Positions 1-54,538 of a stretch of 54,538 bases of DNA are shown piece after piece (position 1 is the stretch's first letter; every line of letters starts with the position of its first letter). The DNA lies in assembly GCA_018262235.1 (NCBI GenBank), contig JAGTRY010000014.1:1-54538 (forward strand). Reading direction: 5' to 3'. A program made the position numbers and the translations under genes. The notes under the pieces were generated by a model that made no database searches, had not been told where the DNA came from, and was given only the letters and a program-made list of their open reading frames with translations. The stretch is from Pseudomonadota bacterium (GTDB lineage: Bacteria > Pseudomonadota > Gammaproteobacteria > Burkholderiales > Rhodocyclaceae).

Positions 1-2830
1 CCAGACGCTTGGCCGGATTGAAGGACTGTTTGCCCATCTTGCGCAGCAGGTTGCGCATGCTCATCGATACGTCGCCGAAGTCGATATCTACCGGGCAGGG
101 TGTGTAGCACTTGTGGCACAGCGTGCAGTGGTCCCCCACATCCTCGAATTCTTCCCAATGCTTGATCGACACGCCGCGGCGGGTCTGCTCTTCATACAGG
201 AAAGCTTCGACCAGCAGGGATGTGGCCAGGATCTTGTTGCGAGGCGAGTAGAGCAAGTTGGCACGGGGGACGTGGGTTGAGCACACCGGCTTGCACTTGC
301 CGCAGCGCAGGCAATCCGACACCGAATCCGCAATGGCGCCGATTTCGCTTTGCTGCATGATCAGCGATTCGTGACCCATCAGGTTGAAGGATGGTGTGTA
401 GGCGTTGGAGAGATCCGAGCCCGGCATCAGCTTGCCTTTGTTGAACCGGCCTTCCGGGTCGACCTGCTGCTTGTAAGCGTGGAAGGGTGCGAGTTCTTCC
501 GGCGTCAGGAATTCATATTTCGTGATGCCGATGCCATGCTCTCCGGAAACCACGCCACCCAGCTCGCGGGCCAGATGCATGATCCGCGCGACCGCAGCGT
601 AGGCCTCCTGCAGCATGGCGTAGTGGTCCGAGTTCACCGGCAGGTTGGTGTGAACGTTGCCGTCGCCGGCATGCATGTGGAGGGCGACGAACACACGGCT
701 GCGCAACACCTCTTTATGGATCGCTTCGGTACGCTCGATTACCGGACGATAGGTGCTGCCTTCGAAAATTTCTTCGAGGGCGGCTTTCAGCTCGGTCTTC
801 CAGGAGATGCGCAGTGAATGATCCTGGAGCCGATGGAACAAGCGCAGCACTTCAGCTTTGTTCTGCAGCGGGCCGGTGATGATGCCCAGCTCTGCGAAGC
901 TTGCTTCGGCCTCGCTCAGCGGCGCGTCGAGGTTCTGCAGCACCCACTGCCAGCGTGCCTGCACTGCGGACAAGGCCTCCAGCGCACGGACGCGGCGGTC
1001 GCCAATCAGCTCTTCCTTGTCCTGCACCGATTCATAGGCGCGCAATGGCAGCTCGCCGTGGAAGAACTCGGCCAGCGCGGTGCACAGGCGCAACTTGCTC
1101 TGGATCGACAGTTCGATATTGATCCGCTCAATGCCATCGCAATAATCGCCCATGCGCGGCAGCGGGATCACCACGTCTTCGTTGATCTTGAAAGCGTTGG
1201 TGTGTTTGGCAATTGCTGCGGTACGCGAGCGGTCGGCCCAGAACTTCTTGCGCGTTTCGGGCGACACCGCAATGAAGCCTTCGGCCCCGCGTGCATTGCA
1301 CAGGCGGACCACCTCCGAGGCGGCGCGGGCGACTGCTTCGTCGTCGTCACCGACGATATCGCCAAGCAACACCATCTTCGGCCGGCCGGCAGTGTCCTGC
1401 TTGCGTTTGGCCTTGGTGGCATAGCCCACGGCCTTGACGTAACGCTCGTCCAGATGCTCCAGCCCGGCCAGCAGCACGCGGTTCTCTCCGGTCTTGGGCA
1501 GGCTCTCGATGTAATCCTTGATTTCGACAATCGCCGGGACGGCTTCGCGTACCTGGCTGAAGAATTCCAGGCACACCGTGCGGGTGTGCGCCGGCAACTT
1601 GTGCAGGAGCCATCGCGCCGAGGTGATGATGCCGTCGGTGCCTTCTTTCTGGATGCCCGGCAGGCCGCCGAGGAATTTGTCGGTCACATCCTTGCCCAGC
1701 CCCACCTTGCGGAAGCGTGCACCGGGAATGGTGAGGAACTCTTCGTTCAGCAGCGTCTTGCCGTCTACATCGAAACGCTTGAGGCGGAACAGCACCTCGG
1801 CCTGATCATGGATCTTGCCGAGGTTGTGATTGAGGCGTTCGACTTCCAGCCAGTTGCCATCGGGCGTCACCATCCGCCAGCTCGCCAGATTGTCCAGTGC
1901 GGTGCCCCACAGCACGGCTTTCTTGCCGCCGGCGTTCATGGCGATGTTGCCACCGATGCAGGACGCATCGGCCGAGGTCGGGTCGCAGGCAAACACCAGG
2001 CCATTGTCTTCGGCCAGATCCATGACCCGGCGCGTCACCACGCCCGCACCCGTGAATACGGTGGCATACGGTTGGGCAACGCCGGGCAGTTCGCTCAGCG
2101 GCTCGACCTTGCCGATGTCGATGAGTTTTTCGGTATTGATGACGACAGCGTTCGGCGTGAGCGGCACGGCACCACCGGTATAGCCGGTACCACCCCCACG
2201 CGGGATGATGGTCAGCCCCAGCTCGATGCAGTCGCGCACCAGATGGCCGATTTCGTCTTCGGTATCCGGGTAGAGCACCACGAATGGATATTCCACGCGC
2301 CAGTCGGTTGCATCCGTTACGTGCGAGACGCGCGCATAACCATCGAAGCAGATGTTGTCGCGGCGGGTGTGGCGGGTCAGCGTCTTCAAGGCACGGCGGC
2401 GCAGCTCGGCGGTTTGTTCAAAGTGGGCTGCAAAGCTATCCACCGCCTGGTTTGCTGCCTGGACCAGCAAGCCGACCTTGTCGCTGCGTTCGGCATCCTC
2501 GGTGGCCGCATCCAGACGGCGCTTTTCGACTTCGCGCAGGCGATGGCGCAAGGCTTCAAGCAGTGCGGCACGGCGCTTCGGGTTGTCCAGCAGGTCGTCT
2601 TCCAGATACGGATTGCGCTGTACGACCCAGATGTCACCCAGCACCTCGTAGAGCATGCGCGCGGAACGGCCGGTGACGCGTTCGCTGCGCAGACTGTCAA
2701 GCACGGCCCACATCTCCGCGCCGAGCAGGCGGATGACGATTTCGCGGTCGGAAAACGAGGTGTAGTTGTACGGGATCTCGCGCAGGCGCACGGGGGCTTG
2801 GGCGTTCACGAATTCGGGGGCGAGTTGCAT
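1..2830 (-). CDS. FAD-linked 2-hydroxyacid-type dehydrogenase fused to an Fe-S module (5' part; runs off left edge)
   Basis: Large FAD-dependent oxidoreductase of the D-lactate/glycolate dehydrogenase superfamily carrying its own iron-sulfur module. From the ATG at 2830 about 943 residues are visible. They hold an N-terminal DUF3683-like segment (about 1-170), an FAD-binding domain with [15 protein letters not shown] near residue 210 and [10 protein letters not shown] near 300, an FAD-oxidase C-terminal domain with GDGNVHTN near 720 and GEHGIG near 763, and two ferredoxin-type cysteine clusters, [11 protein letters not shown] near 837 and [11 protein letters not shown] near 900. The cut C-terminus would be expected to hold the usual Cys-rich (CCG) domains. 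Substrate is not determinable from sequence; oxidation of a 2-hydroxy acid with electrons passed to the respiratory chain is a family-based inference. A 680-codon open frame on the opposite strand is only a shadow. Confidence 0.88.
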
Positions 2831-3023
2831 GGCTGTTATGGGGCTGTGTGGGGGCGCTAGCGCGGGCTTCTGTCCCGGTATTCTAGGGTTTCGGGCGGGC
2901 AAACGCGACCCATGGGCGAGTGCGGGATTGCTGGGGCACGAACGTGAAGGGGTGGCGTCTGCGTTCCGGCAGCCGCCGTCTGCGACGCGGATGGCCGTTG
3001 GGCCGGCTTTCGTGAGCGCCGCT

Positions 3024-3380
3024 TCAGCCCTGCGCTGCCATCACTGCAATTTCGACCCGCCAGCCGGGTTTGGCCAGGCGTACTACCTGCACACAGGCGC
3101 GTGAAGGCGCGCAGCCTGCCGGCAACCAGGCTTCCCAGACTTCATTCATGCCTTCGTAATCGGCCATATCGACCAGGTACAGCGTCGCCATCAAGAGCCG
3201 TGCCTTGCTGCTGCCTGCACGGATGAGCACGCGTTCGAGCAGTTCCAGCATGCTGGCGGTTTGTGTGCGGATATCGCCATCTTCGTTTGCGGGGACTTCA
3301 ACCGTCTGGACCAGACCGTTGAAGACGGTGGCATCGGCGTAACGGGCGGCAGGATTGAGGCGGGTGATGTTGGTTGTCAT
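3024..3380 (-). CDS. RidA (YjgF/YER057c/UK114) family protein, YoaB-like
   Basis: Small cytoplasmic protein (118 residues) of the RidA superfamily, whose best-known members hydrolyse reactive enamine/imine intermediates released by PLP enzymes. The ATG at 3380 is chosen over an upstream in-frame ATG (3428) because the family homology begins there. Visible family features are the N-terminal [18 protein letters not shown] block and the C-terminal segment [10 protein letters not shown], whose Arg sits where RidA proteins bind the substrate carboxylate, followed by VEIAVMAA. The pattern of short insertions and the ending resembles E. coli YoaB more than RidA itself, so imine deaminase activity is not certain. 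It lies between the oxidoreductase and pgk on the same strand but is separated from pgk by a strong terminator. Confidence 0.85.
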
Positions 3381-3464
3381 GTCGGGGTTTGTGCGAGAGG
3401 GTGGAGTTTCGGGCTTTGCCGGAAGCATGGCGGCCCGGCAAGGATGCTACCCATTGTTTCCCGT

Positions 3465-3498
3465 GAAAACAAAAAGGCCTGCCACATGGGCAGGCCTT
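3465..3498 (-). terminator. Rho-independent terminator of pgk
   Basis: On the minus strand a perfect 10-bp stem AAGGCCTGCC / GGCAGGCCTT (3474-3483 with 3489-3498) with a 5-nt loop is followed by a T-rich tract. It lies 23 bases past the pgk stop codon. Confidence 0.9.
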
Positions 3499-3520
3499 GT
3501 CGCAGCCGGGCCAGCCGGAC

Positions 3521-4753
3521 TTACTTGTCGGTCAGGGCTTCCACGCCTGGCAGTGCCTTGCCTTCGAGGAACTCGAGGGAAGCGCCACCACCGGTGGAAA
3601 CGTGCGAGACCTGGTCTTCCAGACCGGCCTTTTCAACCGCAGCAACAGAGTCACCACCACCCACGATGGTGATTGCACCCTTGGCGGTGGCTTCGGTCAG
3701 CGCGTTGGCCACCGCGTAGGTGCCGACGGCCGAAGCGTCAATCTCGAACACGCCCATCGGGCCGTTCCACAGCACGGTCTTGGCGCCGCGGATGATGTCG
3801 GCGTAGAGCGCTGCGCTCTTGGCGCCGATGTCCACGCCTTCCTGATCCGCCGGGATGGCGGTGGAAGCCACTTCCACGAGGCCGTCCAGCGTACGGGCAC
3901 CGAAGTCCAGATGCTTGGTGACCATCGTGTCGATCGGCAGCACCAGCTTGTCGCCAGCCTTGGCCATCAGCGCCTTGGCGAGCTCGACCTTGTCGTTTTC
4001 GCACAGCGAGTTGCCGACTTCATAGCCCTGGGCCTTGAGGAAGGTGAAGGCCATGCCGCCACCGATCAGCAGCTTGTCGACCTTGGGCAGCAGGGCTTCG
4101 ATCACGTCGATCTTGCCGGAGATCTTGGAGCCGCCGATGATTGCAACCAGCGGACGCACCGGCTTGTTCACGGCTTCACCGAGGAAATCCAGTTCCTTCT
4201 TCAGTAGCAGGCCAGCGGCGCGCGGCAGATTGATGCCGACCACGGAACTGTGGGCGCGGTGTGCGGTGCCGAAAGCATCCAGCACGAACACGTCACCCAG
4301 GCGGGAGAGCGCGGCACGGAAAGCTTCGATGGCTGCCGGTTCGGCCTTGGTGACGTTGCCAGCCTTGTCCTTGACCTTGCCTTCTTCTTCCAGATGGAAG
4401 CGCACGTTTTCGAGCAGTACGACCTGGCCCGCAGTGAGCTTGGCACAGGCAGCTTCGACTTCCGCGCCGACGCAGTCGTTCAGGAATTGCACCGGGCGGC
4501 CCAACAGCTTTTCCAGGCGCTCGGCCACCGGGGCCAGCGTGCACTTGGCCACGACCTTGCCGTCCGGGCGGCCAAGGTGGGACATCAGCACCACGGAGGC
4601 GCCTTTGTCGAGGGCGTATTGAATGGTCGGCAGGGCTGCGCGGATGCGCTTGTCGCTTTCGACGACGCCGTTATTCACGGGTACGTTGAAATCCACACGG
4701 ATCAGCACGCGCTTGCCGGCGAGATCCAGATCTTCGATGAACAGTTTGGTCAT
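3521..4753 (-). CDS. pgk: Phosphoglycerate kinase
   Basis: Cytoplasmic glycolytic enzyme that transfers the acyl phosphate of 1,3-bisphosphoglycerate to ADP. The 410-residue product starts at the ATG at 4753 with MTKLFIEDLDLAGKRVLIRV, the usual PGK N-terminus; 35 extra in-frame codons upstream are not conserved. Signature pieces are RVDFNVP (substrate-binding N-domain), LMSHLGRPDGK, DAFGTAHRAHSS, the hinge and nucleotide-binding WNGPMGVFE, and the C-terminal GGGDSVAAVEKAGL and STGGGASLEFLEGK. It is slightly longer than E. coli PGK (387 residues), with extra residues before DVFVLDAFG, as in other betaproteobacteria. It is flanked by its own terminator and appears to be monocistronic; gap, pyk and fba, often its neighbours in this class, are not in the window. 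Confidence 0.97.
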   Translation of the reverse strand: MTKLFIEDLDLAGKRVLIRVDFNVPVNNGVVESDKRIRAALPTIQYALDKGASVVLMSHLGRPDGKVVAKCTLAPVAERLEKLLGRPVQFLNDCVGAEVEAACAKLTAGQVVLLENVRFHLEEEGKVKDKAGNVTKAEPAAIEAFRAALSRLGDVFVLDAFGTAHRAHSSVVGINLPRAAGLLLKKELDFLGEAVNKPVRPLVAIIGGSKISGKIDVIEALLPKVDKLLIGGGMAFTFLKAQGYEVGNSLCENDKVELAKALMAKAGDKLVLPIDTMVTKHLDFGARTLDGLVEVASTAIPADQEGVDIGAKSAALYADIIRGAKTVLWNGPMGVFEIDASAVGTYAVANALTEATAKGAITIVGGGDSVAAVEKAGLEDQVSHVSTGGGASLEFLEGKALPGVEALTDK

Positions 4754-4900
4754 GGTTGTATTCCAGGGGTTATGAATTCGATGGTGCCTGGGTCTGCTCA
4801 CGCTTGCTTGCCGTGAACAGCCCGCAAGGGGGCCTTCGCTGGCCATTTTATAAAACAATCAAGGACTTCACACGCCTTTGTTGCAGGCGCAGGCAGTACC

Positions 4901-4926
4901 AAGAAAATGGCGCCCGCAGGCGCCAT
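4901..4926 (-). terminator. Rho-independent terminator of the nitronate monooxygenase gene
   Basis: Minus-strand stem ATGGCGCC / GGCGCCAT (4907-4914 with 4919-4926), 4-nt loop, followed by TTTTCTT. It sits about 20 bases downstream of the stop codon at 4945. Confidence 0.85.
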
Positions 4927-4944
4927 CCATGATGTGTCCCGCAC

Positions 4945-6114
4945 TCAGGCCGGCTGGCTTTCCACCTTGCCGGTGAGCAGCATTTCCAGCAGCTCGCGGA
5001 CCGGGCGGATTTCGTTGCCGAAAGGCAGCAAACCCTTGCCACGGAAGAACAGGCCCTGGGCGATGTCGCCCATCTGTGCGGCGGCCAGTTGCTTGTCGAT
5101 GCAGAACTGGCCGAACTTGTTGAGCTTGTCGCGCAGGCCGCATTGCAAGAGGCAATCGAAACGCTGCGAGCAGGTCCGCCCCGCTGCGGCGCATTCGGCG
5201 GCTTTCTGCAGCATGCCTTCACGATTCAGATAGCGATCCAGCCAGGTCGTGCGCACTGCACGTGCCGGCAGGCCGGCCGCGCTCATGAATTCGACCACGT
5301 CTTCAGGGCGGGCTTGGGCCAGCACACGCTTGAATTCGGGGTCGGCATCGCATTCGTGGGTGCAGGCAAACGGGGTGCCAATCTGCACGCCTGCCGCGCC
5401 CAGGCCGATCAGTTCCTTGATGCGGGAGAGCGAGCTGATGCCACCAGCCGGGATCAGCGGAATCTCGCCGCGTTGCAGGCCCAGCTTTTCGAGCGCTTCG
5501 ACACATTCGGGCAGCACGGTTTCCATGTTGAAACGCTGATTGCTGGTTTCAACCAGATTGGCGGCACCGAGGTGGCCGCCGGCCCAGCCCGGATGCTCCA
5601 GTACGATGGCATCCGGGAGGCGGTTCTTGCGCATCCAGCGCTTGACCACCAGCGATACGCCGCGTGCGTCCGACAGGATCGGAATCAGCGCGACATCCTT
5701 GAAATCACCCACCAGCTCAGGCAGATCCAGCGGCAAGCCGGCACCGACCACGATGGCCTGGGCGCCGGATTTGCAAGCCTGGCGCACCAGATCACCATAC
5801 TGGCTGACCGCGCGCATCACGTTCACCGCCACCACGCCGGCGCCCTTGGCTTTTTCGAGCGCAGCCTTGATCTCGCGATCCAGCGCTTCCAGATTGGCCA
5901 GTTCGATCAGTTCCTTACTGGCGTTTTGTGTGCGCGCCATCAGGTCCGCATGCAGACGCCGCAGATCCACGCTGGCGATGGTGCCGACGCCGCCTTCAGC
6001 CGCTACGGCTCCGGCCAGTTGGTGAGCTGAAATACCGACGCCCATGCCACCCTGGACGACCGGGAGTAAAGCTTTGCCACGCAGCAACAGGGAAGGGAGG
6101 GTGTGAGCGATCAT
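4945..6114 (-). CDS. Nitronate monooxygenase / 2-nitropropane dioxygenase-family flavoprotein
   Basis: FMN-dependent TIM-barrel enzyme (389 residues) of the nitronate monooxygenase family, whose studied members oxidise alkyl nitronates such as propionate-3-nitronate. Seen in the sequence: the N-terminal VVQGGMGVGIS motif (about 19-29), the AIVVGAGLPLDLP strand, EHPGWAGGHLGAANL near residue 180 with the family GGH, and the phosphate-binding IPAGGIS and GAAGVQIGTPF segments. The last 75 residues form an extension rich in cysteine (C-x6-C-x5-C-x3-C, then another Cys) beyond the catalytic barrel, whose role is unknown. The start at 6114 is the natural family start. It is transcribed divergently from the solute-binding-protein gene. 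FabK-type enoyl reductase is an alternative within the same fold but is less likely on motif grounds. Confidence 0.85.
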   Translation of the reverse strand: MIAHTLPSLLLRGKALLPVVQGGMGVGISAHQLAGAVAAEGGVGTIASVDLRRLHADLMARTQNASKELIELANLEALDREIKAALEKAKGAGVVAVNVMRAVSQYGDLVRQACKSGAQAIVVGAGLPLDLPELVGDFKDVALIPILSDARGVSLVVKRWMRKNRLPDAIVLEHPGWAGGHLGAANLVETSNQRFNMETVLPECVEALEKLGLQRGEIPLIPAGGISSLSRIKELIGLGAAGVQIGTPFACTHECDADPEFKRVLAQARPEDVVEFMSAAGLPARAVRTTWLDRYLNREGMLQKAAECAAAGRTCSQRFDCLLQCGLRDKLNKFGQFCIDKQLAAAQMGDIAQGLFFRGKGLLPFGNEIRPVRELLEMLLTGKVESQPA

Positions 6115-6242
6115 GTATGGATACCTTGTCAGAAACCGGAATACAACGCCTCAAGCTTAGGCGAGCACGCGCGCCAAGCGCTTGATGCTGCACAATAACT
6201 TCCCTCTGCCAGGGTTTATCAGCACCTGTTTCTGCAGCAAGA

Positions 6243-6256
6243 GTTAATCGTTTTCC
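6243..6256 (+). promoter_or_regulatory. Putative upstream LacI-type operator (copy 1)
   Basis: GTTAATCGTTTTCC. Its first 11 bases are identical to the operator at 11460-11473. It lies about 160 bases upstream of the promoter-proximal copy at 6401-6416, a spacing compatible with looping by a tetrameric LacI-family repressor. The right half-site is degenerate. Confidence 0.5.
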
Positions 6257-6389
6257 TGTTTTGCTTCAAAAGGGCCCGCGTTCGTTCATGGAGCGGGCTT
6301 GTGTCAGCAGGCAAGAGTGGGCGCGGGCATGCATCATCCGCATTCACAACAAGCAGCCGCTACGGACAGAATGTCTGGAAAATTCTTCA

Positions 6390-6418
6390 TTGACAATGGA
6401 GGTTAAACGTTTTACCTT
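6390..6418 (+). promoter_or_regulatory. Sigma-70-type promoter of the solute-binding protein gene
   Basis: TTGACA at 6390-6395 matches the -35 consensus exactly. A 17-bp spacer leads to TACCTT (6413-6418), a weak -10. The start codon is at 6481, giving a leader of about 55 bases. Confidence 0.55.
6401..6416 (+). promoter_or_regulatory. Putative LacI-family operator (copy 2) in the promoter spacer
   Basis: GGTTAAACGTTTTACC is a 16-bp near-palindrome with one mismatched pair, centred on CG as is typical of LacI-family operators. It fills the -35/-10 spacer, so bound repressor would block RNA polymerase. It shares GTTAA-N-CGTTT with the copies at 6243 and 11460. Confidence 0.65.
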
Positions 6419-6480
6419 GAGATTGTCCGAAGCGCTTCCAGAGCGTACCGGTTTGACCTGCATACCAAAGGAGTCTGCTC

Positions 6481-8397
6481 ATGTCTGTTTCCACCCTGCG
6501 GCCTGTCTGGCTTTGTGCCGTAGCTGCTGCTGTTCTCGCCGGTCCGTCTGGTGCGCTTGCCTTCAGCGAAGCACCGGTTCTTGCCAAGGCTGTTCAGGAG
6601 AAAAAACTCAATCCGGTTGACAAGCGCCTGCCGGAAAAACCGGAAGTCATCGCGCCGGTCAGCAAGGTTGGCAGCTATGGCGGCACCCTGCGCACAGCAA
6701 TGCGCAGCAACGCCGATCAGAACAGCATCACCCGGGTTGTCAGCGGGCAGGGGCTGGTCCGGTGGTCGATGGATTTCAACAAAGTGCTACCGAATCTGGC
6801 TGAAAGCTGGACGCTCAGCCCGGATGGCAGTGAGTACACCTTCAAGCTGCGTCGTGGCACACGCTGGTCCGATGGCACGCTCTTCACGGCAGATGATGTG
6901 CTCTTCGCCATGGGCGATGTGGTCTACAACAAGCAATTCTTCGTCAACCCGCCTGAGCAATACAGCGCCAAGGACCAGCCGGCTGTTCTCAGCAAGCTCG
7001 ACGACTACACCGTACGTTTCAAATTTGCCGGCCCCAATCTGAGTTTCGTCGAACAGCTCGCCACGCCGCTTGGCCAGCATCCAACGCTCTACCAGAAAGC
7101 CTATTGTGGCCAGTTCCATCCCAAGTACAACCCCAGGGTTGATGAGCTGATTGCCAAGGAAAAGGTCAAGGACTGGGCGGCGCTGATGCGCCTGAAATGT
7201 GGCGATATCGAGGTGCCGACGCGCTGGGGCAATCCGGAAAAACCGACGCTGGATCCCTGGATCATCAAGGAACCCTACACCGGCAGCGCGACGCGTGTGA
7301 CGCTCGAACGCAACCCGTATTTCTGGCAGGTCGACACGGCGGGTCAGCAACTGCCCTATATCGACCGTGTGCAGTTCCAGATCATTTCCGAAGTGGAAAC
7401 CATCGTGCTTGCTGCCATCAATGGTCAGCTCGATTACCAGCATCGCCACATCTTCGGCATCCAGAACCGTCCGATCCTCTCCGAGAATACCGCCAAGGGC
7501 GGCTACCGCATGATGGCCTTGCCGGGCACGGGCGCCAACTCGGTCGGTCTGTGGCTCAACCACTCGACCAAGAACGCCAAGCTGCGTCCCTTCCTGCGCA
7601 ACAAGGATGTACGCATCGCCCTGTCGCTGGCAACGGACCGCAAGGAGATCAACGACATCGTCTACCTCGGGCAAGGCATGCCCTGGCAGATCGGGCCGCT
7701 CAAGCAATCCAAGTGGTACAACGAAAAGCTTGGTACGCAATACCTGAATTACGATCTCAAGCGTGCCAACGAGATACTTGATCGTGCCGGGCTGGCCAAA
7801 CGCGATGCTGACGGCATGCGCGCTTATCCGGAAGGTGGTCGCGTTTCGATCAATGCCATCGTGTCGATTGCGCAGACCAACCAGATGGAAGCGCTGGAGC
7901 TGATCCGCAAGCAATGGGCCAAGGCCGGTATCGAGCTGAACCTTCTTTCCTCCGAACGCTCACTGTTCTACGACCGCGCAACCAACAATGACTACGACAT
8001 CAGTGTCGACATCATTCCCGGCGGCATGGACATCACCATGAACCCGCGTGCCGTGGTGGCGGTGCACCCGCTCGAATCGCGCATGAGCCTGCCCTGGGTG
8101 CGCTGGTTCATGTCCAACGGCAAACAGGGCGAAGAGCCGCCAGCCAGCATGAAGAAGCGCATGCAACTCTACGAACAGTGGCAGACCGCCGCCAGTCCGG
8201 CCCTGGCGGAATCCCTGTTCAAGCAGATCCTGGAAATCGCCGCGGATGAATTCGAAGTCATCGGGGTGATCCGTTCGCCCAATGACACGGCGATTCGCAG
8301 CGCAAAACTGCAAAACGTATACGAACAGATGCTGATCAGCTGGACCTACCCCAACCCCGGCCCGGCCTTGCCGCAGCAGTGGTTCTTCGCGAAATGA
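6481..8397 (+). CDS. ABC transporter periplasmic solute-binding protein, family 5 (orphan)
   Basis: Secreted binding protein (638 residues) of the SBP_bac_5 / COG0747 family, which binds peptides or, in some clades, oligosaccharides. A signal peptide is visible (basic start, LCAVAAAVLAGPSGALA, cleavage near residue 27). The mature protein has the family segments KVGSYGGTL, LVRWSMDFNKVLPNLAESW, SPDGSEYTFKLRRGTRWSDG and FTADDVLFAMGDV near the N-terminus, and ends PNPGPALPQQWFFAK. No permease or ATPase gene lies next to it: a terminator follows directly and the upstream gene diverges. It must therefore share a transporter encoded elsewhere or serve another role. The LacI-type operators in its promoter suggest a carbohydrate ligand; that is inference. 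The start ATG has AAAGGAG about 9 bases upstream. Confidence 0.88.
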   Translation: MSVSTLRPVWLCAVAAAVLAGPSGALAFSEAPVLAKAVQEKKLNPVDKRLPEKPEVIAPVSKVGSYGGTLRTAMRSNADQNSITRVVSGQGLVRWSMDFNKVLPNLAESWTLSPDGSEYTFKLRRGTRWSDGTLFTADDVLFAMGDVVYNKQFFVNPPEQYSAKDQPAVLSKLDDYTVRFKFAGPNLSFVEQLATPLGQHPTLYQKAYCGQFHPKYNPRVDELIAKEKVKDWAALMRLKCGDIEVPTRWGNPEKPTLDPWIIKEPYTGSATRVTLERNPYFWQVDTAGQQLPYIDRVQFQIISEVETIVLAAINGQLDYQHRHIFGIQNRPILSENTAKGGYRMMALPGTGANSVGLWLNHSTKNAKLRPFLRNKDVRIALSLATDRKEINDIVYLGQGMPWQIGPLKQSKWYNEKLGTQYLNYDLKRANEILDRAGLAKRDADGMRAYPEGGRVSINAIVSIAQTNQMEALELIRKQWAKAGIELNLLSSERSLFYDRATNNDYDISVDIIPGGMDITMNPRAVVAVHPLESRMSLPWVRWFMSNGKQGEEPPASMKKRMQLYEQWQTAASPALAESLFKQILEIAADEFEVIGVIRSPNDTAIRSAKLQNVYEQMLISWTYPNPGPALPQQWFFAK

Positions 8398-8409
8398 GTA
8401 CGTGAAACA

Positions 8410-8447
8410 AAAGCCCCGTTTCGGTCATGCCGGGGCGGGGCTTTTTA
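8410..8447 (+). terminator. Rho-independent terminator after the solute-binding protein gene
   Basis: AAAGCCCCG (8410-8418) pairs with CGGGGCTTT (8436-8444), followed by TTAT. It lies 12 bases after the stop codon and closes a monocistronic unit. Confidence 0.85.
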
Positions 8448-8698
8448 TGGGAGGCTGGAGACGCGCATCGGGCAGACTTCTGCTGTGGGGGGGGCTGGAG
8501 ATGGCCGTGTGGCGTGGGTTTCAGGCTAGTGGCTCAGATCGACCCGGTGTGGTCGGTCGAAATATCGGGAAGCAGACGTTCAGGTAAGGGCGGGTTAGCC
8601 GCAGGCGTAACCCGCGCGGAGTGGGGCGTCATATTCGTCAGCGCGGCTCAATGACCCGACAAGGCTATTGAAAAGCAGACGTTTGAACGTAAAAGCTC
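8448..8698. other. Gene-free spacer with short repeats
   Basis: No convincing gene. It holds an 11-base direct repeat AAGCAGACGTT (8570-8580 and 8673-8683) and a short inverted repeat GCGGGTTA...TAACCCGC near 8590-8616 of the style of intergenic palindromic repeats. Confidence 0.4.
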
Positions 8699-8734
8699 AG
8701 GGGCGCTAAGCCGGCTTGCCGGCTTAGCGCCCCT
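8699..8734. repeat. Perfect 17-bp hairpin overlapping the stop codon of the unknown gene
   Basis: The arms AGGGGCGCTAAGCCGGC (8699-8715) and 8718-8734 are exact reverse complements separated by TT. The stop codon of the minus-strand gene (8724-8726) lies in one arm. The T-run that would make a classical terminator is poor on either strand (CTTTTA on minus), so it may be a terminator, an mRNA 3' stabiliser or a palindromic insertion. Confidence 0.75.
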
Positions 8735-9323
8735 CTGGAGCAGTGGGGTAACTTTCAGACGCATCTGCTGGTTGAGCTTCAAGGTACCGAACGATATTGA
8801 AGGCGACAGCCTGAATGCAGTTTCGATAGTGGAACAGAATGCCGACAAAAGACTGGAACAAGAAGAATGAGAACAGGCCTGAGTCTCTCAACCGCCGGAA
8901 AAGCTCTCGTTTGGCTGGATTTAAATGAACAATCCCGCCGTAGAAGATGGTGTCAAATACATCGCGGTTTGTGGTTTCTTCTCTGCCTCGAAACTGCACC
9001 AGACTTCGAGAATTAAGTTTGCCGTTGAGATCCTGAGTGGCATGCTGTATTGCCTCGCGGTAAATTGCATAGGTACTCTGCCATTCTTCTGACAGTGAAT
9101 TGATCTTGCGAATTGAAAAACCATCTTGGTCTTGAATAAGCAGTCTCAATGTTAGGCAGAATGAGTCAAGCGCTTCTGGGCTAAGACCGTCGTGGCTAAG
9201 CCAATCACCCGCGATGATGCGCCCCATATCGGACGCCCCCCGCCTTTGGGTTGCCCATTGCCAAAACGTGCTCTTCTCCAACTTGTACGCGGTTTCGACG
9301 AAGAGGATCAGTTCATCCGCCAT
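8724..9323 (-). CDS. Hypothetical protein in a low-GC islet
   Basis: A 199-residue protein I do not recognise. The ATG at 9323 (MADELILFVETAYKLEK) is preferred; an in-frame ATG 25 codons upstream would add a hydrophobic stretch, and no clear ribosome binding site decides between them. The protein is mixed alpha/beta-looking with no signal peptide, a basic segment (AKRELFRRLRDSG) and a hydrophobic aromatic stretch LFSFFLFQSFVGILFHY around residues 150-167, which may be a membrane or membrane-associating helix. Base composition is visibly lower in GC than the flanking genes, and the next features upstream are an insertion-sequence relic and a palindromic repeat, so recent acquisition is likely. 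The stop codon is embedded in a perfect hairpin. Confidence 0.6.
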   Translation of the reverse strand: MADELILFVETAYKLEKSTFWQWATQRRGASDMGRIIAGDWLSHDGLSPEALDSFCLTLRLLIQDQDGFSIRKINSLSEEWQSTYAIYREAIQHATQDLNGKLNSRSLVQFRGREETTNRDVFDTIFYGGIVHLNPAKRELFRRLRDSGLFSFFLFQSFVGILFHYRNCIQAVAFNIVRYLEAQPADASESYPTAPEGR

Positions 9324-9432
9324 GACTAGAAAGCTAATGAGGGTGTAGAAAAATGCATCAGATAGCCAGATCGTGACGTGAACCATCTGGAATATCAAGA
9401 CTCAAAGATCGTGATTGGATTAAGGAGTCTTC

Positions 9433-9480
9433 ATGGCACGCTACAAGCCCATCGACACCACCGCGTACGGCGTACTCTGA
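9433..9480 (+). pseudogene. Relic of an IS1182-type transposase gene (first codons only)
   Basis: The reading frame ATG at 9433 encodes MARYKPIDTTAYGVL and then a stop. MARYKPIDT is the characteristic N-terminus of IS1182-family transposases, which continue for about 450 more residues; here homology ends after roughly 10 codons. A strong Shine-Dalgarno (AAGGAG, 9422-9427) is kept. About 70 upstream bases may be the element's left end. The remainder has been deleted, with the 109-bp palindromic element starting 17 bases later. Confidence 0.6.
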
Positions 9481-9496
9481 ACAATCCGGCACGACT

Positions 9497-9605
9497 CGTA
9501 GGGTGTCAATGAGCGAAGCGAATTGCACCGTATGAACATGCGTGACGTTAATCCACCCAATCCGGCGCAATTCGCTTCGCTCATTGTTCCCTTCGGCGCC
9601 CTACG
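9497..9605. repeat. 109-bp imperfect palindromic intergenic element
   Basis: The ends CGTAGGG and CCCTACG are inverted. Inside, a 20-base block at 9507-9526 (CAATGAGCGAAGCGAATTGC) is repeated exactly in reverse complement at 9567-9586. The right arm has about 9 extra bases (near 9587-9597), the only real break in symmetry. This resembles the REP/MITE-like repeats common between genes in pseudomonads and betaproteobacteria. It codes for nothing recognisable. Confidence 0.75.
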
Positions 9606-9671
9606 AACGCCCGCTTCCGGGCCACATTACCGACCGTCCGCTCCTGGCCGGCGTCCGCCTGATCACACGTA

Positions 9672-10148
9672 TTAGAGCGGCGTTGACTCAGTGAATAGAC
9701 GCTCTGTCTTCGGATTGAAGCCTTGGCGATTGAACGCGCCTTTTGCGGCAATGTTTTTTGACCACACATCTAACTCCACTCTCATGTAACCGTAGCTTGC
9801 CGCGAACTCGATGGCATGTTGGATGATCCCGTGACCGATACCACTCATTCGTTTTGACGATGAAACCGCAACATGATCTATGTATGCAAATTTGTGCGCA
9901 TGCATAAATGGGTTTTGCGGCCGAGTAATGAATTTTAAGATCAGATACGCATCGATCGCTGCATCGTTCTCAGCAACAAAAACGTATGTGTTTTCGGCTT
10001 GGATTTGTGCTGTGAGCCAGTCTGAGACTTCGGTCTCGCTCGGAATGCAGAACACTTCCGGTGCAATCTTCACGTGAATCGCTTGCACCTCAAGGTTGAG
10101 GATCGCGATTTGCTCAATATCACTGTTTGTTGCTTGGCGTATAGCCAT
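9672..10148 (-). CDS. GNAT-family N-acetyltransferase
   Basis: Probable acetyl-CoA-dependent N-acetyltransferase (158 residues) of the GNAT superfamily. The ATG at 10148 (MAIRQATNSDIEQIAILNL) matches the usual beta1-alpha1 start of the fold. The acetyl-CoA pyrophosphate loop is seen as VSSSKRMSGIGHGII around residues 97-111 (R-x-x-G-x-G), followed by the amphipathic helix AIEFAASYGYMRVELDVW and the C-terminal KGAFNRQGF strand-helix typical of the family. The substrate is unknown. Like the unknown gene at 8724 it is poorer in GC than its surroundings and stands next to IS and repeat debris, pointing to horizontal acquisition. An upstream in-frame ATG (10184) would add 12 unconserved residues. 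Confidence 0.82.
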   Translation of the reverse strand: MAIRQATNSDIEQIAILNLEVQAIHVKIAPEVFCIPSETEVSDWLTAQIQAENTYVFVAENDAAIDAYLILKFITRPQNPFMHAHKFAYIDHVAVSSSKRMSGIGHGIIQHAIEFAASYGYMRVELDVWSKNIAAKGAFNRQGFNPKTERLFTESTPL

Positions 10149-10246
10149 GATGGGATTAGTTCTAACGAATGAAGTGAACACCAACGCATCCGATTATTGG
10201 AATATTGGTCAATACGCGCTGTCAGGCAGAACCTTGACGCCAGGTA

Positions 10247-10269
10247 GCGTGGGCTCGGTGAGCCCACGC
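10247..10269. repeat. Perfect 10-bp stem hairpin downstream of the LacI-family gene
   Basis: GCGTGGGCTC (10247-10256) and GAGCCCACGC (10260-10269) around the loop GGT. There is no T-run on the minus strand, so termination of the LacI gene here would be atypical; a REP-like repeat is the other reading. Confidence 0.6.
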
Positions 10270-10311
10270 GTTTGTCTTACCGTGAATGCCTGCTCTTGGC
10301 CGATATTCGCC

Positions 10312-11310
10312 TCAAGCCATCCGCGCCGTCGATGCCCTCGGCACCAGCCTCGGCTCCAGCAATACATCACTGGCATTCGTCGATTCGCCGCGCACGGCTT
10401 CGAGCAGCAGTTTCATGGCGGCTTCGCCTTGCTCTTCACTGCGCATGTTGACGGTGGTCAGGGCCGGTTGCATGAAGGCGGCGACCGGAATGTCGTCAAA
10501 GCCGGTAATGGCCACATCTTCCGGAATGCGGATGCCAAGTGACTGGGCTTCGTGCATCAAGCCGATGGCAACCAGATCGTTGTAACAGACTACGGCGTCA
10601 GGCCGCTGGCTGTTCAGCAGCAAGGCTGAGGCTTCGTGCTGGCCGCCTTCCATGGTCGGCAGTTCGACGGCGTGCTGTTGCGGTGTGAGGCCGGATTCGG
10701 CCAGCGCTTCGGTCAGGCCGGCGAGGCGTTCGCTATCCCAGCGTGCGCTGGGGAATCCCAGATAAGTGATGCGGCGGCGCCCGGTCTCCACCAGATGCCG
10801 ACCGAGCATGTAGGCGGCGCGATGGCCGTCGGTGCGTACACAACGCATGCCGGGTGCATCGCGGCGGCCGAAGAAGACAACCGGCTTGCCCAGATCACTG
10901 AGCCAGTCCAGGGCTTCATCGGGCAGGCGCGAACTGACGATCAGACCGTCCACGCGGCCGGTCAGGGCTTCGAGCAGGTGGCGTTCGTGGGCGGCACGCT
11001 CCTGTACGTCGACCACCAGCAGGTTGTAATCCTGCTCCAGGGCAATCCGGTTGGCGCCTTTGATGATGTTGGCAAAGTGCGGGTTGCGTACGTCCTGTAC
11101 GGCGAGGCCGAAGGTACGAGTCTGCCCGGTGACCATGCTGCGCGCCTGCTGGTTGAGGCGATAGCCCAGGCTGGTGATGGCTTCAGCAAGACGTTTCTCG
11201 ACGTCTGGTGTGAATCGTTGCAAGCCGTTCAGGAATTTCGACACGGTGGCGGTCGAGACCCCCGCAGCGGCGGCGACATCACGGATGGTGGGCGGGCGTT
11301 TCGGTGGCAT
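10312..11310 (-). CDS. LacI-family transcriptional regulator
   Basis: DNA-binding repressor (332 residues) of the LacI/GalR family, normally a sugar-responsive regulator. The N-terminal helix-turn-helix TIRDVAAAAGVSTATVSKFL (residues 8-27) is followed by the hinge region LNQQARSMVTGQTRTFGLAV and a periplasmic-binding-protein-like effector domain with GLIVSSRLPDEAL, VRTDGHRAAYMLGRHL, VCYNDLVAIGLM and ITGFDDIPVAAFMQPALTTV, all in family order. The effector is not predictable. It is divergent from the 615-residue enzyme gene, and a perfect inverted repeat (11337-11351) lies 26 bases upstream of its own start codon, fitting autoregulation. GTTAA-N-CGTTT operators in front of the enzyme and the solute-binding protein are its most plausible targets. 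Confidence 0.93.
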   Translation of the reverse strand: MPPKRPPTIRDVAAAAGVSTATVSKFLNGLQRFTPDVEKRLAEAITSLGYRLNQQARSMVTGQTRTFGLAVQDVRNPHFANIIKGANRIALEQDYNLLVVDVQERAAHERHLLEALTGRVDGLIVSSRLPDEALDWLSDLGKPVVFFGRRDAPGMRCVRTDGHRAAYMLGRHLVETGRRRITYLGFPSARWDSERLAGLTEALAESGLTPQQHAVELPTMEGGQHEASALLLNSQRPDAVVCYNDLVAIGLMHEAQSLGIRIPEDVAITGFDDIPVAAFMQPALTTVNMRSEEQGEAAMKLLLEAVRGESTNASDVLLEPRLVPRASTARMA

Positions 11311-11336
11311 GAGAGAGCAGGGCAGAACAAAGAGAA

Positions 11337-11351
11337 GGTAACAGCGTTACC
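11337..11351. promoter_or_regulatory. Perfect inverted repeat, putative operator for the LacI-family gene
   Basis: GGTAAC-AGC-GTTACC: two exact 6-bp arms around 3 bases, 26 bases upstream of the regulator's start. Odd spacing and different arms set it apart from the GTTAA-N-CGTTT sites, so it may be an autoregulatory site of lower similarity or bind another protein. Confidence 0.5.
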
Positions 11352-11422
11352 TTATGCGCCTTGGGGTTGTTTGGTCAAACCTTTCCATGTATTTCACGGG
11401 TCCCGGAAACGCGCTGGAATGC

Positions 11423-11451
11423 TTGACACCTCTGCGTACGCAGCATAAGCT
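11423..11451 (+). promoter_or_regulatory. Sigma-70-type promoter of the 615-residue enzyme gene
   Basis: TTGACA (11423-11428) is followed after exactly 17 bp by TAAGCT (11446-11451). The spacer contains the perfect palindrome TGCGTACGCA (11433-11442). Transcription would start near 11458, just at the operator. Confidence 0.65.
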
Positions 11452-11459
11452 CAATCAAA

Positions 11460-11473
11460 GTTAATCGTTTAAC
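11460..11473 (+). promoter_or_regulatory. Putative LacI-family operator (copy 3) at the transcription start
   Basis: GTTAATCGTTTAAC is a 14-bp palindrome with one mismatched pair and a central CG. It covers roughly +1 to +15 relative to the predicted promoter, a classic repressor position. It shares 11 consecutive bases with the copy at 6243. Confidence 0.7.
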
Positions 11474-11538
11474 TCAGATCTCTCCCGGCGGCCAAAGAGC
11501 ATGGGAGAGCCGTGCCGTTACGCAGGAGTTTTCCCATC

Positions 11539-13386
11539 ATGTCATTTCGCCAGCCGTTTGCAGCGGCATCCGCAAGCCTGTTTTCCGTTGATTTGCCACC
11601 TGGCGTACAGCGTCCCCGCATGGCTGGACTGGATCTGGACCGGATTGTCACGCACGCCCTGCTGCCCCAGCTTGATCATTTCTGCGCGCGCCTGCTGGCG
11701 GAGAAAAAAGAGGTCGTGATCGATGGAACGCCGGCCTTCAATGGCAAGGATAAATTCCTGCCCGGCAAGATTGCCATGGGCATGAGTTACCTGTTGCTCA
11801 ACACCTTGCCGGATGACCCGAAATTCCAGCGGTATCTGGAGGGTTTTCGCCAGATAGCCGATCTGACGTGTGATGACGCCAACGAAACCTGGGGCATTTA
11901 CTATTACACGTCGGCCCTGAACCGCTTGCGTCAGGCCGGTCTGCTGGAACAGGCCGTATCGCCCGCAAGCCTGGCGGCCTTGCGCGTGAAGCTGGACTGG
12001 CGAAGTTTTGTCGACGCGGCGGCATACACGCTGATCAATCTTCCAACCAACTACTACGGGGTGGCTTTCAGCATTGCGCGCTTGCGCCACCTGCTGGGCT
12101 GGGAAGATGAGCAGGGGAGCGAGATCCTGCTGCAGAAAACCGTGCAGCACTACCAGACCTATTCAGGCGAATTCGGCTTCTCGGATGAAACCGATGGCGA
12201 AGGGCGTTTTGACCGGTACAGCATCCTGTTGATCGGTGAGATCTGCCAGCGCTTCATCGAGACCGGAATGCCGGTTGCATCGAGCCTCAAGACCTGGTTG
12301 CGCCGTGCTGTGGATGTGATTCTGGTGCGCCTGAATCCTGCTGGAGACGGTTTCGAGTTTGGCCGCTCGATCGGCCCTTACGGTGATACCGCGTTCCTCG
12401 AAGTGCTGACGGCGGCCGCCCGGCTCGAACTTCTGACGGAGGATGAGCTGGACCTGGCTTATGCCTTTACTGTGGCCGCGGCGGCCAAGTATGCCGAGTT
12501 CTGGTTCGATCCTGCGACGCACTCGGTCAATCTCTGGGACAAGGGGCGCCGTACCGATGCCTATCGTGGCAAGCATCGCATCCTGGGCGAGAACCTGAGC
12601 TTGCTGCATCAGCTGATCTACACCAATCAGCACTGGAACGCGCTGGGTTTCCGTGGGCAGTTGCCGGTGGATGATTTTGCTGCGCGTCTGGCGAAGTTGC
12701 CGCGTTTCACGACTACCTGGTTTGCCCGGGGCGAGTACGACCGGGCCTTGATCACCTTCCGTGATGGCTTGCGTGTGGTGAGTCTGCCCATCATCAATGG
12801 GGGCAGTACCCAGCATGCCCACAACCCGTATTTTCCGATCCCGTTTTCAAACGGACTGGTGCAGGGCGCGGCGGATGCAGGCTGGCCGCAGTTGTTGCCA
12901 CGCTTCACGCTTGCCGATGGCAGCGAACTGATCCCCGCGGCATTCCAGCGTGATATCCGTTGTGAGGAGCAGGGCAGCGCCTTGCAGGTGAGCTATCAGC
13001 AGAGCGAACTGGATCGTATTGGTGGCGTGGCGCCCGTGAAGGATTGCCGATTGATTGTTGAAACGGTCTATACGCTTGATTCCGGTGTCATTACCCGCAC
13101 TGATCGTTTCACGCCAGCCGAGCGCCTGACTGGCGTGGATATCACGCTTGAGTTTGCGAGCTTCAGCCGAATCAGTCAGCAGATTGGCCATACGGTGCAG
13201 TTTACCGATGGGGCCGCGGCAGCATTTTGCATCGAAGGTCTGGAGGAATGCCGGGTGGAGAGCGTCAGCAGTGATCCGCTCTATCGCGCGCCGATGGGTC
13301 AGCTCCATGCCTGTGTGCGGGCGGCCACGCGCAAGGCAACGCTGGATCGGGCTTTTTCGATCCGCTGGAGCTTGCGTTATCGTTGA
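11539..13386 (+). CDS. Uncharacterised (alpha/alpha)-toroid protein, DUF2264-like; candidate carbohydrate-active enzyme
   Basis: A 615-residue protein without signal peptide, hence probably cytoplasmic. The ATG at 11539 is chosen because CAGGAG stands 10 bases upstream; an earlier ATG at 11512 lacks one. I do not recognise a named enzyme. The layout looks like a helical toroid (about 1-390) with NYYGVAFSIARLRHLLGW near 168, EFGFSDETDGEGRFDRYSIL near 206 and EFGRSIGPYGDTAF near 272, followed by a beta-rich C-terminal part (about 395-615). This order (Asn-aromatic segment, D/E-R-x-D-R-Y segment, FGRS segment, beta-sandwich) recalls DUF2264 and related polysaccharide-lyase-like proteins; the resemblance is from memory and remote. 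Its LacI-type operator and divergent LacI gene support a sugar-catabolic role. A truncated haemoglobin gene follows 46 bases later. Confidence 0.7.
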   Translation: MSFRQPFAAASASLFSVDLPPGVQRPRMAGLDLDRIVTHALLPQLDHFCARLLAEKKEVVIDGTPAFNGKDKFLPGKIAMGMSYLLLNTLPDDPKFQRYLEGFRQIADLTCDDANETWGIYYYTSALNRLRQAGLLEQAVSPASLAALRVKLDWRSFVDAAAYTLINLPTNYYGVAFSIARLRHLLGWEDEQGSEILLQKTVQHYQTYSGEFGFSDETDGEGRFDRYSILLIGEICQRFIETGMPVASSLKTWLRRAVDVILVRLNPAGDGFEFGRSIGPYGDTAFLEVLTAAARLELLTEDELDLAYAFTVAAAAKYAEFWFDPATHSVNLWDKGRRTDAYRGKHRILGENLSLLHQLIYTNQHWNALGFRGQLPVDDFAARLAKLPRFTTTWFARGEYDRALITFRDGLRVVSLPIINGGSTQHAHNPYFPIPFSNGLVQGAADAGWPQLLPRFTLADGSELIPAAFQRDIRCEEQGSALQVSYQQSELDRIGGVAPVKDCRLIVETVYTLDSGVITRTDRFTPAERLTGVDITLEFASFSRISQQIGHTVQFTDGAAAAFCIEGLEECRVESVSSDPLYRAPMGQLHACVRAATRKATLDRAFSIRWSLRYR

Positions 13387-13432
13387 GTGCCGGCCAATAT
13401 CGCGAGGCTTGTTTTCCTGCCGGGATGACCTC

Positions 13433-13831
13433 GTGACCACCACCCCTTCCGATCTGACGCCTTATGCCGAATTGGGCGGAGAGCCTGCCATCCGCGATCT
13501 GGTGAATCGTTTCTACGATCTGATGGACGAATTGCCCGAAGCCTATGTGGTGCGCAAGCTGCATCCGGAGAGCCTGGCAGGGTCACGCCAGAAACTTTTC
13601 GAATATCTCTGTGGCTGGCTGGGCGGGCCACAGCACTATGTCGAGAAATACGGGCATCCGCGCATGCGCGCGCGCCACATGCCGTTTGCGATAGGCGAGG
13701 CTGAGCGTGATGCCTGGCTGCTGTGCATGCTGCAGGCGCTCGAAGAAATTCTGCCGGCCAGCGCAGCGCGGGAGGCGTTCCGCGAAAGGCTCGTCGGGCT
13801 GGCTGATTTCATGCGCAATCGAGATGGCTGA
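13433..13831 (+). CDS. Truncated haemoglobin, group II (GlbO-type)
   Basis: Small haem protein (132 residues) that binds O2 or NO. The frame has no nearby ATG; the GTG at 13433 gives the normal family length. Group II features are visible: Tyr28 in the B-helix (RFYDLMD), LCGWLGGPQHYVEKYGHPR, the proximal haem ligand His82 in RARHMPFAIG, and the group-defining Trp95 in ERDAWLLCM. It starts 46 bases after the stop of the 615-residue enzyme gene on the same strand, with no terminator in between, so it may be cotranscribed from the LacI-controlled promoter; a functional link is unexplained. Confidence 0.9.
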   Translation: MTTTPSDLTPYAELGGEPAIRDLVNRFYDLMDELPEAYVVRKLHPESLAGSRQKLFEYLCGWLGGPQHYVEKYGHPRMRARHMPFAIGEAERDAWLLCMLQALEEILPASAAREAFRERLVGLADFMRNRDG

Positions 13832-13895
13832 ATGGCATTACGCAAGCAGGGGTGAATGGCCCGGATGGGCACTCAAGAATCCCCCCGGTGGAGCG

Positions 13896-13964
13896 ATGAA
13901 TCAGTCAAGCAGTGCAAGTAATCGGGCGATTGAAAACACCAATTGGCCGAGACCGGATTGGTGA
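13896..13964 (+). CDS. Possible 22-residue small ORF
   Basis: The ORF MNQSSSASNRAIENTNWPRP followed by DW has GGTGGAG directly upstream, but there is no homology to cite. The composition (polar N-terminus, Trp/Pro-rich end) is unusual for a random frame, but this is weak evidence. Confidence 0.2.
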   Translation: MNQSSSASNRAIENTNWPRPDW

Positions 13965-14026
13965 TCCAAGCTGAGATCAACAGGCCGCTGCGAGCCTGCA
14001 TCGCATTTCCTCGACGGAGCCCCATC

Positions 14027-14191
14027 ATGACTGATCTACGCCGCCCCGCTTTGCATCCTGCCTCGCCGCAATTCCAACCCATGCCACTGGTGGCCATGTT
14101 CCTCAACCTGTTCGGGCGTCGGGCGCGAAAAACGCCTTTGCCGCAGAACCTGGACTGGGAACGTGAAGAACCGATGAGCGGCCTGTCGTAG
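14027..14191 (+). CDS. Hypothetical small protein (54 residues)
   Basis: This is a short ORF starting at the ATG at 14027 with GACGGAG about 9 bases upstream. The product is basic and proline-rich, with one short hydrophobic stretch (MPLVAMFLNLFG, residues 19-30), no signal peptide and no recognised domain. It ends 28 bases before the convergent rep stop codon. It lies beyond the haemoglobin gene on the same strand and could be the last gene of that transcript. Real coding status is uncertain. Confidence 0.4.
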   Translation: MTDLRRPALHPASPQFQPMPLVAMFLNLFGRRARKTPLPQNLDWEREEPMSGLS

Positions 14192-14219
14192 GCGTGGCGC
14201 AGCAGACCTCCTGCGGAGG

Positions 14220-16205
14220 CTATTCCGGCTTGCCGAGCATGGCGCGCAGGTTGGCGAAGCGCGCCTTGCCTTCTTCCTTGCTGACGGGTTCGGCGTCCTT
14301 GCCGCTGCGTTTGGTGCCGTCGCCCAGTTCATCGACGAAGCGCGAAATTTCCACACTGCGGATTTCGCCGCCGAAACGCCGTCGTTCGCAGGCGGTGATC
14401 GTCAGGCTGCGCTGGGCGCGGGTCACGCCCACGTACATCAGGCGGCGCTCTTCCTCGATCTTGTCTTCGTCGATGCTGCTCTGGTGGGGCAGCAATCCTT
14501 CTTCCACGCCCACCAGGAAGACGTGACCGAATTCCAGGCCTTTGCTGGCGTGTAAGGTGGCGAGCTGGACCGCATCGGCTTCCTCTTCATTCCCTTTGTC
14601 GAGCATGTTGATCAGCGCAATGGTCTGTACCAGATCATGCAGGTTCTTGTCGTCCTGTTCGCCCTTGCGGCTGAGCCAGTCGACAAAATCACGGACGTTG
14701 CGCCAGCGGGTTTGCGCTTCGCGGACCTCGCAGTTTTCCATCAGCCAGGCTTCGTATCCGATCGTGCGGAGCAGGTCTTCGAGCAATGCCCCAGCGGGTT
14801 CCCGATGGGCGCGGTGGGCCAGCTGCTTGATGTAGGCCCCGAATTTGCGGACGCCTTCGAGCTGGCGGGCCGCGACGTGCTCGCCTGCGCCCTCTTCGAA
14901 GGTGGCGGCAAACAGGCTGACGTGGCGTGTACCGGCGTAGTTGCCGAGTGCTTCCAGCGTTGCGGCACCGATGCCGCGGCGCGGCGTGGTTACCGCACGG
15001 ATGAAGGCCAGATCGTCATCTTCGTTGGCGAGCAGGCGCAGGTAGCTCATCAAGTCGCGGATCTCGGCGCGGTCGAAGAAGCTTTGACCGCCTGATATGA
15101 CATACGGGATGCGGTGATTGCGTAGCTGCTGTTCGAAGAGCCGGGCCTGGTGGTTGCCGCGATACAGGATGGCGTAGTCCGAGAAGTGCGTCTTGAACTC
15201 GAACTTGTGCGCCGAGAGTTTCATGGCGACGAGCTCGGCTTCGTGGTCCGGGTCGCGTGCCATCACCACGTGGATGTGCTCGCCCAGGCCGTGTTCGCTC
15301 CACAATTTCTTTTCGAAGAGTTTTTCGTTGTTGGCGATGAGTGTGTTGGCCGCGTTCAGGATGCGGTTTGAGGAGCGGTAGTTCTGCTCCAGCTTGATGA
15401 CGCGCAGCTTCGGATAATCGCGCTGCAGCAGGTTGAGATTTTCCACATCGGCACCGCGCCAGGCGTAGATGGCCTGATCGTCGTCGCCTACCGCGGTGAA
15501 GGCCCCGCGATCCCCGGCGATCTGACGCAGCAGCTTGTATTGCGCGCGATTGGTGTCCTGATACTCATCGACCAGCAGGTAGCGCAGCTTGTGTTGCCAG
15601 CGCTCCTGCGCCTCCGGATTGCTATCGAACAGGCGCACCGGCAGGGCGATCAGATCATCGAAATCCACGCCCTGATAGGCGCGCAGGGTCTTCTCGTAGG
15701 CGGGGTAAATCTTGGCCGCTGCGTAGCTAGCTTCGTCGTTGACCAGCTTCTCCGCTTCGCCCGGCGTGATCAGGGCATTCTTCCAGCCCGAGATCGTCCA
15801 CTGGATGCCCTTGGCGGTGGCCTTGTCGGCATTGCCTGAGAGCTCGGTGATGATTTGCAGGATGTCGGCCGAATCGAGGATGGAAAACTGCGGTTTGAGG
15901 CCGACCAGCTTGGCTTCCTGGCGCACGATGCGCACCCCCAGCGCGTGGAAGGTACACACCGTGAGTTGTTTGGCCGAACGTGCGTCGAGCAGTTTCCCGA
16001 CGCGTTCCTGCATTTCGCGGGCCGCCTTGTTGGTGAAGGTGATAGCGGCGATGTTGCGGGCATCCAGGCCACACTGCTGCACCATGTAGGCGATCTTCTG
16101 GGTGATCACGCGGGTCTTGCCGCTGCCCGCTCCGGCCAGCACGAGGCAGGGGCCGTCGAGGTACTTCACGGCTTCGCGCTGAGGTGCATTCAGGTGGGAC
16201 AGCAT
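14220..16205 (-). CDS. rep: ATP-dependent DNA helicase Rep
   Basis: Superfamily 1A 3'-5' helicase (661 residues; E. coli Rep is 673) that helps replication forks pass obstacles. Motifs appear in order: Q-motif LNAPQREAVKYLDGPCLVLA, Walker A AGAGSGKT (residues 25-32), Ia TFTNKAAREMQERV, Walker B/II VDEYQDTN, III GDDDQAIYAWRGA, IV LEQNYRSSNRIL, V LATLHASKGLEF and VI RRLMYVGVTRAQ. The start MLSHLNAPQ is the usual Rep/UvrD start, and the length and order favour Rep over UvrD or PcrA. The C-terminus is acidic/basic mixed (SKEEGKARFANLRAMLGKPE). It appears to be a single-gene unit convergent with the small ORFs downstream. Confidence 0.95.
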   Translation of the reverse strand: MLSHLNAPQREAVKYLDGPCLVLAGAGSGKTRVITQKIAYMVQQCGLDARNIAAITFTNKAAREMQERVGKLLDARSAKQLTVCTFHALGVRIVRQEAKLVGLKPQFSILDSADILQIITELSGNADKATAKGIQWTISGWKNALITPGEAEKLVNDEASYAAAKIYPAYEKTLRAYQGVDFDDLIALPVRLFDSNPEAQERWQHKLRYLLVDEYQDTNRAQYKLLRQIAGDRGAFTAVGDDDQAIYAWRGADVENLNLLQRDYPKLRVIKLEQNYRSSNRILNAANTLIANNEKLFEKKLWSEHGLGEHIHVVMARDPDHEAELVAMKLSAHKFEFKTHFSDYAILYRGNHQARLFEQQLRNHRIPYVISGGQSFFDRAEIRDLMSYLRLLANEDDDLAFIRAVTTPRRGIGAATLEALGNYAGTRHVSLFAATFEEGAGEHVAARQLEGVRKFGAYIKQLAHRAHREPAGALLEDLLRTIGYEAWLMENCEVREAQTRWRNVRDFVDWLSRKGEQDDKNLHDLVQTIALINMLDKGNEEEADAVQLATLHASKGLEFGHVFLVGVEEGLLPHQSSIDEDKIEEERRLMYVGVTRAQRSLTITACERRRFGGEIRSVEISRFVDELGDGTKRSGKDAEPVSKEEGKARFANLRAMLGKPE

Positions 16206-16485
16206 GGGGGCGGAGAACGGCGGGATGGGGAAGCCGATTCTACCTTAGTCGCCTGTCCTGCCCATGCCTGCAATGTCGCTTAACGGCGTCTCAGCGCGGA
16301 TCGTTGATCAAGCCTGCCCTTCGGTCTGTTGCCCATATAAAACAATGGCTTGTGGTGTTTTTCAGGAAGCGCGCTACCGCTGGTCGGGCACGTCGGCACA
16401 TATTGAAATTATCTATTCGCTATCAATTCTGTGGGTCACACAATGAAGTGACTTTTTTCACACTTTTTCACTTTGGAGCAAGTCC

Positions 16486-16992
16486 ATGCCTGCCCCTGAT
16501 TCCCAAGACTTCGTCCCCCGCAAGAGCGCATTGGGTGCGCGCCTGATTGCTGCTCACGATTCCAGTCTGCCATCTGGACTGCGACGCCTGCTGCTGCTGG
16601 CGGATGGACAGCGCACCCTATTCACCCTCAGCCAGATGATGCCGGACCGCGATGTGGGAGCGGATCTGCGCGAGCTGATGCTACGCGGCCTGCTGGAAGA
16701 CGGGAGTCAGCGCTTACCGGTGCCTGCGGCGGATCGTCAGGATGCCGAAGTTGATCTGCCGGATGGCTGGGAAAGCGCGTCGGACTTCATGGTGGCCCGT
16801 GCGCGTGAAAGTCTCGGCGTGATGGCCATCGACGTGATTGACGCCCTGGAGCAGGCCAATGATCCGGAAGCGGCACGCGTGGCCATGTCACAGTGGTATC
16901 GCGCCTTGCGCAGCTCGCGCGAAGGTCGGGAACAGGCCGATACCGCCCGCATCAAGGCAGCCGCCATTCTGCGTGGACAGACCCGAACCTGA
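16486..16992 (+). CDS. Hypothetical protein with an LRR-x5-DG helical domain (paralogue of the 45859 protein)
   Basis: A 168-residue soluble protein, preceded by TTTGGAG (8 bases before the ATG) and followed by a strong terminator, so a monocistronic gene. I know no function. Residues 28-45 (LPSGLRRLLLLADGQRTL) align with residues 24-41 of the small protein encoded at 45859-46158 (LTPRLRRALIMVDGKTSF). In both, the next 25 residues continue with a Leu-rich segment ending in an L-x5-L-[LV]-E pattern (ELMLRGLLEDG here, QLKQLDLVESD there). The C-terminal half (about 85-168) is helical and charged and absent from the shorter paralogue. The pattern is winged-helix-like, but no DNA-binding claim can be made. 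Confidence 0.75.
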   Translation: MPAPDSQDFVPRKSALGARLIAAHDSSLPSGLRRLLLLADGQRTLFTLSQMMPDRDVGADLRELMLRGLLEDGSQRLPVPAADRQDAEVDLPDGWESASDFMVARARESLGVMAIDVIDALEQANDPEAARVAMSQWYRALRSSREGREQADTARIKAAAILRGQTRT

Positions 16993-17019
16993 TTTGACGA
17001 ACCTCCTGCAGTGCCCTGC

Positions 17020-17054
17020 AGCCATGTCACCCCGGGTGGCATGGCTGATTTTTA
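17020..17054 (+). terminator. Rho-independent terminator after the 16486 gene
   Basis: AGCCATGTCACC (17020-17031) pairs with GGTGGCATGGCT (17035-17046) with one wobble pair and a 3-nt loop, followed by GATTTTTATG. Confidence 0.88.
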
Positions 17055-17066
17055 TGCCCGCCCTGT

Positions 17067-18314
17067 TCAGGTGCGGCGCTTCAGCCAGGCATCGACTCCC
17101 TGGCCTGCCGCGTAGCCGCTGGCAAAGCATCCGGTCAGCAGATATCCGCCGGTGGGGGCTTCCCAGTCCAGCATCTCTCCGGCACAGAACACGCCCGGTA
17201 ATGCTTTCAGCATCAGGTGCGTGTCCAGCGCCTCAATCCGTACACCGCCCGCCGTGCTGATGGCTTCCGCAATCGGGCGGGTGGTCTTCAGCCGCAAGGG
17301 CAGGGCCTTGATCGCGGCGGCGAGCTGCGCCGGGTCCTGAAAAGTGTCTTTGTCGAGGCATTCATGCAGAAGCCCCATCTTCACGCCTTTGAGGCCAAGG
17401 CGGCTTTGCAGGTGTGAGGAGAGCGAACGCGAGCCGCGTGGATGGGCAACCTCGGCGGCGACCCACGCTGCGCTGCGATCCGGGAGCAGGTCCAGATACA
17501 GGGTGCTGCCCTGCGCGGCTCCCAGACTGTCGCGTAAAGGCGCCGAGAGCGCATAGATCAGGCCGCCTTCCACACCCGTCTCGGTGATCATGAATTCCCC
17601 GGACTTCTCCCATTCATGACCTTCCGGATCGAGGCAACGGGCTTTGACGGTCTTGACCGGTTGGCCGGCAAAACGGCTCCGGAAGTGTTCCGACCAGTTC
17701 AGGTCGAAGCCGCAATTGGCCGGCTGCAAGGGCGCCAAGGCTATATCGTGCTTGGCCAGCAAGGGTACCCAGGCGGCATCCGAACCCAGCTGCGGCCAGC
17801 TCGCGCCGCCGAGGGCCAAGATGCTGGCGGCGGGGTGGACCGTGAGGGGGCCGGTCGGGGTCGAGAACTGCAGGGCGCCGGCCTCATCCCAGCCCAGCCA
17901 GCGATGGCGGACATGGAATGTCACGCCGCGCTCGCGCAAGCGGTGCAGCCAGGCACGCAGCAAGGGCGCAGCTTTCATGTCATCGGGAAAGACCCGGCCG
18001 GAACTGCCGACAAAGGTGCTGATGCCAAGGTCATGGATCCACGCGCGCAAGGCGTCCGGCCCGAACGCCGCGAGCAATCCGCTCATCCACTCTGCGCGAG
18101 CCCCGTAGCGTGCCTGGAACGCGTGACGGGGTTCGGTATGGGTGATGTTCATCCCGCCCTTGCCGGCCATCAGGAACTTGCGCCCGACTGAGGGCATGGC
18201 TTCGAAGACCTCGACCCGCCAGGCGTTGGCTGAGAGGACTTCCGCAGCCATCAGGCCGGCCGGGCCACCGCCAATGATGGCAACATAATCACCGGCGGAC
18301 GCAGCGTGACTCAT
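17067..18314 (-). CDS. HI0933/YhiN-family flavoprotein (TIGR03862-type)
   Basis: FAD/NAD(P)-binding Rossmann flavoprotein (415 residues) of the BaiN/HI0933 family, function unknown in vivo. Seen: the dinucleotide-binding [17 protein letters not shown] (about 11-27), the family motif [18 protein letters not shown] (about 44-61), [36 protein letters not shown] near 165, and the C-terminal FAD-binding [18 protein letters not shown] with GGYL. The Gly-Gly-Met-Asn-Ile-Thr block and the shortened central domain fit the PP_4765-type subfamily rather than E. coli YhiN. Its start codon overlaps the end of uppP by 4 bases, so the two are translationally coupled and cotranscribed; no functional link is obvious. 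Confidence 0.9.
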
Positions 18315-19135
18315 CCTTCAACCCATTGCACCCAGCCCATCTGCCAGGTCAGCAGCACGAGCAGGCCGAAGGCGATGCGGTACCACGCGAAGACCGTGAA
18401 ACTGTGGGTCGACACGAAACGGATCAGCCAGCGCACGACGAAGAAAGCCGAGATGAAGGACGCCAGCATGCCGACCGTCCACATGCCGATGTCGTCGGTG
18501 GAGAGGAGCGCGCGCTCCTTGTAGAGCTCGTAGAGCGAGGCGATGCCCAGTGTCGGAATCGCCAGGTAGAAGGTGAATTCGGTGGCGACCTTGCGTGACA
18601 GGCCGAAGAGCATGCCGCCGATGATCGTCGCACCGCTGCGCGAGGTGCCGGGAATCAGCGCGAAACATTGGGCAATGCCGACCTTCACGGCATCCAGCCA
18701 GCCCATGCTGTCGACACTGCTGACACGCTCGTGGTGGCTTTTGCGTTCGGCCCACAGGATGATCAGACCCCCAAGAATGAAGGTCGTGGCGACCACCGGT
18801 GCATTGAACAGATGCAGTTTCAGCCACTTGCCGAAGACCAGGCCGAGCACGGCAAGCGGGACGAAGGCGATGGCGACGTTGACCAGCAGGCGCAGCGAGC
18901 TGGCTTCACGCGTGGCGCTGATCACGGCGTGGCCGAGGCGCTGGCGGTATTCCCACACCACGGCAAGAATCGCGGCGGATTGGATGACGATCTCGAAGAG
19001 CTTGGCCTTGTCACCGGTAAAGTCCAGCAAGGCACCCGCCAGGATCAGGTGACCGGTCGAGGAAACGGGCAGGAATTCGGTAAGGCCTTCGACGATGCCG
19101 AGGATGGCGGCCTTGAGCAGGAGGATAAGATCCAT
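18311..19135 (-). CDS. uppP: Undecaprenyl-diphosphatase
   Basis: Integral inner-membrane enzyme (274 residues) that dephosphorylates undecaprenyl pyrophosphate to recycle the lipid carrier for peptidoglycan and other envelope polymers; it also confers bacitracin resistance. The N-terminal active-site motif [17 protein letters not shown] (residues 16-32) and the second motif [14 protein letters not shown] are intact. About eight hydrophobic segments follow the usual pattern, and the length is typical (E. coli 273). The ATG at 19135 gives the canonical start. It overlaps the next gene by 4 bases. Confidence 0.96.
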
Positions 19136-19203
19136 GAAGAGGTACGCAAGCGGGCTGAGGAGGCCCGATTATACGTGGCACATGCTGTCGGCCACCTTAC
19201 AGA

Positions 19204-19458
19204 TCAGGGCGCCGTGTGTTTTTCCAGATCGCCCAGCCAGTGCAGGGCGTGTTCCCGCGTGTCGCCGCACATTTCAGCGGAGGGTTGCAGGCCGCCACAC
19301 ACGGCGGGGCGCTCGGGCGAGGCAAAGATCCGGCAGCGCTCGTCGGCATCAAGCTGGATGCAGCGCACGCCGGCCGGCTTGCCGAGCGGCATGCCGGGAA
19401 TCGGGCTGGAAATCGAAGGCGCAATGCAGCACGCCGCGCAGTGTGGACGACAGTTCAT
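19204..19458 (-). CDS. YkgJ-family cysteine cluster protein
   Basis: Small protein (84 residues) of the YkgJ/UPF0153-type cysteine-cluster family, thought to bind a metal or Fe-S centre. The N-terminal CRPHCAACC (Cys3, 7, 10, 11), the middle [15 protein letters not shown] and the C-terminal RPAVC and EMCGD provide eight cysteines in the family arrangement. The function is not established for the family. The gene is 37 bases from the racemase stop on the same strand, so they may share a transcript. Confidence 0.88.
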
Positions 19459-19495
19459 GGCGGGACTGTAGCATTCCCGCTGCGGCGGGCGGGGC

Positions 19496-20194
19496 TCAGG
19501 CTTCGCCGAGCGCCCAGCGTGCGATATGGCGGGCGTGGATCACGCCGGTATCGAAGACCGGCACCACGCTGTCGTGTGCGTGCAGCAGCATGGGCAGTTC
19601 GGTACAGCCCAGCACAATACCTTGTGCGCCTTGAGCGGCCAGCGCTGCCGTGATATCCCGGGCGGCCGTGCGGGACTCCGGACACACGACGCCCTGGCAG
19701 AGTTCGTCGTAGATGATGCGGTGTACGGTATCGCGGGCCTCGGCGGCGGGAATCAGGGTGTCGATGCCGTGCCGGGTCTGCAGCCGGTCACGATAGAAAT
19801 CGCTCTCCATCGTGAACCGCGTGCCCAGCAGCCCGACCTGGCTCAGGCCGGCGGCCTGGATCGCGCGGGCGGTCGCGTCGGCAATATGCAGCAAGGGCAG
19901 GCCGGCTGCCGCTTCGACCTCATCGGCAAGCTTGTGCATGGTATTGGTACAGATTGCCACACACTCAGCGCCTGCGGCGCGCAGGGCGCGGGCCGCATCG
20001 CAGAGTACGCGCTGGCAGCCTGCCCAGTCGTTGGCGTGCTGCAGGGCGGCGATTTCAGCGAAGTCGAGACTGCTCAGGATGATCCTGGCCGAGCTGAGTC
20101 CGCCGCGTGCCTCACGTACGGTTTCGTTGATGACGCGGTAATACGGGACGGTGGATTCCCAGCTCAGTCCCCCGATGAGTCCGATGGTGCGCAT
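19496..20194 (-). CDS. Aspartate/glutamate racemase family protein
   Basis: Cytoplasmic cofactor-independent amino-acid racemase (232 residues). The ATG at 20194 ([15 protein letters not shown]) is the family start; upstream in-frame residues are not conserved. The two catalytic cysteines are visible: Cys82 in AICTNTMHK and Cys197 in LGCTELPML, as in aspartate racemases (RacD/YgeA-type), together with the N-terminal [11 protein letters not shown] phosphate/substrate loop. Its substrate could be aspartate, glutamate or a broad range, and sequence alone does not decide. Neighbouring gene at 19204 is downstream on the same strand. Confidence 0.92.
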
Positions 20195-20272
20195 GCCGTG
20201 CTTCCTTGTAGTCAGTATGTTTGTCTTGAATCGTGATGCGGAGGTGGCCCCGGCTGCGCTCACACCGTGTGT

Positions 20273-20728
20273 TCAGGCATCCGGGCCGGACTGATTGCGT
20301 GCTTCCTGCAGCACGTAGCGGTTTTGCTCCACACGCGAGAACTGCTGCAGATGCCCTGCCTGCAAGGGATAGCTGCCGGCGGGTTTCAGATTCCGGGCAT
20401 CGTAGCGGTACACCGCGTCATCCCCGAGTACCCATAACCAGCGCTGGCTCGCATCCAGGCGCAGATCGTGCACGTGATGCCGTGCCGGTGCCCGTAATAC
20501 ACCGATTTCGCCGATCGTGTTGCGCAGGTTGAGTACCCGTACCGCCCCATCCCCGGCTTGGCCAACGAACAGGATCTGGCGTGCCGAATCGAAAGCCTGC
20601 GGCGCAGCCACTGCAGGCTGTGTGATCTTGTTTGCGGTTGCCATCAGGAGTGCCAGCGCAGCGGTCGCCGTGACGAGCAACAGGACAAATGGAAGGGCTG
20701 TGCGGATGGGGCAGGATCGTGTTGACAT
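20273..20728 (-). CDS. Hypothetical membrane-anchored protein with a short beta-propeller-like repeat
   Basis: The ATG at 20728 has a near-perfect Shine-Dalgarno (AGGAGG) 7 bases upstream. The 151-residue product has one N-terminal transmembrane or signal-anchor segment (about residues 11-32, PFVLLLVTATAALALLMATA). A periplasmic part follows with strand patterns such as RQILFVGQAGDGAVRVLNL and RWLWVLGDDAVYRYDARNL, which look like two blades of a WD/YVTN-type propeller, too short to close a propeller. Function unknown. It is divergent from the MocR-type regulator, 133 bases away, so the regulator might control it. Confidence 0.7.
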   Translation of the reverse strand: MSTRSCPIRTALPFVLLLVTATAALALLMATANKITQPAVAAPQAFDSARQILFVGQAGDGAVRVLNLRNTIGEIGVLRAPARHHVHDLRLDASQRWLWVLGDDAVYRYDARNLKPAGSYPLQAGHLQQFSRVEQNRYVLQEARNQSGPDA

Positions 20729-20861
20729 GTTCGCCTCCTGTGGCAAGATGAGACAAGACAATACCGGACACTTTTGCGTTGAAACCGATACACTTTGTCG
20801 GGCAATTCATCGCACTGTACCGGTCCAAGCACCGGGCCAGCACCGTCAAAAGGAGTGACAC

Positions 20862-22265
20862 ATGCTGCAGATCAGTCTTTCCGCACAGAGCGATATTCCG
20901 CTGGTTGACCAGATCGTCCTGGCCATTCGCGGCCAGATCGACGACCGTGTGTTGCGTCCCGGCGCCCGGCTTGCCGCGATCCGCCAGTTTGCCGAGATGC
21001 ATGAAGTCAGCCGTTTCACGGTGGTCGAGGCGTATGACCGGCTGGTGGCCCAGGGCTATCTCCAGTCACGACGCGGCTCCGGATTCTATGTGGCCAATCG
21101 CAGCCTGCCGGATGCGACCCCCATGGCGGTGCCACAGATGGAGCGGGGCGCGGTAGATGCGGCATGGCTGATGCGGCAGGCCCTGGATGCGGGTGCTGAA
21201 GGCTTGCGGGCCAGTGCCGGCTGGCTGCCGCGTAGCTGGCTGGATGAAGAAGGCGTGCGCCGCCAGATGCGTGCGATGCTGCGCGATGCCGATGCCAATC
21301 TTTCTGATTACGGGCGCCCCCAGGGTTATCTGCCACTTCGTCAGCATCTGCCTTTCAAGCTTGGCGAACTGGGGATTGCTGCCCAGCCCAGCCAGATCGT
21401 CCTGACCCAGGGTGCAACGCAGGCGCTGGACATGGCGATCCACCATTTCGTGCGGCGTGGCGATGCGGTGCTGGTCGACGATCCGGGCTACTTTTCGCTG
21501 TTCGGTTGCCTGCGCCTGCACGGTGCCCGCCTGATCGGTGTGCCCTGGACGCCGGAAGGGCCGGATGCGGCGGTGCTGGAGCGGCTGGCGGTCGAGCACA
21601 AGCCCAAGGTGTATTTCACACAATCCGTTTTGCATAATCCGACCGGGGCCTGCCTGTCCCCGGCAAATGCCTACCGGATCCTGCAGTGTGCCGAACGCAA
21701 CGATTTCCATGTCGTGGAAGACGACACCTACTGTGATTTCCATCCGGCGACCACGACCCGGTTGGCCGCGCTCGATCACTTGCACCGGGTGATCTACGTC
21801 AGCAGTTTTTCCAAGACCCTCTCGGGCAACCTGCGCGTGGGCTTTGTCGCCGCCCGGCCGGATATTGCCGAGGCGCTGACCGACATCAAGGTGCTGACCA
21901 GTCTTGCCACGCCGGAAGCGGGGGAGGACATGGTGTATCGCATGCTCACCGAGGGGCATTACCGCAAGTATGTGGAGCGCCTGCGCAGCCGTCTGGGCGA
22001 AGGCTGTGCCCGTGCCTTGCGCATGCTGGATCGCGTCGGGCTGCAGCCTTTCATCGCACCGCAAGGCGGAGTTTTCATCTGGGCGCGGATTCCGGGCGTC
22101 GAGGATGCGGTCGAGATCTCGGCCAAGGCTGCCCAGGAAGGCATCATCCTCGCGCCCGGTACCCTGTTCCGGCCGCAGTCGCAGGCCTCGCCTTGGCTGC
22201 GTCTGAACGTGGTCTATGCCGGGGATGTGCGGCTCGAACGTTTCCTGAAGAAGGTGTTGAAGTAG
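20862..22265 (+). CDS. MocR/PdxR-type regulator (GntR winged helix fused to a PLP aminotransferase-like domain)
   Basis: Transcriptional regulator of the MocR subfamily (467 residues). Residues 1-75 form a GntR-type winged helix (QIVLAIRGQIDDRVLRPGAR, QFAEMHEVSRFTVVEAYDRL, GYLQSRRGSGFYV). The rest is a fold-type I aminotransferase domain with NPTGA, VEDDTYCDF and the Schiff-base lysine Lys318 in YVSSFSKTLSGNLRVGF. Such proteins sense PLP or amino-acid derivatives and typically control PLP, GABA or amino-acid metabolism genes. The probable target here is the divergent 20728 gene or an unlinked locus. The ATG is preceded by AAAAGGAG. Confidence 0.93.
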   Translation: MLQISLSAQSDIPLVDQIVLAIRGQIDDRVLRPGARLAAIRQFAEMHEVSRFTVVEAYDRLVAQGYLQSRRGSGFYVANRSLPDATPMAVPQMERGAVDAAWLMRQALDAGAEGLRASAGWLPRSWLDEEGVRRQMRAMLRDADANLSDYGRPQGYLPLRQHLPFKLGELGIAAQPSQIVLTQGATQALDMAIHHFVRRGDAVLVDDPGYFSLFGCLRLHGARLIGVPWTPEGPDAAVLERLAVEHKPKVYFTQSVLHNPTGACLSPANAYRILQCAERNDFHVVEDDTYCDFHPATTTRLAALDHLHRVIYVSSFSKTLSGNLRVGFVAARPDIAEALTDIKVLTSLATPEAGEDMVYRMLTEGHYRKYVERLRSRLGEGCARALRMLDRVGLQPFIAPQGGVFIWARIPGVEDAVEISAKAAQEGIILAPGTLFRPQSQASPWLRLNVVYAGDVRLERFLKKVLK

Positions 22266-22413
22266 GGACCTTGAGAGTTTGCACAGCAGGTAGTTTGCCC
22301 GGGCTTTGTCTTGAGTCATTGGCGGACGCAATGGGCTCGCGTCCAGCCTGCCATGCCTTTACAATAGCCGCCTTCGTTGCTTGCCGGCTGCAGGTCTTTG
22401 CGGTCGAGTCCTC

Positions 22414-23727
22414 ATGTTGCCCATTCCTTCCTTGCGTTCACGCATCCTGCACCACAAGCTGACCGATCCCGGGGCTTGGCAGGATCGTTTTGTCATGTGG
22501 ACGGCTGCCGGGGTGGCCGGCTTGTGTGTGGTGGGTTTCACCTTTCTGACGGATCTCGCGGCTGGATGTTTCCATTTCCTGCTGTCCGTGGGCGCCTGGA
22601 TGCCCTTTCTGGTGACGCCGGTGGGCGCCATGCTGGTGGTGTGGCTGACCCGGCGCTTTGCGCCAGGGGCTGCTGGCAGCGGTATTCCGCAAGTCATGGC
22701 GGGGATGAGTGACGCAGTGGCGATGACCAGTGTGCGCCACTTTGTTTCGGTGTGGCTGTCCCTGGCTAAAGCCTTGCTGGGATCGCTGGCGTTGGCAGTC
22801 GGTTTTTCGGCCGGGCGCGAAGGGCCTTCCGTGCAGATCGCTGCCGGAGTGATGCTGGGCTTCCGTCGCTGGTTCAGCGGGCGCTCCTACGTCACGGCTC
22901 AGGATTTGATGCTGGTGGGCGGGGCAGCAGGCATTGCTGCGGCGTTCAATGCGCCCTTGGCAGGGGTCATGTTTGCCATCGAAGAGTTGTCGCGACGCTT
23001 CGAGCAGCGCTCCAGCGGCTTGATCGTCAGTGCCATCATTTTCGCCGGCCTGGTTTCGGTGGCGATTCTGGGCAACTTTACCTATTTTGGCCGGATCAAT
23101 ATCACGGCATTGCCCGGACAATTGTTCTTGCCGGCGGTGGTTTGCGTCATCCTGGCAGGACTCCTCGGCGGGTTGTTCTCGCGGCTGTTGATCCTCTCCT
23201 CGCGGGGCACAAATGATCGTATTTCGGCCTTCCGCAACCGTCATCCAATCAGGTTTGCCGGTCTCTGCGGGCTGGGGCTTGCGGCATTGGGGCTGGTCAG
23301 TCATGGCGCGGCGTATGGCAGCGGCTACCAATACACCCACGATGTCCTCAATGGCAGCGCACCCTTGCCCTTCCTGTATGTCGGCGTGAAGTTCTTCGCG
23401 ACCTGGCTGACGTACTGGAGCGGGGTGCCCGGCGGGATCTTTGCGCCTTCCCTGGCTGTCGGTGCGGGGCTGGGCAACGATGTGGCCTTGCTGATGCACG
23501 CCACGCCGGTGCCGCTGATCGCACTGGGCATGGTGGGTTTTCTGGCCGCGGCAACCCAGGCGCCGATCACCTCCTTCATCATCGTGATGGAGATGATCGA
23601 TGGTCATGCGCTGGTCCTCAGCCTGATGGCGACGGCGCTGGTGGCGTCCCTGATTTCCAAGCTGATTTCGCCGCCGCTCTACCATTCCTTGTGCCAGTTG
23701 CAGCTCATGCGGATGCAGAAGGAATGA
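22414..23727 (+). CDS. ClC-family chloride channel/transporter
   Basis: Polytopic inner-membrane protein (437 residues) of the ClC family. The selectivity-filter and gating motifs are intact: GSGIPQV, GREGPSVQ with the gating glutamate, GAAGIAAAFNAPLAGVMFAI followed by EEL (carrying the inner proton-pathway glutamates of exchangers), and GVPGGIFAPSLAVGAGLG. No CBS domains follow, which fits a bacterial two-proton chloride exchanger of the ClcA/EriC kind, although channel behaviour cannot be excluded. The ATG at 22414 begins MLPIPSLRS; eleven upstream in-frame codons lack a start consensus. It is convergent with the FUSC-like gene, ending 13 bases away. Confidence 0.92.
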   Translation: MLPIPSLRSRILHHKLTDPGAWQDRFVMWTAAGVAGLCVVGFTFLTDLAAGCFHFLLSVGAWMPFLVTPVGAMLVVWLTRRFAPGAAGSGIPQVMAGMSDAVAMTSVRHFVSVWLSLAKALLGSLALAVGFSAGREGPSVQIAAGVMLGFRRWFSGRSYVTAQDLMLVGGAAGIAAAFNAPLAGVMFAIEELSRRFEQRSSGLIVSAIIFAGLVSVAILGNFTYFGRINITALPGQLFLPAVVCVILAGLLGGLFSRLLILSSRGTNDRISAFRNRHPIRFAGLCGLGLAALGLVSHGAAYGSGYQYTHDVLNGSAPLPFLYVGVKFFATWLTYWSGVPGGIFAPSLAVGAGLGNDVALLMHATPVPLIALGMVGFLAAATQAPITSFIIVMEMIDGHALVLSLMATALVASLISKLISPPLYHSLCQLQLMRMQKE

Positions 23728-23740
23728 GCGGCGAAATCGG

Positions 23741-24298
23741 CTAGTCGCCCCCTCCGCTGTTGTCATCCGAAGGGGGATTTGCCGTGGCAGGCGCGGTTTC
23801 CAGACCCAGAGAGCGGATCACGGCAATCTCGACGTGGTGCAGAAAACCGCCAACCAGTGCGCCGAGCAGGACTTCGATGGAGCGTGAGAGCGCAGTCAGT
23901 TCGGGCAGCTGATCGGCCGAGCCGGTCAGCAGAACCAGCGGGCAGGTCCACAGGCAGACACGCAGCGTGGGTCGCCCGCGGGCGATGATTGCGCAGAGGC
24001 TGACGGCAATGGTGAGCTGGACGAGGGTGGAGAGCCCGGTGGCGATGCCGGCCCGGTGGACAGCCAGCGCAATCAGGGCGCCGATCAGTGTGCCGGCGAT
24101 CCGGCCGACGACTTGCGCGCGGGTGGCTTCCAGTTTTTCCTGTGACACGATCAGGGCTGACATCGAGGCCCATACCGTATGACTCAGGCCGATGGCGTCG
24201 GACAGCCAGCAGGCAATCGAAGCCGAGGCAGCACAACGAATCACGAATCCGACCAGACTGATCAGTTTCGGGTTGCGGGCAGATTCTGTTAGGCGCAT
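23741..24298 (-). CDS. FUSC-like / aromatic acid exporter-type membrane protein
   Basis: This short inner-membrane protein (185 residues) has about five hydrophobic segments in its first 160 residues and a soluble acidic tail (PPSDDNSGGGD). The motif WASMSALIVSQEKLEATRAQ followed by VVGRIAGTLIGALIALAV is characteristic of the N-terminal membrane domain of FUSC/ArAE (aromatic acid exporter) family proteins, which are usually much longer. Here only the membrane unit is present, as in the small YgaE/FUSC-like proteins. Substrate and direction are unknown. Confidence 0.78.
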   Translation of the reverse strand: MRLTESARNPKLISLVGFVIRCAASASIACWLSDAIGLSHTVWASMSALIVSQEKLEATRAQVVGRIAGTLIGALIALAVHRAGIATGLSTLVQLTIAVSLCAIIARGRPTLRVCLWTCPLVLLTGSADQLPELTALSRSIEVLLGALVGGFLHHVEIAVIRSLGLETAPATANPPSDDNSGGGD

Positions 24299-24383
24299 TC
24301 AGGTTTTGTAACGGGGCTTCTGAAGAGGCGCCCAGTCTAGGGCTTGGTCGCAGGCGGGTTCTGCGGAGGCACAAAAACCCCCG

Positions 24384-24410
24384 AAAAACCTGCCCGGACC
24401 GGTGGCGGGC
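24384..24410 (-). terminator. Probable terminator of the carbonic anhydrase gene
   Basis: On the minus strand, directly after the stop codon, GCCCG (24410-24406) can pair with CGGGC (24396-24392), followed by AGGTTTTTC. The stem is short, so this is moderate evidence. Confidence 0.5.
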
Positions 24411-25802
24411 TTAGCGGGATTCCTTGATCACCCGGCCGTTCGGATTCTGGATCGGGCGGGCATTGTTCGGATAGAAATGGGTGAATACGCCGATCTGGTC
24501 GGCGGAAATCTGAACCGGCTGTTTGAGGACCAGCCACAGCACGCCTTCCGTGCACGGTGGTGTGGTCAGCGAGCCCATGTAGGCGTAGTAGTCACGCTTG
24601 GCCGGGAGCAGATCGGCGATCTGGATCGGCGTTCCGGCAGAGTATTCGTCATTCTGTTCCAGGGGCAGGTTGTTCCAGAATGTCTGGATCACCGGATTGG
24701 CACTGCCGTTTTCCAGCAGGACGGACACCACGGCGATCCGGCCTTCCTGATCCTTGTGGACCAGATGCGCCACCATGTCGAAGCTTTTCCCGTCGATCTG
24801 CTCTTCCGAAGGGTGGTGAAAATGGATCTGGATCAGCTCGAAGCTACGGCCCATGGCGCTGAGACGTGAACCGGCGCCGTAATTGATCTGGATGGTGTGG
24901 CCGTTGTCGATGATGCGGAAATACGAAGGTTTGTAGTCGAACTGCAGCGCTTCCTGATCCACCTTGATGCCATTGCGAATATCGATGGGGGATTGGCGCT
25001 GCCCGGTACGGCAGAGTGCGTTGTCGGGGCTCAGGTTGCCCCAGGCTTCCGGACCGTTCTCTCCCTCGTAACTCCAGTGTGCCAGCGGATGATGGGCCGG
25101 GGGGGCCGGGCTGATGTCCGCATGGCCCGCTACTGCGGCCTTGGGGGCTTTGGGCGCCACGGGCCGCGGGCTGTAAGTGGGCGGTGGCGTGTTGCGATAG
25201 GTCGTGATCGGGAGTGCAGAGTTCTCGGGGCGCGCCGCAGAGGTGGCCGGAATGCGGGTGGCGCGTTTGGTCGCAGGCGTCTCTGGTTCCGTGTCTTTGA
25301 CCGGTTTGATCGCATCGCGCGGTGGCGGCTCGGTGTTGCTGGCTGCGCGCTCCCTGGCCTTTCTGGTGACGTCTGCTGCCCGGCGCCCGGCTTCGCGGGC
25401 TAGATCCCGCAGGTTTACCGCCTTGGGCTGAGGGCAGACCGTGTTGAAAAAGCGTTCATCCACCGTGCCGGGGCGAACCGGGCTGGCCACCATCGCGTCG
25501 ACGTTCTCTTCCCGCAAGACGCGGTCATCGGCAGACATGTAGACGCGCTTGACGATGGTGAAGGAACGGTTGCGGCAATCGTAGCGGTTCATGGCCCGCA
25601 CGGTCTTGTAACCGGCTTTTTCAGCCTGCGCGTCAGCCAGTACGATACGCCCCCATGCCACTTTGGTGCCGGCATCCGCATTTACCACGCTGCCACGGTC
25701 GATCTCCACCGTACGCAGACGGTCGCTGGCTACCGCGATCCACTCTGCCGCCTGGGCGGGCAGGGTCATGCATAACAGCAGGCAGGGCAGGATTTTGCGC
25801 AT
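24411..25802 (-). CDS. Periplasmic alpha-carbonic anhydrase fused to an N-terminal surface-adhesin-E-like domain
   Basis: Secreted two-domain protein (463 residues). A signal peptide (MRKILPCLLLCMTLPAQAA) leads into a CNP1/surface-adhesin-E-like domain (about 20-123, EWIAVASDRLRTVEIDRGSV ... NRYDCRNRSF), then a Pro/Ala/Thr-rich linker (about 125-240) and an alpha-class carbonic anhydrase (about 241-463). The zinc ligands are all present: His327 and His329 in IQIHFHHPSE and His346 in MVAHLVHKD, spaced 2 and 17 as in bacterial alpha-CAs, with LTTPPCTEGV supplying the catalytic threonine. It should interconvert CO2 and bicarbonate in the periplasm. The N-terminal domain may anchor or position the enzyme at the envelope; that is inference. 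It is divergent from thiC. Confidence 0.92.
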   Translation of the reverse strand: MRKILPCLLLCMTLPAQAAEWIAVASDRLRTVEIDRGSVVNADAGTKVAWGRIVLADAQAEKAGYKTVRAMNRYDCRNRSFTIVKRVYMSADDRVLREENVDAMVASPVRPGTVDERFFNTVCPQPKAVNLRDLAREAGRRAADVTRKARERAASNTEPPPRDAIKPVKDTEPETPATKRATRIPATSAARPENSALPITTYRNTPPPTYSPRPVAPKAPKAAVAGHADISPAPPAHHPLAHWSYEGENGPEAWGNLSPDNALCRTGQRQSPIDIRNGIKVDQEALQFDYKPSYFRIIDNGHTIQINYGAGSRLSAMGRSFELIQIHFHHPSEEQIDGKSFDMVAHLVHKDQEGRIAVVSVLLENGSANPVIQTFWNNLPLEQNDEYSAGTPIQIADLLPAKRDYYAYMGSLTTPPCTEGVLWLVLKQPVQISADQIGVFTHFYPNNARPIQNPNGRVIKESR

Positions 25803-26007
25803 GAGGGCTCCCAGAGCGTTCGCACCATCCGGGGATTAGCGGCAGACATGGCGAAAATCTTGAGGAGGAATGGGCCGGATTTCGTTCGGGATGGTGTGTT
25901 GCCGTCAGGGGCTGAACCGCCCGTGGCGGACCTATAGGGGAGGCTCGTGCCGCTCACGGCGGGCCGGCGGTTGCCTTGGCGGGCAGATTTCAGTAAGGTA
26001 CGACGAT

Positions 26008-28059
<2,052 letters not shown>

Positions 28060-28099
28060 TCCGGGACGGTGCCGGACAAGCCTGTCCGCAGGCAAGCGT

Positions 28100-28130
28100 G
28101 GTCGCCTGTCATCCAGCAGGCGGCCTTTTT
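28100..28130 (+). terminator. Rho-independent terminator after thiC
   Basis: GGTCGCCTG (28100-28108) pairs with CAGGCGGCC (28117-28125) with one wobble, 8-nt loop, followed by TTTTT. The following 216 bases to the next start hold no recognised gene. Confidence 0.85.
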
Positions 28131-28346
28131 GCTGGACACGAGGGCTTGCATGGTCTGCTCGGGCGCTTGGGCGCACCTTTGGTCTGTTCAAGATACGGTC
28201 GGGGGGTCCGTAAATCAATCAAGTGGTCGGCGCTTGCTGGCTGTGAGGATTGCGCCTGTATAGATACGGTGAATGCAGGCGGCGGGCTCATGCTGAATCA
28301 CACGATCTGAGCTGTAGAACACAATCACGGGTTCGCGCGTAATCGT

Positions 28347-31300
28347 ATGACTTCACGAATTTCGCTCTGGTTGGGACGCTTGAGTGTAGGGCGCAAGCTC
28401 ACGCTCATTTACCTGCTCGACCTGACAGCCGTCATTTATATCTCGGGCATCCTGATTCACGAGAAATATCTGGCCATCGATTTTGCCCGCAAGGAAATTG
28501 CCGGCACGATTTACGCGGAAACCGTGCGCAATGACCTGATGGATGTGTTTCTGGGCACAACAGCGCCGGCGCTGGAAACCTTCGACGCGGTCCGATCCCA
28601 GTACGACAGTACGTTCAAGACCACCGAGCAAGCCGAAAAAATGCGCGAGCTTCTGCTCAATCGCAGTGCTGTGGGAGCGAATGCCCGGCTCCTGACGCAA
28701 GGCCGGGAACTGCTCACCACGGTGGGCAACCAGTCCAATCTGATCCTCGATCCGGATCTCGACAGCTATTACGTGATGTCGCTCACCCTGCTGCGTTTCC
28801 CCGAACTGCTGCAGGTGCTTTATGACAGCCAGGAGTTCATGCGCAAGCTCGCGACTGCGCGACAGGATCCCAACAGCCAGTCGCAACTTCTGGCCATGGT
28901 GGGGCGCCTGGATGCTGTGCTGCAGGGCGTTTCTTCGGATTACATGCAGGCATGGCTGGCGGCATCTCCGACACTCAAGGGCGCCCTGAAAGATGGCAAG
29001 AACCGCGTGCTGCAAGACGCCACTGCGTATTCGATGGCCATGAAAGCCGCAGCCTACGAGAGTTCGACGGCGACCCGGGAGGCTATGCTGGAGCAAGCCT
29101 ATCAGCGAGCGCTGACGTCTCTGGACTCGACCTGGCAGAGCGGTATCGCGCAGTTGCAGATCCTGCTGAAGGCGCGCGTGGACAGCCTGTTCCACCGCAT
29201 GTGGTTGCATCTGGGTACCGCCTTGCTGCTGCTGGGCGGCATTCTGAGCATGGTGTATCTGGTGGCCAGCCAGATTGCGCGGCCCTTGCAAAACCTCGCA
29301 CGGGTGGCCGACGCCGTCAGCGGCACGGCGGACTACACGTTGCGTGCCAAATGGCATGCCCGGGATGAGATCGGGAAACTCTTCAAAGCCTTCAACGACA
29401 TGCTGGCACAGCTGGACCAGCACCGGCTCGCCCAGCAGGAACTGGCAGCCAGCGCCAGGGCGGCCGAAGCGCAGCGCGAACTGGTCGAGGCACTGCCCAT
29501 CCCGATGATGGTGACCTCCATCCCCGATCACGAAGTGCTGCATGCCAACAAGCCTGCCCAGCCCTGGCTTGGCGGGGGATCTTCCGACCCCTGGCGGACC
29601 GGGATGGAATCCAGCGTGCGCAGCCGCTTCTTCCAGCGTCTGGCCGATTCCGAGGCGGTCGATGAATTCGAGGTGCGCTGGCATGGTGGCGAGGCGCCGG
29701 CCTGGGCGGTCCTGTCCGCGCGGCGCCTGGTTTTCCAGGGGCGGGATGCCGTGCTCACCGCATTCACACCGATCAACAAACTCAAGATCATGGAGCAGCG
29801 TCTGGAGCTGTGGGCCAAAGTGTTCGAAGCGTCCAGCGAGAGCATCATCATCATGGACGAGGCGCGCAAGATCATCAGCGTCAACAATGCCTTCTGCCGC
29901 AGTACCGGGCATCCTTTCTACGAGGTCATCGGTTTGGACCTGTCCGCTGTCCTGGCGGCTCCCCACGCGATAGACCTGAGTACGCTCCAGACCAAGGAAT
30001 CCTGGCAAGGCGAGGTCCGCATCCGCCGGCAGGATGGCGAAACCTATCCGGCTTGGCTGATGGTCTCGGCCGTCTACAAGGGTGCAACGGCGGGCGAGGT
30101 GGTGAATTACATCGCCATCTCCATCGACATCACCGACCGCAAGGCCAAGGAAGACCGTATCCGCTTCCTGGCCCAGCACGATGTGCTGACCGAACTCCCC
30201 AATCGTGCGCTCTGCCAGCAACGCCTCAGTGAAGCCCTTGCACAGGCGGCCGATACCGGCGAGAAGGTTGCCGTCCTGTTCATCGACCTGGATCGCTTCA
30301 AGCTGATCAACGACACCCTGGGACATCACATCGGCGATGGTCTGCTGCGTACCGTAGCGCGGCGTCTCACCCATACAGTGCGGGCGGAAGATACTGTCAG
30401 TCGTCTGGGCGGTGACGAGTTCGTGCTTGTCCTGCGCCACGTCACGGATCTGGACGACCTCAATGCCTTGGTCAACGAGCGGCTCATCCCGTCGATCCGC
30501 CAGACCACCACGGTGGATGGCCATGCGTTTACCGTGTCCTGCAGTGTCGGGGTTGCCCTTTACCCGGATGATGCGCAGGACATCGAAACCCTCATGCGCC
30601 GTGCCGACGCTGCCATGTACGAAGCCAAGGCTGCCGGGCGTGACATGGCGCGTTTCTTCTCGCAGGAGACCGACCACCGCGTGCTGGCGCGCCAGACCAT
30701 GGAAGTCCAGTTGCGTCAGGCGCTGACCGCCGGCGAATTCAGTTTGCATTTCCAGCCGCGTCTGCATGCCCGCAGCCGCAAGGTGCAGGGGGCCGAAGCC
30801 TTGCTGCGCTGGAAGAATCCTGTGTTGGGGCAGGTTCCGCCGGGCGAATTCATCCAGTTGGCCGAAGAGACCGGGCTCATCAATGCCATCGGCGGCTGGG
30901 CGTTGCGTGAAGCCTGCTCTCTGTGGATGAAGCTCGAAGCGCAAGGGGTATGCGCCGGCCTGACCCTGTCCGTCAACCTGTCGGTTGCGCAACTGGCCAA
31001 CCCGGATCTGGTCGACCAGCTGAGCAGCTTGCTGCAGGAGCTTGGCATGCCGCCCGGACAGCTTGAACTCGAACTCACCGAGTCCCACCTGATGGACAAC
31101 CCGGTGACCGCGCAGACCCGGGTGGCGGCGCTGAAGGCGCTGGGTGTACAGATCGCCATCGACGACTTCGGCACCGGCTATTCCAGTCTGGCCTATCTCA
31201 AGCGCTTCGAGCTCGACAAGCTCAAGGTCGACCAATCCTTCGTCTTCGGCATGATGGAAGACAGTGCGGACGCGGCCATCGTCAACGCTGTCATAGGTCT

Positions 31301-31490
31301 GGGCCACACGCTGGGGCTCAGCGTCGTGGCCGAAGGGGTCGAAACGCTGGCGACGGCGCAGGCCTTGACGGCACTGGGGTGTGATGAGCTGCAAGGGTAT
31401 TGCTTCAGCCGTCCGCTACCCCTGCCCGAGCTGGTCACCTACCTGCAGAACAACGGCCACTACGGCGAACGTCGTCGCCTGCGCGGATAA
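28347..31490 (+). CDS. Membrane-bound PAS-GGDEF-EAL c-di-GMP signalling protein
   Basis: Inner-membrane sensor (1047 residues) that may both make and degrade cyclic di-GMP. The order is: TM1 (about 18-37), a periplasmic all-helical sensor (about 38-285), TM2 (about 287-311), a HAMP linker, one degenerate PAS (about 375-480), a second PAS (about 488-605; FEASSESIIIMDEARKIISV), a GGDEF domain and an EAL domain. The GGDEF active site is intact (GGDEF at 688-692) with an RxxD inhibitory I-site five residues before it (RAED). The EAL domain keeps EALLRW (817-822), LELTES, IDDFGTGYSSLAYL and KVDQSFV, so both activities are possible. The trigger is unknown. No operon partner is evident; the next genes are convergent. 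Confidence 0.95.
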   Translation: MTSRISLWLGRLSVGRKLTLIYLLDLTAVIYISGILIHEKYLAIDFARKEIAGTIYAETVRNDLMDVFLGTTAPALETFDAVRSQYDSTFKTTEQAEKMRELLLNRSAVGANARLLTQGRELLTTVGNQSNLILDPDLDSYYVMSLTLLRFPELLQVLYDSQEFMRKLATARQDPNSQSQLLAMVGRLDAVLQGVSSDYMQAWLAASPTLKGALKDGKNRVLQDATAYSMAMKAAAYESSTATREAMLEQAYQRALTSLDSTWQSGIAQLQILLKARVDSLFHRMWLHLGTALLLLGGILSMVYLVASQIARPLQNLARVADAVSGTADYTLRAKWHARDEIGKLFKAFNDMLAQLDQHRLAQQELAASARAAEAQRELVEALPIPMMVTSIPDHEVLHANKPAQPWLGGGSSDPWRTGMESSVRSRFFQRLADSEAVDEFEVRWHGGEAPAWAVLSARRLVFQGRDAVLTAFTPINKLKIMEQRLELWAKVFEASSESIIIMDEARKIISVNNAFCRSTGHPFYEVIGLDLSAVLAAPHAIDLSTLQTKESWQGEVRIRRQDGETYPAWLMVSAVYKGATAGEVVNYIAISIDITDRKAKEDRIRFLAQHDVLTELPNRALCQQRLSEALAQAADTGEKVAVLFIDLDRFKLINDTLGHHIGDGLLRTVARRLTHTVRAEDTVSRLGGDEFVLVLRHVTDLDDLNALVNERLIPSIRQTTTVDGHAFTVSCSVGVALYPDDAQDIETLMRRADAAMYEAKAAGRDMARFFSQETDHRVLARQTMEVQLRQALTAGEFSLHFQPRLHARSRKVQGAEALLRWKNPVLGQVPPGEFIQLAEETGLINAIGGWALREACSLWMKLEAQGVCAGLTLSVNLSVAQLANPDLVDQLSSLLQELGMPPGQLELELTESHLMDNPVTAQTRVAALKALGVQIAIDDFGTGYSSLAYLKRFELDKLKVDQSFVFGMMEDSADAAIVNAVIGLGHTLGLSVVAEGVETLATAQALTALGCDELQGYCFSRPLPLPELVTYLQNNGHYGERRRLRG

Positions 31491-31511
31491 CAGTGCTGCT
31501 CGCTGCCTGGA

Positions 31512-31688
31512 TTAGCGGGCGCGTGGCTTGGGCGGGAGAGGCGTGATGTTGGGGATGTGGGTGTCCGGATCCGGGCTTGCCTGTGTATCGGCCTGCTGGG
31601 GGAGCCAGAAGTCGTCCGGAATGGGACGCTCGCGCCAGCGCCGGCGTTTCTGCCGGGGCTGGGGATGGAGTGGAATGATGATGCCCAT
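31512..31688 (-). CDS. Hypothetical small basic, proline-rich protein (58 residues), coupled to the upstream gene
   Basis: The ATG at 31688 shares its A with the stop codon of the upstream gene (TGATG), so translation is probably coupled. The product starts MGIIIPLHPQPRQKRRRWRE and ends NITPLPPKPRAR. It is rich in Pro and Arg, has no hydrophobic segment and resembles no family I know. The 58-codon length and the overlap are the only support for it being real. Confidence 0.45.
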   Translation of the reverse strand: MGIIIPLHPQPRQKRRRWRERPIPDDFWLPQQADTQASPDPDTHIPNITPLPPKPRAR

Positions 31689-32002
31689 CAGCGTGGTGGA
31701 GGCGGAGGATTCTGGCCGCCACCTTTGCTCGCGCCGGGGCCGCCACTCTTGGGCATGGCGGCCAGCGTGCCGTCGATGTTGCGGCAGATGCCGGTGAAGG
31801 TTTCACCGTTTCGCCCGGTGAAGCTGACTTCTGTACCTTCGGTCTTGCCCTTGCAGGCTGCGACAGCCTCAGGCGGAGGGCCGGGAGGCCGGGCATCTCC
31901 GCCGGGCGACGGAGGTGAACTGCTGCCGGAGGACGCTGCACTGGCAGCGAGGCTGAGCAGCAAGAGGATGAAGCCGCTTCCGAGCAGAGGATATCTGACC
32001 AT
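31688..32002 (-). CDS. Hypothetical secreted protein (104 residues)
   Basis: The start at 32002 begins MVRYPLLGSGFILLLLSLAA, a clear signal peptide with likely cleavage after ASA near residue 24. The mature part has a low-complexity Ser/Pro/Gly stretch, then a compact conserved-looking core AVAACKGKTEGTEVSFTGRN followed by GETFTGICRNIDGTLAAMP with two cysteines that could form a disulfide. It ends in Gly/Pro-rich sequence. Similar short periplasmic proteins with a C-x-GK...G-x-C core are common in betaproteobacteria, but no function is known to me. It lies downstream of the MCP gene on the same strand (about 107 bases) and overlaps the next small gene. Confidence 0.72.
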   Translation of the reverse strand: MVRYPLLGSGFILLLLSLAASAASSGSSSPPSPGGDARPPGPPPEAVAACKGKTEGTEVSFTGRNGETFTGICRNIDGTLAAMPKSGGPGASKGGGQNPPPPPR

Positions 32003-32109
32003 GAGGGTTCCGGATAATCTGGATGGATGATCCAAGTATTGGCAACGCGTCCGCCTCATGCCAAGCCACTTCGCAGGGCTTCACGGGTTTTTGCGTGGTT
32101 TTGCAGGTG

Positions 32110-33738
32110 TCAGCCGATACGGAACTGCCCAACGGAGCTGGCGAGGTGGCTGGCACTCTGGTGTGCCTCGCCGATGATCTGGTCAAGGCTGTCGGCCGTG
32201 GTACTGTTGGTGGCGGCAAACTGGCTGACCCGCTCGATGACCTGAGCGATGTTGCGCAGGATCTGGCGCTGGCTGTCCAGCGCGGCGCTGATGTCGCGCA
32301 TGTTGACCAGCACTTCGCTGGTGGCATGGGGAATCTCGGCGACAGCATCCGCTGATTCGGCTGCGCGAGCGATCCCGCTCGTGACCGCCTGCATGCTTGC
32401 ATCCACGCTGCTGACGGCTTCTCCGCTAGTTCGGGTGATGCGTTCGATAAGTTCGAAGATCTGGTCGGTCGACCGGCTGGTGCGCTCGGCCAGTTTGCGG
32501 ACCTCGTCGGCGACTACCGCGAAACCCCGGCCCTGTTCGCCAGCGCGGGCGGCTTCGATGGCGGCATTGAGGGCGAGGAGGTTGGTTTGGTCGGCGATCT
32601 CGCGGATGGAGACGACGACACCGGAGATTTCGTTGGCATGTTCGGCGAGACCGGCAATGACGCTGGAGACTTCACGTACGCGCTGGCCGACGGTTTCAAG
32701 TTCGTGAGCGGTGTTGCGTACGCTGTCCGCGCCCCGCTGCGAGAGCTCGCCCGTGCTCTGGGCCGTGGCAACGGCTTCGCGGGTATTGCTGGCAATGATC
32801 TCGATGGATTCGGCAGACTCTTCAAAACCGGCCAGCGCCTGCTGGAGCATGTCGCTCTGTTCGCTGGCGCCGCGCTGTACTTGTTCGGAAAGATGATGTG
32901 CGCTGTCCATGCCTTGTTGTACCGCATTGGTCGTGGCGTGAGCCTGCCCGATCACGGTGCACTGGCTGGTCAGCATCTGCCGCAGGGCGTGCGCGACGCT
33001 GCGGACTTCGCGACAGCCATCTGCCGCAACAGGATGGGTGAGGTTGTGGCTGCGGGCAATTTCGTTGGCGCTCTCGGCAAGATGGCGCAGGGCGGGCACG
33101 CTGCGGCGAAAGACGAGAAAGGCCGCACCACCGATCAGGATGCTGCCGATCAGGGCGCTGACAATGATGCTGTTGCGGGCACTGTTCGCCGTGGCATGGG
33201 CGCTGGTCGATTCATCGTCAGCACTTTGTTCGATGGCACTCGTGAGTGAGCCCAGTCCGTCTTCGAGCGCTTCGAAATCTGCGTGGAAGGACTGGAGGCG
33301 GCTACTGCTGTCCTCTTGTGGCTGGGCAAGCATGTCGGTGGCGCTGGCCAGATAACGCTCGAGAACCGGCTGAGCCTTGTCAGCCAGTGCTTTGGCAGAT
33401 GCCGGAAGCTTGCCGAGGTTGCTGTTGAAATTTGTCCTGAGTGCTGCTGCGTGTTCCGCGAATTCCTTGCGGGCAGCTTCAAGTTCGGGGCCACCGGCTG
33501 CGTTGAGCAACCCTTTGTAAACGTCGGCGCGGATTGCGTCGTGCATCATGTCCACATCGCTCTGGGTGCGGGTGATGTTGCCTGTATGCAGGATGGCCGC
33601 ATTGGATTCGGCCATCCGGCCAAGGCTCAGACCACCGATGGTGACACTCAGAGCCAGCGCTGCGACAGCCGCCATCACCAGTGCGGCGAGCAGGCTGCCC
33701 ATGGAGGGGTTGAATGCGGAATTTTTCATCTCGGGCAT
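32110..33738 (-). CDS. Methyl-accepting chemotaxis protein
   Basis: Inner-membrane chemoreceptor (542 residues from the first ATG; an ATG three codons later, at 33729, is equally plausible). TM1 lies at about 14-40, a four-helix-bundle-like periplasmic sensor (about 41-187) contains the [20 protein letters not shown] segment, and TM2 spans about 188-212. A divergent HAMP region follows, then the signalling domain. The CheA/CheW-binding hairpin tip is canonical: [20 protein letters not shown] continuing through [20 protein letters not shown] around residues 375-415. No CheR-tethering pentapeptide is seen at the end. The ligand is unknown. The cupin gene lies upstream on the same strand. Confidence 0.95.
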
Positions 33739-33812
33739 CTCAAGGTGTGGGGTAGTCCCTTAACAACGGCCTACCCCAGCAGGACTTGAAGCCTCTGCCC
33801 GACAGGGGCGGA

Positions 33813-34196
33813 TTACCCCTTGATGAACAGGGTGACCAGTGGCTGGTTGCCGACCTGGCGGCTCCAGTGACCATGGATGGCGGGGTCGAAGGTGGCGCCT
33901 TCAGGCAGCACATCGGCGGAGTAGAAATGCTCACCAGCCAGGAAGACACGCGAACTGCCATCGGCCAGGCCGATTTCCATGCCGCCACTGAGGATGAAGA
34001 CCCATTGCGGCACCCCGGTACAGTGGGTCTGGCTGCGGAAACCGACAGGGCTCTGACGGAACTGCACGCCGCTGGCGGCTTGGATTGTGGACAGCCGTGA
34101 AGCCGGATTGCCTTCCGTCAGCGGGATTTCCTCGTCGCGGAAACGGGCGCGGCCATCGGTATCGGTATAGAGAACGACTTGGGTAAAGCAGGTCAT
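33813..34196 (-). CDS. Cupin-domain protein
   Basis: Small single-domain beta-barrel protein (127 residues). The cupin motif region reads THCTGVPQWVFILSGGMEIG, where the first motif's usual His-x-His is reduced to a single His, followed by the conserved AGEHFYSADVLPEG turn and the HGHW segment of motif 2, so metal binding is possible but not by the standard set. Enzymatic or sensing roles are equally open. Upstream it faces the divergent diguanylate cyclase gene; downstream comes the MCP gene, with an 8-bp inverted repeat (33748-33755 / 33771-33778) in between that lacks a T-run. Confidence 0.8.
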   Translation of the reverse strand: MTCFTQVVLYTDTDGRARFRDEEIPLTEGNPASRLSTIQAASGVQFRQSPVGFRSQTHCTGVPQWVFILSGGMEIGLADGSSRVFLAGEHFYSADVLPEGATFDPAIHGHWSRQVGNQPLVTLFIKG

Positions 34197-34334
34197 GGTG
34201 GTTCATCTCATGTTGATGCGGGAAATGGATTATTACCCAATGCGCAGTCCACGGTACAGAATGGAGTCAAGCATGACGGTGTGATAACCGTTATGATTGG
34301 GCGGTTTATCCATTTCGAGTCAGGGTTGTCAAAC

Positions 34335-35840
34335 ATGCACATACGCAGCTTGCTGGTCTTGCCCCTGGTGGTTGCGGCCATATGGATGTTCTTGTACGGT
34401 GGGGCGTCCATGCCGGCATTCGGGGTGGGCATGCTTGCCGGATTCCTGCCGCCAGCCATCGGCTTGTGGGGGCTGTGGTGCAGATTCAGGCGGCAAGCTG
34501 TCGCACACTATGACTTTACCCAGAACCTGATCGACGTGATTCCGCATCCGGTCTATGTGAAGGATGCACAGAGCCGTTACCGGATGGTTAACCGGGCCTT
34601 CCTTGAAGATCAGGAGAGCTCGGCAGAAAGCATCATTGGACGCACGGTACGTGAAATCACCAATGATTCGGTGAGCGGGAAAACTTCGCTGGAAGAGGAT
34701 GCTGCCGTACTGGCAGGCGCTGAGCTGCGGGTGGAACGGCATGATGTCCATCCGCTTACGGGCGCCGAACGGCATCGTGTGATCATGAAGGGCAGTTGTC
34801 CGGGATTGACCGGGGAGCGCCTGCTGGTCGGCGGCAATTTCGACATCACGCATTGGTGGATCAGCGAGCAGAACCTTCTGCAGGCCAAGCAGCGCTTGCA
34901 GGAGGCGCTCGAAAATGAAGTGGCCTTGCGCCAGCGCACCGAAGACTTCATCCAGCGCCTGATTGACGTGATTCCCGATCCGGTCTTCATCAAGAAATCG
35001 GGCGGACAGTACGTGATGATCAACGAAGCCTTTGCGCGCTATCGGGATGTCGACAAACTGAAATTCAAGGCTTTCCTGCCCGTCCCGAAGAATCCGCTGG
35101 CGCACCAAAAATCCCTGGACGAGGATGCGCGCGTCCTCTCCGGAGAAGATGTGACCAAGGAGGATCACACGATCCGCCAAGCGACCGGCGAAGAAGTCTT
35201 CCGCATCATCAGCAAGCGCCGCAGCATCTTTGTGGATGGTGATCCGGTGATCGTCGGGGTGGAGCACCACATCACGGAATGGCGTCTGGCCGAGCGCGAA
35301 CTCAAGCGCCTGGCCGAAGAAGATGCGCTGACCGGGATAGCCAATCGGCGTCATTTCAATCGCGAGGCCGAGCGGGCCATCGAGCAGGCGCATCGCTATA
35401 ACGAACAGCTGTCCCTGCTGATGCTGGATATCGATTTCTTCAAGCGGATCAATGATTGCTATGGCCACACCGTGGGTGACGAAGTGTTGTGCGAAATGGC
35501 GCGGCGCATGCAGCTCTGCCTGCGGAAATCGGATTTGCCGGGGCGTTGGGGCGGTGAAGAGTTCGTGGCTTTGTTGCCTCACACCATGCTCGAAACCGCG
35601 TTGATGGTGGCAGAGCGCTTGCGTGCCGAATTTGCGGACTTGCCCGTCGGGACCAGCGCCGGGGCGTTGCCGGTAACCTTCAGTGGCGGCAGCGCACAAT
35701 TGCGGCCTGATGACTCCTTGCAATCGCTGACCGCACGGGCTGATGCGGCGCTCTATCGTGCCAAGAACAGCGGTCGTAACCGGATTGAAAATGCTGAAAC
35801 AGGCGCCACGGTTTTTCCCGAAGATAACGCGGCCTGGTGA
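34335..35840 (+). CDS. PAS-PAS-GGDEF diguanylate cyclase
   Basis: Membrane-anchored diguanylate cyclase. From the ATG at 34335 (MHIRSLLVLPLVVAAIWMFL) it has 501 residues; ATGs at 34179 and 34293 would add an unlikely N-terminus. Two hydrophobic segments (about 3-20 and 26-47) form a short hairpin anchor with hardly any periplasmic part. Two PAS domains follow (about 63-170 and 205-325) which are recent duplicates of each other: LIDVIPHPVYVKDAQSRYRM versus LIDVIPDPVFIKKSGGQYVM. The GGDEF domain has an intact GGEEF at 406-410 and an RxxD I-site (RKSD) five residues before it, so it should make c-di-GMP and be product-inhibited. It has no EAL domain. Confidence 0.93.
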   Translation: MHIRSLLVLPLVVAAIWMFLYGGASMPAFGVGMLAGFLPPAIGLWGLWCRFRRQAVAHYDFTQNLIDVIPHPVYVKDAQSRYRMVNRAFLEDQESSAESIIGRTVREITNDSVSGKTSLEEDAAVLAGAELRVERHDVHPLTGAERHRVIMKGSCPGLTGERLLVGGNFDITHWWISEQNLLQAKQRLQEALENEVALRQRTEDFIQRLIDVIPDPVFIKKSGGQYVMINEAFARYRDVDKLKFKAFLPVPKNPLAHQKSLDEDARVLSGEDVTKEDHTIRQATGEEVFRIISKRRSIFVDGDPVIVGVEHHITEWRLAERELKRLAEEDALTGIANRRHFNREAERAIEQAHRYNEQLSLLMLDIDFFKRINDCYGHTVGDEVLCEMARRMQLCLRKSDLPGRWGGEEFVALLPHTMLETALMVAERLRAEFADLPVGTSAGALPVTFSGGSAQLRPDDSLQSLTARADAALYRAKNSGRNRIENAETGATVFPEDNAAW

Positions 35841-35883
35841 CCCATGCTGAGCTTCTTCCCGCGCAATGCAGCGAGGGATGGCG

Positions 35884-37389
35884 TTATTTTCCGGTGTTGC
35901 TGGGGAGGCCGCGGCGGTACTGCACTGCCTCGGCCACATGGGCTGCGCTGATGACTTCGGCATTGGCCAGATCGGCTACGCTGCGGGCGACTTTCAGGGT
36001 GCGGTGATAGGCGCGGGCCGACAGCCCCATGCGTTCGATGGCTTGCCGCAGCAATGCGCGGGCTTTGTCGTCGGCAATGCAATGCGCTTCGATCTCGGCG
36101 GCTTCCAGATGTGCGTTGGCCTTGCCCTGCCGTGCATGCTGGCGCGCATGGGCGGCAATCACGCGTGTGCGTACGCTGTGGCTGGTTTCGCCAGCGGGCG
36201 TGTTCTGCAACTCGTCGGCTGAGAGCGTACCGACCTCCATGGAAAGATCAATGCGGTCCAGCAGCGGGCCGGACAGCTTGCCGCGGTAACGCGCGATCTG
36301 GTCCGGCGTACACCGGCAAGCACGGGTCGGGTGGCCGAGGTAACCGCAGGGGCAGGGATTCATTGCCGCGACGAACTGGAAACGGGCTGGGAAATCAACG
36401 CGCTGGGCTGCCCGCGAGACGGTGATGCGGCCGGTCTCCAGTGGTTCGCGCAAGGCTTCGAGGACACGCCGGTCAAACTCGGGGAGTTCATCTAGAAAGA
36501 GCACACCATGATGCGACAGACTGATCTCGCCGGGGCGTGGATACATGCCTCCTCCCACCAGTGCAGGGGCCGAGGCAGAGTGATGGGGAGACCGATAGGG
36601 GCGGGTACGGAAACGGCCCGGATCGAAACGGCCTTCGAGTGACTGGATGGCCGCGGATTCCAGCGCATCGGCCTCGGAGAGCGGCGGCAGCAAGCCCGGC
36701 AAACGGCTGGCCAGCATCGATTTGCCGGTGCCGGGCGGACCGTAGAGCAAGAGGGAATGCAGGCCGGCGGCTGCGACCTCCAGCATTCGGCGTGCCTGGG
36801 CCTGTCCTTTCACATCGGCCAGATCCGGGTAGGCTGGTTCTGTGGCAAGTATTTTCCCGGCATAGGGTTCCAGTGCTGCATGACCGTTGAAGTGCGCCGC
36901 GACTTCGAGCAGGTTACGCGCCGGCAGGATGACAAGGCCTTCGACCAAAGCGGCCTCCGCCGCATTCTCAAATGGCAGGATCAGGGTACGGCCAGCACGT
37001 GCTGCGCGCCAGGCCATGGCCAGGGCGCCGCGTACCGGGCGTAATTCGCCAGACAGCGAGAGCTCGCCCGCGACTTCATATTGATCCAGCGTGTTGGCCT
37101 TGATCTGGTCCGAGGCCGCGAGAATCCCCAGCGCGATGGGCAGATCGAAGCGACCAGATTCCTTGGGCAGATCGGCGGGCGCCAGGTTGACGGTGATGCG
37201 TCGGTTGGGGAATTCAAACTGGCAGGTCAGCAGTGCGGCACGTACGCGGTCGCGTGCTTCCTTGACTTCGGTATCCGGCAGGCCGACCAGCGAAACGGCG
37301 GGCAGGCCATTGGCCAGATGCACCTCGACGGTGACTTCCGGCGCGTCCATGCCGCACAACGCACGACTTTTGAGCAGGGCGAGGGACAT
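35884..37389 (-). CDS. comM: YifB/ComM-family Mg-chelatase-like AAA+ ATPase
   Basis: Cytoplasmic AAA+ protein (501 residues). In naturally transformable bacteria ComM is a hexameric branch-migration helicase that helps integrate incoming DNA. Seen: the N-terminal Lon-protease-like domain (SLALLKSRALCGMDAPEVTV, LPAVSLVGLPDTEVKEARDR), Walker A GPPGTGKSMLASRLPGLLPP around residue 215, Walker B LFLDELPEF, the GRITVSRA and FPARFQFVAAMNPCPCGY blocks with the Zn-binding-like CPCGYLGH...CRC, and the C-terminal SARAYHRTLKVARSVADL arm. Length and order match ComM/YifB. It sits next to ubiK, an arrangement also common in other proteobacteria. Confidence 0.95.
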   Translation of the reverse strand: MSLALLKSRALCGMDAPEVTVEVHLANGLPAVSLVGLPDTEVKEARDRVRAALLTCQFEFPNRRITVNLAPADLPKESGRFDLPIALGILAASDQIKANTLDQYEVAGELSLSGELRPVRGALAMAWRAARAGRTLILPFENAAEAALVEGLVILPARNLLEVAAHFNGHAALEPYAGKILATEPAYPDLADVKGQAQARRMLEVAAAGLHSLLLYGPPGTGKSMLASRLPGLLPPLSEADALESAAIQSLEGRFDPGRFRTRPYRSPHHSASAPALVGGGMYPRPGEISLSHHGVLFLDELPEFDRRVLEALREPLETGRITVSRAAQRVDFPARFQFVAAMNPCPCGYLGHPTRACRCTPDQIARYRGKLSGPLLDRIDLSMEVGTLSADELQNTPAGETSHSVRTRVIAAHARQHARQGKANAHLEAAEIEAHCIADDKARALLRQAIERMGLSARAYHRTLKVARSVADLANAEVISAAHVAEAVQYRRGLPSNTGK

Positions 37390-37422
37390 GATCGGGCCGG
37401 TTCAATGGAAAACGGAGACGTC

Positions 37423-37692
37423 TCAGGGCTCCGGATCTTCCTTGCTGGCCGTGGCCACTTCCAGCTCGGCAATGCGCTTTTCGAGTGCATCGAGTTTTTC
37501 ACGGGTACTTGCCAGCAGGGCTTTCTGTACTTCGAACTCTTCACGCGTGACCAGATCGAGGCGGGAGAATGCGCTGGCAAACATGGCCTTGGCGTTTTTC
37601 TCGAAATCGCGGGCGGGGCCGCTCTGCATCAGTTCGGAGAACTTGTTGCCCATCTCTTCGAAGATCTTGGCGGGGTTGCTGGGGTCGATCAT
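37423..37692 (-). CDS. ubiK: Ubiquinone biosynthesis accessory factor UbiK (BMFP family)
   Basis: Small helical protein (89 residues) that assists aerobic ubiquinone biosynthesis, probably by linking the Ubi complex to lipid through UbiJ. The ATG at 37692 has AAGGAG 6 bases upstream; the longer upstream frame is spurious. The sequence shows the BMFP pattern: MIDPSNPAKIFEEMGNKF, an amphipathic helix around FEKNAKAMFASAFSRLDLVT, and the C-terminal trimeric coiled coil EEFEVQKALLASTREKLDAL. It lies 34 bases upstream of comM on the same strand and is probably cotranscribed with it. Confidence 0.92.
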   Translation of the reverse strand: MIDPSNPAKIFEEMGNKFSELMQSGPARDFEKNAKAMFASAFSRLDLVTREEFEVQKALLASTREKLDALEKRIAELEVATASKEDPEP

Positions 37693-37875
37693 GTCAGGCT
37701 CCTTGCCTATCAAAGCGCGCCAGAGCGCGCAAGTGCCTGCGAGTATAGCCCACGACATGCTTCCCCTCATGCCTGCCCCAAGAGGCGGGGCACGTTTCCG
37801 GATATTCCAATGAAGTACGAAAACCGTGCTGCCATGCGGGCTTTCGGGCATGGGCGATCACGGGGCATCAAAGCC

Positions 37876-37905
37876 TGCACCAGAATGATGCATCGTAATG
37901 GTGCA
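37876..37905 (+). promoter_or_regulatory. Two overlapping NtrC-binding sites (nitrogen-control enhancer)
   Basis: TGCACCAGAATGATGCA (37876-37892) matches the NtrC consensus TGCACCA-N3-TGGTGCA at all but one position. TGCATCGTAATGGTGCA (37889-37905) matches at all but two. The sites share TGCA and sit inside a larger 11-bp inverted repeat (AGCCTGCACCA / TGGTGCAGGCT). They are about 110-150 bp upstream of the predicted transcription start, normal for an enhancer. Confidence 0.85.
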
Positions 37906-38000
37906 GGCTGGATTCGCTGCGCAAAGAGCGTGCGCTAGCCCTTTCGGGTAGGGGCTGATAACTCCTTTGGAATCCAGTCGTGGTGGGGTTTTCACTGAGT

Positions 38001-38017
38001 TGGCACGAAACCAGCTA
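38001..38017 (+). promoter_or_regulatory. Sigma-54 promoter of the porin-glnK-amtB operon
   Basis: TGGCACGAAACCAGCTA has the invariant GG (38002-38003) and GC (38014-38015) separated by exactly 10 bp, and a full TGGCACG -24 element. The -12 element (CCAGCT) is less perfect. The start of transcription would be near 38027, giving a leader of about 37 bases to the porin ATG. Confidence 0.8.
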
Positions 38018-38063
38018 ATAGCTATCCGCCGTGTCACCCTCATATTCTTTCAGGAGCACTAAC

Positions 38064-38816
38064 ATGCGTTTGTCGATCATTGCCGCCTCCTTGTTGTCCG
38101 CGTTCGCTGCCTTGCCTGCGCTGGCTGAAGACGCACCGGCTTCGCCGCATACCTTTACCGGCAACATTGCGGTTACCAGCGAGTATATCTATCGCGGTCT
38201 TGCTCAGACCAACAACCGTCCGGCGATTCAGGGCGGATTCGATTATTCCCATGCCAGCGGCCTGTATGTCGGCAACTGGAATTCCAGCATTTCGTGGATC
38301 GGGGACGCAGGCCTGGGGGCAAGTGCTTCAACCGAAATGGACGTCTACGCCGGTTTCAAGAAAGCCTTCGGCGATTTCACGTTTGATGTCGGCTCGCTCT
38401 ACTACTACTACCCGGGTAACTATCCTGGTTCCTGGACGGATGCGTATGCCAAGCCTAATACCTTGGAACTCTACGGTGCAGCAAGCTGGAAGTGGTTCAC
38501 GCTCAAGTATTCCAATGCCACCACCTCGGTCTTCGGCAACCGTGGCAGCAATGGATCGGGCTATAGCGAAGCAAACTTCGCCTATGACCTGGGCGATGGC
38601 TGGGGCGTGAATGCGCATGCTGGGCACCAGCAGATCAAGCACGTCTATAACGCTTCCTATAGCGACTACAAGGTCGGTGTGACCAAGGACTGGGGTTTTG
38701 TGACCACAGGCCTGGCCTGGACCGGCACGACTGCCAAGAAGGACTTCTACTACAACACGGTGAATTCTGATCTGGGCAAGTCGCGCGTAACCTTGACTGT
38801 CAGCAAGACCTTCTGA
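38064..38816 (+). CDS. TorF-family putative outer-membrane porin (TIGR02001)
   Basis: Secreted beta-barrel protein (250 residues). A signal peptide is clear (MRLSIIAASLLSAFAALPALA, cleavage near residue 21). The mature protein shows the family start FTGNIAVTSEYIYRGLAQTN followed by alternating-hydrophobicity strands rich in Tyr/Gly/Trp (FDVGSLYYYYPGNYPG, LYGAASWKWFTLKYSN) and ends with a C-terminal Phe (VTLTVSKTF), the sorting signal for the BAM machinery. The ATG has CAGGAG 8 bases upstream. It is the first gene behind the NtrC/sigma-54 promoter and precedes glnK and amtB, suggesting a role in taking up nitrogen compounds across the outer membrane. Confidence 0.9.
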   Translation: MRLSIIAASLLSAFAALPALAEDAPASPHTFTGNIAVTSEYIYRGLAQTNNRPAIQGGFDYSHASGLYVGNWNSSISWIGDAGLGASASTEMDVYAGFKKAFGDFTFDVGSLYYYYPGNYPGSWTDAYAKPNTLELYGAASWKWFTLKYSNATTSVFGNRGSNGSGYSEANFAYDLGDGWGVNAHAGHQQIKHVYNASYSDYKVGVTKDWGFVTTGLAWTGTTAKKDFYYNTVNSDLGKSRVTLTVSKTF

Positions 38817-38832
38817 TTTCAAAACCACAGCG

Positions 38833-38850
38833 GTGGTGCGCAGGCACCAC
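38833..38850 (+). promoter_or_regulatory. Intercistronic hairpin between porin and glnK
   Basis: GTGGTGC-GCAG-GCACCAC, a perfect 7-bp stem with a 4-nt loop 16 bases after the porin stop codon and without a T-run. It probably protects the porin message or partly attenuates readthrough, allowing more porin than PII protein; that role is inference. Confidence 0.5.
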
Positions 38851-38856
38851 TTCTGA

Positions 38857-39210
<354 letters not shown>

Positions 39211-39232
39211 TTGAACCAAGGGAGTTAGAGAC

Positions 39233-40729
39233 ATGAAAAAGTTTCTCGCCATTGCATTGACGGCTTTTTCCGTCATGCTTTCCGGCAGTGTTCTGGCGCA
39301 AGACGCCAGTGCACCTGCTGATGCCGCTGTATCGGCACCTGTCGCAGCGGCGCCTGCTGCTGCCCCGGCTGAGGCTGCCCCGGCCGCTTCGGCGCCTGCG
39401 GCTACACCGGTTGTCGACACCGTCAACAAGGGTGACAACGCTTGGCTGCTGGTTTCTGCTGCACTCGTGATGTTGATGACAGTGCCAGGTCTGGCACTGT
39501 TCTACGGCGGTCTGGTGCGTACCAAGAACACCCTGTCGGTCCTGATCCAGTGTTTCGTGGTGTTCGCGCTGATCACTGTGCTGTGGGTCGTCTATGGTTA
39601 CTCGCTGGCCTTCACTGAAGGCAATGCGCTGATCGGCAGTTTCAGCAAACTGTTCCTGTCGGGTGTCACGCCGGACTCCATCGCTGCTACCTTCAGCAAG
39701 GGTGTGGGCATTTCCGAACTGATCTACGTGGCCTTCCAGGGTGCGTTTGCGGCGATTACCGTCGCCCTGATCCTCGGTGCCTTTGCCGAGCGCATGAAGT
39801 TCAGCGCCGTGCTGGCTTTCTCGGTCATCTGGTTCACCTTCTCCTATCTGCCGGTCTGCCACATGGTGTGGTACTGGGCGGGTCCGGATGCCTATACGAC
39901 TGCTGATGCAGCCACGGCAGCCACGGCAACCGCAGGTTACCTGTTCCAGAAGGGTGCGCTCGACTTCGCTGGCGGTACCGTTGTGCATATCAACGCAGCC
40001 GTTGCCGGTATCGTCGGTGCTTTCCTGGTTGGCAAGCGGATTGGTTTCGGCAAGGAATCCATGGCCCCTCACAGCCTGACGCTGACGATGATCGGCGCCT
40101 CCCTGCTGTGGATCGGCTGGTTCGGTTTCAACGCGGGTTCCGCTCTGGAAGCCAACGGTTCTGCTGGTCTGGCTTTCGTGAATACCTGGCTGGCTACGGC
40201 ATGTGCAACCATGTCCTGGCTGAGTGCTGAATGGATGATCAAGGGCAAGCCCTCCATGCTGGGTGCTGCATCCGGCGCAGTGGCCGGCCTGGTGGCGATC
40301 ACCCCGGCGGCTGGTTTCGTGGGTGTTGTGGGTGCGCTGGTGATCGGCCTGGCTGCTGGCCTGGTCTGCCTGTGGGGTGTGAATGGCCTGAAGCGCCTGC
40401 TGGGGGCTGATGATGCACTCGACGTGTTCGGTGTCCACGGCGTGGGCGGGATCCTCGGCGCGCTGCTGACGGGTATCTTCGCTGCACCGTCACTGGGTGG
40501 TGTCGGGATCTATGACTACGTTGCCAACGCTGTCTCGCCGGATTATTCGATCAGCGGTCAATTCCTGATCCAGGCGACCGGTGTGGGCCTCACGATCGTC
40601 TGGTCTGGCGTGGTTTCCTTCGTTGCGTACAAACTGGTCGATATGTTCATCGGTCTGCGTGTGCCGGAGGACGAAGAGCGCGAAGGTCTGGACATCACCA
40701 GCCACGGCGAATCGGCTTACCACTATTGA
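39233..40729 (+). CDS. amtB: Ammonium transporter AmtB
   Basis: Inner-membrane ammonium channel (498 residues precursor). A cleavable signal peptide (residues 1-22) is followed by an unusually long Ala/Pro-rich stretch (about 24-60) before the first transmembrane helix (NAWLLVSAALVMLMTVPGLA). Family motifs: FYGGLVRTKNTLSVLIQCF, the twin pore histidines in VVHINAAVAG (near 252) and FGVHGVGGILGA (near 402), ASLLWIGWFGFNAGSA, and the cytosolic tail RVPEDEEREGLDITSHGE where GlnK docks. It lies 22 bases after glnK and is followed by a terminator; expression should follow NtrC and sigma-54. Confidence 0.97.
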   Translation: MKKFLAIALTAFSVMLSGSVLAQDASAPADAAVSAPVAAAPAAAPAEAAPAASAPAATPVVDTVNKGDNAWLLVSAALVMLMTVPGLALFYGGLVRTKNTLSVLIQCFVVFALITVLWVVYGYSLAFTEGNALIGSFSKLFLSGVTPDSIAATFSKGVGISELIYVAFQGAFAAITVALILGAFAERMKFSAVLAFSVIWFTFSYLPVCHMVWYWAGPDAYTTADAATAATATAGYLFQKGALDFAGGTVVHINAAVAGIVGAFLVGKRIGFGKESMAPHSLTLTMIGASLLWIGWFGFNAGSALEANGSAGLAFVNTWLATACATMSWLSAEWMIKGKPSMLGAASGAVAGLVAITPAAGFVGVVGALVIGLAAGLVCLWGVNGLKRLLGADDALDVFGVHGVGGILGALLTGIFAAPSLGGVGIYDYVANAVSPDYSISGQFLIQATGVGLTIVWSGVVSFVAYKLVDMFIGLRVPEDEEREGLDITSHGESAYHY

Positions 40730-40761
40730 TTTGATCCGGGTCCGCCTTGAGCGGAACTTTG

Positions 40762-40790
40762 CGGGCGCCTCCGGGCGCCCGTTTTCGTTT
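40762..40790 (+). terminator. Rho-independent terminator after amtB
   Basis: CGGGCGCC (40762-40769) pairs with GGCGCCCG (40774-40781), 4-nt loop, followed by TTTTCGTTT. It ends the porin-glnK-amtB transcript. Confidence 0.88.
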
Positions 40791-40831
40791 CCGGGGGCCC
40801 AAGTCACGATTTGCTGACCCAGATATCAAGA

Positions 40832-40845
40832 ATCGGGCGCCCGAT
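40832..40845. promoter_or_regulatory. Perfect 14-bp palindrome upstream of the pectate lyase gene
   Basis: ATCGGGCGCCCGAT is an exact palindrome 71 bases upstream of the ATG, in the promoter region between the amtB terminator and the lyase gene. It is not related to the GTTAA-N-CGTTT operators. It may be an operator for an unseen regulator, or chance in GC-rich DNA. Confidence 0.4.
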
Positions 40846-40916
40846 GTCGTAAGCTATGGGGACTGCCTTCGACCTGCATGGCAGAGCTTCGATTTCACTG
40901 TTTCAGGACTGCTGCC

Positions 40917-42560
40917 ATGAACAAGATGCTCGACTACATCACCCACTACGCCGATACCATCCTTGAAAAATATCGTGACCCCTATCACGGCACGCCGCTT
41001 TTTTTTGACGGCATGAACACCTTTACTGGTGAGCCCGTGAAGTGGCGCAACATGGAGGGCAAGGACTGGGAGCCGTCGAACATCGCCTCGCAACAGAATC
41101 TGTTCCGTACGCTGGTGGCCCTCTCGGCGCTGACTGGCGAGCCCAAATACAAGCAGGCTGCCAAGGATGCAATCAAATGGCATTTTGACCACGCGGATGC
41201 CAGTGGTCTGCTGACCTGGGGCGGTCACTGTTTCCTGGATCTCAAAACGCTCGATACCGTCGGCCCGGAAGGCAAGAGCAAGGTCCACGAGATCAAGCAT
41301 CACTACCCGTTCTACGAGCTGATGTTCGAGGTTGATGCACGTGCCGCCGCCCGCCTGATCAAGGCTGAGTGGAACTGCCATATCGACAACTGGGACACGC
41401 TGGAGCTGACCCGTCATGGCAGCTATGGCCGCGAGCTGGTCGAGCAAGGTTTCTGGGACAAGCCGATGAACCCGGATCTCGAAATCCTGCGTGAAGCCAA
41501 AGGCTTGTCCTTCGTGAACATCGGCAACGACCTGATCTACTCTGCCGGCCTGCTCGGCCAGATCGTGCCCGGCGAAGAGAAGGCACTGGACTGGGCCGAA
41601 TTCATGGCCTGGCAGTACGTGCGCACCCGCTATCCTGCAACCGGTCTGGGCTGCTATCAGTTCAATCGCCCGATCAAGCGTGAGGAAGAGCCGGCCGACG
41701 AGAACCACCCGCAGTTCACCTATTCCTTCTATGGCGACCGTGCCCAGCGCCAGTTCGGTGCGGAATACGGCGAAGTGGCCAAGGAAGCCTGGGTCCTGTT
41801 CAAGATGGACCCGGATGCGCTCAATGGCCCTGAAGGCATCTACGGCGATAGCACGCTTGCCCAGCTTACCCTGGCCCGCCAGCTCGGGCCCAAAGGCGAG
41901 AAGCTCAAGCAGTGGGCGGTGGATGGCCTGGAGGCCTGGTTGAAGTACGCGTACGTGCCCGAAACCAACCAGATCAAGCCGATGTTTGCCGATGGCAAGG
42001 ATCTCACCGGTCAGGAATTCAAGCGCCGGGGCTTCTACGGGCGCAAGGGCTGGATCTTCGAGCGTAAGCCGATCAACACCATCGTGTTCCTGTCTACCGT
42101 CACGGCCTGGGCCATCTCCGGCCGCGATTCGCTGTGGCAGCATGTCGTGGCGATGGCGCGCAACTTCGGTCTGGGTGACTGGAATCCGGCGGATCCGAAA
42201 TCACCCAAAGGGCCCTTGGTGGCGACCAAAGCGGATGCCATCCTGCTCTTTGCCGTGCTTGAAGTGGCCCGTACCACCGGCACCCCAGCCTATCTGGAGC
42301 TGGCCAAGAGCCTGGGCGAGCGCATCATGGCCGATCATGCTCACCGTGGCATGTTCGTACCCAGTGAGAAACACATCCACTGCCGCTTCGATGACACCGA
42401 TGCGCTGGCGCTGCTGACATTGATCGCAACCGAGCGCGGTTGCCCTGAAGTCGTGCCGGGCTTCCGTTCGCAAGGGGGCTATATCCATGGCGATACTCTG
42501 GTCGCAGATGGGCGCAAGAACATCATGGACATCAAGGATATCTATCCGCTGACGGTGTGA
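40917..42560 (+). CDS. Cytoplasmic pectate lyase, polysaccharide lyase family 2 (PelW-like exolyase)
   Basis: A 547-residue enzyme closely patterned on the PL2 family (Erwinia/Dickeya PelW, Yersinia YePL2), which cuts unsaturated digalacturonate from short oligogalacturonides by beta-elimination. No signal peptide is present, fitting the cytoplasmic exo-acting branch. Metal ligands and catalytic base are conserved in exact spacing with YePL2A as I recall it (His109, Glu130, Arg171, His172): here His104 in TWGGHCF, Glu125 in VHEIKHH, and Arg166-His167 in LTRHGSYG. Other shared blocks are SNIASQQN, GPEGKSKVHEIKHHYPFYEL, FVNIGNDLIYSAGL and YSFYGDRAQRQFG. The ATG at 40917 follows CAGGA; a 13-codon longer frame is unlikely. 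A terminator follows, so it is monocistronic. Confidence 0.93.
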   Translation: MNKMLDYITHYADTILEKYRDPYHGTPLFFDGMNTFTGEPVKWRNMEGKDWEPSNIASQQNLFRTLVALSALTGEPKYKQAAKDAIKWHFDHADASGLLTWGGHCFLDLKTLDTVGPEGKSKVHEIKHHYPFYELMFEVDARAAARLIKAEWNCHIDNWDTLELTRHGSYGRELVEQGFWDKPMNPDLEILREAKGLSFVNIGNDLIYSAGLLGQIVPGEEKALDWAEFMAWQYVRTRYPATGLGCYQFNRPIKREEEPADENHPQFTYSFYGDRAQRQFGAEYGEVAKEAWVLFKMDPDALNGPEGIYGDSTLAQLTLARQLGPKGEKLKQWAVDGLEAWLKYAYVPETNQIKPMFADGKDLTGQEFKRRGFYGRKGWIFERKPINTIVFLSTVTAWAISGRDSLWQHVVAMARNFGLGDWNPADPKSPKGPLVATKADAILLFAVLEVARTTGTPAYLELAKSLGERIMADHAHRGMFVPSEKHIHCRFDDTDALALLTLIATERGCPEVVPGFRSQGGYIHGDTLVADGRKNIMDIKDIYPLTV

Positions 42561-42580
42561 GAGTCGGCGTCTTTAGACGA

Positions 42581-42613
42581 AACGGCGGTGCGTACGCGTG
42601 CCGCCGTTTTTTT
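42581..42613 (+). terminator. Rho-independent terminator after the pectate lyase gene
   Basis: AACGGCGG (42581-42588) and CCGCCGTT (42601-42608) form the stem, followed by an unbroken run of Ts. Confidence 0.88.
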
Positions 42614-42754
42614 GGGTGCAGATGCCGGATTTTGATCCGTCAGGGTTTTCCTTGATCGATGTCATCAAATGCGGCGCTGCAGCATCCCAATCCGGTCTTG
42701 TCCCAAAGGGAAGGCCTTCCTATGCTTCATTGCATGTTGTTGTGGAGATGTGCC

Positions 42755-42955
42755 ATGAAGCGAACCCCGATGTTCCTGATGCTCTTGCTGGCTACTGCGC
42801 TGGCTGATTCCGAAACCTCTGGCGAGTCACGCGGAACACCCGGTGCCTCGGGGGCGGAAGCTGGCGGGCCGACCTTGCAGGCATCGGAAGGTGATGCATC
42901 TGCGCTTGAGGAAGCACATCGCGCGGCAGCGCGTCGGGTCAAACCTGCCGCCTGA
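42755..42955 (+). CDS. Hypothetical small secreted protein (66 residues)
   Basis: The frame from the ATG at 42755 begins MKRTPMFLMLLLATALADSE, a plausible signal peptide, and continues with a low-complexity Gly/Ser/Ala/Glu region and a short amphipathic charged helix (ASALEEAHRAAARRVKPAA). A GGAGA motif lies about 10 bases upstream. There is no recognised domain. An alternative earlier start at 42659 looks worse. The 64-base gap to thiD holds no terminator. Confidence 0.4.
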   Translation: MKRTPMFLMLLLATALADSETSGESRGTPGASGAEAGGPTLQASEGDASALEEAHRAAARRVKPAA

Positions 42956-43019
42956 ATCCAAGCAGCACTGCGTTGCAGCATCTGCGACAATGCGGCCTCC
43001 GGTTTTTCATGTGTGAACC

Positions 43020-43856
43020 ATGGCCCGTCGTATTCCCAATCTTGTTTCCATTGCTGGCGTAGATCCCTCCGGTGGCGCCGGGGTTCTTGCCGATCTCAAG
43101 TCCTTCTCCGCCCTGGGCGCTTACGGCTGCGGCGTGGTGGCCGCACTGACCGCACAGAACACCCAGGCGGTGACCGGTGTGCATACGCCACCCACCGACT
43201 TTCTCAAGCTTCAGATCGACACCCTGTTTGCCGATGTGCGCATCGATGCCGTGAAGCTTGGCATGCTTGGCTCTGCGGAGATTGTGGCGGTCGTGGCGGA
43301 TCGTCTGGCACATTGGCACGCGCCGAATGTGGTGTGCGATCCGGTGATGGTCGCCAAGAGCGGCGATCTGCTGCTCGCGAAAAATGCGGTGAGCATGCTT
43401 GTTGAGGCCTTGTTGCCGCAATGTTTCATGATCACGCCGAATCTTCCGGAAGCCGGGGTCCTGCTCGAACAGCGTGCGCCGGAGTCGGTCAAGGAAATGT
43501 ATCGGGCTGCAGAGAAATTGCGCGAACGCTTGCCGGTTTCATCCGAGCGCTGGGTGCTGCTGAAAGGGGGGCATCTTCCCGGGAATGAAGTCGTGGATCT
43601 ACTCTTCGATGGCGACCGGATGATTGAAATACCGGCTCCGCGCATTGATACCCCGAATACCCATGGCACCGGCTGCAGCCTGTCTTCAGCCATTGCGGCC
43701 TTGCTGCCCCAGCATGCCGGTGGGTTCCACCCGGTCGAGAATTCCGTGCGTCAGGCGTGTAGCTGGCTGCGTGCAGCCATTGCGGCTTCCGGGGAACTGA
43801 GTGTGGGCCATGGGCATGGTCCGGTTCATCATTTTCACGCACTGTGGCCGCGATAG
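43020..43856 (+). CDS. thiD: Hydroxymethylpyrimidine/phosphomethylpyrimidine kinase
   Basis: Cytoplasmic ribokinase-like kinase (278 residues) that phosphorylates HMP and HMP-phosphate to HMP-diphosphate, the step after ThiC in thiamin synthesis. Seen: the substrate-binding AGVDPSGGAGVLADLKSFSA (about 13-32), AVKLGMLGSAEIV, VCDPVMVAKSGD, ITPNLPEAGVL, VLLKGGHLPG and the nucleotide/catalytic NTHGTGCSLSSAIAALLP with the catalytic Asp replaced by Ser-type GCS as in ThiD proteins. No riboswitch is visible in front of this copy. Its end overlaps the start of the pseudouridine synthase gene by 13 bases. Confidence 0.95.
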   Translation: MARRIPNLVSIAGVDPSGGAGVLADLKSFSALGAYGCGVVAALTAQNTQAVTGVHTPPTDFLKLQIDTLFADVRIDAVKLGMLGSAEIVAVVADRLAHWHAPNVVCDPVMVAKSGDLLLAKNAVSMLVEALLPQCFMITPNLPEAGVLLEQRAPESVKEMYRAAEKLRERLPVSSERWVLLKGGHLPGNEVVDLLFDGDRMIEIPAPRIDTPNTHGTGCSLSSAIAALLPQHAGGFHPVENSVRQACSWLRAAIAASGELSVGHGHGPVHHFHALWPR

Positions 43857-44536
43857 TCCTTCCGGCGCAATCCGGCCCGGCAATCATCTGGGATCAGTCC
43901 GAAGATTTTGTCCTGGCGGCCAAGCCGGCAGGCATGAGCTTTCATCAGGACGGCGATTCGCCCGGATTCTTCGCACAGCTCAAGCGACTGCCAGGATGCG
44001 CCGATCTGCACGCGCTGCACCGTCTCGACCGGATGACTTCCGGTCTGGTCCTGTGCGCGCGGAATCCGGTGGCGGCGGCTGAATTCGGACGGATGTTCGA
44101 AGCCGGAGAAATCGGCAAGTTCTACCTGGCGTTATCGGATCACCGGCCAGCAAAGAAACAGGGCTGGGTCAAGGGCGCGATGCAAAAAGCCCGCGGTGGC
44201 TGCTGGCGGCTTGCGCGCGAAGGGGAACAGTATGCCGTCAGCCAGTTTTTCAGTTTCTCGGTGGGCGGAGGGATGCGCCTCTTTGTCGTGCGCCCACGGA
44301 CGGGGCGCACCCATCAGATCCGGGTGGCGCTCAAGAGCCTGGGGGCCCCGATTCTGGGGGATGAGCGCTATGGCGGGAGCCCGGCAGACCGTGGCTATCT
44401 GCATGCCTATGCCTTGCGTTTCATGTGGCGAGGTGTTCTGCAGAGCTTCGTCCTGCCGCCTGCGGAAGGGGCAGCGTTTGCCGGGTGTGCTGACCAGTTG
44501 CCTGATGCGCCGTGGACCCTCGATTGGCCGGTATGA
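43844..44536 (+). CDS. RluA-family pseudouridine synthase (TIGR01621-like)
   Basis: RNA-modifying enzyme (230 residues) of the RluA/RsuA superfamily, without an S4 domain. The catalytic Asp62 is in ALHRLDRMTSGLVL, followed by the conserved GKFYLAL strand, RPRTGRTHQIRVALKSLG and LGDERYGG blocks. The RNA target is unknown; this short subgroup was defined as a Rlu-like family without an assigned site. It starts with GTG at 43844, inside the thiD end (overlap 13 bases), suggesting coupled translation. YceH follows 29 bases later, so thiD-rlu-yceH-45212 form a probable operon. Confidence 0.9.
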   Translation: MAAIVLPAQSGPAIIWDQSEDFVLAAKPAGMSFHQDGDSPGFFAQLKRLPGCADLHALHRLDRMTSGLVLCARNPVAAAEFGRMFEAGEIGKFYLALSDHRPAKKQGWVKGAMQKARGGCWRLAREGEQYAVSQFFSFSVGGGMRLFVVRPRTGRTHQIRVALKSLGAPILGDERYGGSPADRGYLHAYALRFMWRGVLQSFVLPPAEGAAFAGCADQLPDAPWTLDWPV

Positions 44537-44565
44537 TCAAAGCTTCGTTTCAAAAGGAATCCGCG

Positions 44566-45210
44566 ATGTCCGAACCCCAACAACTCTCTCTCATCGAAGC
44601 CCGCGTTCTGGCTGTCCTGATCGAGAAGCAGGCGACCGTTCCCGATACCTATCCTCTCTCGCTCAATGCCTTGGTTACGGGTTGCAACCAGAAGACGGCC
44701 CGTGATCCGGTCATGGAGATCAGCGAGGCCGAGGCACTGGCGGCCATCGACAATCTGCGCGGACATAGCCTGATCATCGAGTCATCAGGCAGTCGGGTCA
44801 CGAAATATGCTCACAACATGGGGCGGGTGTATCAACTGCCGACGCCTTCGGTAGCAATCCTGACGACCCTGATCCTGCGCGGTCCCCAGACGCTGGCAGA
44901 GTTGCGGGCGAATGCGGAACGCTTGTACCGGTTTGCCGATGCATCGTCACTGGAAGCTTTTCTCGAAGAGCTGTCCACGCGTGCCGCGGCGCCACTGGCA
45001 ATCCTGCTACCGCGTGCCCCCGGTGCGCGCGAGAGTCGCTGGGCGCATCTGCTGTGTGGTACGCCGGAGCTTCCGCCCGCCTCTGCGGGGCCCGAACGCG
45101 TCAGCAGCAGTGGTTTGGGCGCCGAGCTTGCCGGCTTGCGTGAAGAAGTCGCGCAATTGCGGGCCGAGGTTGCTGAATTGAAAGCAGAACTGAAAGCGCT
45201 GCTGAGCTGA
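44566..45210 (+). CDS. yceH: YceH family protein (DUF480)
   Basis: The ATG at 44566 (MSEPQQLSLIEARVLAVLIE) has AAAGGA upstream; an 18-codon longer frame is spurious. The 214-residue protein consists of two winged-helix units (about 10-85 and 90-165), with the family block EARVLAVLIEKQATVPDTYP, NALVTGCNQKTARDPVM and LLRGPQTL-type second unit (ILRGPQTLAELRANAERLY), plus a C-terminal coiled coil (ELAGLREEVAQLRAEVAELK). The molecular function of YceH is unknown. It is cotranscribed with the gene starting 1 base after its stop. Confidence 0.93.
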   Translation: MSEPQQLSLIEARVLAVLIEKQATVPDTYPLSLNALVTGCNQKTARDPVMEISEAEALAAIDNLRGHSLIIESSGSRVTKYAHNMGRVYQLPTPSVAILTTLILRGPQTLAELRANAERLYRFADASSLEAFLEELSTRAAAPLAILLPRAPGARESRWAHLLCGTPELPPASAGPERVSSSGLGAELAGLREEVAQLRAEVAELKAELKALLS

Positions 45211-45211
45211 G

Positions 45212-45943
45212 ATGGCACGCCTGCGTGCCCATCTGTGCGATGCGAGCGGCGGGCTGGTTTATCACTGGCGCGCCCTGCGTTATCGGCATGCCTTGTGGCA
45301 ACCATTCATTGCGCAGGTCGCCCGCTGGTTGAGTGCCTGGCAAACTCCGGCGCGTGAGCTGGTGGTGGTCGGGCCCAGTGCCGGCTATACGCTGGATGCG
45401 TCGTTTCTGGCGCGTTTTGCGCGGGTCACGGTCCTGGAGCCCGACCCGCTTGCGCGTCGGCTTCTGCATTGGCGTTTCCCGGAAATCGCGTTTGCATATG
45501 GTGACATGGATTGCTTTGCCAGTCTGGATGGCCCGTATGCCCTGGCTGGAACATATCCGCAGGCCGCCATCCTGTTTGCCAACGTGCTCGGGCAGAAACT
45601 GCTGGATCTACCGCCAGGCTGGGTGTCTGTCTTGCAAACCGCATTGGCCGGGCATGCCTGGGCGACGTATCACGATGTGCTGGCGACGGCACAGGCGCCG
45701 AGAGCGAGGCAAGCCCGACAATTCGATCCGGGGACTGCACTGGAGGATGTTCTGGCCGGCTTCTGGTCGGGGGGTGAGCTTGCCGTATACGATCACGGAA
45801 GTTTCAATGTGCTGCCTGTGCAGGACTACATGCCGTGGTCAATCACTCCGCGCCAGCATCATCTGGTCGGCTGGAAGTCCTGTATGCCAGATGGATCGTC
45901 AAGCATCATGCCGGGGAACTCGGGCATCGGGGGCAAATCGTAG
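45212..45943 (+). CDS. Methyltransferase-like protein of unknown function
   Basis: A 243-residue soluble protein beginning immediately after yceH (one base between stop and ATG), so part of the same operon. A Rossmann-type N-terminal region is visible: RELVVVGPSAGYTLDASFLA (beta1 and glycine-poor loop, about 49-68) and VTVLEPDPLARRLLHWRFPE (beta2 ending in the acidic residue that would hold the SAM ribose). Later strands include AILFANVLGQKLLD and AWATYHDVLA. This suggests a class I SAM-dependent methyltransferase fold, but the catalytic and substrate residues are not identifiable. Its last 85 bases overlap the convergent gene 45859-46158. Confidence 0.7.
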   Translation: MARLRAHLCDASGGLVYHWRALRYRHALWQPFIAQVARWLSAWQTPARELVVVGPSAGYTLDASFLARFARVTVLEPDPLARRLLHWRFPEIAFAYGDMDCFASLDGPYALAGTYPQAAILFANVLGQKLLDLPPGWVSVLQTALAGHAWATYHDVLATAQAPRARQARQFDPGTALEDVLAGFWSGGELAVYDHGSFNVLPVQDYMPWSITPRQHHLVGWKSCMPDGSSSIMPGNSGIGGKS

Positions 45944-46158
45944 TCCGACTCGACCAGATCCAGCTGCTTGAGTTGGCGCATGATCTCGGTCGGGTCGGCA
46001 TCCCCGATTTTCTGCAGCATCTGCCGCAGGACGCCGAAAGAAGTCTTTCCGTCCACCATGATGAGGGCGCGACGCAGACGGGGGGTCAGCCCGAGTGTGC
46101 GTTCGGTGACCTCGGCTCTGCCTTTGGATGTTTTGCTGTAAATGGCGATGTCAAACAT
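45859..46158 (-). CDS. Hypothetical 99-residue protein with an LRR-x5-DG domain (paralogue of the 16486 protein)
   Basis: The ATG at 46158 (MFDIAIYSKTSKGRAEVTER) gives a compact protein; a longer upstream frame is not supported. Residues 24-41 (LTPRLRRALIMVDGKTSF) align with residues 28-45 of the 168-residue protein at 16486 and are followed by GVLRQMLQKIGDADPTEIMR and QLDLVES. The end (YDLPPMPEFPGMMLDDPSG) is Pro/Asp-rich. Function unknown. The 3' end overlaps the convergent methyltransferase-like gene by 85 bases. The 237 bases upstream, towards ccmI, hold nothing recognised. Confidence 0.72.
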   Translation of the reverse strand: MFDIAIYSKTSKGRAEVTERTLGLTPRLRRALIMVDGKTSFGVLRQMLQKIGDADPTEIMRQLKQLDLVESDYDLPPMPEFPGMMLDDPSGIQDFQPTR

Positions 46159-46395
46159 GGTCTGTGGGTTTCTGACAACTGTGACTATCCTAGCTGTCAG
46201 CGGCCGATGGCAATACTGCCTGAAGGGGCTAAATCCGTGCTCGACGACCGATGGTTGTTCGTGCCGGACCAACGAAAAAACGGCGCGTGGCCCCGATCCT
46301 TTGTTCGGAAACAAAACCTTATGTCTGTAGTGATGACTTTGGCATTCATGCAAAAAATGTGCTCGGAATGCGCCGGGACAGCAAGTATTACCTGA

Positions 46396-47622
46396 TCATT
46401 TTCCGTCGGGCTGGCCGACTTCTTCATTGATTTCGAGCTGGAAATCCCGTGTGTCAGGACTGACTGGCGACGAGAATCCCTGCAGATCGCCAGGACTTGG
46501 CGTGGGCTTGCCGGACTTCGAGATCCGTGCTCCGATGATGACCTTTTCCGGCAAGGCAGATGCTTGGGTCATCAAGGTGGCCTGGCTGAAATCTATCTCC
46601 AGAGGCAAGTCCGCCGCCTTGAAGCGGAGCGCGGCGATCGGGGGGCCGCCTGCTGCCGGGCGGGCGAAAACAAAGAGCGTCGATGCCGGATCAAGAGGCG
46701 TCTTGAGCGTACGGGCAATCCGGATCCGTCCGCGCAGGGTGAGCGTTGCCGATGGTGCCGCGCTCGACGCAGACTGGGCCTTGGCAGGCATGCCTGCGCG
46801 CGTGCGTGCTTCCGCGATCATGGCTTGCGCGGACTGGCCCATGTCACTTTTCGGATCGACGCGGGCAGCCATTTTCTCCCACAGGCTGACGGCTTTCCTG
46901 TAATCGGCCTGATCGAAAGCGACTGTGCCGGCCAGGGCAAGCGCCTTGACGTTCTCCGGGTCGATTTTCAATGCTTGCTCGACTAACCCTGCCGGTTCAC
47001 CAGCGAGTTTACCGCCCGCCGCACTGGCCTTGGCGTCAGCCCAGTCGGCGAGTACCTGTGCGTTCCCGGTTTGTCTGGCGGCCAGCTTGGCATAGGTGGC
47101 ATCCGCTTCCTTGAAGCGCTCCAGCATCATGTAGGAACGCCCGAGCATGTGCAGGCCTTCCAGGTCATCAGGATTGGCGGCGACCTTGGCCGCGAGGTTC
47201 TCGACCATCGCGTTGATCTGGGCGCTCGAGATCTGGGCCGGGGCATTGCGCCGGGCCGGGTCCAGTCCGGCAGGATTGCCCAGCCCGGCGTAGAGCAAGA
47301 CCGTCAGCAAGGGCACACATAGCCCGATGGCAATGGCCCAGCCACGCCGTGCTGCCGTGCTGTGAAGGGGCGCGACAGGCGCGGATTCGGCCAGGACGCG
47401 GCGAGTCAGTTCGTCCATGCTTTCGGCATGCGTGCTGGCGTCGATAAGACCGGCAGCCAGCTGTGCGTCCAGATCGATGCGCTGCTCGCGCAGGATGCGC
47501 AGTGCCGGGCTCTCTTCTGCCTCTGCAAGCGCCACGACAGGCGTGGTCCGCCACAAGGGGCGCAGCACTAGCGTGACGACGAACAGCAACAGGATGAGGA
47601 TAGCGATCAGGAAAGCGCTCAT
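46396..47622 (-). CDS. ccmI: Cytochrome c biogenesis protein CcmI (CycH)
   Basis: Inner-membrane protein (408 residues) that binds apocytochrome c and presents it to the CcmFH haem lyase. Two N-terminal transmembrane helices (about 3-22 and 93-112) flank a cytoplasmic segment with the conserved RILREQRIDLDAQLAAGLID. A periplasmic TPR region (about 130-260; LHMLGRSYMMLERFKEADAT, YAKLAARQTG) and a C-terminal beta-rich domain (about 280-400) follow. It is the last gene of the ccm operon; its ATG overlaps the ccmH stop by 4 bases. Confidence 0.93.
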   Translation of the reverse strand: MSAFLIAILILLLFVVTLVLRPLWRTTPVVALAEAEESPALRILREQRIDLDAQLAAGLIDASTHAESMDELTRRVLAESAPVAPLHSTAARRGWAIAIGLCVPLLTVLLYAGLGNPAGLDPARRNAPAQISSAQINAMVENLAAKVAANPDDLEGLHMLGRSYMMLERFKEADATYAKLAARQTGNAQVLADWADAKASAAGGKLAGEPAGLVEQALKIDPENVKALALAGTVAFDQADYRKAVSLWEKMAARVDPKSDMGQSAQAMIAEARTRAGMPAKAQSASSAAPSATLTLRGRIRIARTLKTPLDPASTLFVFARPAAGGPPIAALRFKAADLPLEIDFSQATLMTQASALPEKVIIGARISKSGKPTPSPGDLQGFSSPVSPDTRDFQLEINEEVGQPDGK

Positions 47623-48104
47623 GTCTGTTCTTCCTTACCGGCCAGCAAGGCGCGGGCGTGTGCGAGAGCGGCTTCATCTGGCGCTGCCGCGGTGGCGGGG
47701 CGGTTATCGCGGTGGTGCAGGCGCCAGAAGAAAGTGCCCAGTGCCCCAAGCATCAGCAGCAAAGGTCCGAGCCAGAGCAGAAGGGTCTGGGTTTTCATCG
47801 GCGGGTCGTAGAGCACGAAATCACCGTAACGTTCGACCATGTAGTCACGGATTTCTTGATCACTCTTGCCCGCAGCGAGCATCTCGCGGACCTGGCGTTT
47901 CAGGTCGGTGGCTAGATCGGCCTGCGATTCGGCAATGGACTGGTTCTGGCAGACGAGGCAGCGCAGCTCTTCGGTGAGCTTGGCCACGCGCGCTTCCAGC
48001 ACGGGGTCGGGCGTTGCCGCCAGGGCCGTGGCGGCGAACAAGAGGATGAACGTAGCCCCGATAAAGCGCCGCGCCATCCGCGGAATTCCAGATTCTTTAT
48101 GCAT
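47619..48104 (-). CDS. ccmH: Cytochrome c maturation protein CcmH
   Basis: Membrane-anchored periplasmic thiol oxidoreductase (161 residues) that keeps the apocytochrome CXXCH thiols reduced. The redox motif LRCLVCQNQSIAESQA (Cys49 and Cys52) is perfect, followed by VREMLAAGKSDQEIRDYMVE and RYGDFVLYDPP, and a C-terminal transmembrane helix (about 108-127). A signal segment precedes the motif. Two starts are possible: 48104 and the ATG at 48077, which gives the more usual MARRFIGATF signal peptide. It overlaps ccmG by 8 bases if the first is used. Confidence 0.95.
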   Translation of the reverse strand: MHKESGIPRMARRFIGATFILLFAATALAATPDPVLEARVAKLTEELRCLVCQNQSIAESQADLATDLKRQVREMLAAGKSDQEIRDYMVERYGDFVLYDPPMKTQTLLLWLGPLLLMLGALGTFFWRLHHRDNRPATAAAPDEAALAHARALLAGKEEQT

Positions 48105-48627
48105 TTTGCAAAACCTTGATGCGGGGTAGGAGTTCCTTTTCCAGCACTTCCGGGGTAATCGGGCCGATTACCTTGTAACGGATGCGTCCCTTGCCGTCGA
48201 TGAGAAAGCTCTCCGGTACGCCGTACACGCCATAGTCGATGCCGACACGGCCTTCGGCGTCGACGATGGACAGCGTATAGGGGTCACCGCCTTCCTGCAG
48301 CCAGGCCAGGGCATCCGGGCGCTTGTCCTTGTAGTTCAGGCCGATGATGGGGAGGACATTCTGCCTCGCGAATTGCAGCAGTACGGGATGTTCCTCGCGG
48401 CAGGCCACGCACCACGAGGCCCAGACATTGAGCAGCCAGACCTTGCCCTGCATGTCGGCAAGCTTGAGTTGCTGTTCGGACTGGGCGAGTTGTGGCAAGG
48501 CAAAATCCGGGGCGGGCTTGTCGATCAGTGGCGACGGGATCTCGCGCGGATTGAGCGTCAGGCCGATGCCGAGGAAGGCAACGAGGGCGATGAAAATCGC
48601 GAGGGGGATGAGGGCTTTGGCTTTCAT
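48097..48627 (-). CDS. ccmG: Thiol:disulfide interchange protein CcmG (DsbE)
   Basis: Periplasmic membrane-anchored thioredoxin-like protein (176 residues) that passes electrons to CcmH or the apocytochrome. N-terminal anchor LIPLAIFIALVAFLGIGLTL (about 6-25), family block IDKPAPDFALPQL, active site WASWCVACREEHP (Cys73, Cys76), the CcmG-type GLNYKD insertion and the cis-Pro region YGVYGVPESFLID are all present. It starts 3 bases downstream of ccmF. Confidence 0.95.
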   Translation of the reverse strand: MKAKALIPLAIFIALVAFLGIGLTLNPREIPSPLIDKPAPDFALPQLAQSEQQLKLADMQGKVWLLNVWASWCVACREEHPVLLQFARQNVLPIIGLNYKDKRPDALAWLQEGGDPYTLSIVDAEGRVGIDYGVYGVPESFLIDGKGRIRYKVIGPITPEVLEKELLPRIKVLQNA

Positions 48628-48630
48628 GGC

Positions 48631-50568
48631 TCAGGCTGCCTTGGCTTTTGTTTTACGGTAACGCCCATCCATGGCTGCGCACAGGCCACCCAGCACCATC
48701 AGCAGGCAGCCCCCCCAGATCCAGGTGACGAAGGGCTTGTAGTAGAGGCGCAGGACCCAGCTGTCCGGCCCGGTGGCGTCCCCCAGCGAAACATACACGT
48801 CGCGGAAGAGGCCGGAGTCAATCGATGACTCTGTCATCGGCATCCGGCGTGCCGTGTAGATGCGTTTTTCCGGGTTCAGCACGCTGATCGGATGGCCGTT
48901 GCGGGTGAGGCGGACATGGCCGCGATCAGCCGTGTAATTCGGGCCCTGCACGGGGCTCACTTTGTCGAGGGTGAAGGTGTAGCCGGCTAGTTCAGTGCTG
49001 CTGCCGATTTTCATGGTCACGTCGGCATTGGCTTCCAGGGTTTTCACCAGGGTTACGCCGATGATGAAGATGCCGATGCCCAGATGCGCCAGCCACATGC
49101 CCCACCAGCTACCGGGGATCCGGGACAGCCTGGCCCACAGGGCTTCTTCGCCGCGTGTGCGCTCATACAGCAGGCGGGCGCTGCCAAGCAGCACCCAGGC
49201 TACCAGACTCAAGCCCAGCGCGCTGCGCCATGACGGGGCGCCGGTCAGCCAGGTCAGCACGCCGCCGATGAGTACGCTTGCCCCCAGCATGGGCAGGAGC
49301 GTTTTCGCCAAAGGCGGCAAAGCCTGCCCCTTCCAGCGGATGAATGGCGCGGCGACCATCAGCAGGACGACCGGTGTCATCAAGGGCACGAACACGGCTT
49401 CGAAGTAAGGCGGGCCGACCGAGAGCTTGCCCAGATGCAGCGCATCGAGCAGCAGCGGGTAGAGCGTGCCGAGCAGCACGGTAGCCGCGACCACGGCAAG
49501 CAGGACGTTGTTGATCAGGAGTAGGGTTTCACGCGACAGATTGGCGAACTTTCCGCCGCCTGCCAGCTTCGGTGCGCGCCAGGCGTAGAGCAGCAGGGAG
49601 CCGCCGATCACGATGACCAGCAGGGCGAGGATGAACACGCCGCGCTTCGGATCGGTGGCGAAGGCATGCACGCTGGTCAGTACGCCGGAACGCACGAGGA
49701 AGGTGCCGAGCAGGGACAACGAGAAGGCGGCTATCGCCAGCAGCACGGTCCAGCTTTTGAAGGCGCCGCGTTTTTCGGTGACGGCCAGCGAGTGGATCAA
49801 GGCCGTACCGACCAGCCAGGGCATGAAACTGGCATTTTCGACCGGATCCCAGAACCACCAGCCGCCCCAGCCCAGTTCGTAATAAGCCCAGCCCGAGCCG
49901 AGCAGGATGCCGGCGGTGAGAAAGAGCCAGGCAGTGAGCGTCCAGGGGCGCGACAGGCGTGCCCAGGCCACATCGAACTGGCCGCCGATCAGCGCCGCGA
50001 TGGCGAACGCAAAGGCTACCGAGAAACCGACATAACCCATGTAGAGCAGTGGCGGGTGGATGATCATGCCCGGGTCTTGCAACAGCGGGTTCAGGTCATT
50101 GCCTTCCAGCGCTGCCGGTAACAGGCGTTCGAAAGGATTCGATGTAAACAACAGGAAAGCCAGGAATCCGAAACTGACCAGGCCGAGCACGGCCAGCACG
50201 CGTGCCGAAAAGACTGCCGGCAGGCGTTGCGAGAAAGACACCGCCGCTGTCCAGCCCGTGAGCATCAGGCCCCACAGCAGCAGCGAGCCTTCGTGGCTGC
50301 CCCATACGGCGGTCAGGCGATAGACCAAGGGCAAACGCGTGTTGGAATGCTGGGCAATGTAGGCCACCGAGAAATCGTTGCCGACAAAGGCCCATGCCAA
50401 GCAGATGAAGGCAATCACGACCAGCACAAACTGCAGGCGCGCCGCCGGGCGCGCGACGGCCACCAAGGCCGCGTCACCACGCTGGGCGCCGAGCAGGGGC
50501 AGGCTGCCGAGCACGGCAGCGATGACGAAGGCGAGGATCAGCGCGAAGTGGCCGAGTTCGGGAATCAT
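48631..50568 (-). CDS. ccmF: Haem lyase core subunit CcmF
   Basis: Large inner-membrane protein (645 residues) with about 14-15 hydrophobic segments. It attaches haem to apocytochrome c together with CcmH and CcmI. The WWD haem-handling domain reads GWAYYELGWGGWWFWDPVEN around residue 230. Family blocks include WGSHEGSLLLWGLMLTGWTA, the His-containing DPGMIIHPPLLYMGYVGFSV and LFRDVYVSLGD. The start MIPELGHFALIL is standard. Confidence 0.97.
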   Translation of the reverse strand: MIPELGHFALILAFVIAAVLGSLPLLGAQRGDAALVAVARPAARLQFVLVVIAFICLAWAFVGNDFSVAYIAQHSNTRLPLVYRLTAVWGSHEGSLLLWGLMLTGWTAAVSFSQRLPAVFSARVLAVLGLVSFGFLAFLLFTSNPFERLLPAALEGNDLNPLLQDPGMIIHPPLLYMGYVGFSVAFAFAIAALIGGQFDVAWARLSRPWTLTAWLFLTAGILLGSGWAYYELGWGGWWFWDPVENASFMPWLVGTALIHSLAVTEKRGAFKSWTVLLAIAAFSLSLLGTFLVRSGVLTSVHAFATDPKRGVFILALLVIVIGGSLLLYAWRAPKLAGGGKFANLSRETLLLINNVLLAVVAATVLLGTLYPLLLDALHLGKLSVGPPYFEAVFVPLMTPVVLLMVAAPFIRWKGQALPPLAKTLLPMLGASVLIGGVLTWLTGAPSWRSALGLSLVAWVLLGSARLLYERTRGEEALWARLSRIPGSWWGMWLAHLGIGIFIIGVTLVKTLEANADVTMKIGSSTELAGYTFTLDKVSPVQGPNYTADRGHVRLTRNGHPISVLNPEKRIYTARRMPMTESSIDSGLFRDVYVSLGDATGPDSWVLRLYYKPFVTWIWGGCLLMVLGGLCAAMDGRYRKTKAKAA

Positions 50569-50577
50569 GGGCTGCCT

Positions 50578-51021
50578 TTATTTGAGGGTTTGCGCGGTCT
50601 TGTGAGCGCGGTCGATGGCGTCCTTGGCTTCGGGCGGCATGTAGTTTTCATCGTGCTTGGCCAGCACTTCGCTGGCGATGAGTACGCCATTGGCATCGAG
50701 CTTGCCTTGGGCCACGGCGCCTTTCGCCTCCTTGAACAGGTCCGGCAACGCGCCTTTGTAAACGACGGGCAGAGTCTTGGCCGTATCGGTGATCGTGAAA
50801 TGCACGGTCTGGCCATCCGCTTCGCGCGTCAGCGAACCCGCCAGTACCATGCCGCCAACGCGGAAGGTCCGGCCCTGCGGCACCTTGCCCTCGGCTACTT
50901 CGCTGGGGGTATGGAAGAACACAAGGTTGTCGCTGAAAGCGTTCAGTACCAGCGCAGTGGCGCCGCCGAGCAAGGCCAGGGCAATACCGATGAGCAGAAA
51001 GCGTTTGTGGCGGGATTTCAC
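50578..51021 (-). CDS. ccmE: Haem chaperone CcmE
   Basis: Membrane-anchored periplasmic haem chaperone (147 residues) that carries haem covalently from CcmABCD to CcmF. A GTG start at 51021 follows the ccmD stop by one base; no ATG suits. N-terminal anchor (about 8-29), OB-fold core ([40 protein letters not shown]) and the haem-binding His123 in [11 protein letters not shown] are all intact. Confidence 0.95.
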
Positions 51022-51022
51022 G

Positions 51023-51199
51023 TCAGTCCTTTTCCAGTTGCTGCAGTTGATGGAGGCGTTGCAGGCTTTGTCTCCGACGCTGGGCGAGCAGCCGGAGTTC
51101 CGCAAGGATCAGGATAAAAGCCAGGCCATAGGAGCCCCAGACGTAGAAGCCGCGGCCGCCCATCGCGATGAATTCACTGAAAGATTGCCACTGCATCAT
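51023..51199 (-). CDS. ccmD: Haem exporter accessory protein CcmD
   Basis: Small single-span membrane protein (58 residues) that helps release holo-CcmE from CcmC. The sequence shows the family layout: short N-terminus [20 protein letters not shown], a transmembrane helix (about 17-37) and a highly charged Arg/Gln-rich cytoplasmic coiled tail. The ATG (51199) overlaps the ccmC stop by 4 bases; an ATG one codon later is equally possible. Confidence 0.9.
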
Positions 51200-51954
51200 C
51201 GACTCCCCGTTACTGATAGTTCGCGCCCGAGCCGTGCAATCTCCGCTGCGGCCCAGTCGGTATGCCGTTCGCGTTCCAGGATGATGCGGCGCGCGCGCGC
51301 GAGGGTTACCGCGATACTGTAGAACCAGGCCGCAAACGCCATCACCAGCATGGCGATGAGCATGCTGCTGGCCAGGCTGGATCGGGTCATGCTGACCGAG
51401 GCGCCCTGATGCAGCGTGCTCCACCATTTCACCGAGAAGTGAATGATGGGTACGTTGACTGCGCCAACCAGCGCGAGAATGGCGCCCGCCTTGTCGGCAC
51501 GGCGCGGATCTTCAATCGAGCGGGTCAGGGCGATGAAACCGAAATACAGGAAGAGCAGCAGCAGTTGGGAGGTCAGGCGCGCATCCCACACCCAGTAGGC
51601 GCCCCAGGTCGGGCGGCCCCACAGCGCACCGCTCCACAGTGCGATGAAACAGAACAGCGCCCCGGTGGGTGCGAGCGCCTGGGTCATGTAGAACGACAGG
51701 CGCGTGCCCAGCCCCAGGCCGATGGCTGACCAGAAGGCCATCACGAGGTAGATGAACATGCTCATCCAGGCGGCGGCGACATGCAGGTAGATGATGCGAT
51801 AGACCTCACCCTGCACGGCATCCGTGGGGGCGACGAAGAAGCCGAGGTAAAGGCCGAACGCGCAAAACAGGGCGGCCAGGCTTCCGAAGACCGGGATCAG
51901 TTTGCCGGCAAGCGGGTAGAAGGTTTGAGGCGATGAAAACCTGAAGATATTCAT
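51196..51954 (-). CDS. ccmC: Haem exporter protein CcmC
   Basis: Inner-membrane WWD-domain protein (252 residues, six transmembrane helices) that loads haem onto CcmE. The haem-handling motif reads WGRPTWGAYWVWDARLTSQL near residues 114-133. Flanking histidine segments YLHVAAAWMSMF and VPIIHFSVKWWSTLHQ supply the axial ligands. The start MNIFRFSSPQTFYPLAG is typical. It lies 104 bases after ccmB, the largest gap in the operon. Confidence 0.96.
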   Translation of the reverse strand: MNIFRFSSPQTFYPLAGKLIPVFGSLAALFCAFGLYLGFFVAPTDAVQGEVYRIIYLHVAAAWMSMFIYLVMAFWSAIGLGLGTRLSFYMTQALAPTGALFCFIALWSGALWGRPTWGAYWVWDARLTSQLLLLFLYFGFIALTRSIEDPRRADKAGAILALVGAVNVPIIHFSVKWWSTLHQGASVSMTRSSLASSMLIAMLVMAFAAWFYSIAVTLARARRIILERERHTDWAAAEIARLGRELSVTGSR

Positions 51955-52058
51955 GGTCTTTGCTGGGGTTTCTCGGGCAGTCCTGCATGATACGAAGAAA
52001 TCACGGTTTGGGCGGCGTCTGGGGCTGTCTCAAGCGCATCCGGGATGTCTCGGGGCGC

Positions 52059-52724
52059 TCATTCGCAGGCCAGCCGCAAGGCCGCCGCGCAGGCAAACGG
52101 GGCCAGTGCTAGTGCCGCCAGGCTGCCTCCGCCGAGCAGGGACAGATGGGCTGTGACAGGCATGCCACCGGCCCAGGCGTCGACCGCGCCGGCACCGAAC
52201 ACGAGTACCGGCACACACAGGGGCAGCACCAGCAGGGCCAGCAGGCTGCCTGCGCCGCGCAGCCCGAGCGTGAGGGCCGCGCCGATGGCGCCGAGCAGTG
52301 ACAGGACCGGAGTTCCCAGCGCAAGGCTGAGGGTCAGGATCCCGCTGGCGCCGGGTTCAAGCTGATACATCAACCCCAGCACCGGAGCTATCAATACCAG
52401 CGGGAGTCCGGTGGTGAGCCAGTGCGCGAGGATCTTTGCGCTCACCCATATGACAGGTGGTTCCGGCGAGAGGAGCAGCTGTTCGAGCACGCCGTTGTCG
52501 AAATCCTGGGCGAACAGGCGCGGCAGGGCGAGCAGGCTGGCGAGGAGTGCTGCGACCCACACCACGCCAGGGCCGATGGCGCGCAGCTGCTCGGGTTCGG
52601 CACCGACACCGAAGGGGAACAGGCTGGCGACAATCACAAAGAAGGACAGGGCAACCAGCAGATCGGAGCGGGCGCGCCAGGCCAGCAGCAAGTCGCGATG
52701 CAGGACGGCGAAGAAAGTCTTCAT
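52059..52724 (-). CDS. ccmB: Haem exporter protein CcmB
   Basis: Membrane subunit (221 residues, six hydrophobic segments) of the CcmAB ABC ATPase complex that drives release of holo-CcmE. N-terminal FFAVLHRDLLLAWRARSDLL and the conserved LFAQDFDNGVLEQLLLSPEP match the family. It overlaps ccmA by 4 bases. Confidence 0.94.
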   Translation of the reverse strand: MKTFFAVLHRDLLLAWRARSDLLVALSFFVIVASLFPFGVGAEPEQLRAIGPGVVWVAALLASLLALPRLFAQDFDNGVLEQLLLSPEPPVIWVSAKILAHWLTTGLPLVLIAPVLGLMYQLEPGASGILTLSLALGTPVLSLLGAIGAALTLGLRGAGSLLALLVLPLCVPVLVFGAGAVDAWAGGMPVTAHLSLLGGGSLAALALAPFACAAALRLACE

Positions 52725-53356
52725 GCGGCGAAACTCTCCACGTCGAGCGTGCGCTGTGGCGTGCGGAAGCTTACGTCCTGATGCGAACTGAAGATCACGG
52801 CGCCACCGGCAGTACAGTGGGCGTCGAGGGTTGCGGCCAGTTCGCTGATGGCGTGGGTGTCCAGCGCAGTGAAGGGCTCGTCGAGAATCCAGAGCTTGCG
52901 TCGAGAGGCAAGAAACAGCCGCGCCAGGCCCACGCGACGGCGTTGCCCCTGTGACAGAACGCTACAAGGCAGGTCGATCTGGCCTTGCAGGCCGATGCGG
53001 TCCAGTGCGGCCAGGCATGCGGTCTTGCTGGCGGCGTCTCCCGCGCTGGCACAGGCAAAACGCAGGTTTTCCAGCGGCGTCAGCAATTCATTGAGCGCCG
53101 GGGCGTGTCCCAGATAAAGCAGGCTGGCGTGGAAAGACTCGCGTTGTTGCAGGATGGGGCTGCTCAAGAAGCGGACCGATCCGGCTGCAGGGTAAGACAG
53201 CCCTGCCAGTAACCGCAGCAGGCTGGTCTTGCCGGTGCCATTGGCACCGGTGACCCGTAGCAGCTCGCCCGCACTCAGGGTCAAACCCAAGCGGCGGAAC
53301 AGGAGGCGTTCGCCACGCTGGCAGGAAAGTTGATCGACATCAAGCATGACCGGCAT
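52721..53356 (-). CDS. ccmA: Haem exporter ATP-binding protein CcmA
   Basis: Cytoplasmic ATPase subunit (211 residues) of the CcmAB complex. Walker A GANGTGKTSLLRLLAGL (about 36-52), signature LSQGQRRRVGLARLF, Walker B LWILDEPFTALD and the switch His in VIFSSHQ are intact. The first ATG (53356) or the one three codons on (53347) may be used. This is the first gene of the operon ccmA-B-C-D-E-F-G-H-I, which runs without a break to 46396. Confidence 0.95.
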   Translation of the reverse strand: MPVMLDVDQLSCQRGERLLFRRLGLTLSAGELLRVTGANGTGKTSLLRLLAGLSYPAAGSVRFLSSPILQQRESFHASLLYLGHAPALNELLTPLENLRFACASAGDAASKTACLAALDRIGLQGQIDLPCSVLSQGQRRRVGLARLFLASRRKLWILDEPFTALDTHAISELAATLDAHCTAGGAVIFSSHQDVSFRTPQRTLDVESFAA

Positions 53357-53577
53357 TCAACCACAAGCCGACAGAGCGAGCCAGCCCACTGATAAAGGGG
53401 CTACCTCCTTTTTGGCAACAGGGCTCAAGATTGAAGGATGCGGGCCGTAAGTTAAACCTGTAACCCTGTTTCCGGCGGGCATCACGTGACGGCATTCAGG
53501 GCTTGGGATTGGGGTGGCGCCGTGAGGTGCCAAGGGCGGAACGCGAAGGGTTTGTCGGAGAATACAAATGTCCATCA

Positions 53578-54538
53578 CCCGCAAGATTTTTGTACTGATT
53601 TGTGTGGCACTGGTCTGCTGTGGTGTCATCTTCAGTGCAGCCATGACGGGCTTGTCTCATATGCAGTCTGCGGCCGGTGCGGCCGAGTCACAGGCAGTCC
53701 AGGCGGCATTCGCATCTGCGCGAAGCCTGTCGATCTGGGCGCTGGTTCTGGGGGTCATCGTGATTGCCGGCTTGGGCTATCTGCTCTGGCGTTCGCTCGT
53801 ACAACCCTTGCAGCAAATGAAGGACACGATTGCGCGGACTGCGGATGAGCTGGATTTCACGGAATCAATCAATGTCCGTACCGATGACGAGATCGGGCAG
53901 ACACTCAGTGCGTACAACCGGTTGCTGGAGCGTTTGCGGCAAAGCTTCATCGCTATCCAGAAGTCTTCGGCACACATGCTGGATGTGACCGAAGAAGTCG
54001 ATGTTACTTCGCGCAAGATTGCACGCAACTCGCAGATCCAGAGCGATGCTTCGGCCAACATGGCGGCGGCTGTGGAGGAGATGACTGTCAGCATCTCCAT
54101 CGTGGCCCAGCAGGCCAAGGATGCAGACCAGCATACGCAGGAGTCACGCGATATTGCCGAGCGCAGTGCCGGAGCGATCCTGAGCACGGTGGACGGCATC
54201 CGCACGATCTCCGAGACCGTTCGCGATGCAGCAACGCGGATCAAGACCTTGCGGACCGATTGTGATGGCATCTCGTCGATGGCCGGGATCATCCGCGAGA
54301 TTGCTGACCAGACCAATCTGCTGGCGCTCAATGCCGCCATTGAAGCGGCGCGAGCTGGCGAGCAGGGGCGCGGTTTTGCCGTGGTCGCCGATGAGGTACG
54401 CAAGCTGGCCGAGCGGTCCAGCCAGGCGACGGTGGAAATCGGTCGCATGATTGCGGCGATCCAGCAGTCGGCAGAGGAGGCCGCCGGGGTGATGCGGCAG
54501 TCGGTGCAGCAGGTCGAGAGCGGGGTGCAGACCACGCA
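53578..54538 (+). CDS. Methyl-accepting chemotaxis protein with minimal periplasmic region (3' end cut off)
   Basis: The ATG at 53578 is preceded by GGAG. TM1 (about 5-25) and TM2 (about 56-77) are separated by only about 30 residues ([20 protein letters not shown] and a few more), far too few for a ligand-binding domain. A HAMP domain (about 78-130) and the signalling domain follow, with the canonical [20 protein letters not shown] continuing through [13 protein letters not shown] near residues 239-283. The window ends at about residue 320, so most of the second half is missing. A sensor this small suggests it senses membrane state, cytoplasmic signals or works with other receptors. It is divergent from the ccm operon. 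Confidence 0.93.

Follow-up and report, generated by a model that had tools for sequence, protein, structure and literature searches.

The window – the whole 54,538-nucleotide stretch of DNA analysed here – carries a gene for a solute-binding protein (SBP), a LacI-family gene and, divergent from the latter, a long open reading frame for a 615-residue enzyme, all as originally described, together with three 14-mers of the form GTTAANCGTTT. This arrangement raises the question of whether one repressor controls both the uptake and the breakdown of an oligosaccharide, and of what that substrate might be. We consider it likely that these genes belong to a LacI-family polyuronate regulon with a lyase-fold enzyme, and that the substrate is most likely β-1,4-glucuronan-like. 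Local LacI regulons are commonplace; this one joins three proteins whose roles are uncertain in a single testable pathway, along with a fourth gene on another contig.

The binding protein, the lyases and their substrate

The SBP gene (6481–8397, forward strand) encodes an SPH1118-type protein (SBP_bac_5), a probable polyuronate binder. The protein matches PF00496 and is similar to its family (family 5) over its full length, with a phmmer score of 830 bits (query residues 27–638), and is 59% identical to SPH1118 of Sphingomonas sp. A1 (PDB 7VEQ-7VEW), a binder of pectin. It is thus not the orphan it was taken for, as its type is known and structurally solved. SPH1118 binds pectin, polygalacturonate and unsaturated trigalacturonate (PMC9314435), and its contact residues are taken from section 8 of the same paper. 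All seven uronate contacts at subsite 1 (N53, R57, E216, R466, R496, E505 and W594) are kept in the window SBP, whereas at subsites 2–3 (L295, S298, N324, R438, D483, V484 and F592) only D483 is, a count qualified by the backbone nature of the Leu295 contact, the mild change of Val484 to Ile and a one-residue alignment gap near 295–298. Because the lost contacts are so many, and include Arg438, one of the key residues, we do not claim pectin specificity for the SBP. A class-wide sample of 369 genomes returned the SBP in one, namely its own genome. Like SPH1118, the SBP may also have a part in chemotaxis.

It is unlikely that the same regulon serves homogalacturonan (pectin), with the SBP simply an equivalent of SPH1118 and α-1,4-galacturonate as the target of the lyases. 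The identity to a binder of pectin, polygalacturonate and unsaturated trigalacturonate favours that reading, as do the pectate and rhamnogalacturonan lyase domains that the relative Dactylopiibacterium expresses in cochineal, as described in the portion of the study cited here (PMC6463064); the six changed subsite 2–3 contacts, Arg438 included, argue against it, as do the PL38-type resemblance of the lyase described next and the gene content of a Rugamonas locus (below).

Contig C20 carries a fourth regulon-type target, overlooked in the original prediction: a lyase gene of the PF05426 type (E = 2.6e-79), whose predicted operator is kept in two congeners. In the stretches read, no exact site goes with the PF05426 genes of relatives G001 (54% identity) or G019. 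The C20 lyase shares 44% identity with the only PF05426 protein of Brevundimonas SH203, appears to resemble PL38-type enzymes and is probably exported. Its nearest PDB chains, 3nfv and 8bdq, are both named alginate lyase.

The 615-residue enzyme (11539–13386, forward strand) had been called DUF2264-like. DUF2264, which we take to be PF10022, was rejected: the protein matches no Pfam family at E≤10 and no NCBIfam model at E≤0.001, and a 56-sequence profile retrieves no PDB sequence (best E 0.09, unrelated). Its predicted structure (pLDDT 91.6) has instead the α/α-toroid plus β-sandwich fold of the uronate polysaccharide lyases. Foldseek matches the model to 91 PDB chains at E≤0.001, and among the best 50 of these are 47 lyases, one glucuronate dehydratase and two α-mannosidases. 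The matches begin at E = 5e-12 with probability 1.00 and align along the whole chain, with TM-scores of only about 0.5 (about 0.3–0.56 for the lyases) and 9–13% sequence identity. The families represented are presumably PL8, PL12, PL17, PL33 and PL35. N171, Y172 and Y227, candidates for the catalytic Asn/His and Tyr of such lyases, are invariant in the 56 sequences. The conserved residues are spaced by 55, and in Alg17c H202 and Y258 – the named mutants among the Alg17c PDB chains – are spaced by 56, this being a spacing in sequence rather than a superposition. The enzyme is perhaps an exo-type lyase, and a hydrophobicity heuristic finds no clear signal peptide at its N-terminus. The family is encoded in 111 genome stretches; in titles and abstract openings of the open-access literature nothing points to either the regulon or the family. 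The analysis supplies a fold and a simple assay for an enzyme family unnamed by Pfam, NCBIfam and PDB sequence searches.

The genes that accompany the enzyme at 80 loci, sorted into clusters that are each named from one annotated representative, include TonB-dependent receptors (TBDR, 51), GH88 (37), SDR/epimerase (33) and the PF05426 type (29). In a Rugamonas locus a glucarate dehydratase scores above the NCBIfam cut-off, and a GH2 protein nearest to β-glucuronidase scores below cut-off. The window's own genome has a KduI-family gene and an SDR gene related to that of an Oxalobacteraceae locus, with no exact site on their contigs. Alginate as the substrate, with the exported PF05426 lyase, the SBP and the 615-residue enzyme as an oligoalginate lyase, would fit the names of the PDB chains closest to the C20 lyase, the PL17 oligoalginate lyases among the fold matches and the inclusion in PL38 of the alginate-active Aly38A, as given in the part of the source cited (PMC9029943); with glucuronate-type genes in the Rugamonas locus, we hold it to be quite improbable. 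More than one substrate may fit, in that SPH1118 binds polygalacturonate and the enzymes of PL38 have glucuronan or alginate as substrate.

The description of the SBP as lacking a permease is right in that no permease gene adjoins it, but an Opp-type permease set is present on contig C192, with no operator nearby. Control of this permease by the same repressor was rejected, as five C192-type stretches contain no site within two mismatches. The permease operons of G005, G006 and G007 have their own SBP (60–63% identical to that of the window), and G001 has no match to the C192-type permease at E≤1e-60; for these reasons the transport route is a guess. The truncated haemoglobin gene 61 bp after the enzyme gene, once counted in the pathway, was also rejected, since it lacks its own exact site and no globin match occurs near the enzyme in five 20-kb stretches of four enzyme-bearing relatives. 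In G006, where the enzyme is absent, a globin gene lies 3.4 kb from lacI.

Predicted operators and the LacI-family repressor

The three 14-mers were found in the window sequence where they had been reported, all on the forward strand. Operator 1, GTTAATCGTTTTCC (6243–6256), is an extra site upstream of the SBP gene. Operator 2, GTTAAACGTTTTAC (6402–6415), lies in the −35/−10 region of the SBP promoter, beginning 6 bp downstream of a −35-like TTGACA (6390–6395, forward strand), and TTGAC plus one base stands 6 nt before the operator in all five SBP promoters read. Operator 3, GTTAATCGTTTAAC (11460–11473), lies between lacI and the enzyme gene and, by eye, ten bp downstream of the second element of a promoter-like pair on the forward strand (TTGACA, 11423–11428; 15 bp; CATAAG, 11444–11449). 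The enzyme promoters of relatives likewise have TTGAC plus one base, 15 bp, and then CATAAG (G007), CATACG (G005) or CCTAAT (G001). The placement of sites over promoter elements of both genes holds by eye, with the spacing kept in relatives. A consensus promoter scanner reported neither promoter, calling a different one at 6343–6372 in the SBP region; the conserved spacing is the better evidence.

The Operator 2 14-mer is identical in G001, G005 and G007 and has one difference in G019, and that of Operator 3 is identical in G001, G005 and G007. Of four relatives, only G007 has an extra upstream site like Operator 1 (GGTAATCGTTTTCC at L167:7453), 178 bp before the proximal site as compared with 159 bp here. 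Both spacings are near whole helical turns (n=2), which might fit looping of the DNA between the paired SBP sites.

Across the 3,956,202-bp genome GTTAANCGTTT has three exact copies (0 mismatches), and the backwards-read pattern, used as a control, has six. The motif is thus not over-represented genome-wide, and what is unusual is its clustering, all three copies falling within one 5.2-kb stretch (a chance of roughly 5e-6 by our own arithmetic). With up to one mismatch the window contains six matches where 0.93 are expected, and none of 100 shuffled windows reached six; the six represent four distinct places, two of them hit on both strands. Chance similarity among AT-rich promoter words, for which the genome count no higher than the control might be cited, can be dismissed, given sites that are clustered, at promoters and kept at matching positions in other genomes.

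A refined pattern, GKWAAWCGWTTWMC, built after the relatives' sites had been seen and hence partly circular, occurs without mismatch at five places in this genome, four of them at the three target genes and the fifth within a gene on C23. Its exact sites are at the same target genes in G007 (4/4), G005 (3/3) and G001 (2/2). The enzyme-less G006 has two of four exact sites at regulon-type genes, G004 has one, with no related gene nearby, and G003 has two in its genome. A wider regulon in this genome was rejected on the near-matches inspected. On C5, C23, C25, C112, C146, C162 and C196 these fall inside called genes; on C84, where an O-antigen-ligase-type gene starts; on C36, between genes of the DAHP-synthase and PPK2 types; and on C100 and C132, next to genes with no assignable name. 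Further near-matches include those on C159 and C163.

The LacI-family repressor gene (10312–11310, reverse strand) encodes PF00356 (E = 2.8e-11) and PF13377 (E = 1.5e-38) domains, both above cut-off. Its orthologues are 84–89% identical in three relatives and about 46–56% identical at 26 further enzyme loci, mostly of Massilia and Duganella, and the recognition helix AT[VI]SK[FY] is common to the window LacI and the near-identical helices of the ~50% identical Massilia/Duganella proteins. At the 80 enzyme loci, the original motif GTTAANCGTTT (up to one mismatch, between 350 bp upstream and 100 bp downstream of the enzyme start) is present in 27 of 29 with a LacI of at least 42% identity versus 7 of 51 without one, and in 66 of 3362 randomly placed 450-bp stretches from these loci (Fisher p 1e-12 for the co-occurrence, a value that overstates independence as the loci share ancestry). 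Seven loci, all of Duganella, have the site with the LacI match absent from the fetched stretch, and two (L072 and L107) have LacI with the site before the enzyme absent. These conserved CG-centred palindromes, putative operators, thus track the LacI gene, and site conservation together with this co-occurrence underlies the reading that a single LacI-family repressor probably has all three sites as operators. The original prediction of one repressor for uptake and breakdown is supported in its shared LacI-type operator and falls short in its list of targets, to which at least the C20 lyase gene is to be added.

A second conserved palindrome, AAGGTAACAGCGTTACCTT (11335–11353), lies directly upstream of lacI and could be an autoregulatory site, the site of another regulator or an RNA hairpin. 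It is kept at lacI in four genomes and, among 195 fetched loci, occurs there only, as might be expected if the local LacI bound, for example, this palindrome at its own start and the three sites served another LacI-family regulator encoded elsewhere. We find that arrangement very improbable, as across 80 loci the site goes together with the LacI orthologue, the enzyme-less G006 keeps an exact site before its lacI and the genome has too few sites for a global regulator.

Proposed pathway

From these findings we infer a course of repressor binding and repression, ligand, substrate, transport route, cytoplasmic location and exo mode for the favoured glucuronan-type regulon. The LacI repressor would bind the palindrome GKTAAWCGWTTWMC at the enzyme, SBP and C20 lyase promoters, and possibly at its own gene, shutting off the three target genes when substrate is absent. 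The exported C20 lyase would cut a glucuronate-type polyuronide to unsaturated oligouronides, which the SBP would capture by the uronic acid in subsite 1 and hand to an Opp-type ABC permease. The 615-residue enzyme, a putative β-eliminating lyase with a cytoplasmic location in this lineage, would then break them to monomers, and a breakdown product would release the repressor.

Comparison with known systems

ExuR, KdgR, UxaR and UxuR are LacI-family uronate regulators whose targets are in glucuronate/galacturonate catabolism, according to the part cited of a comparative study (PMC4052901). The proposed repressor shares with them its LacI type and uronate catabolism as target, and differs from UxaR, UxuR and KdgR in that the same part places these in Bacteroides; the word Betaproteobacteria is absent from that study's text (PMC4052901). 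The fold of the enzyme is that of the α/α-toroid lyases, from which its 9–13% identity and lack of a sequence-profile match set it apart. The SBP shares with SPH1118 its overall sequence and complete subsite 1, but six subsite 2–3 positions are changed, and its gene is preceded by a LacI-type site, neighbours the gene of a lyase-fold enzyme and has no adjacent permease gene, whereas Opp-type transporter genes are near that of SPH1118 in the portion of the account cited (PMC7055323). The regulon suggests that SPH1118-type polysaccharide-binding proteins extend beyond pectin.

A further parallel is Brevundimonas SH203, from which two cellouronate lyases have been purified (PMC5477187). There, on NZ_BDMM01000003.1, a gene for a relative of the enzyme is divergent from a TBDR gene and the genome's sole PF05426 gene, whose product, like the C20 lyase to which it is 44% identical, would belong with the PL38 enzymes, being presumably the glucuronan lyase CUL-I. 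The SH203 locus differs in having neither this LacI nor the operator, as is likewise the case at Sphingomonas enzyme loci, and in the hydrophobic N-terminus of its enzyme. For the second lyase, CUL-II, presumably the exo-type enzyme of a 2008 paper title, no gene was found named in the open-access literature searched, where one paper mentions CUL-II as a lyase. We tentatively propose, as a possibility that we still think somewhat doubtful, that the 615-residue enzyme founds an uncatalogued lyase family of β-, α- and γ-proteobacteria, that its SH203 member is the CUL-II gene, and that the LacI regulon is a dedicated system for β-glucuronan uptake and digestion in which the lyase has moved to the cytoplasm with an SPH1118-type importer. 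Study of the regulon may thus give a gene to the purified cellouronate lyase CUL-II.

Probable operator sites in the genome and its close relatives

The three 14-bp sites originally predicted as operators of a LacI-family repressor (lacI; 10312-11310, minus strand) are present at 6243-6256, 6402-6415 and 11460-11473, and are the only exact matches to GTTAANCGTTT in the genome (3,956,202 bp in 199 contigs, 97% complete). Because the reversed pattern, used as a control, has six exact matches in the same genome, the motif is not over-represented; its unusual feature is that all three matches lie within 5.2 kb and at promoters. By eye, a TTGACA (6390-6395) stands 6 bp ahead of the second site, and TTGACA (11423-11428) and CATAAG (11444-11449), separated by 15 bp, precede the third; a consensus promoter scan reported neither promoter. 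Placement within the -35/-10 region and just past the expected start fits repression.

The 615-residue enzyme (gene 11539-13386, plus strand) is encoded by five of the 101 genomes searched, including this one, and neighborhoods were compared in three congeners (G001, G005 and G007) and in G019, which belongs to another genus and has two enzyme copies. In all three congeners a lacI orthologue (84-89% identity) adjoins the enzyme gene, and GTTAATCGTTTAAC is identical upstream of the enzyme. The gene for the SPH1118-type solute-binding protein (6481-8397, plus strand) has a counterpart near the enzyme in G001 (76%) and G005 (77%), on the enzyme contig at a distance of some 78 kb in G007 (85%), and adjoining one enzyme copy in G019 (75%), with no LacI match at that place. 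GTTAAACGTTTTAC lies upstream of this gene in the three congeners and, with one difference, in G019; TTGAC plus one base stands 6 bp ahead of the site in all five binding-protein promoters. The additional site at 6243-6256 has a counterpart in G007 alone among the relatives compared. Positions 1, 3-5, 7-8 and 10-11 are invariant across 16 sites collected from regulon-type genes.

A refined pattern, GKWAAWCGWTTWMC, was built after the relatives' sites were known and is thus partly circular; it occurs exactly at five places in the genome – the three sites, one intragenic position on contig C23, and GGTAATCGTTTAAC on contig C20, 71 bp ahead of a gene for a 429-residue PF05426-domain protein with a signal-like N-terminus (by eye). 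Orthologues of this gene in G007 (81%) and G005 (72%) have exact sites at the same place. G001 and G019 have PF05426 genes too (54% for G001), with no exact site in the stretches examined. Among eight genomes scanned, exact sites fall at regulon genes in four of four cases in G007, three of three in G005 and two of two in G001. G006, which lacks the enzyme, has two of four at regulon-type genes, one ahead of a LacI gene (63%) and one directly ahead of the region of homology in a PF05426 gene; in G004 there is one, with no related gene nearby, in G003 there are two, and G002 and G019 have none. The sites are very probably the LacI operator of these genes, and the predicted regulon stands, with wider and better-defined content than the sequence alone could show.

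A second palindrome, AAGGTAACAGCGTTACCTT (11335-11353), lies 24 bp ahead of lacI and is kept in G001, G005 and G007; it is unlike the CG operator, and among 195 loci compared its pattern occurs only at this lacI place of four genomes. Between the binding-protein and lacI genes, 8400-10300 holds a 224-codon open reading frame without a family and a GNAT gene, with GC3 values of 0.54 and 0.52, below the 0.70-0.75 of the binding-protein, lacI and enzyme genes. This region may be a later insertion, because the flanking genes are direct neighbors in G005.

Co-occurrence of LacI and its probable sites with the enzyme

From 111 enzyme-encoding stretches in one-genome-per-species contigs, 80 loci were kept. 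A LacI protein at no less than 42% identity is present in 29 (range 46-89%), and the originally proposed motif, with at most one mismatch, lies near the enzyme start in 27 of these versus seven of the other 51; random 450-bp stretches contain it in 66 of 3362 cases. One of the 51 (L049) has almost no upstream sequence. The p-value for this association, 1e-12, is inflated by related species. The seven motif-bearing loci without LacI are all from Duganella, with no LacI match within the stretch, and the two LacI loci without the motif near the enzyme start are L072 and L107. A common recognition helix, AT[VI]SK[FY], is found in these LacI proteins. Massilia-type loci have further sites in the gap between the short-chain dehydrogenase-type (SDR) gene and lacI, ahead of the gene preceding a TBDR gene, and between the PF05426 and GH88 genes. 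In a metagenome-assembled Oxalobacteraceae genome (L050:4332-5928), a site variant, GTTAAACGTTTTCT, precedes a chondroitinase-B-type gene (PF14592), and the LacI regulon may therefore recruit different lyases.

The enzyme and the binding protein

The enzyme had been called DUF2264-like, but it has no sequence match in Pfam, NCBIfam or the PDB, and its family is unnamed in these libraries; the predicted model resembles polysaccharide lyases. This model, from 56 sequences (mean pLDDT 91.6, pTM 0.91), has helices to about residue 384 followed by a beta-sandwich-like part, and matches 91 PDB chains at E<=0.001. The best 50 comprise 47 lyases, one glucuronate dehydratase and two mannosidases; among the matches listed are PL33 hyaluronan lyase, GAGase II and VII, heparinase III types, PL17, hyaluronate and chondroitin lyases, and others. 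Because TM-scores are about 0.5 at best, the likeness is one of fold kinship and no more. The invariant N171-Y172 and Y227 have a spacing similar to that between H202 and Y258 in Alg17c, known from mutant PDB entries, and judging by this spacing may be their equivalents. We consider the enzyme likely to be a lyase.

An export-like N-terminus is present in 73 of the 79 enzymes scored by a rough criterion, a mean hydrophobicity of at least 1.85 over 12 residues ahead of the conserved part; three enzymes had no anchor. Six fall below the threshold: the window protein, L025 and L047 (the same gene), L040, L042 and L038. They account for five of the six distinct enzymes linked to the binding protein or the close LacI; the sixth, L039, scores 2.18 in a region possibly ahead of the real start. 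From this pattern, the enzyme appears to have shifted from export to a cytoplasmic location in the lineages that have an importer.

The binding protein is closest in the PDB to SPH1118 of Sphingomonas sp. A1 (59% identity), described as binding pectin, polygalacturonate and unsaturated trigalacturonate and as required for pectin chemotaxis and full pectin assimilation (PMC7055323; PMC9314435). When 14 SPH1118 contact residues were compared by alignment, all seven at the reducing-end uronate (N53, R57, E216, R466, R496, E505 and W594) are kept, whereas only D483 is kept of the other seven, among which the L295 contact is made by the backbone and the replacement of V484 by I is a mild one; a one-residue alignment gap lies near 295-298. 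Judging from these residues, we read the protein as still a uronate binder, presumably for a different linkage or neighbor.

No permease gene adjoins that of the binding protein, but an Opp-type permease pair and ATPase are encoded on contig C192 (22694-23839), in an operon cut by the contig end and lacking an operator site. This operon is a possible shared transporter. Its counterparts in G005, G006 and G007 (L182, L183 and L185) carry their own SPH1118-like protein, 60-63% identical to that of the window; the G019 operon has no such match in the stretch examined, and G001 has no match to the permease at E<=1e-60. Another SPH1118-like gene (45-46%; L126, contig C118:855-2687) has no permease; its neighbors, judged by eye, are an AraC-like gene and transposase-like fragments.

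Gene company and proposed substrate

A truncated haemoglobin gene (13448-13831), 61 bp past the enzyme gene, had been included in the pathway; none occurs near the enzyme in five stretches of four relatives searched, and its membership is not supported. G006 has a 61% identical haemoglobin 3.4 kb from lacI.

Neighbor clusters, named from one Pfam-annotated representative each, include TBDR in 51 of the 80 loci, GH88 in 37, SDR in 33 and the PF05426 type in 29. At least one is found in 62 loci; the 18 with none (L036-L049, L057, L063, L093 and L102) include the binding-protein-linked loci and the five named Halomonas. Glucarate dehydratase and GH3 (BglX) in a Rugamonas locus, and mannonate dehydratase in a Caulobacter locus, score above NCBIfam cut-offs; the nearest match of the Rugamonas GH2, under cut-off, is beta-glucuronidase. 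The sole NCBIfam match of the SDR is glucose-6-phosphate dehydrogenase, far under cut-off, and from its context it would be read as a uronate dehydrogenase. On balance we lean towards a glucuronan-like substrate.

In Brevundimonas sp. SH203 (L109), the enzyme gene is divergent from a TBDR gene and from the genome's sole PF05426 gene, and the genome paper likewise counts one PF05426 protein. According to that paper (PMC5477187), the strain yielded two purified cellouronate lyases, CUL-I and CUL-II; one of its references is titled as an exo-type cellouronate lyase. Family, neighborhood and fold suggest that the PF05426 protein may be CUL-I and the enzyme relative CUL-II. The observed sites are real, and the regulon that they would form is of a kind of system already known.
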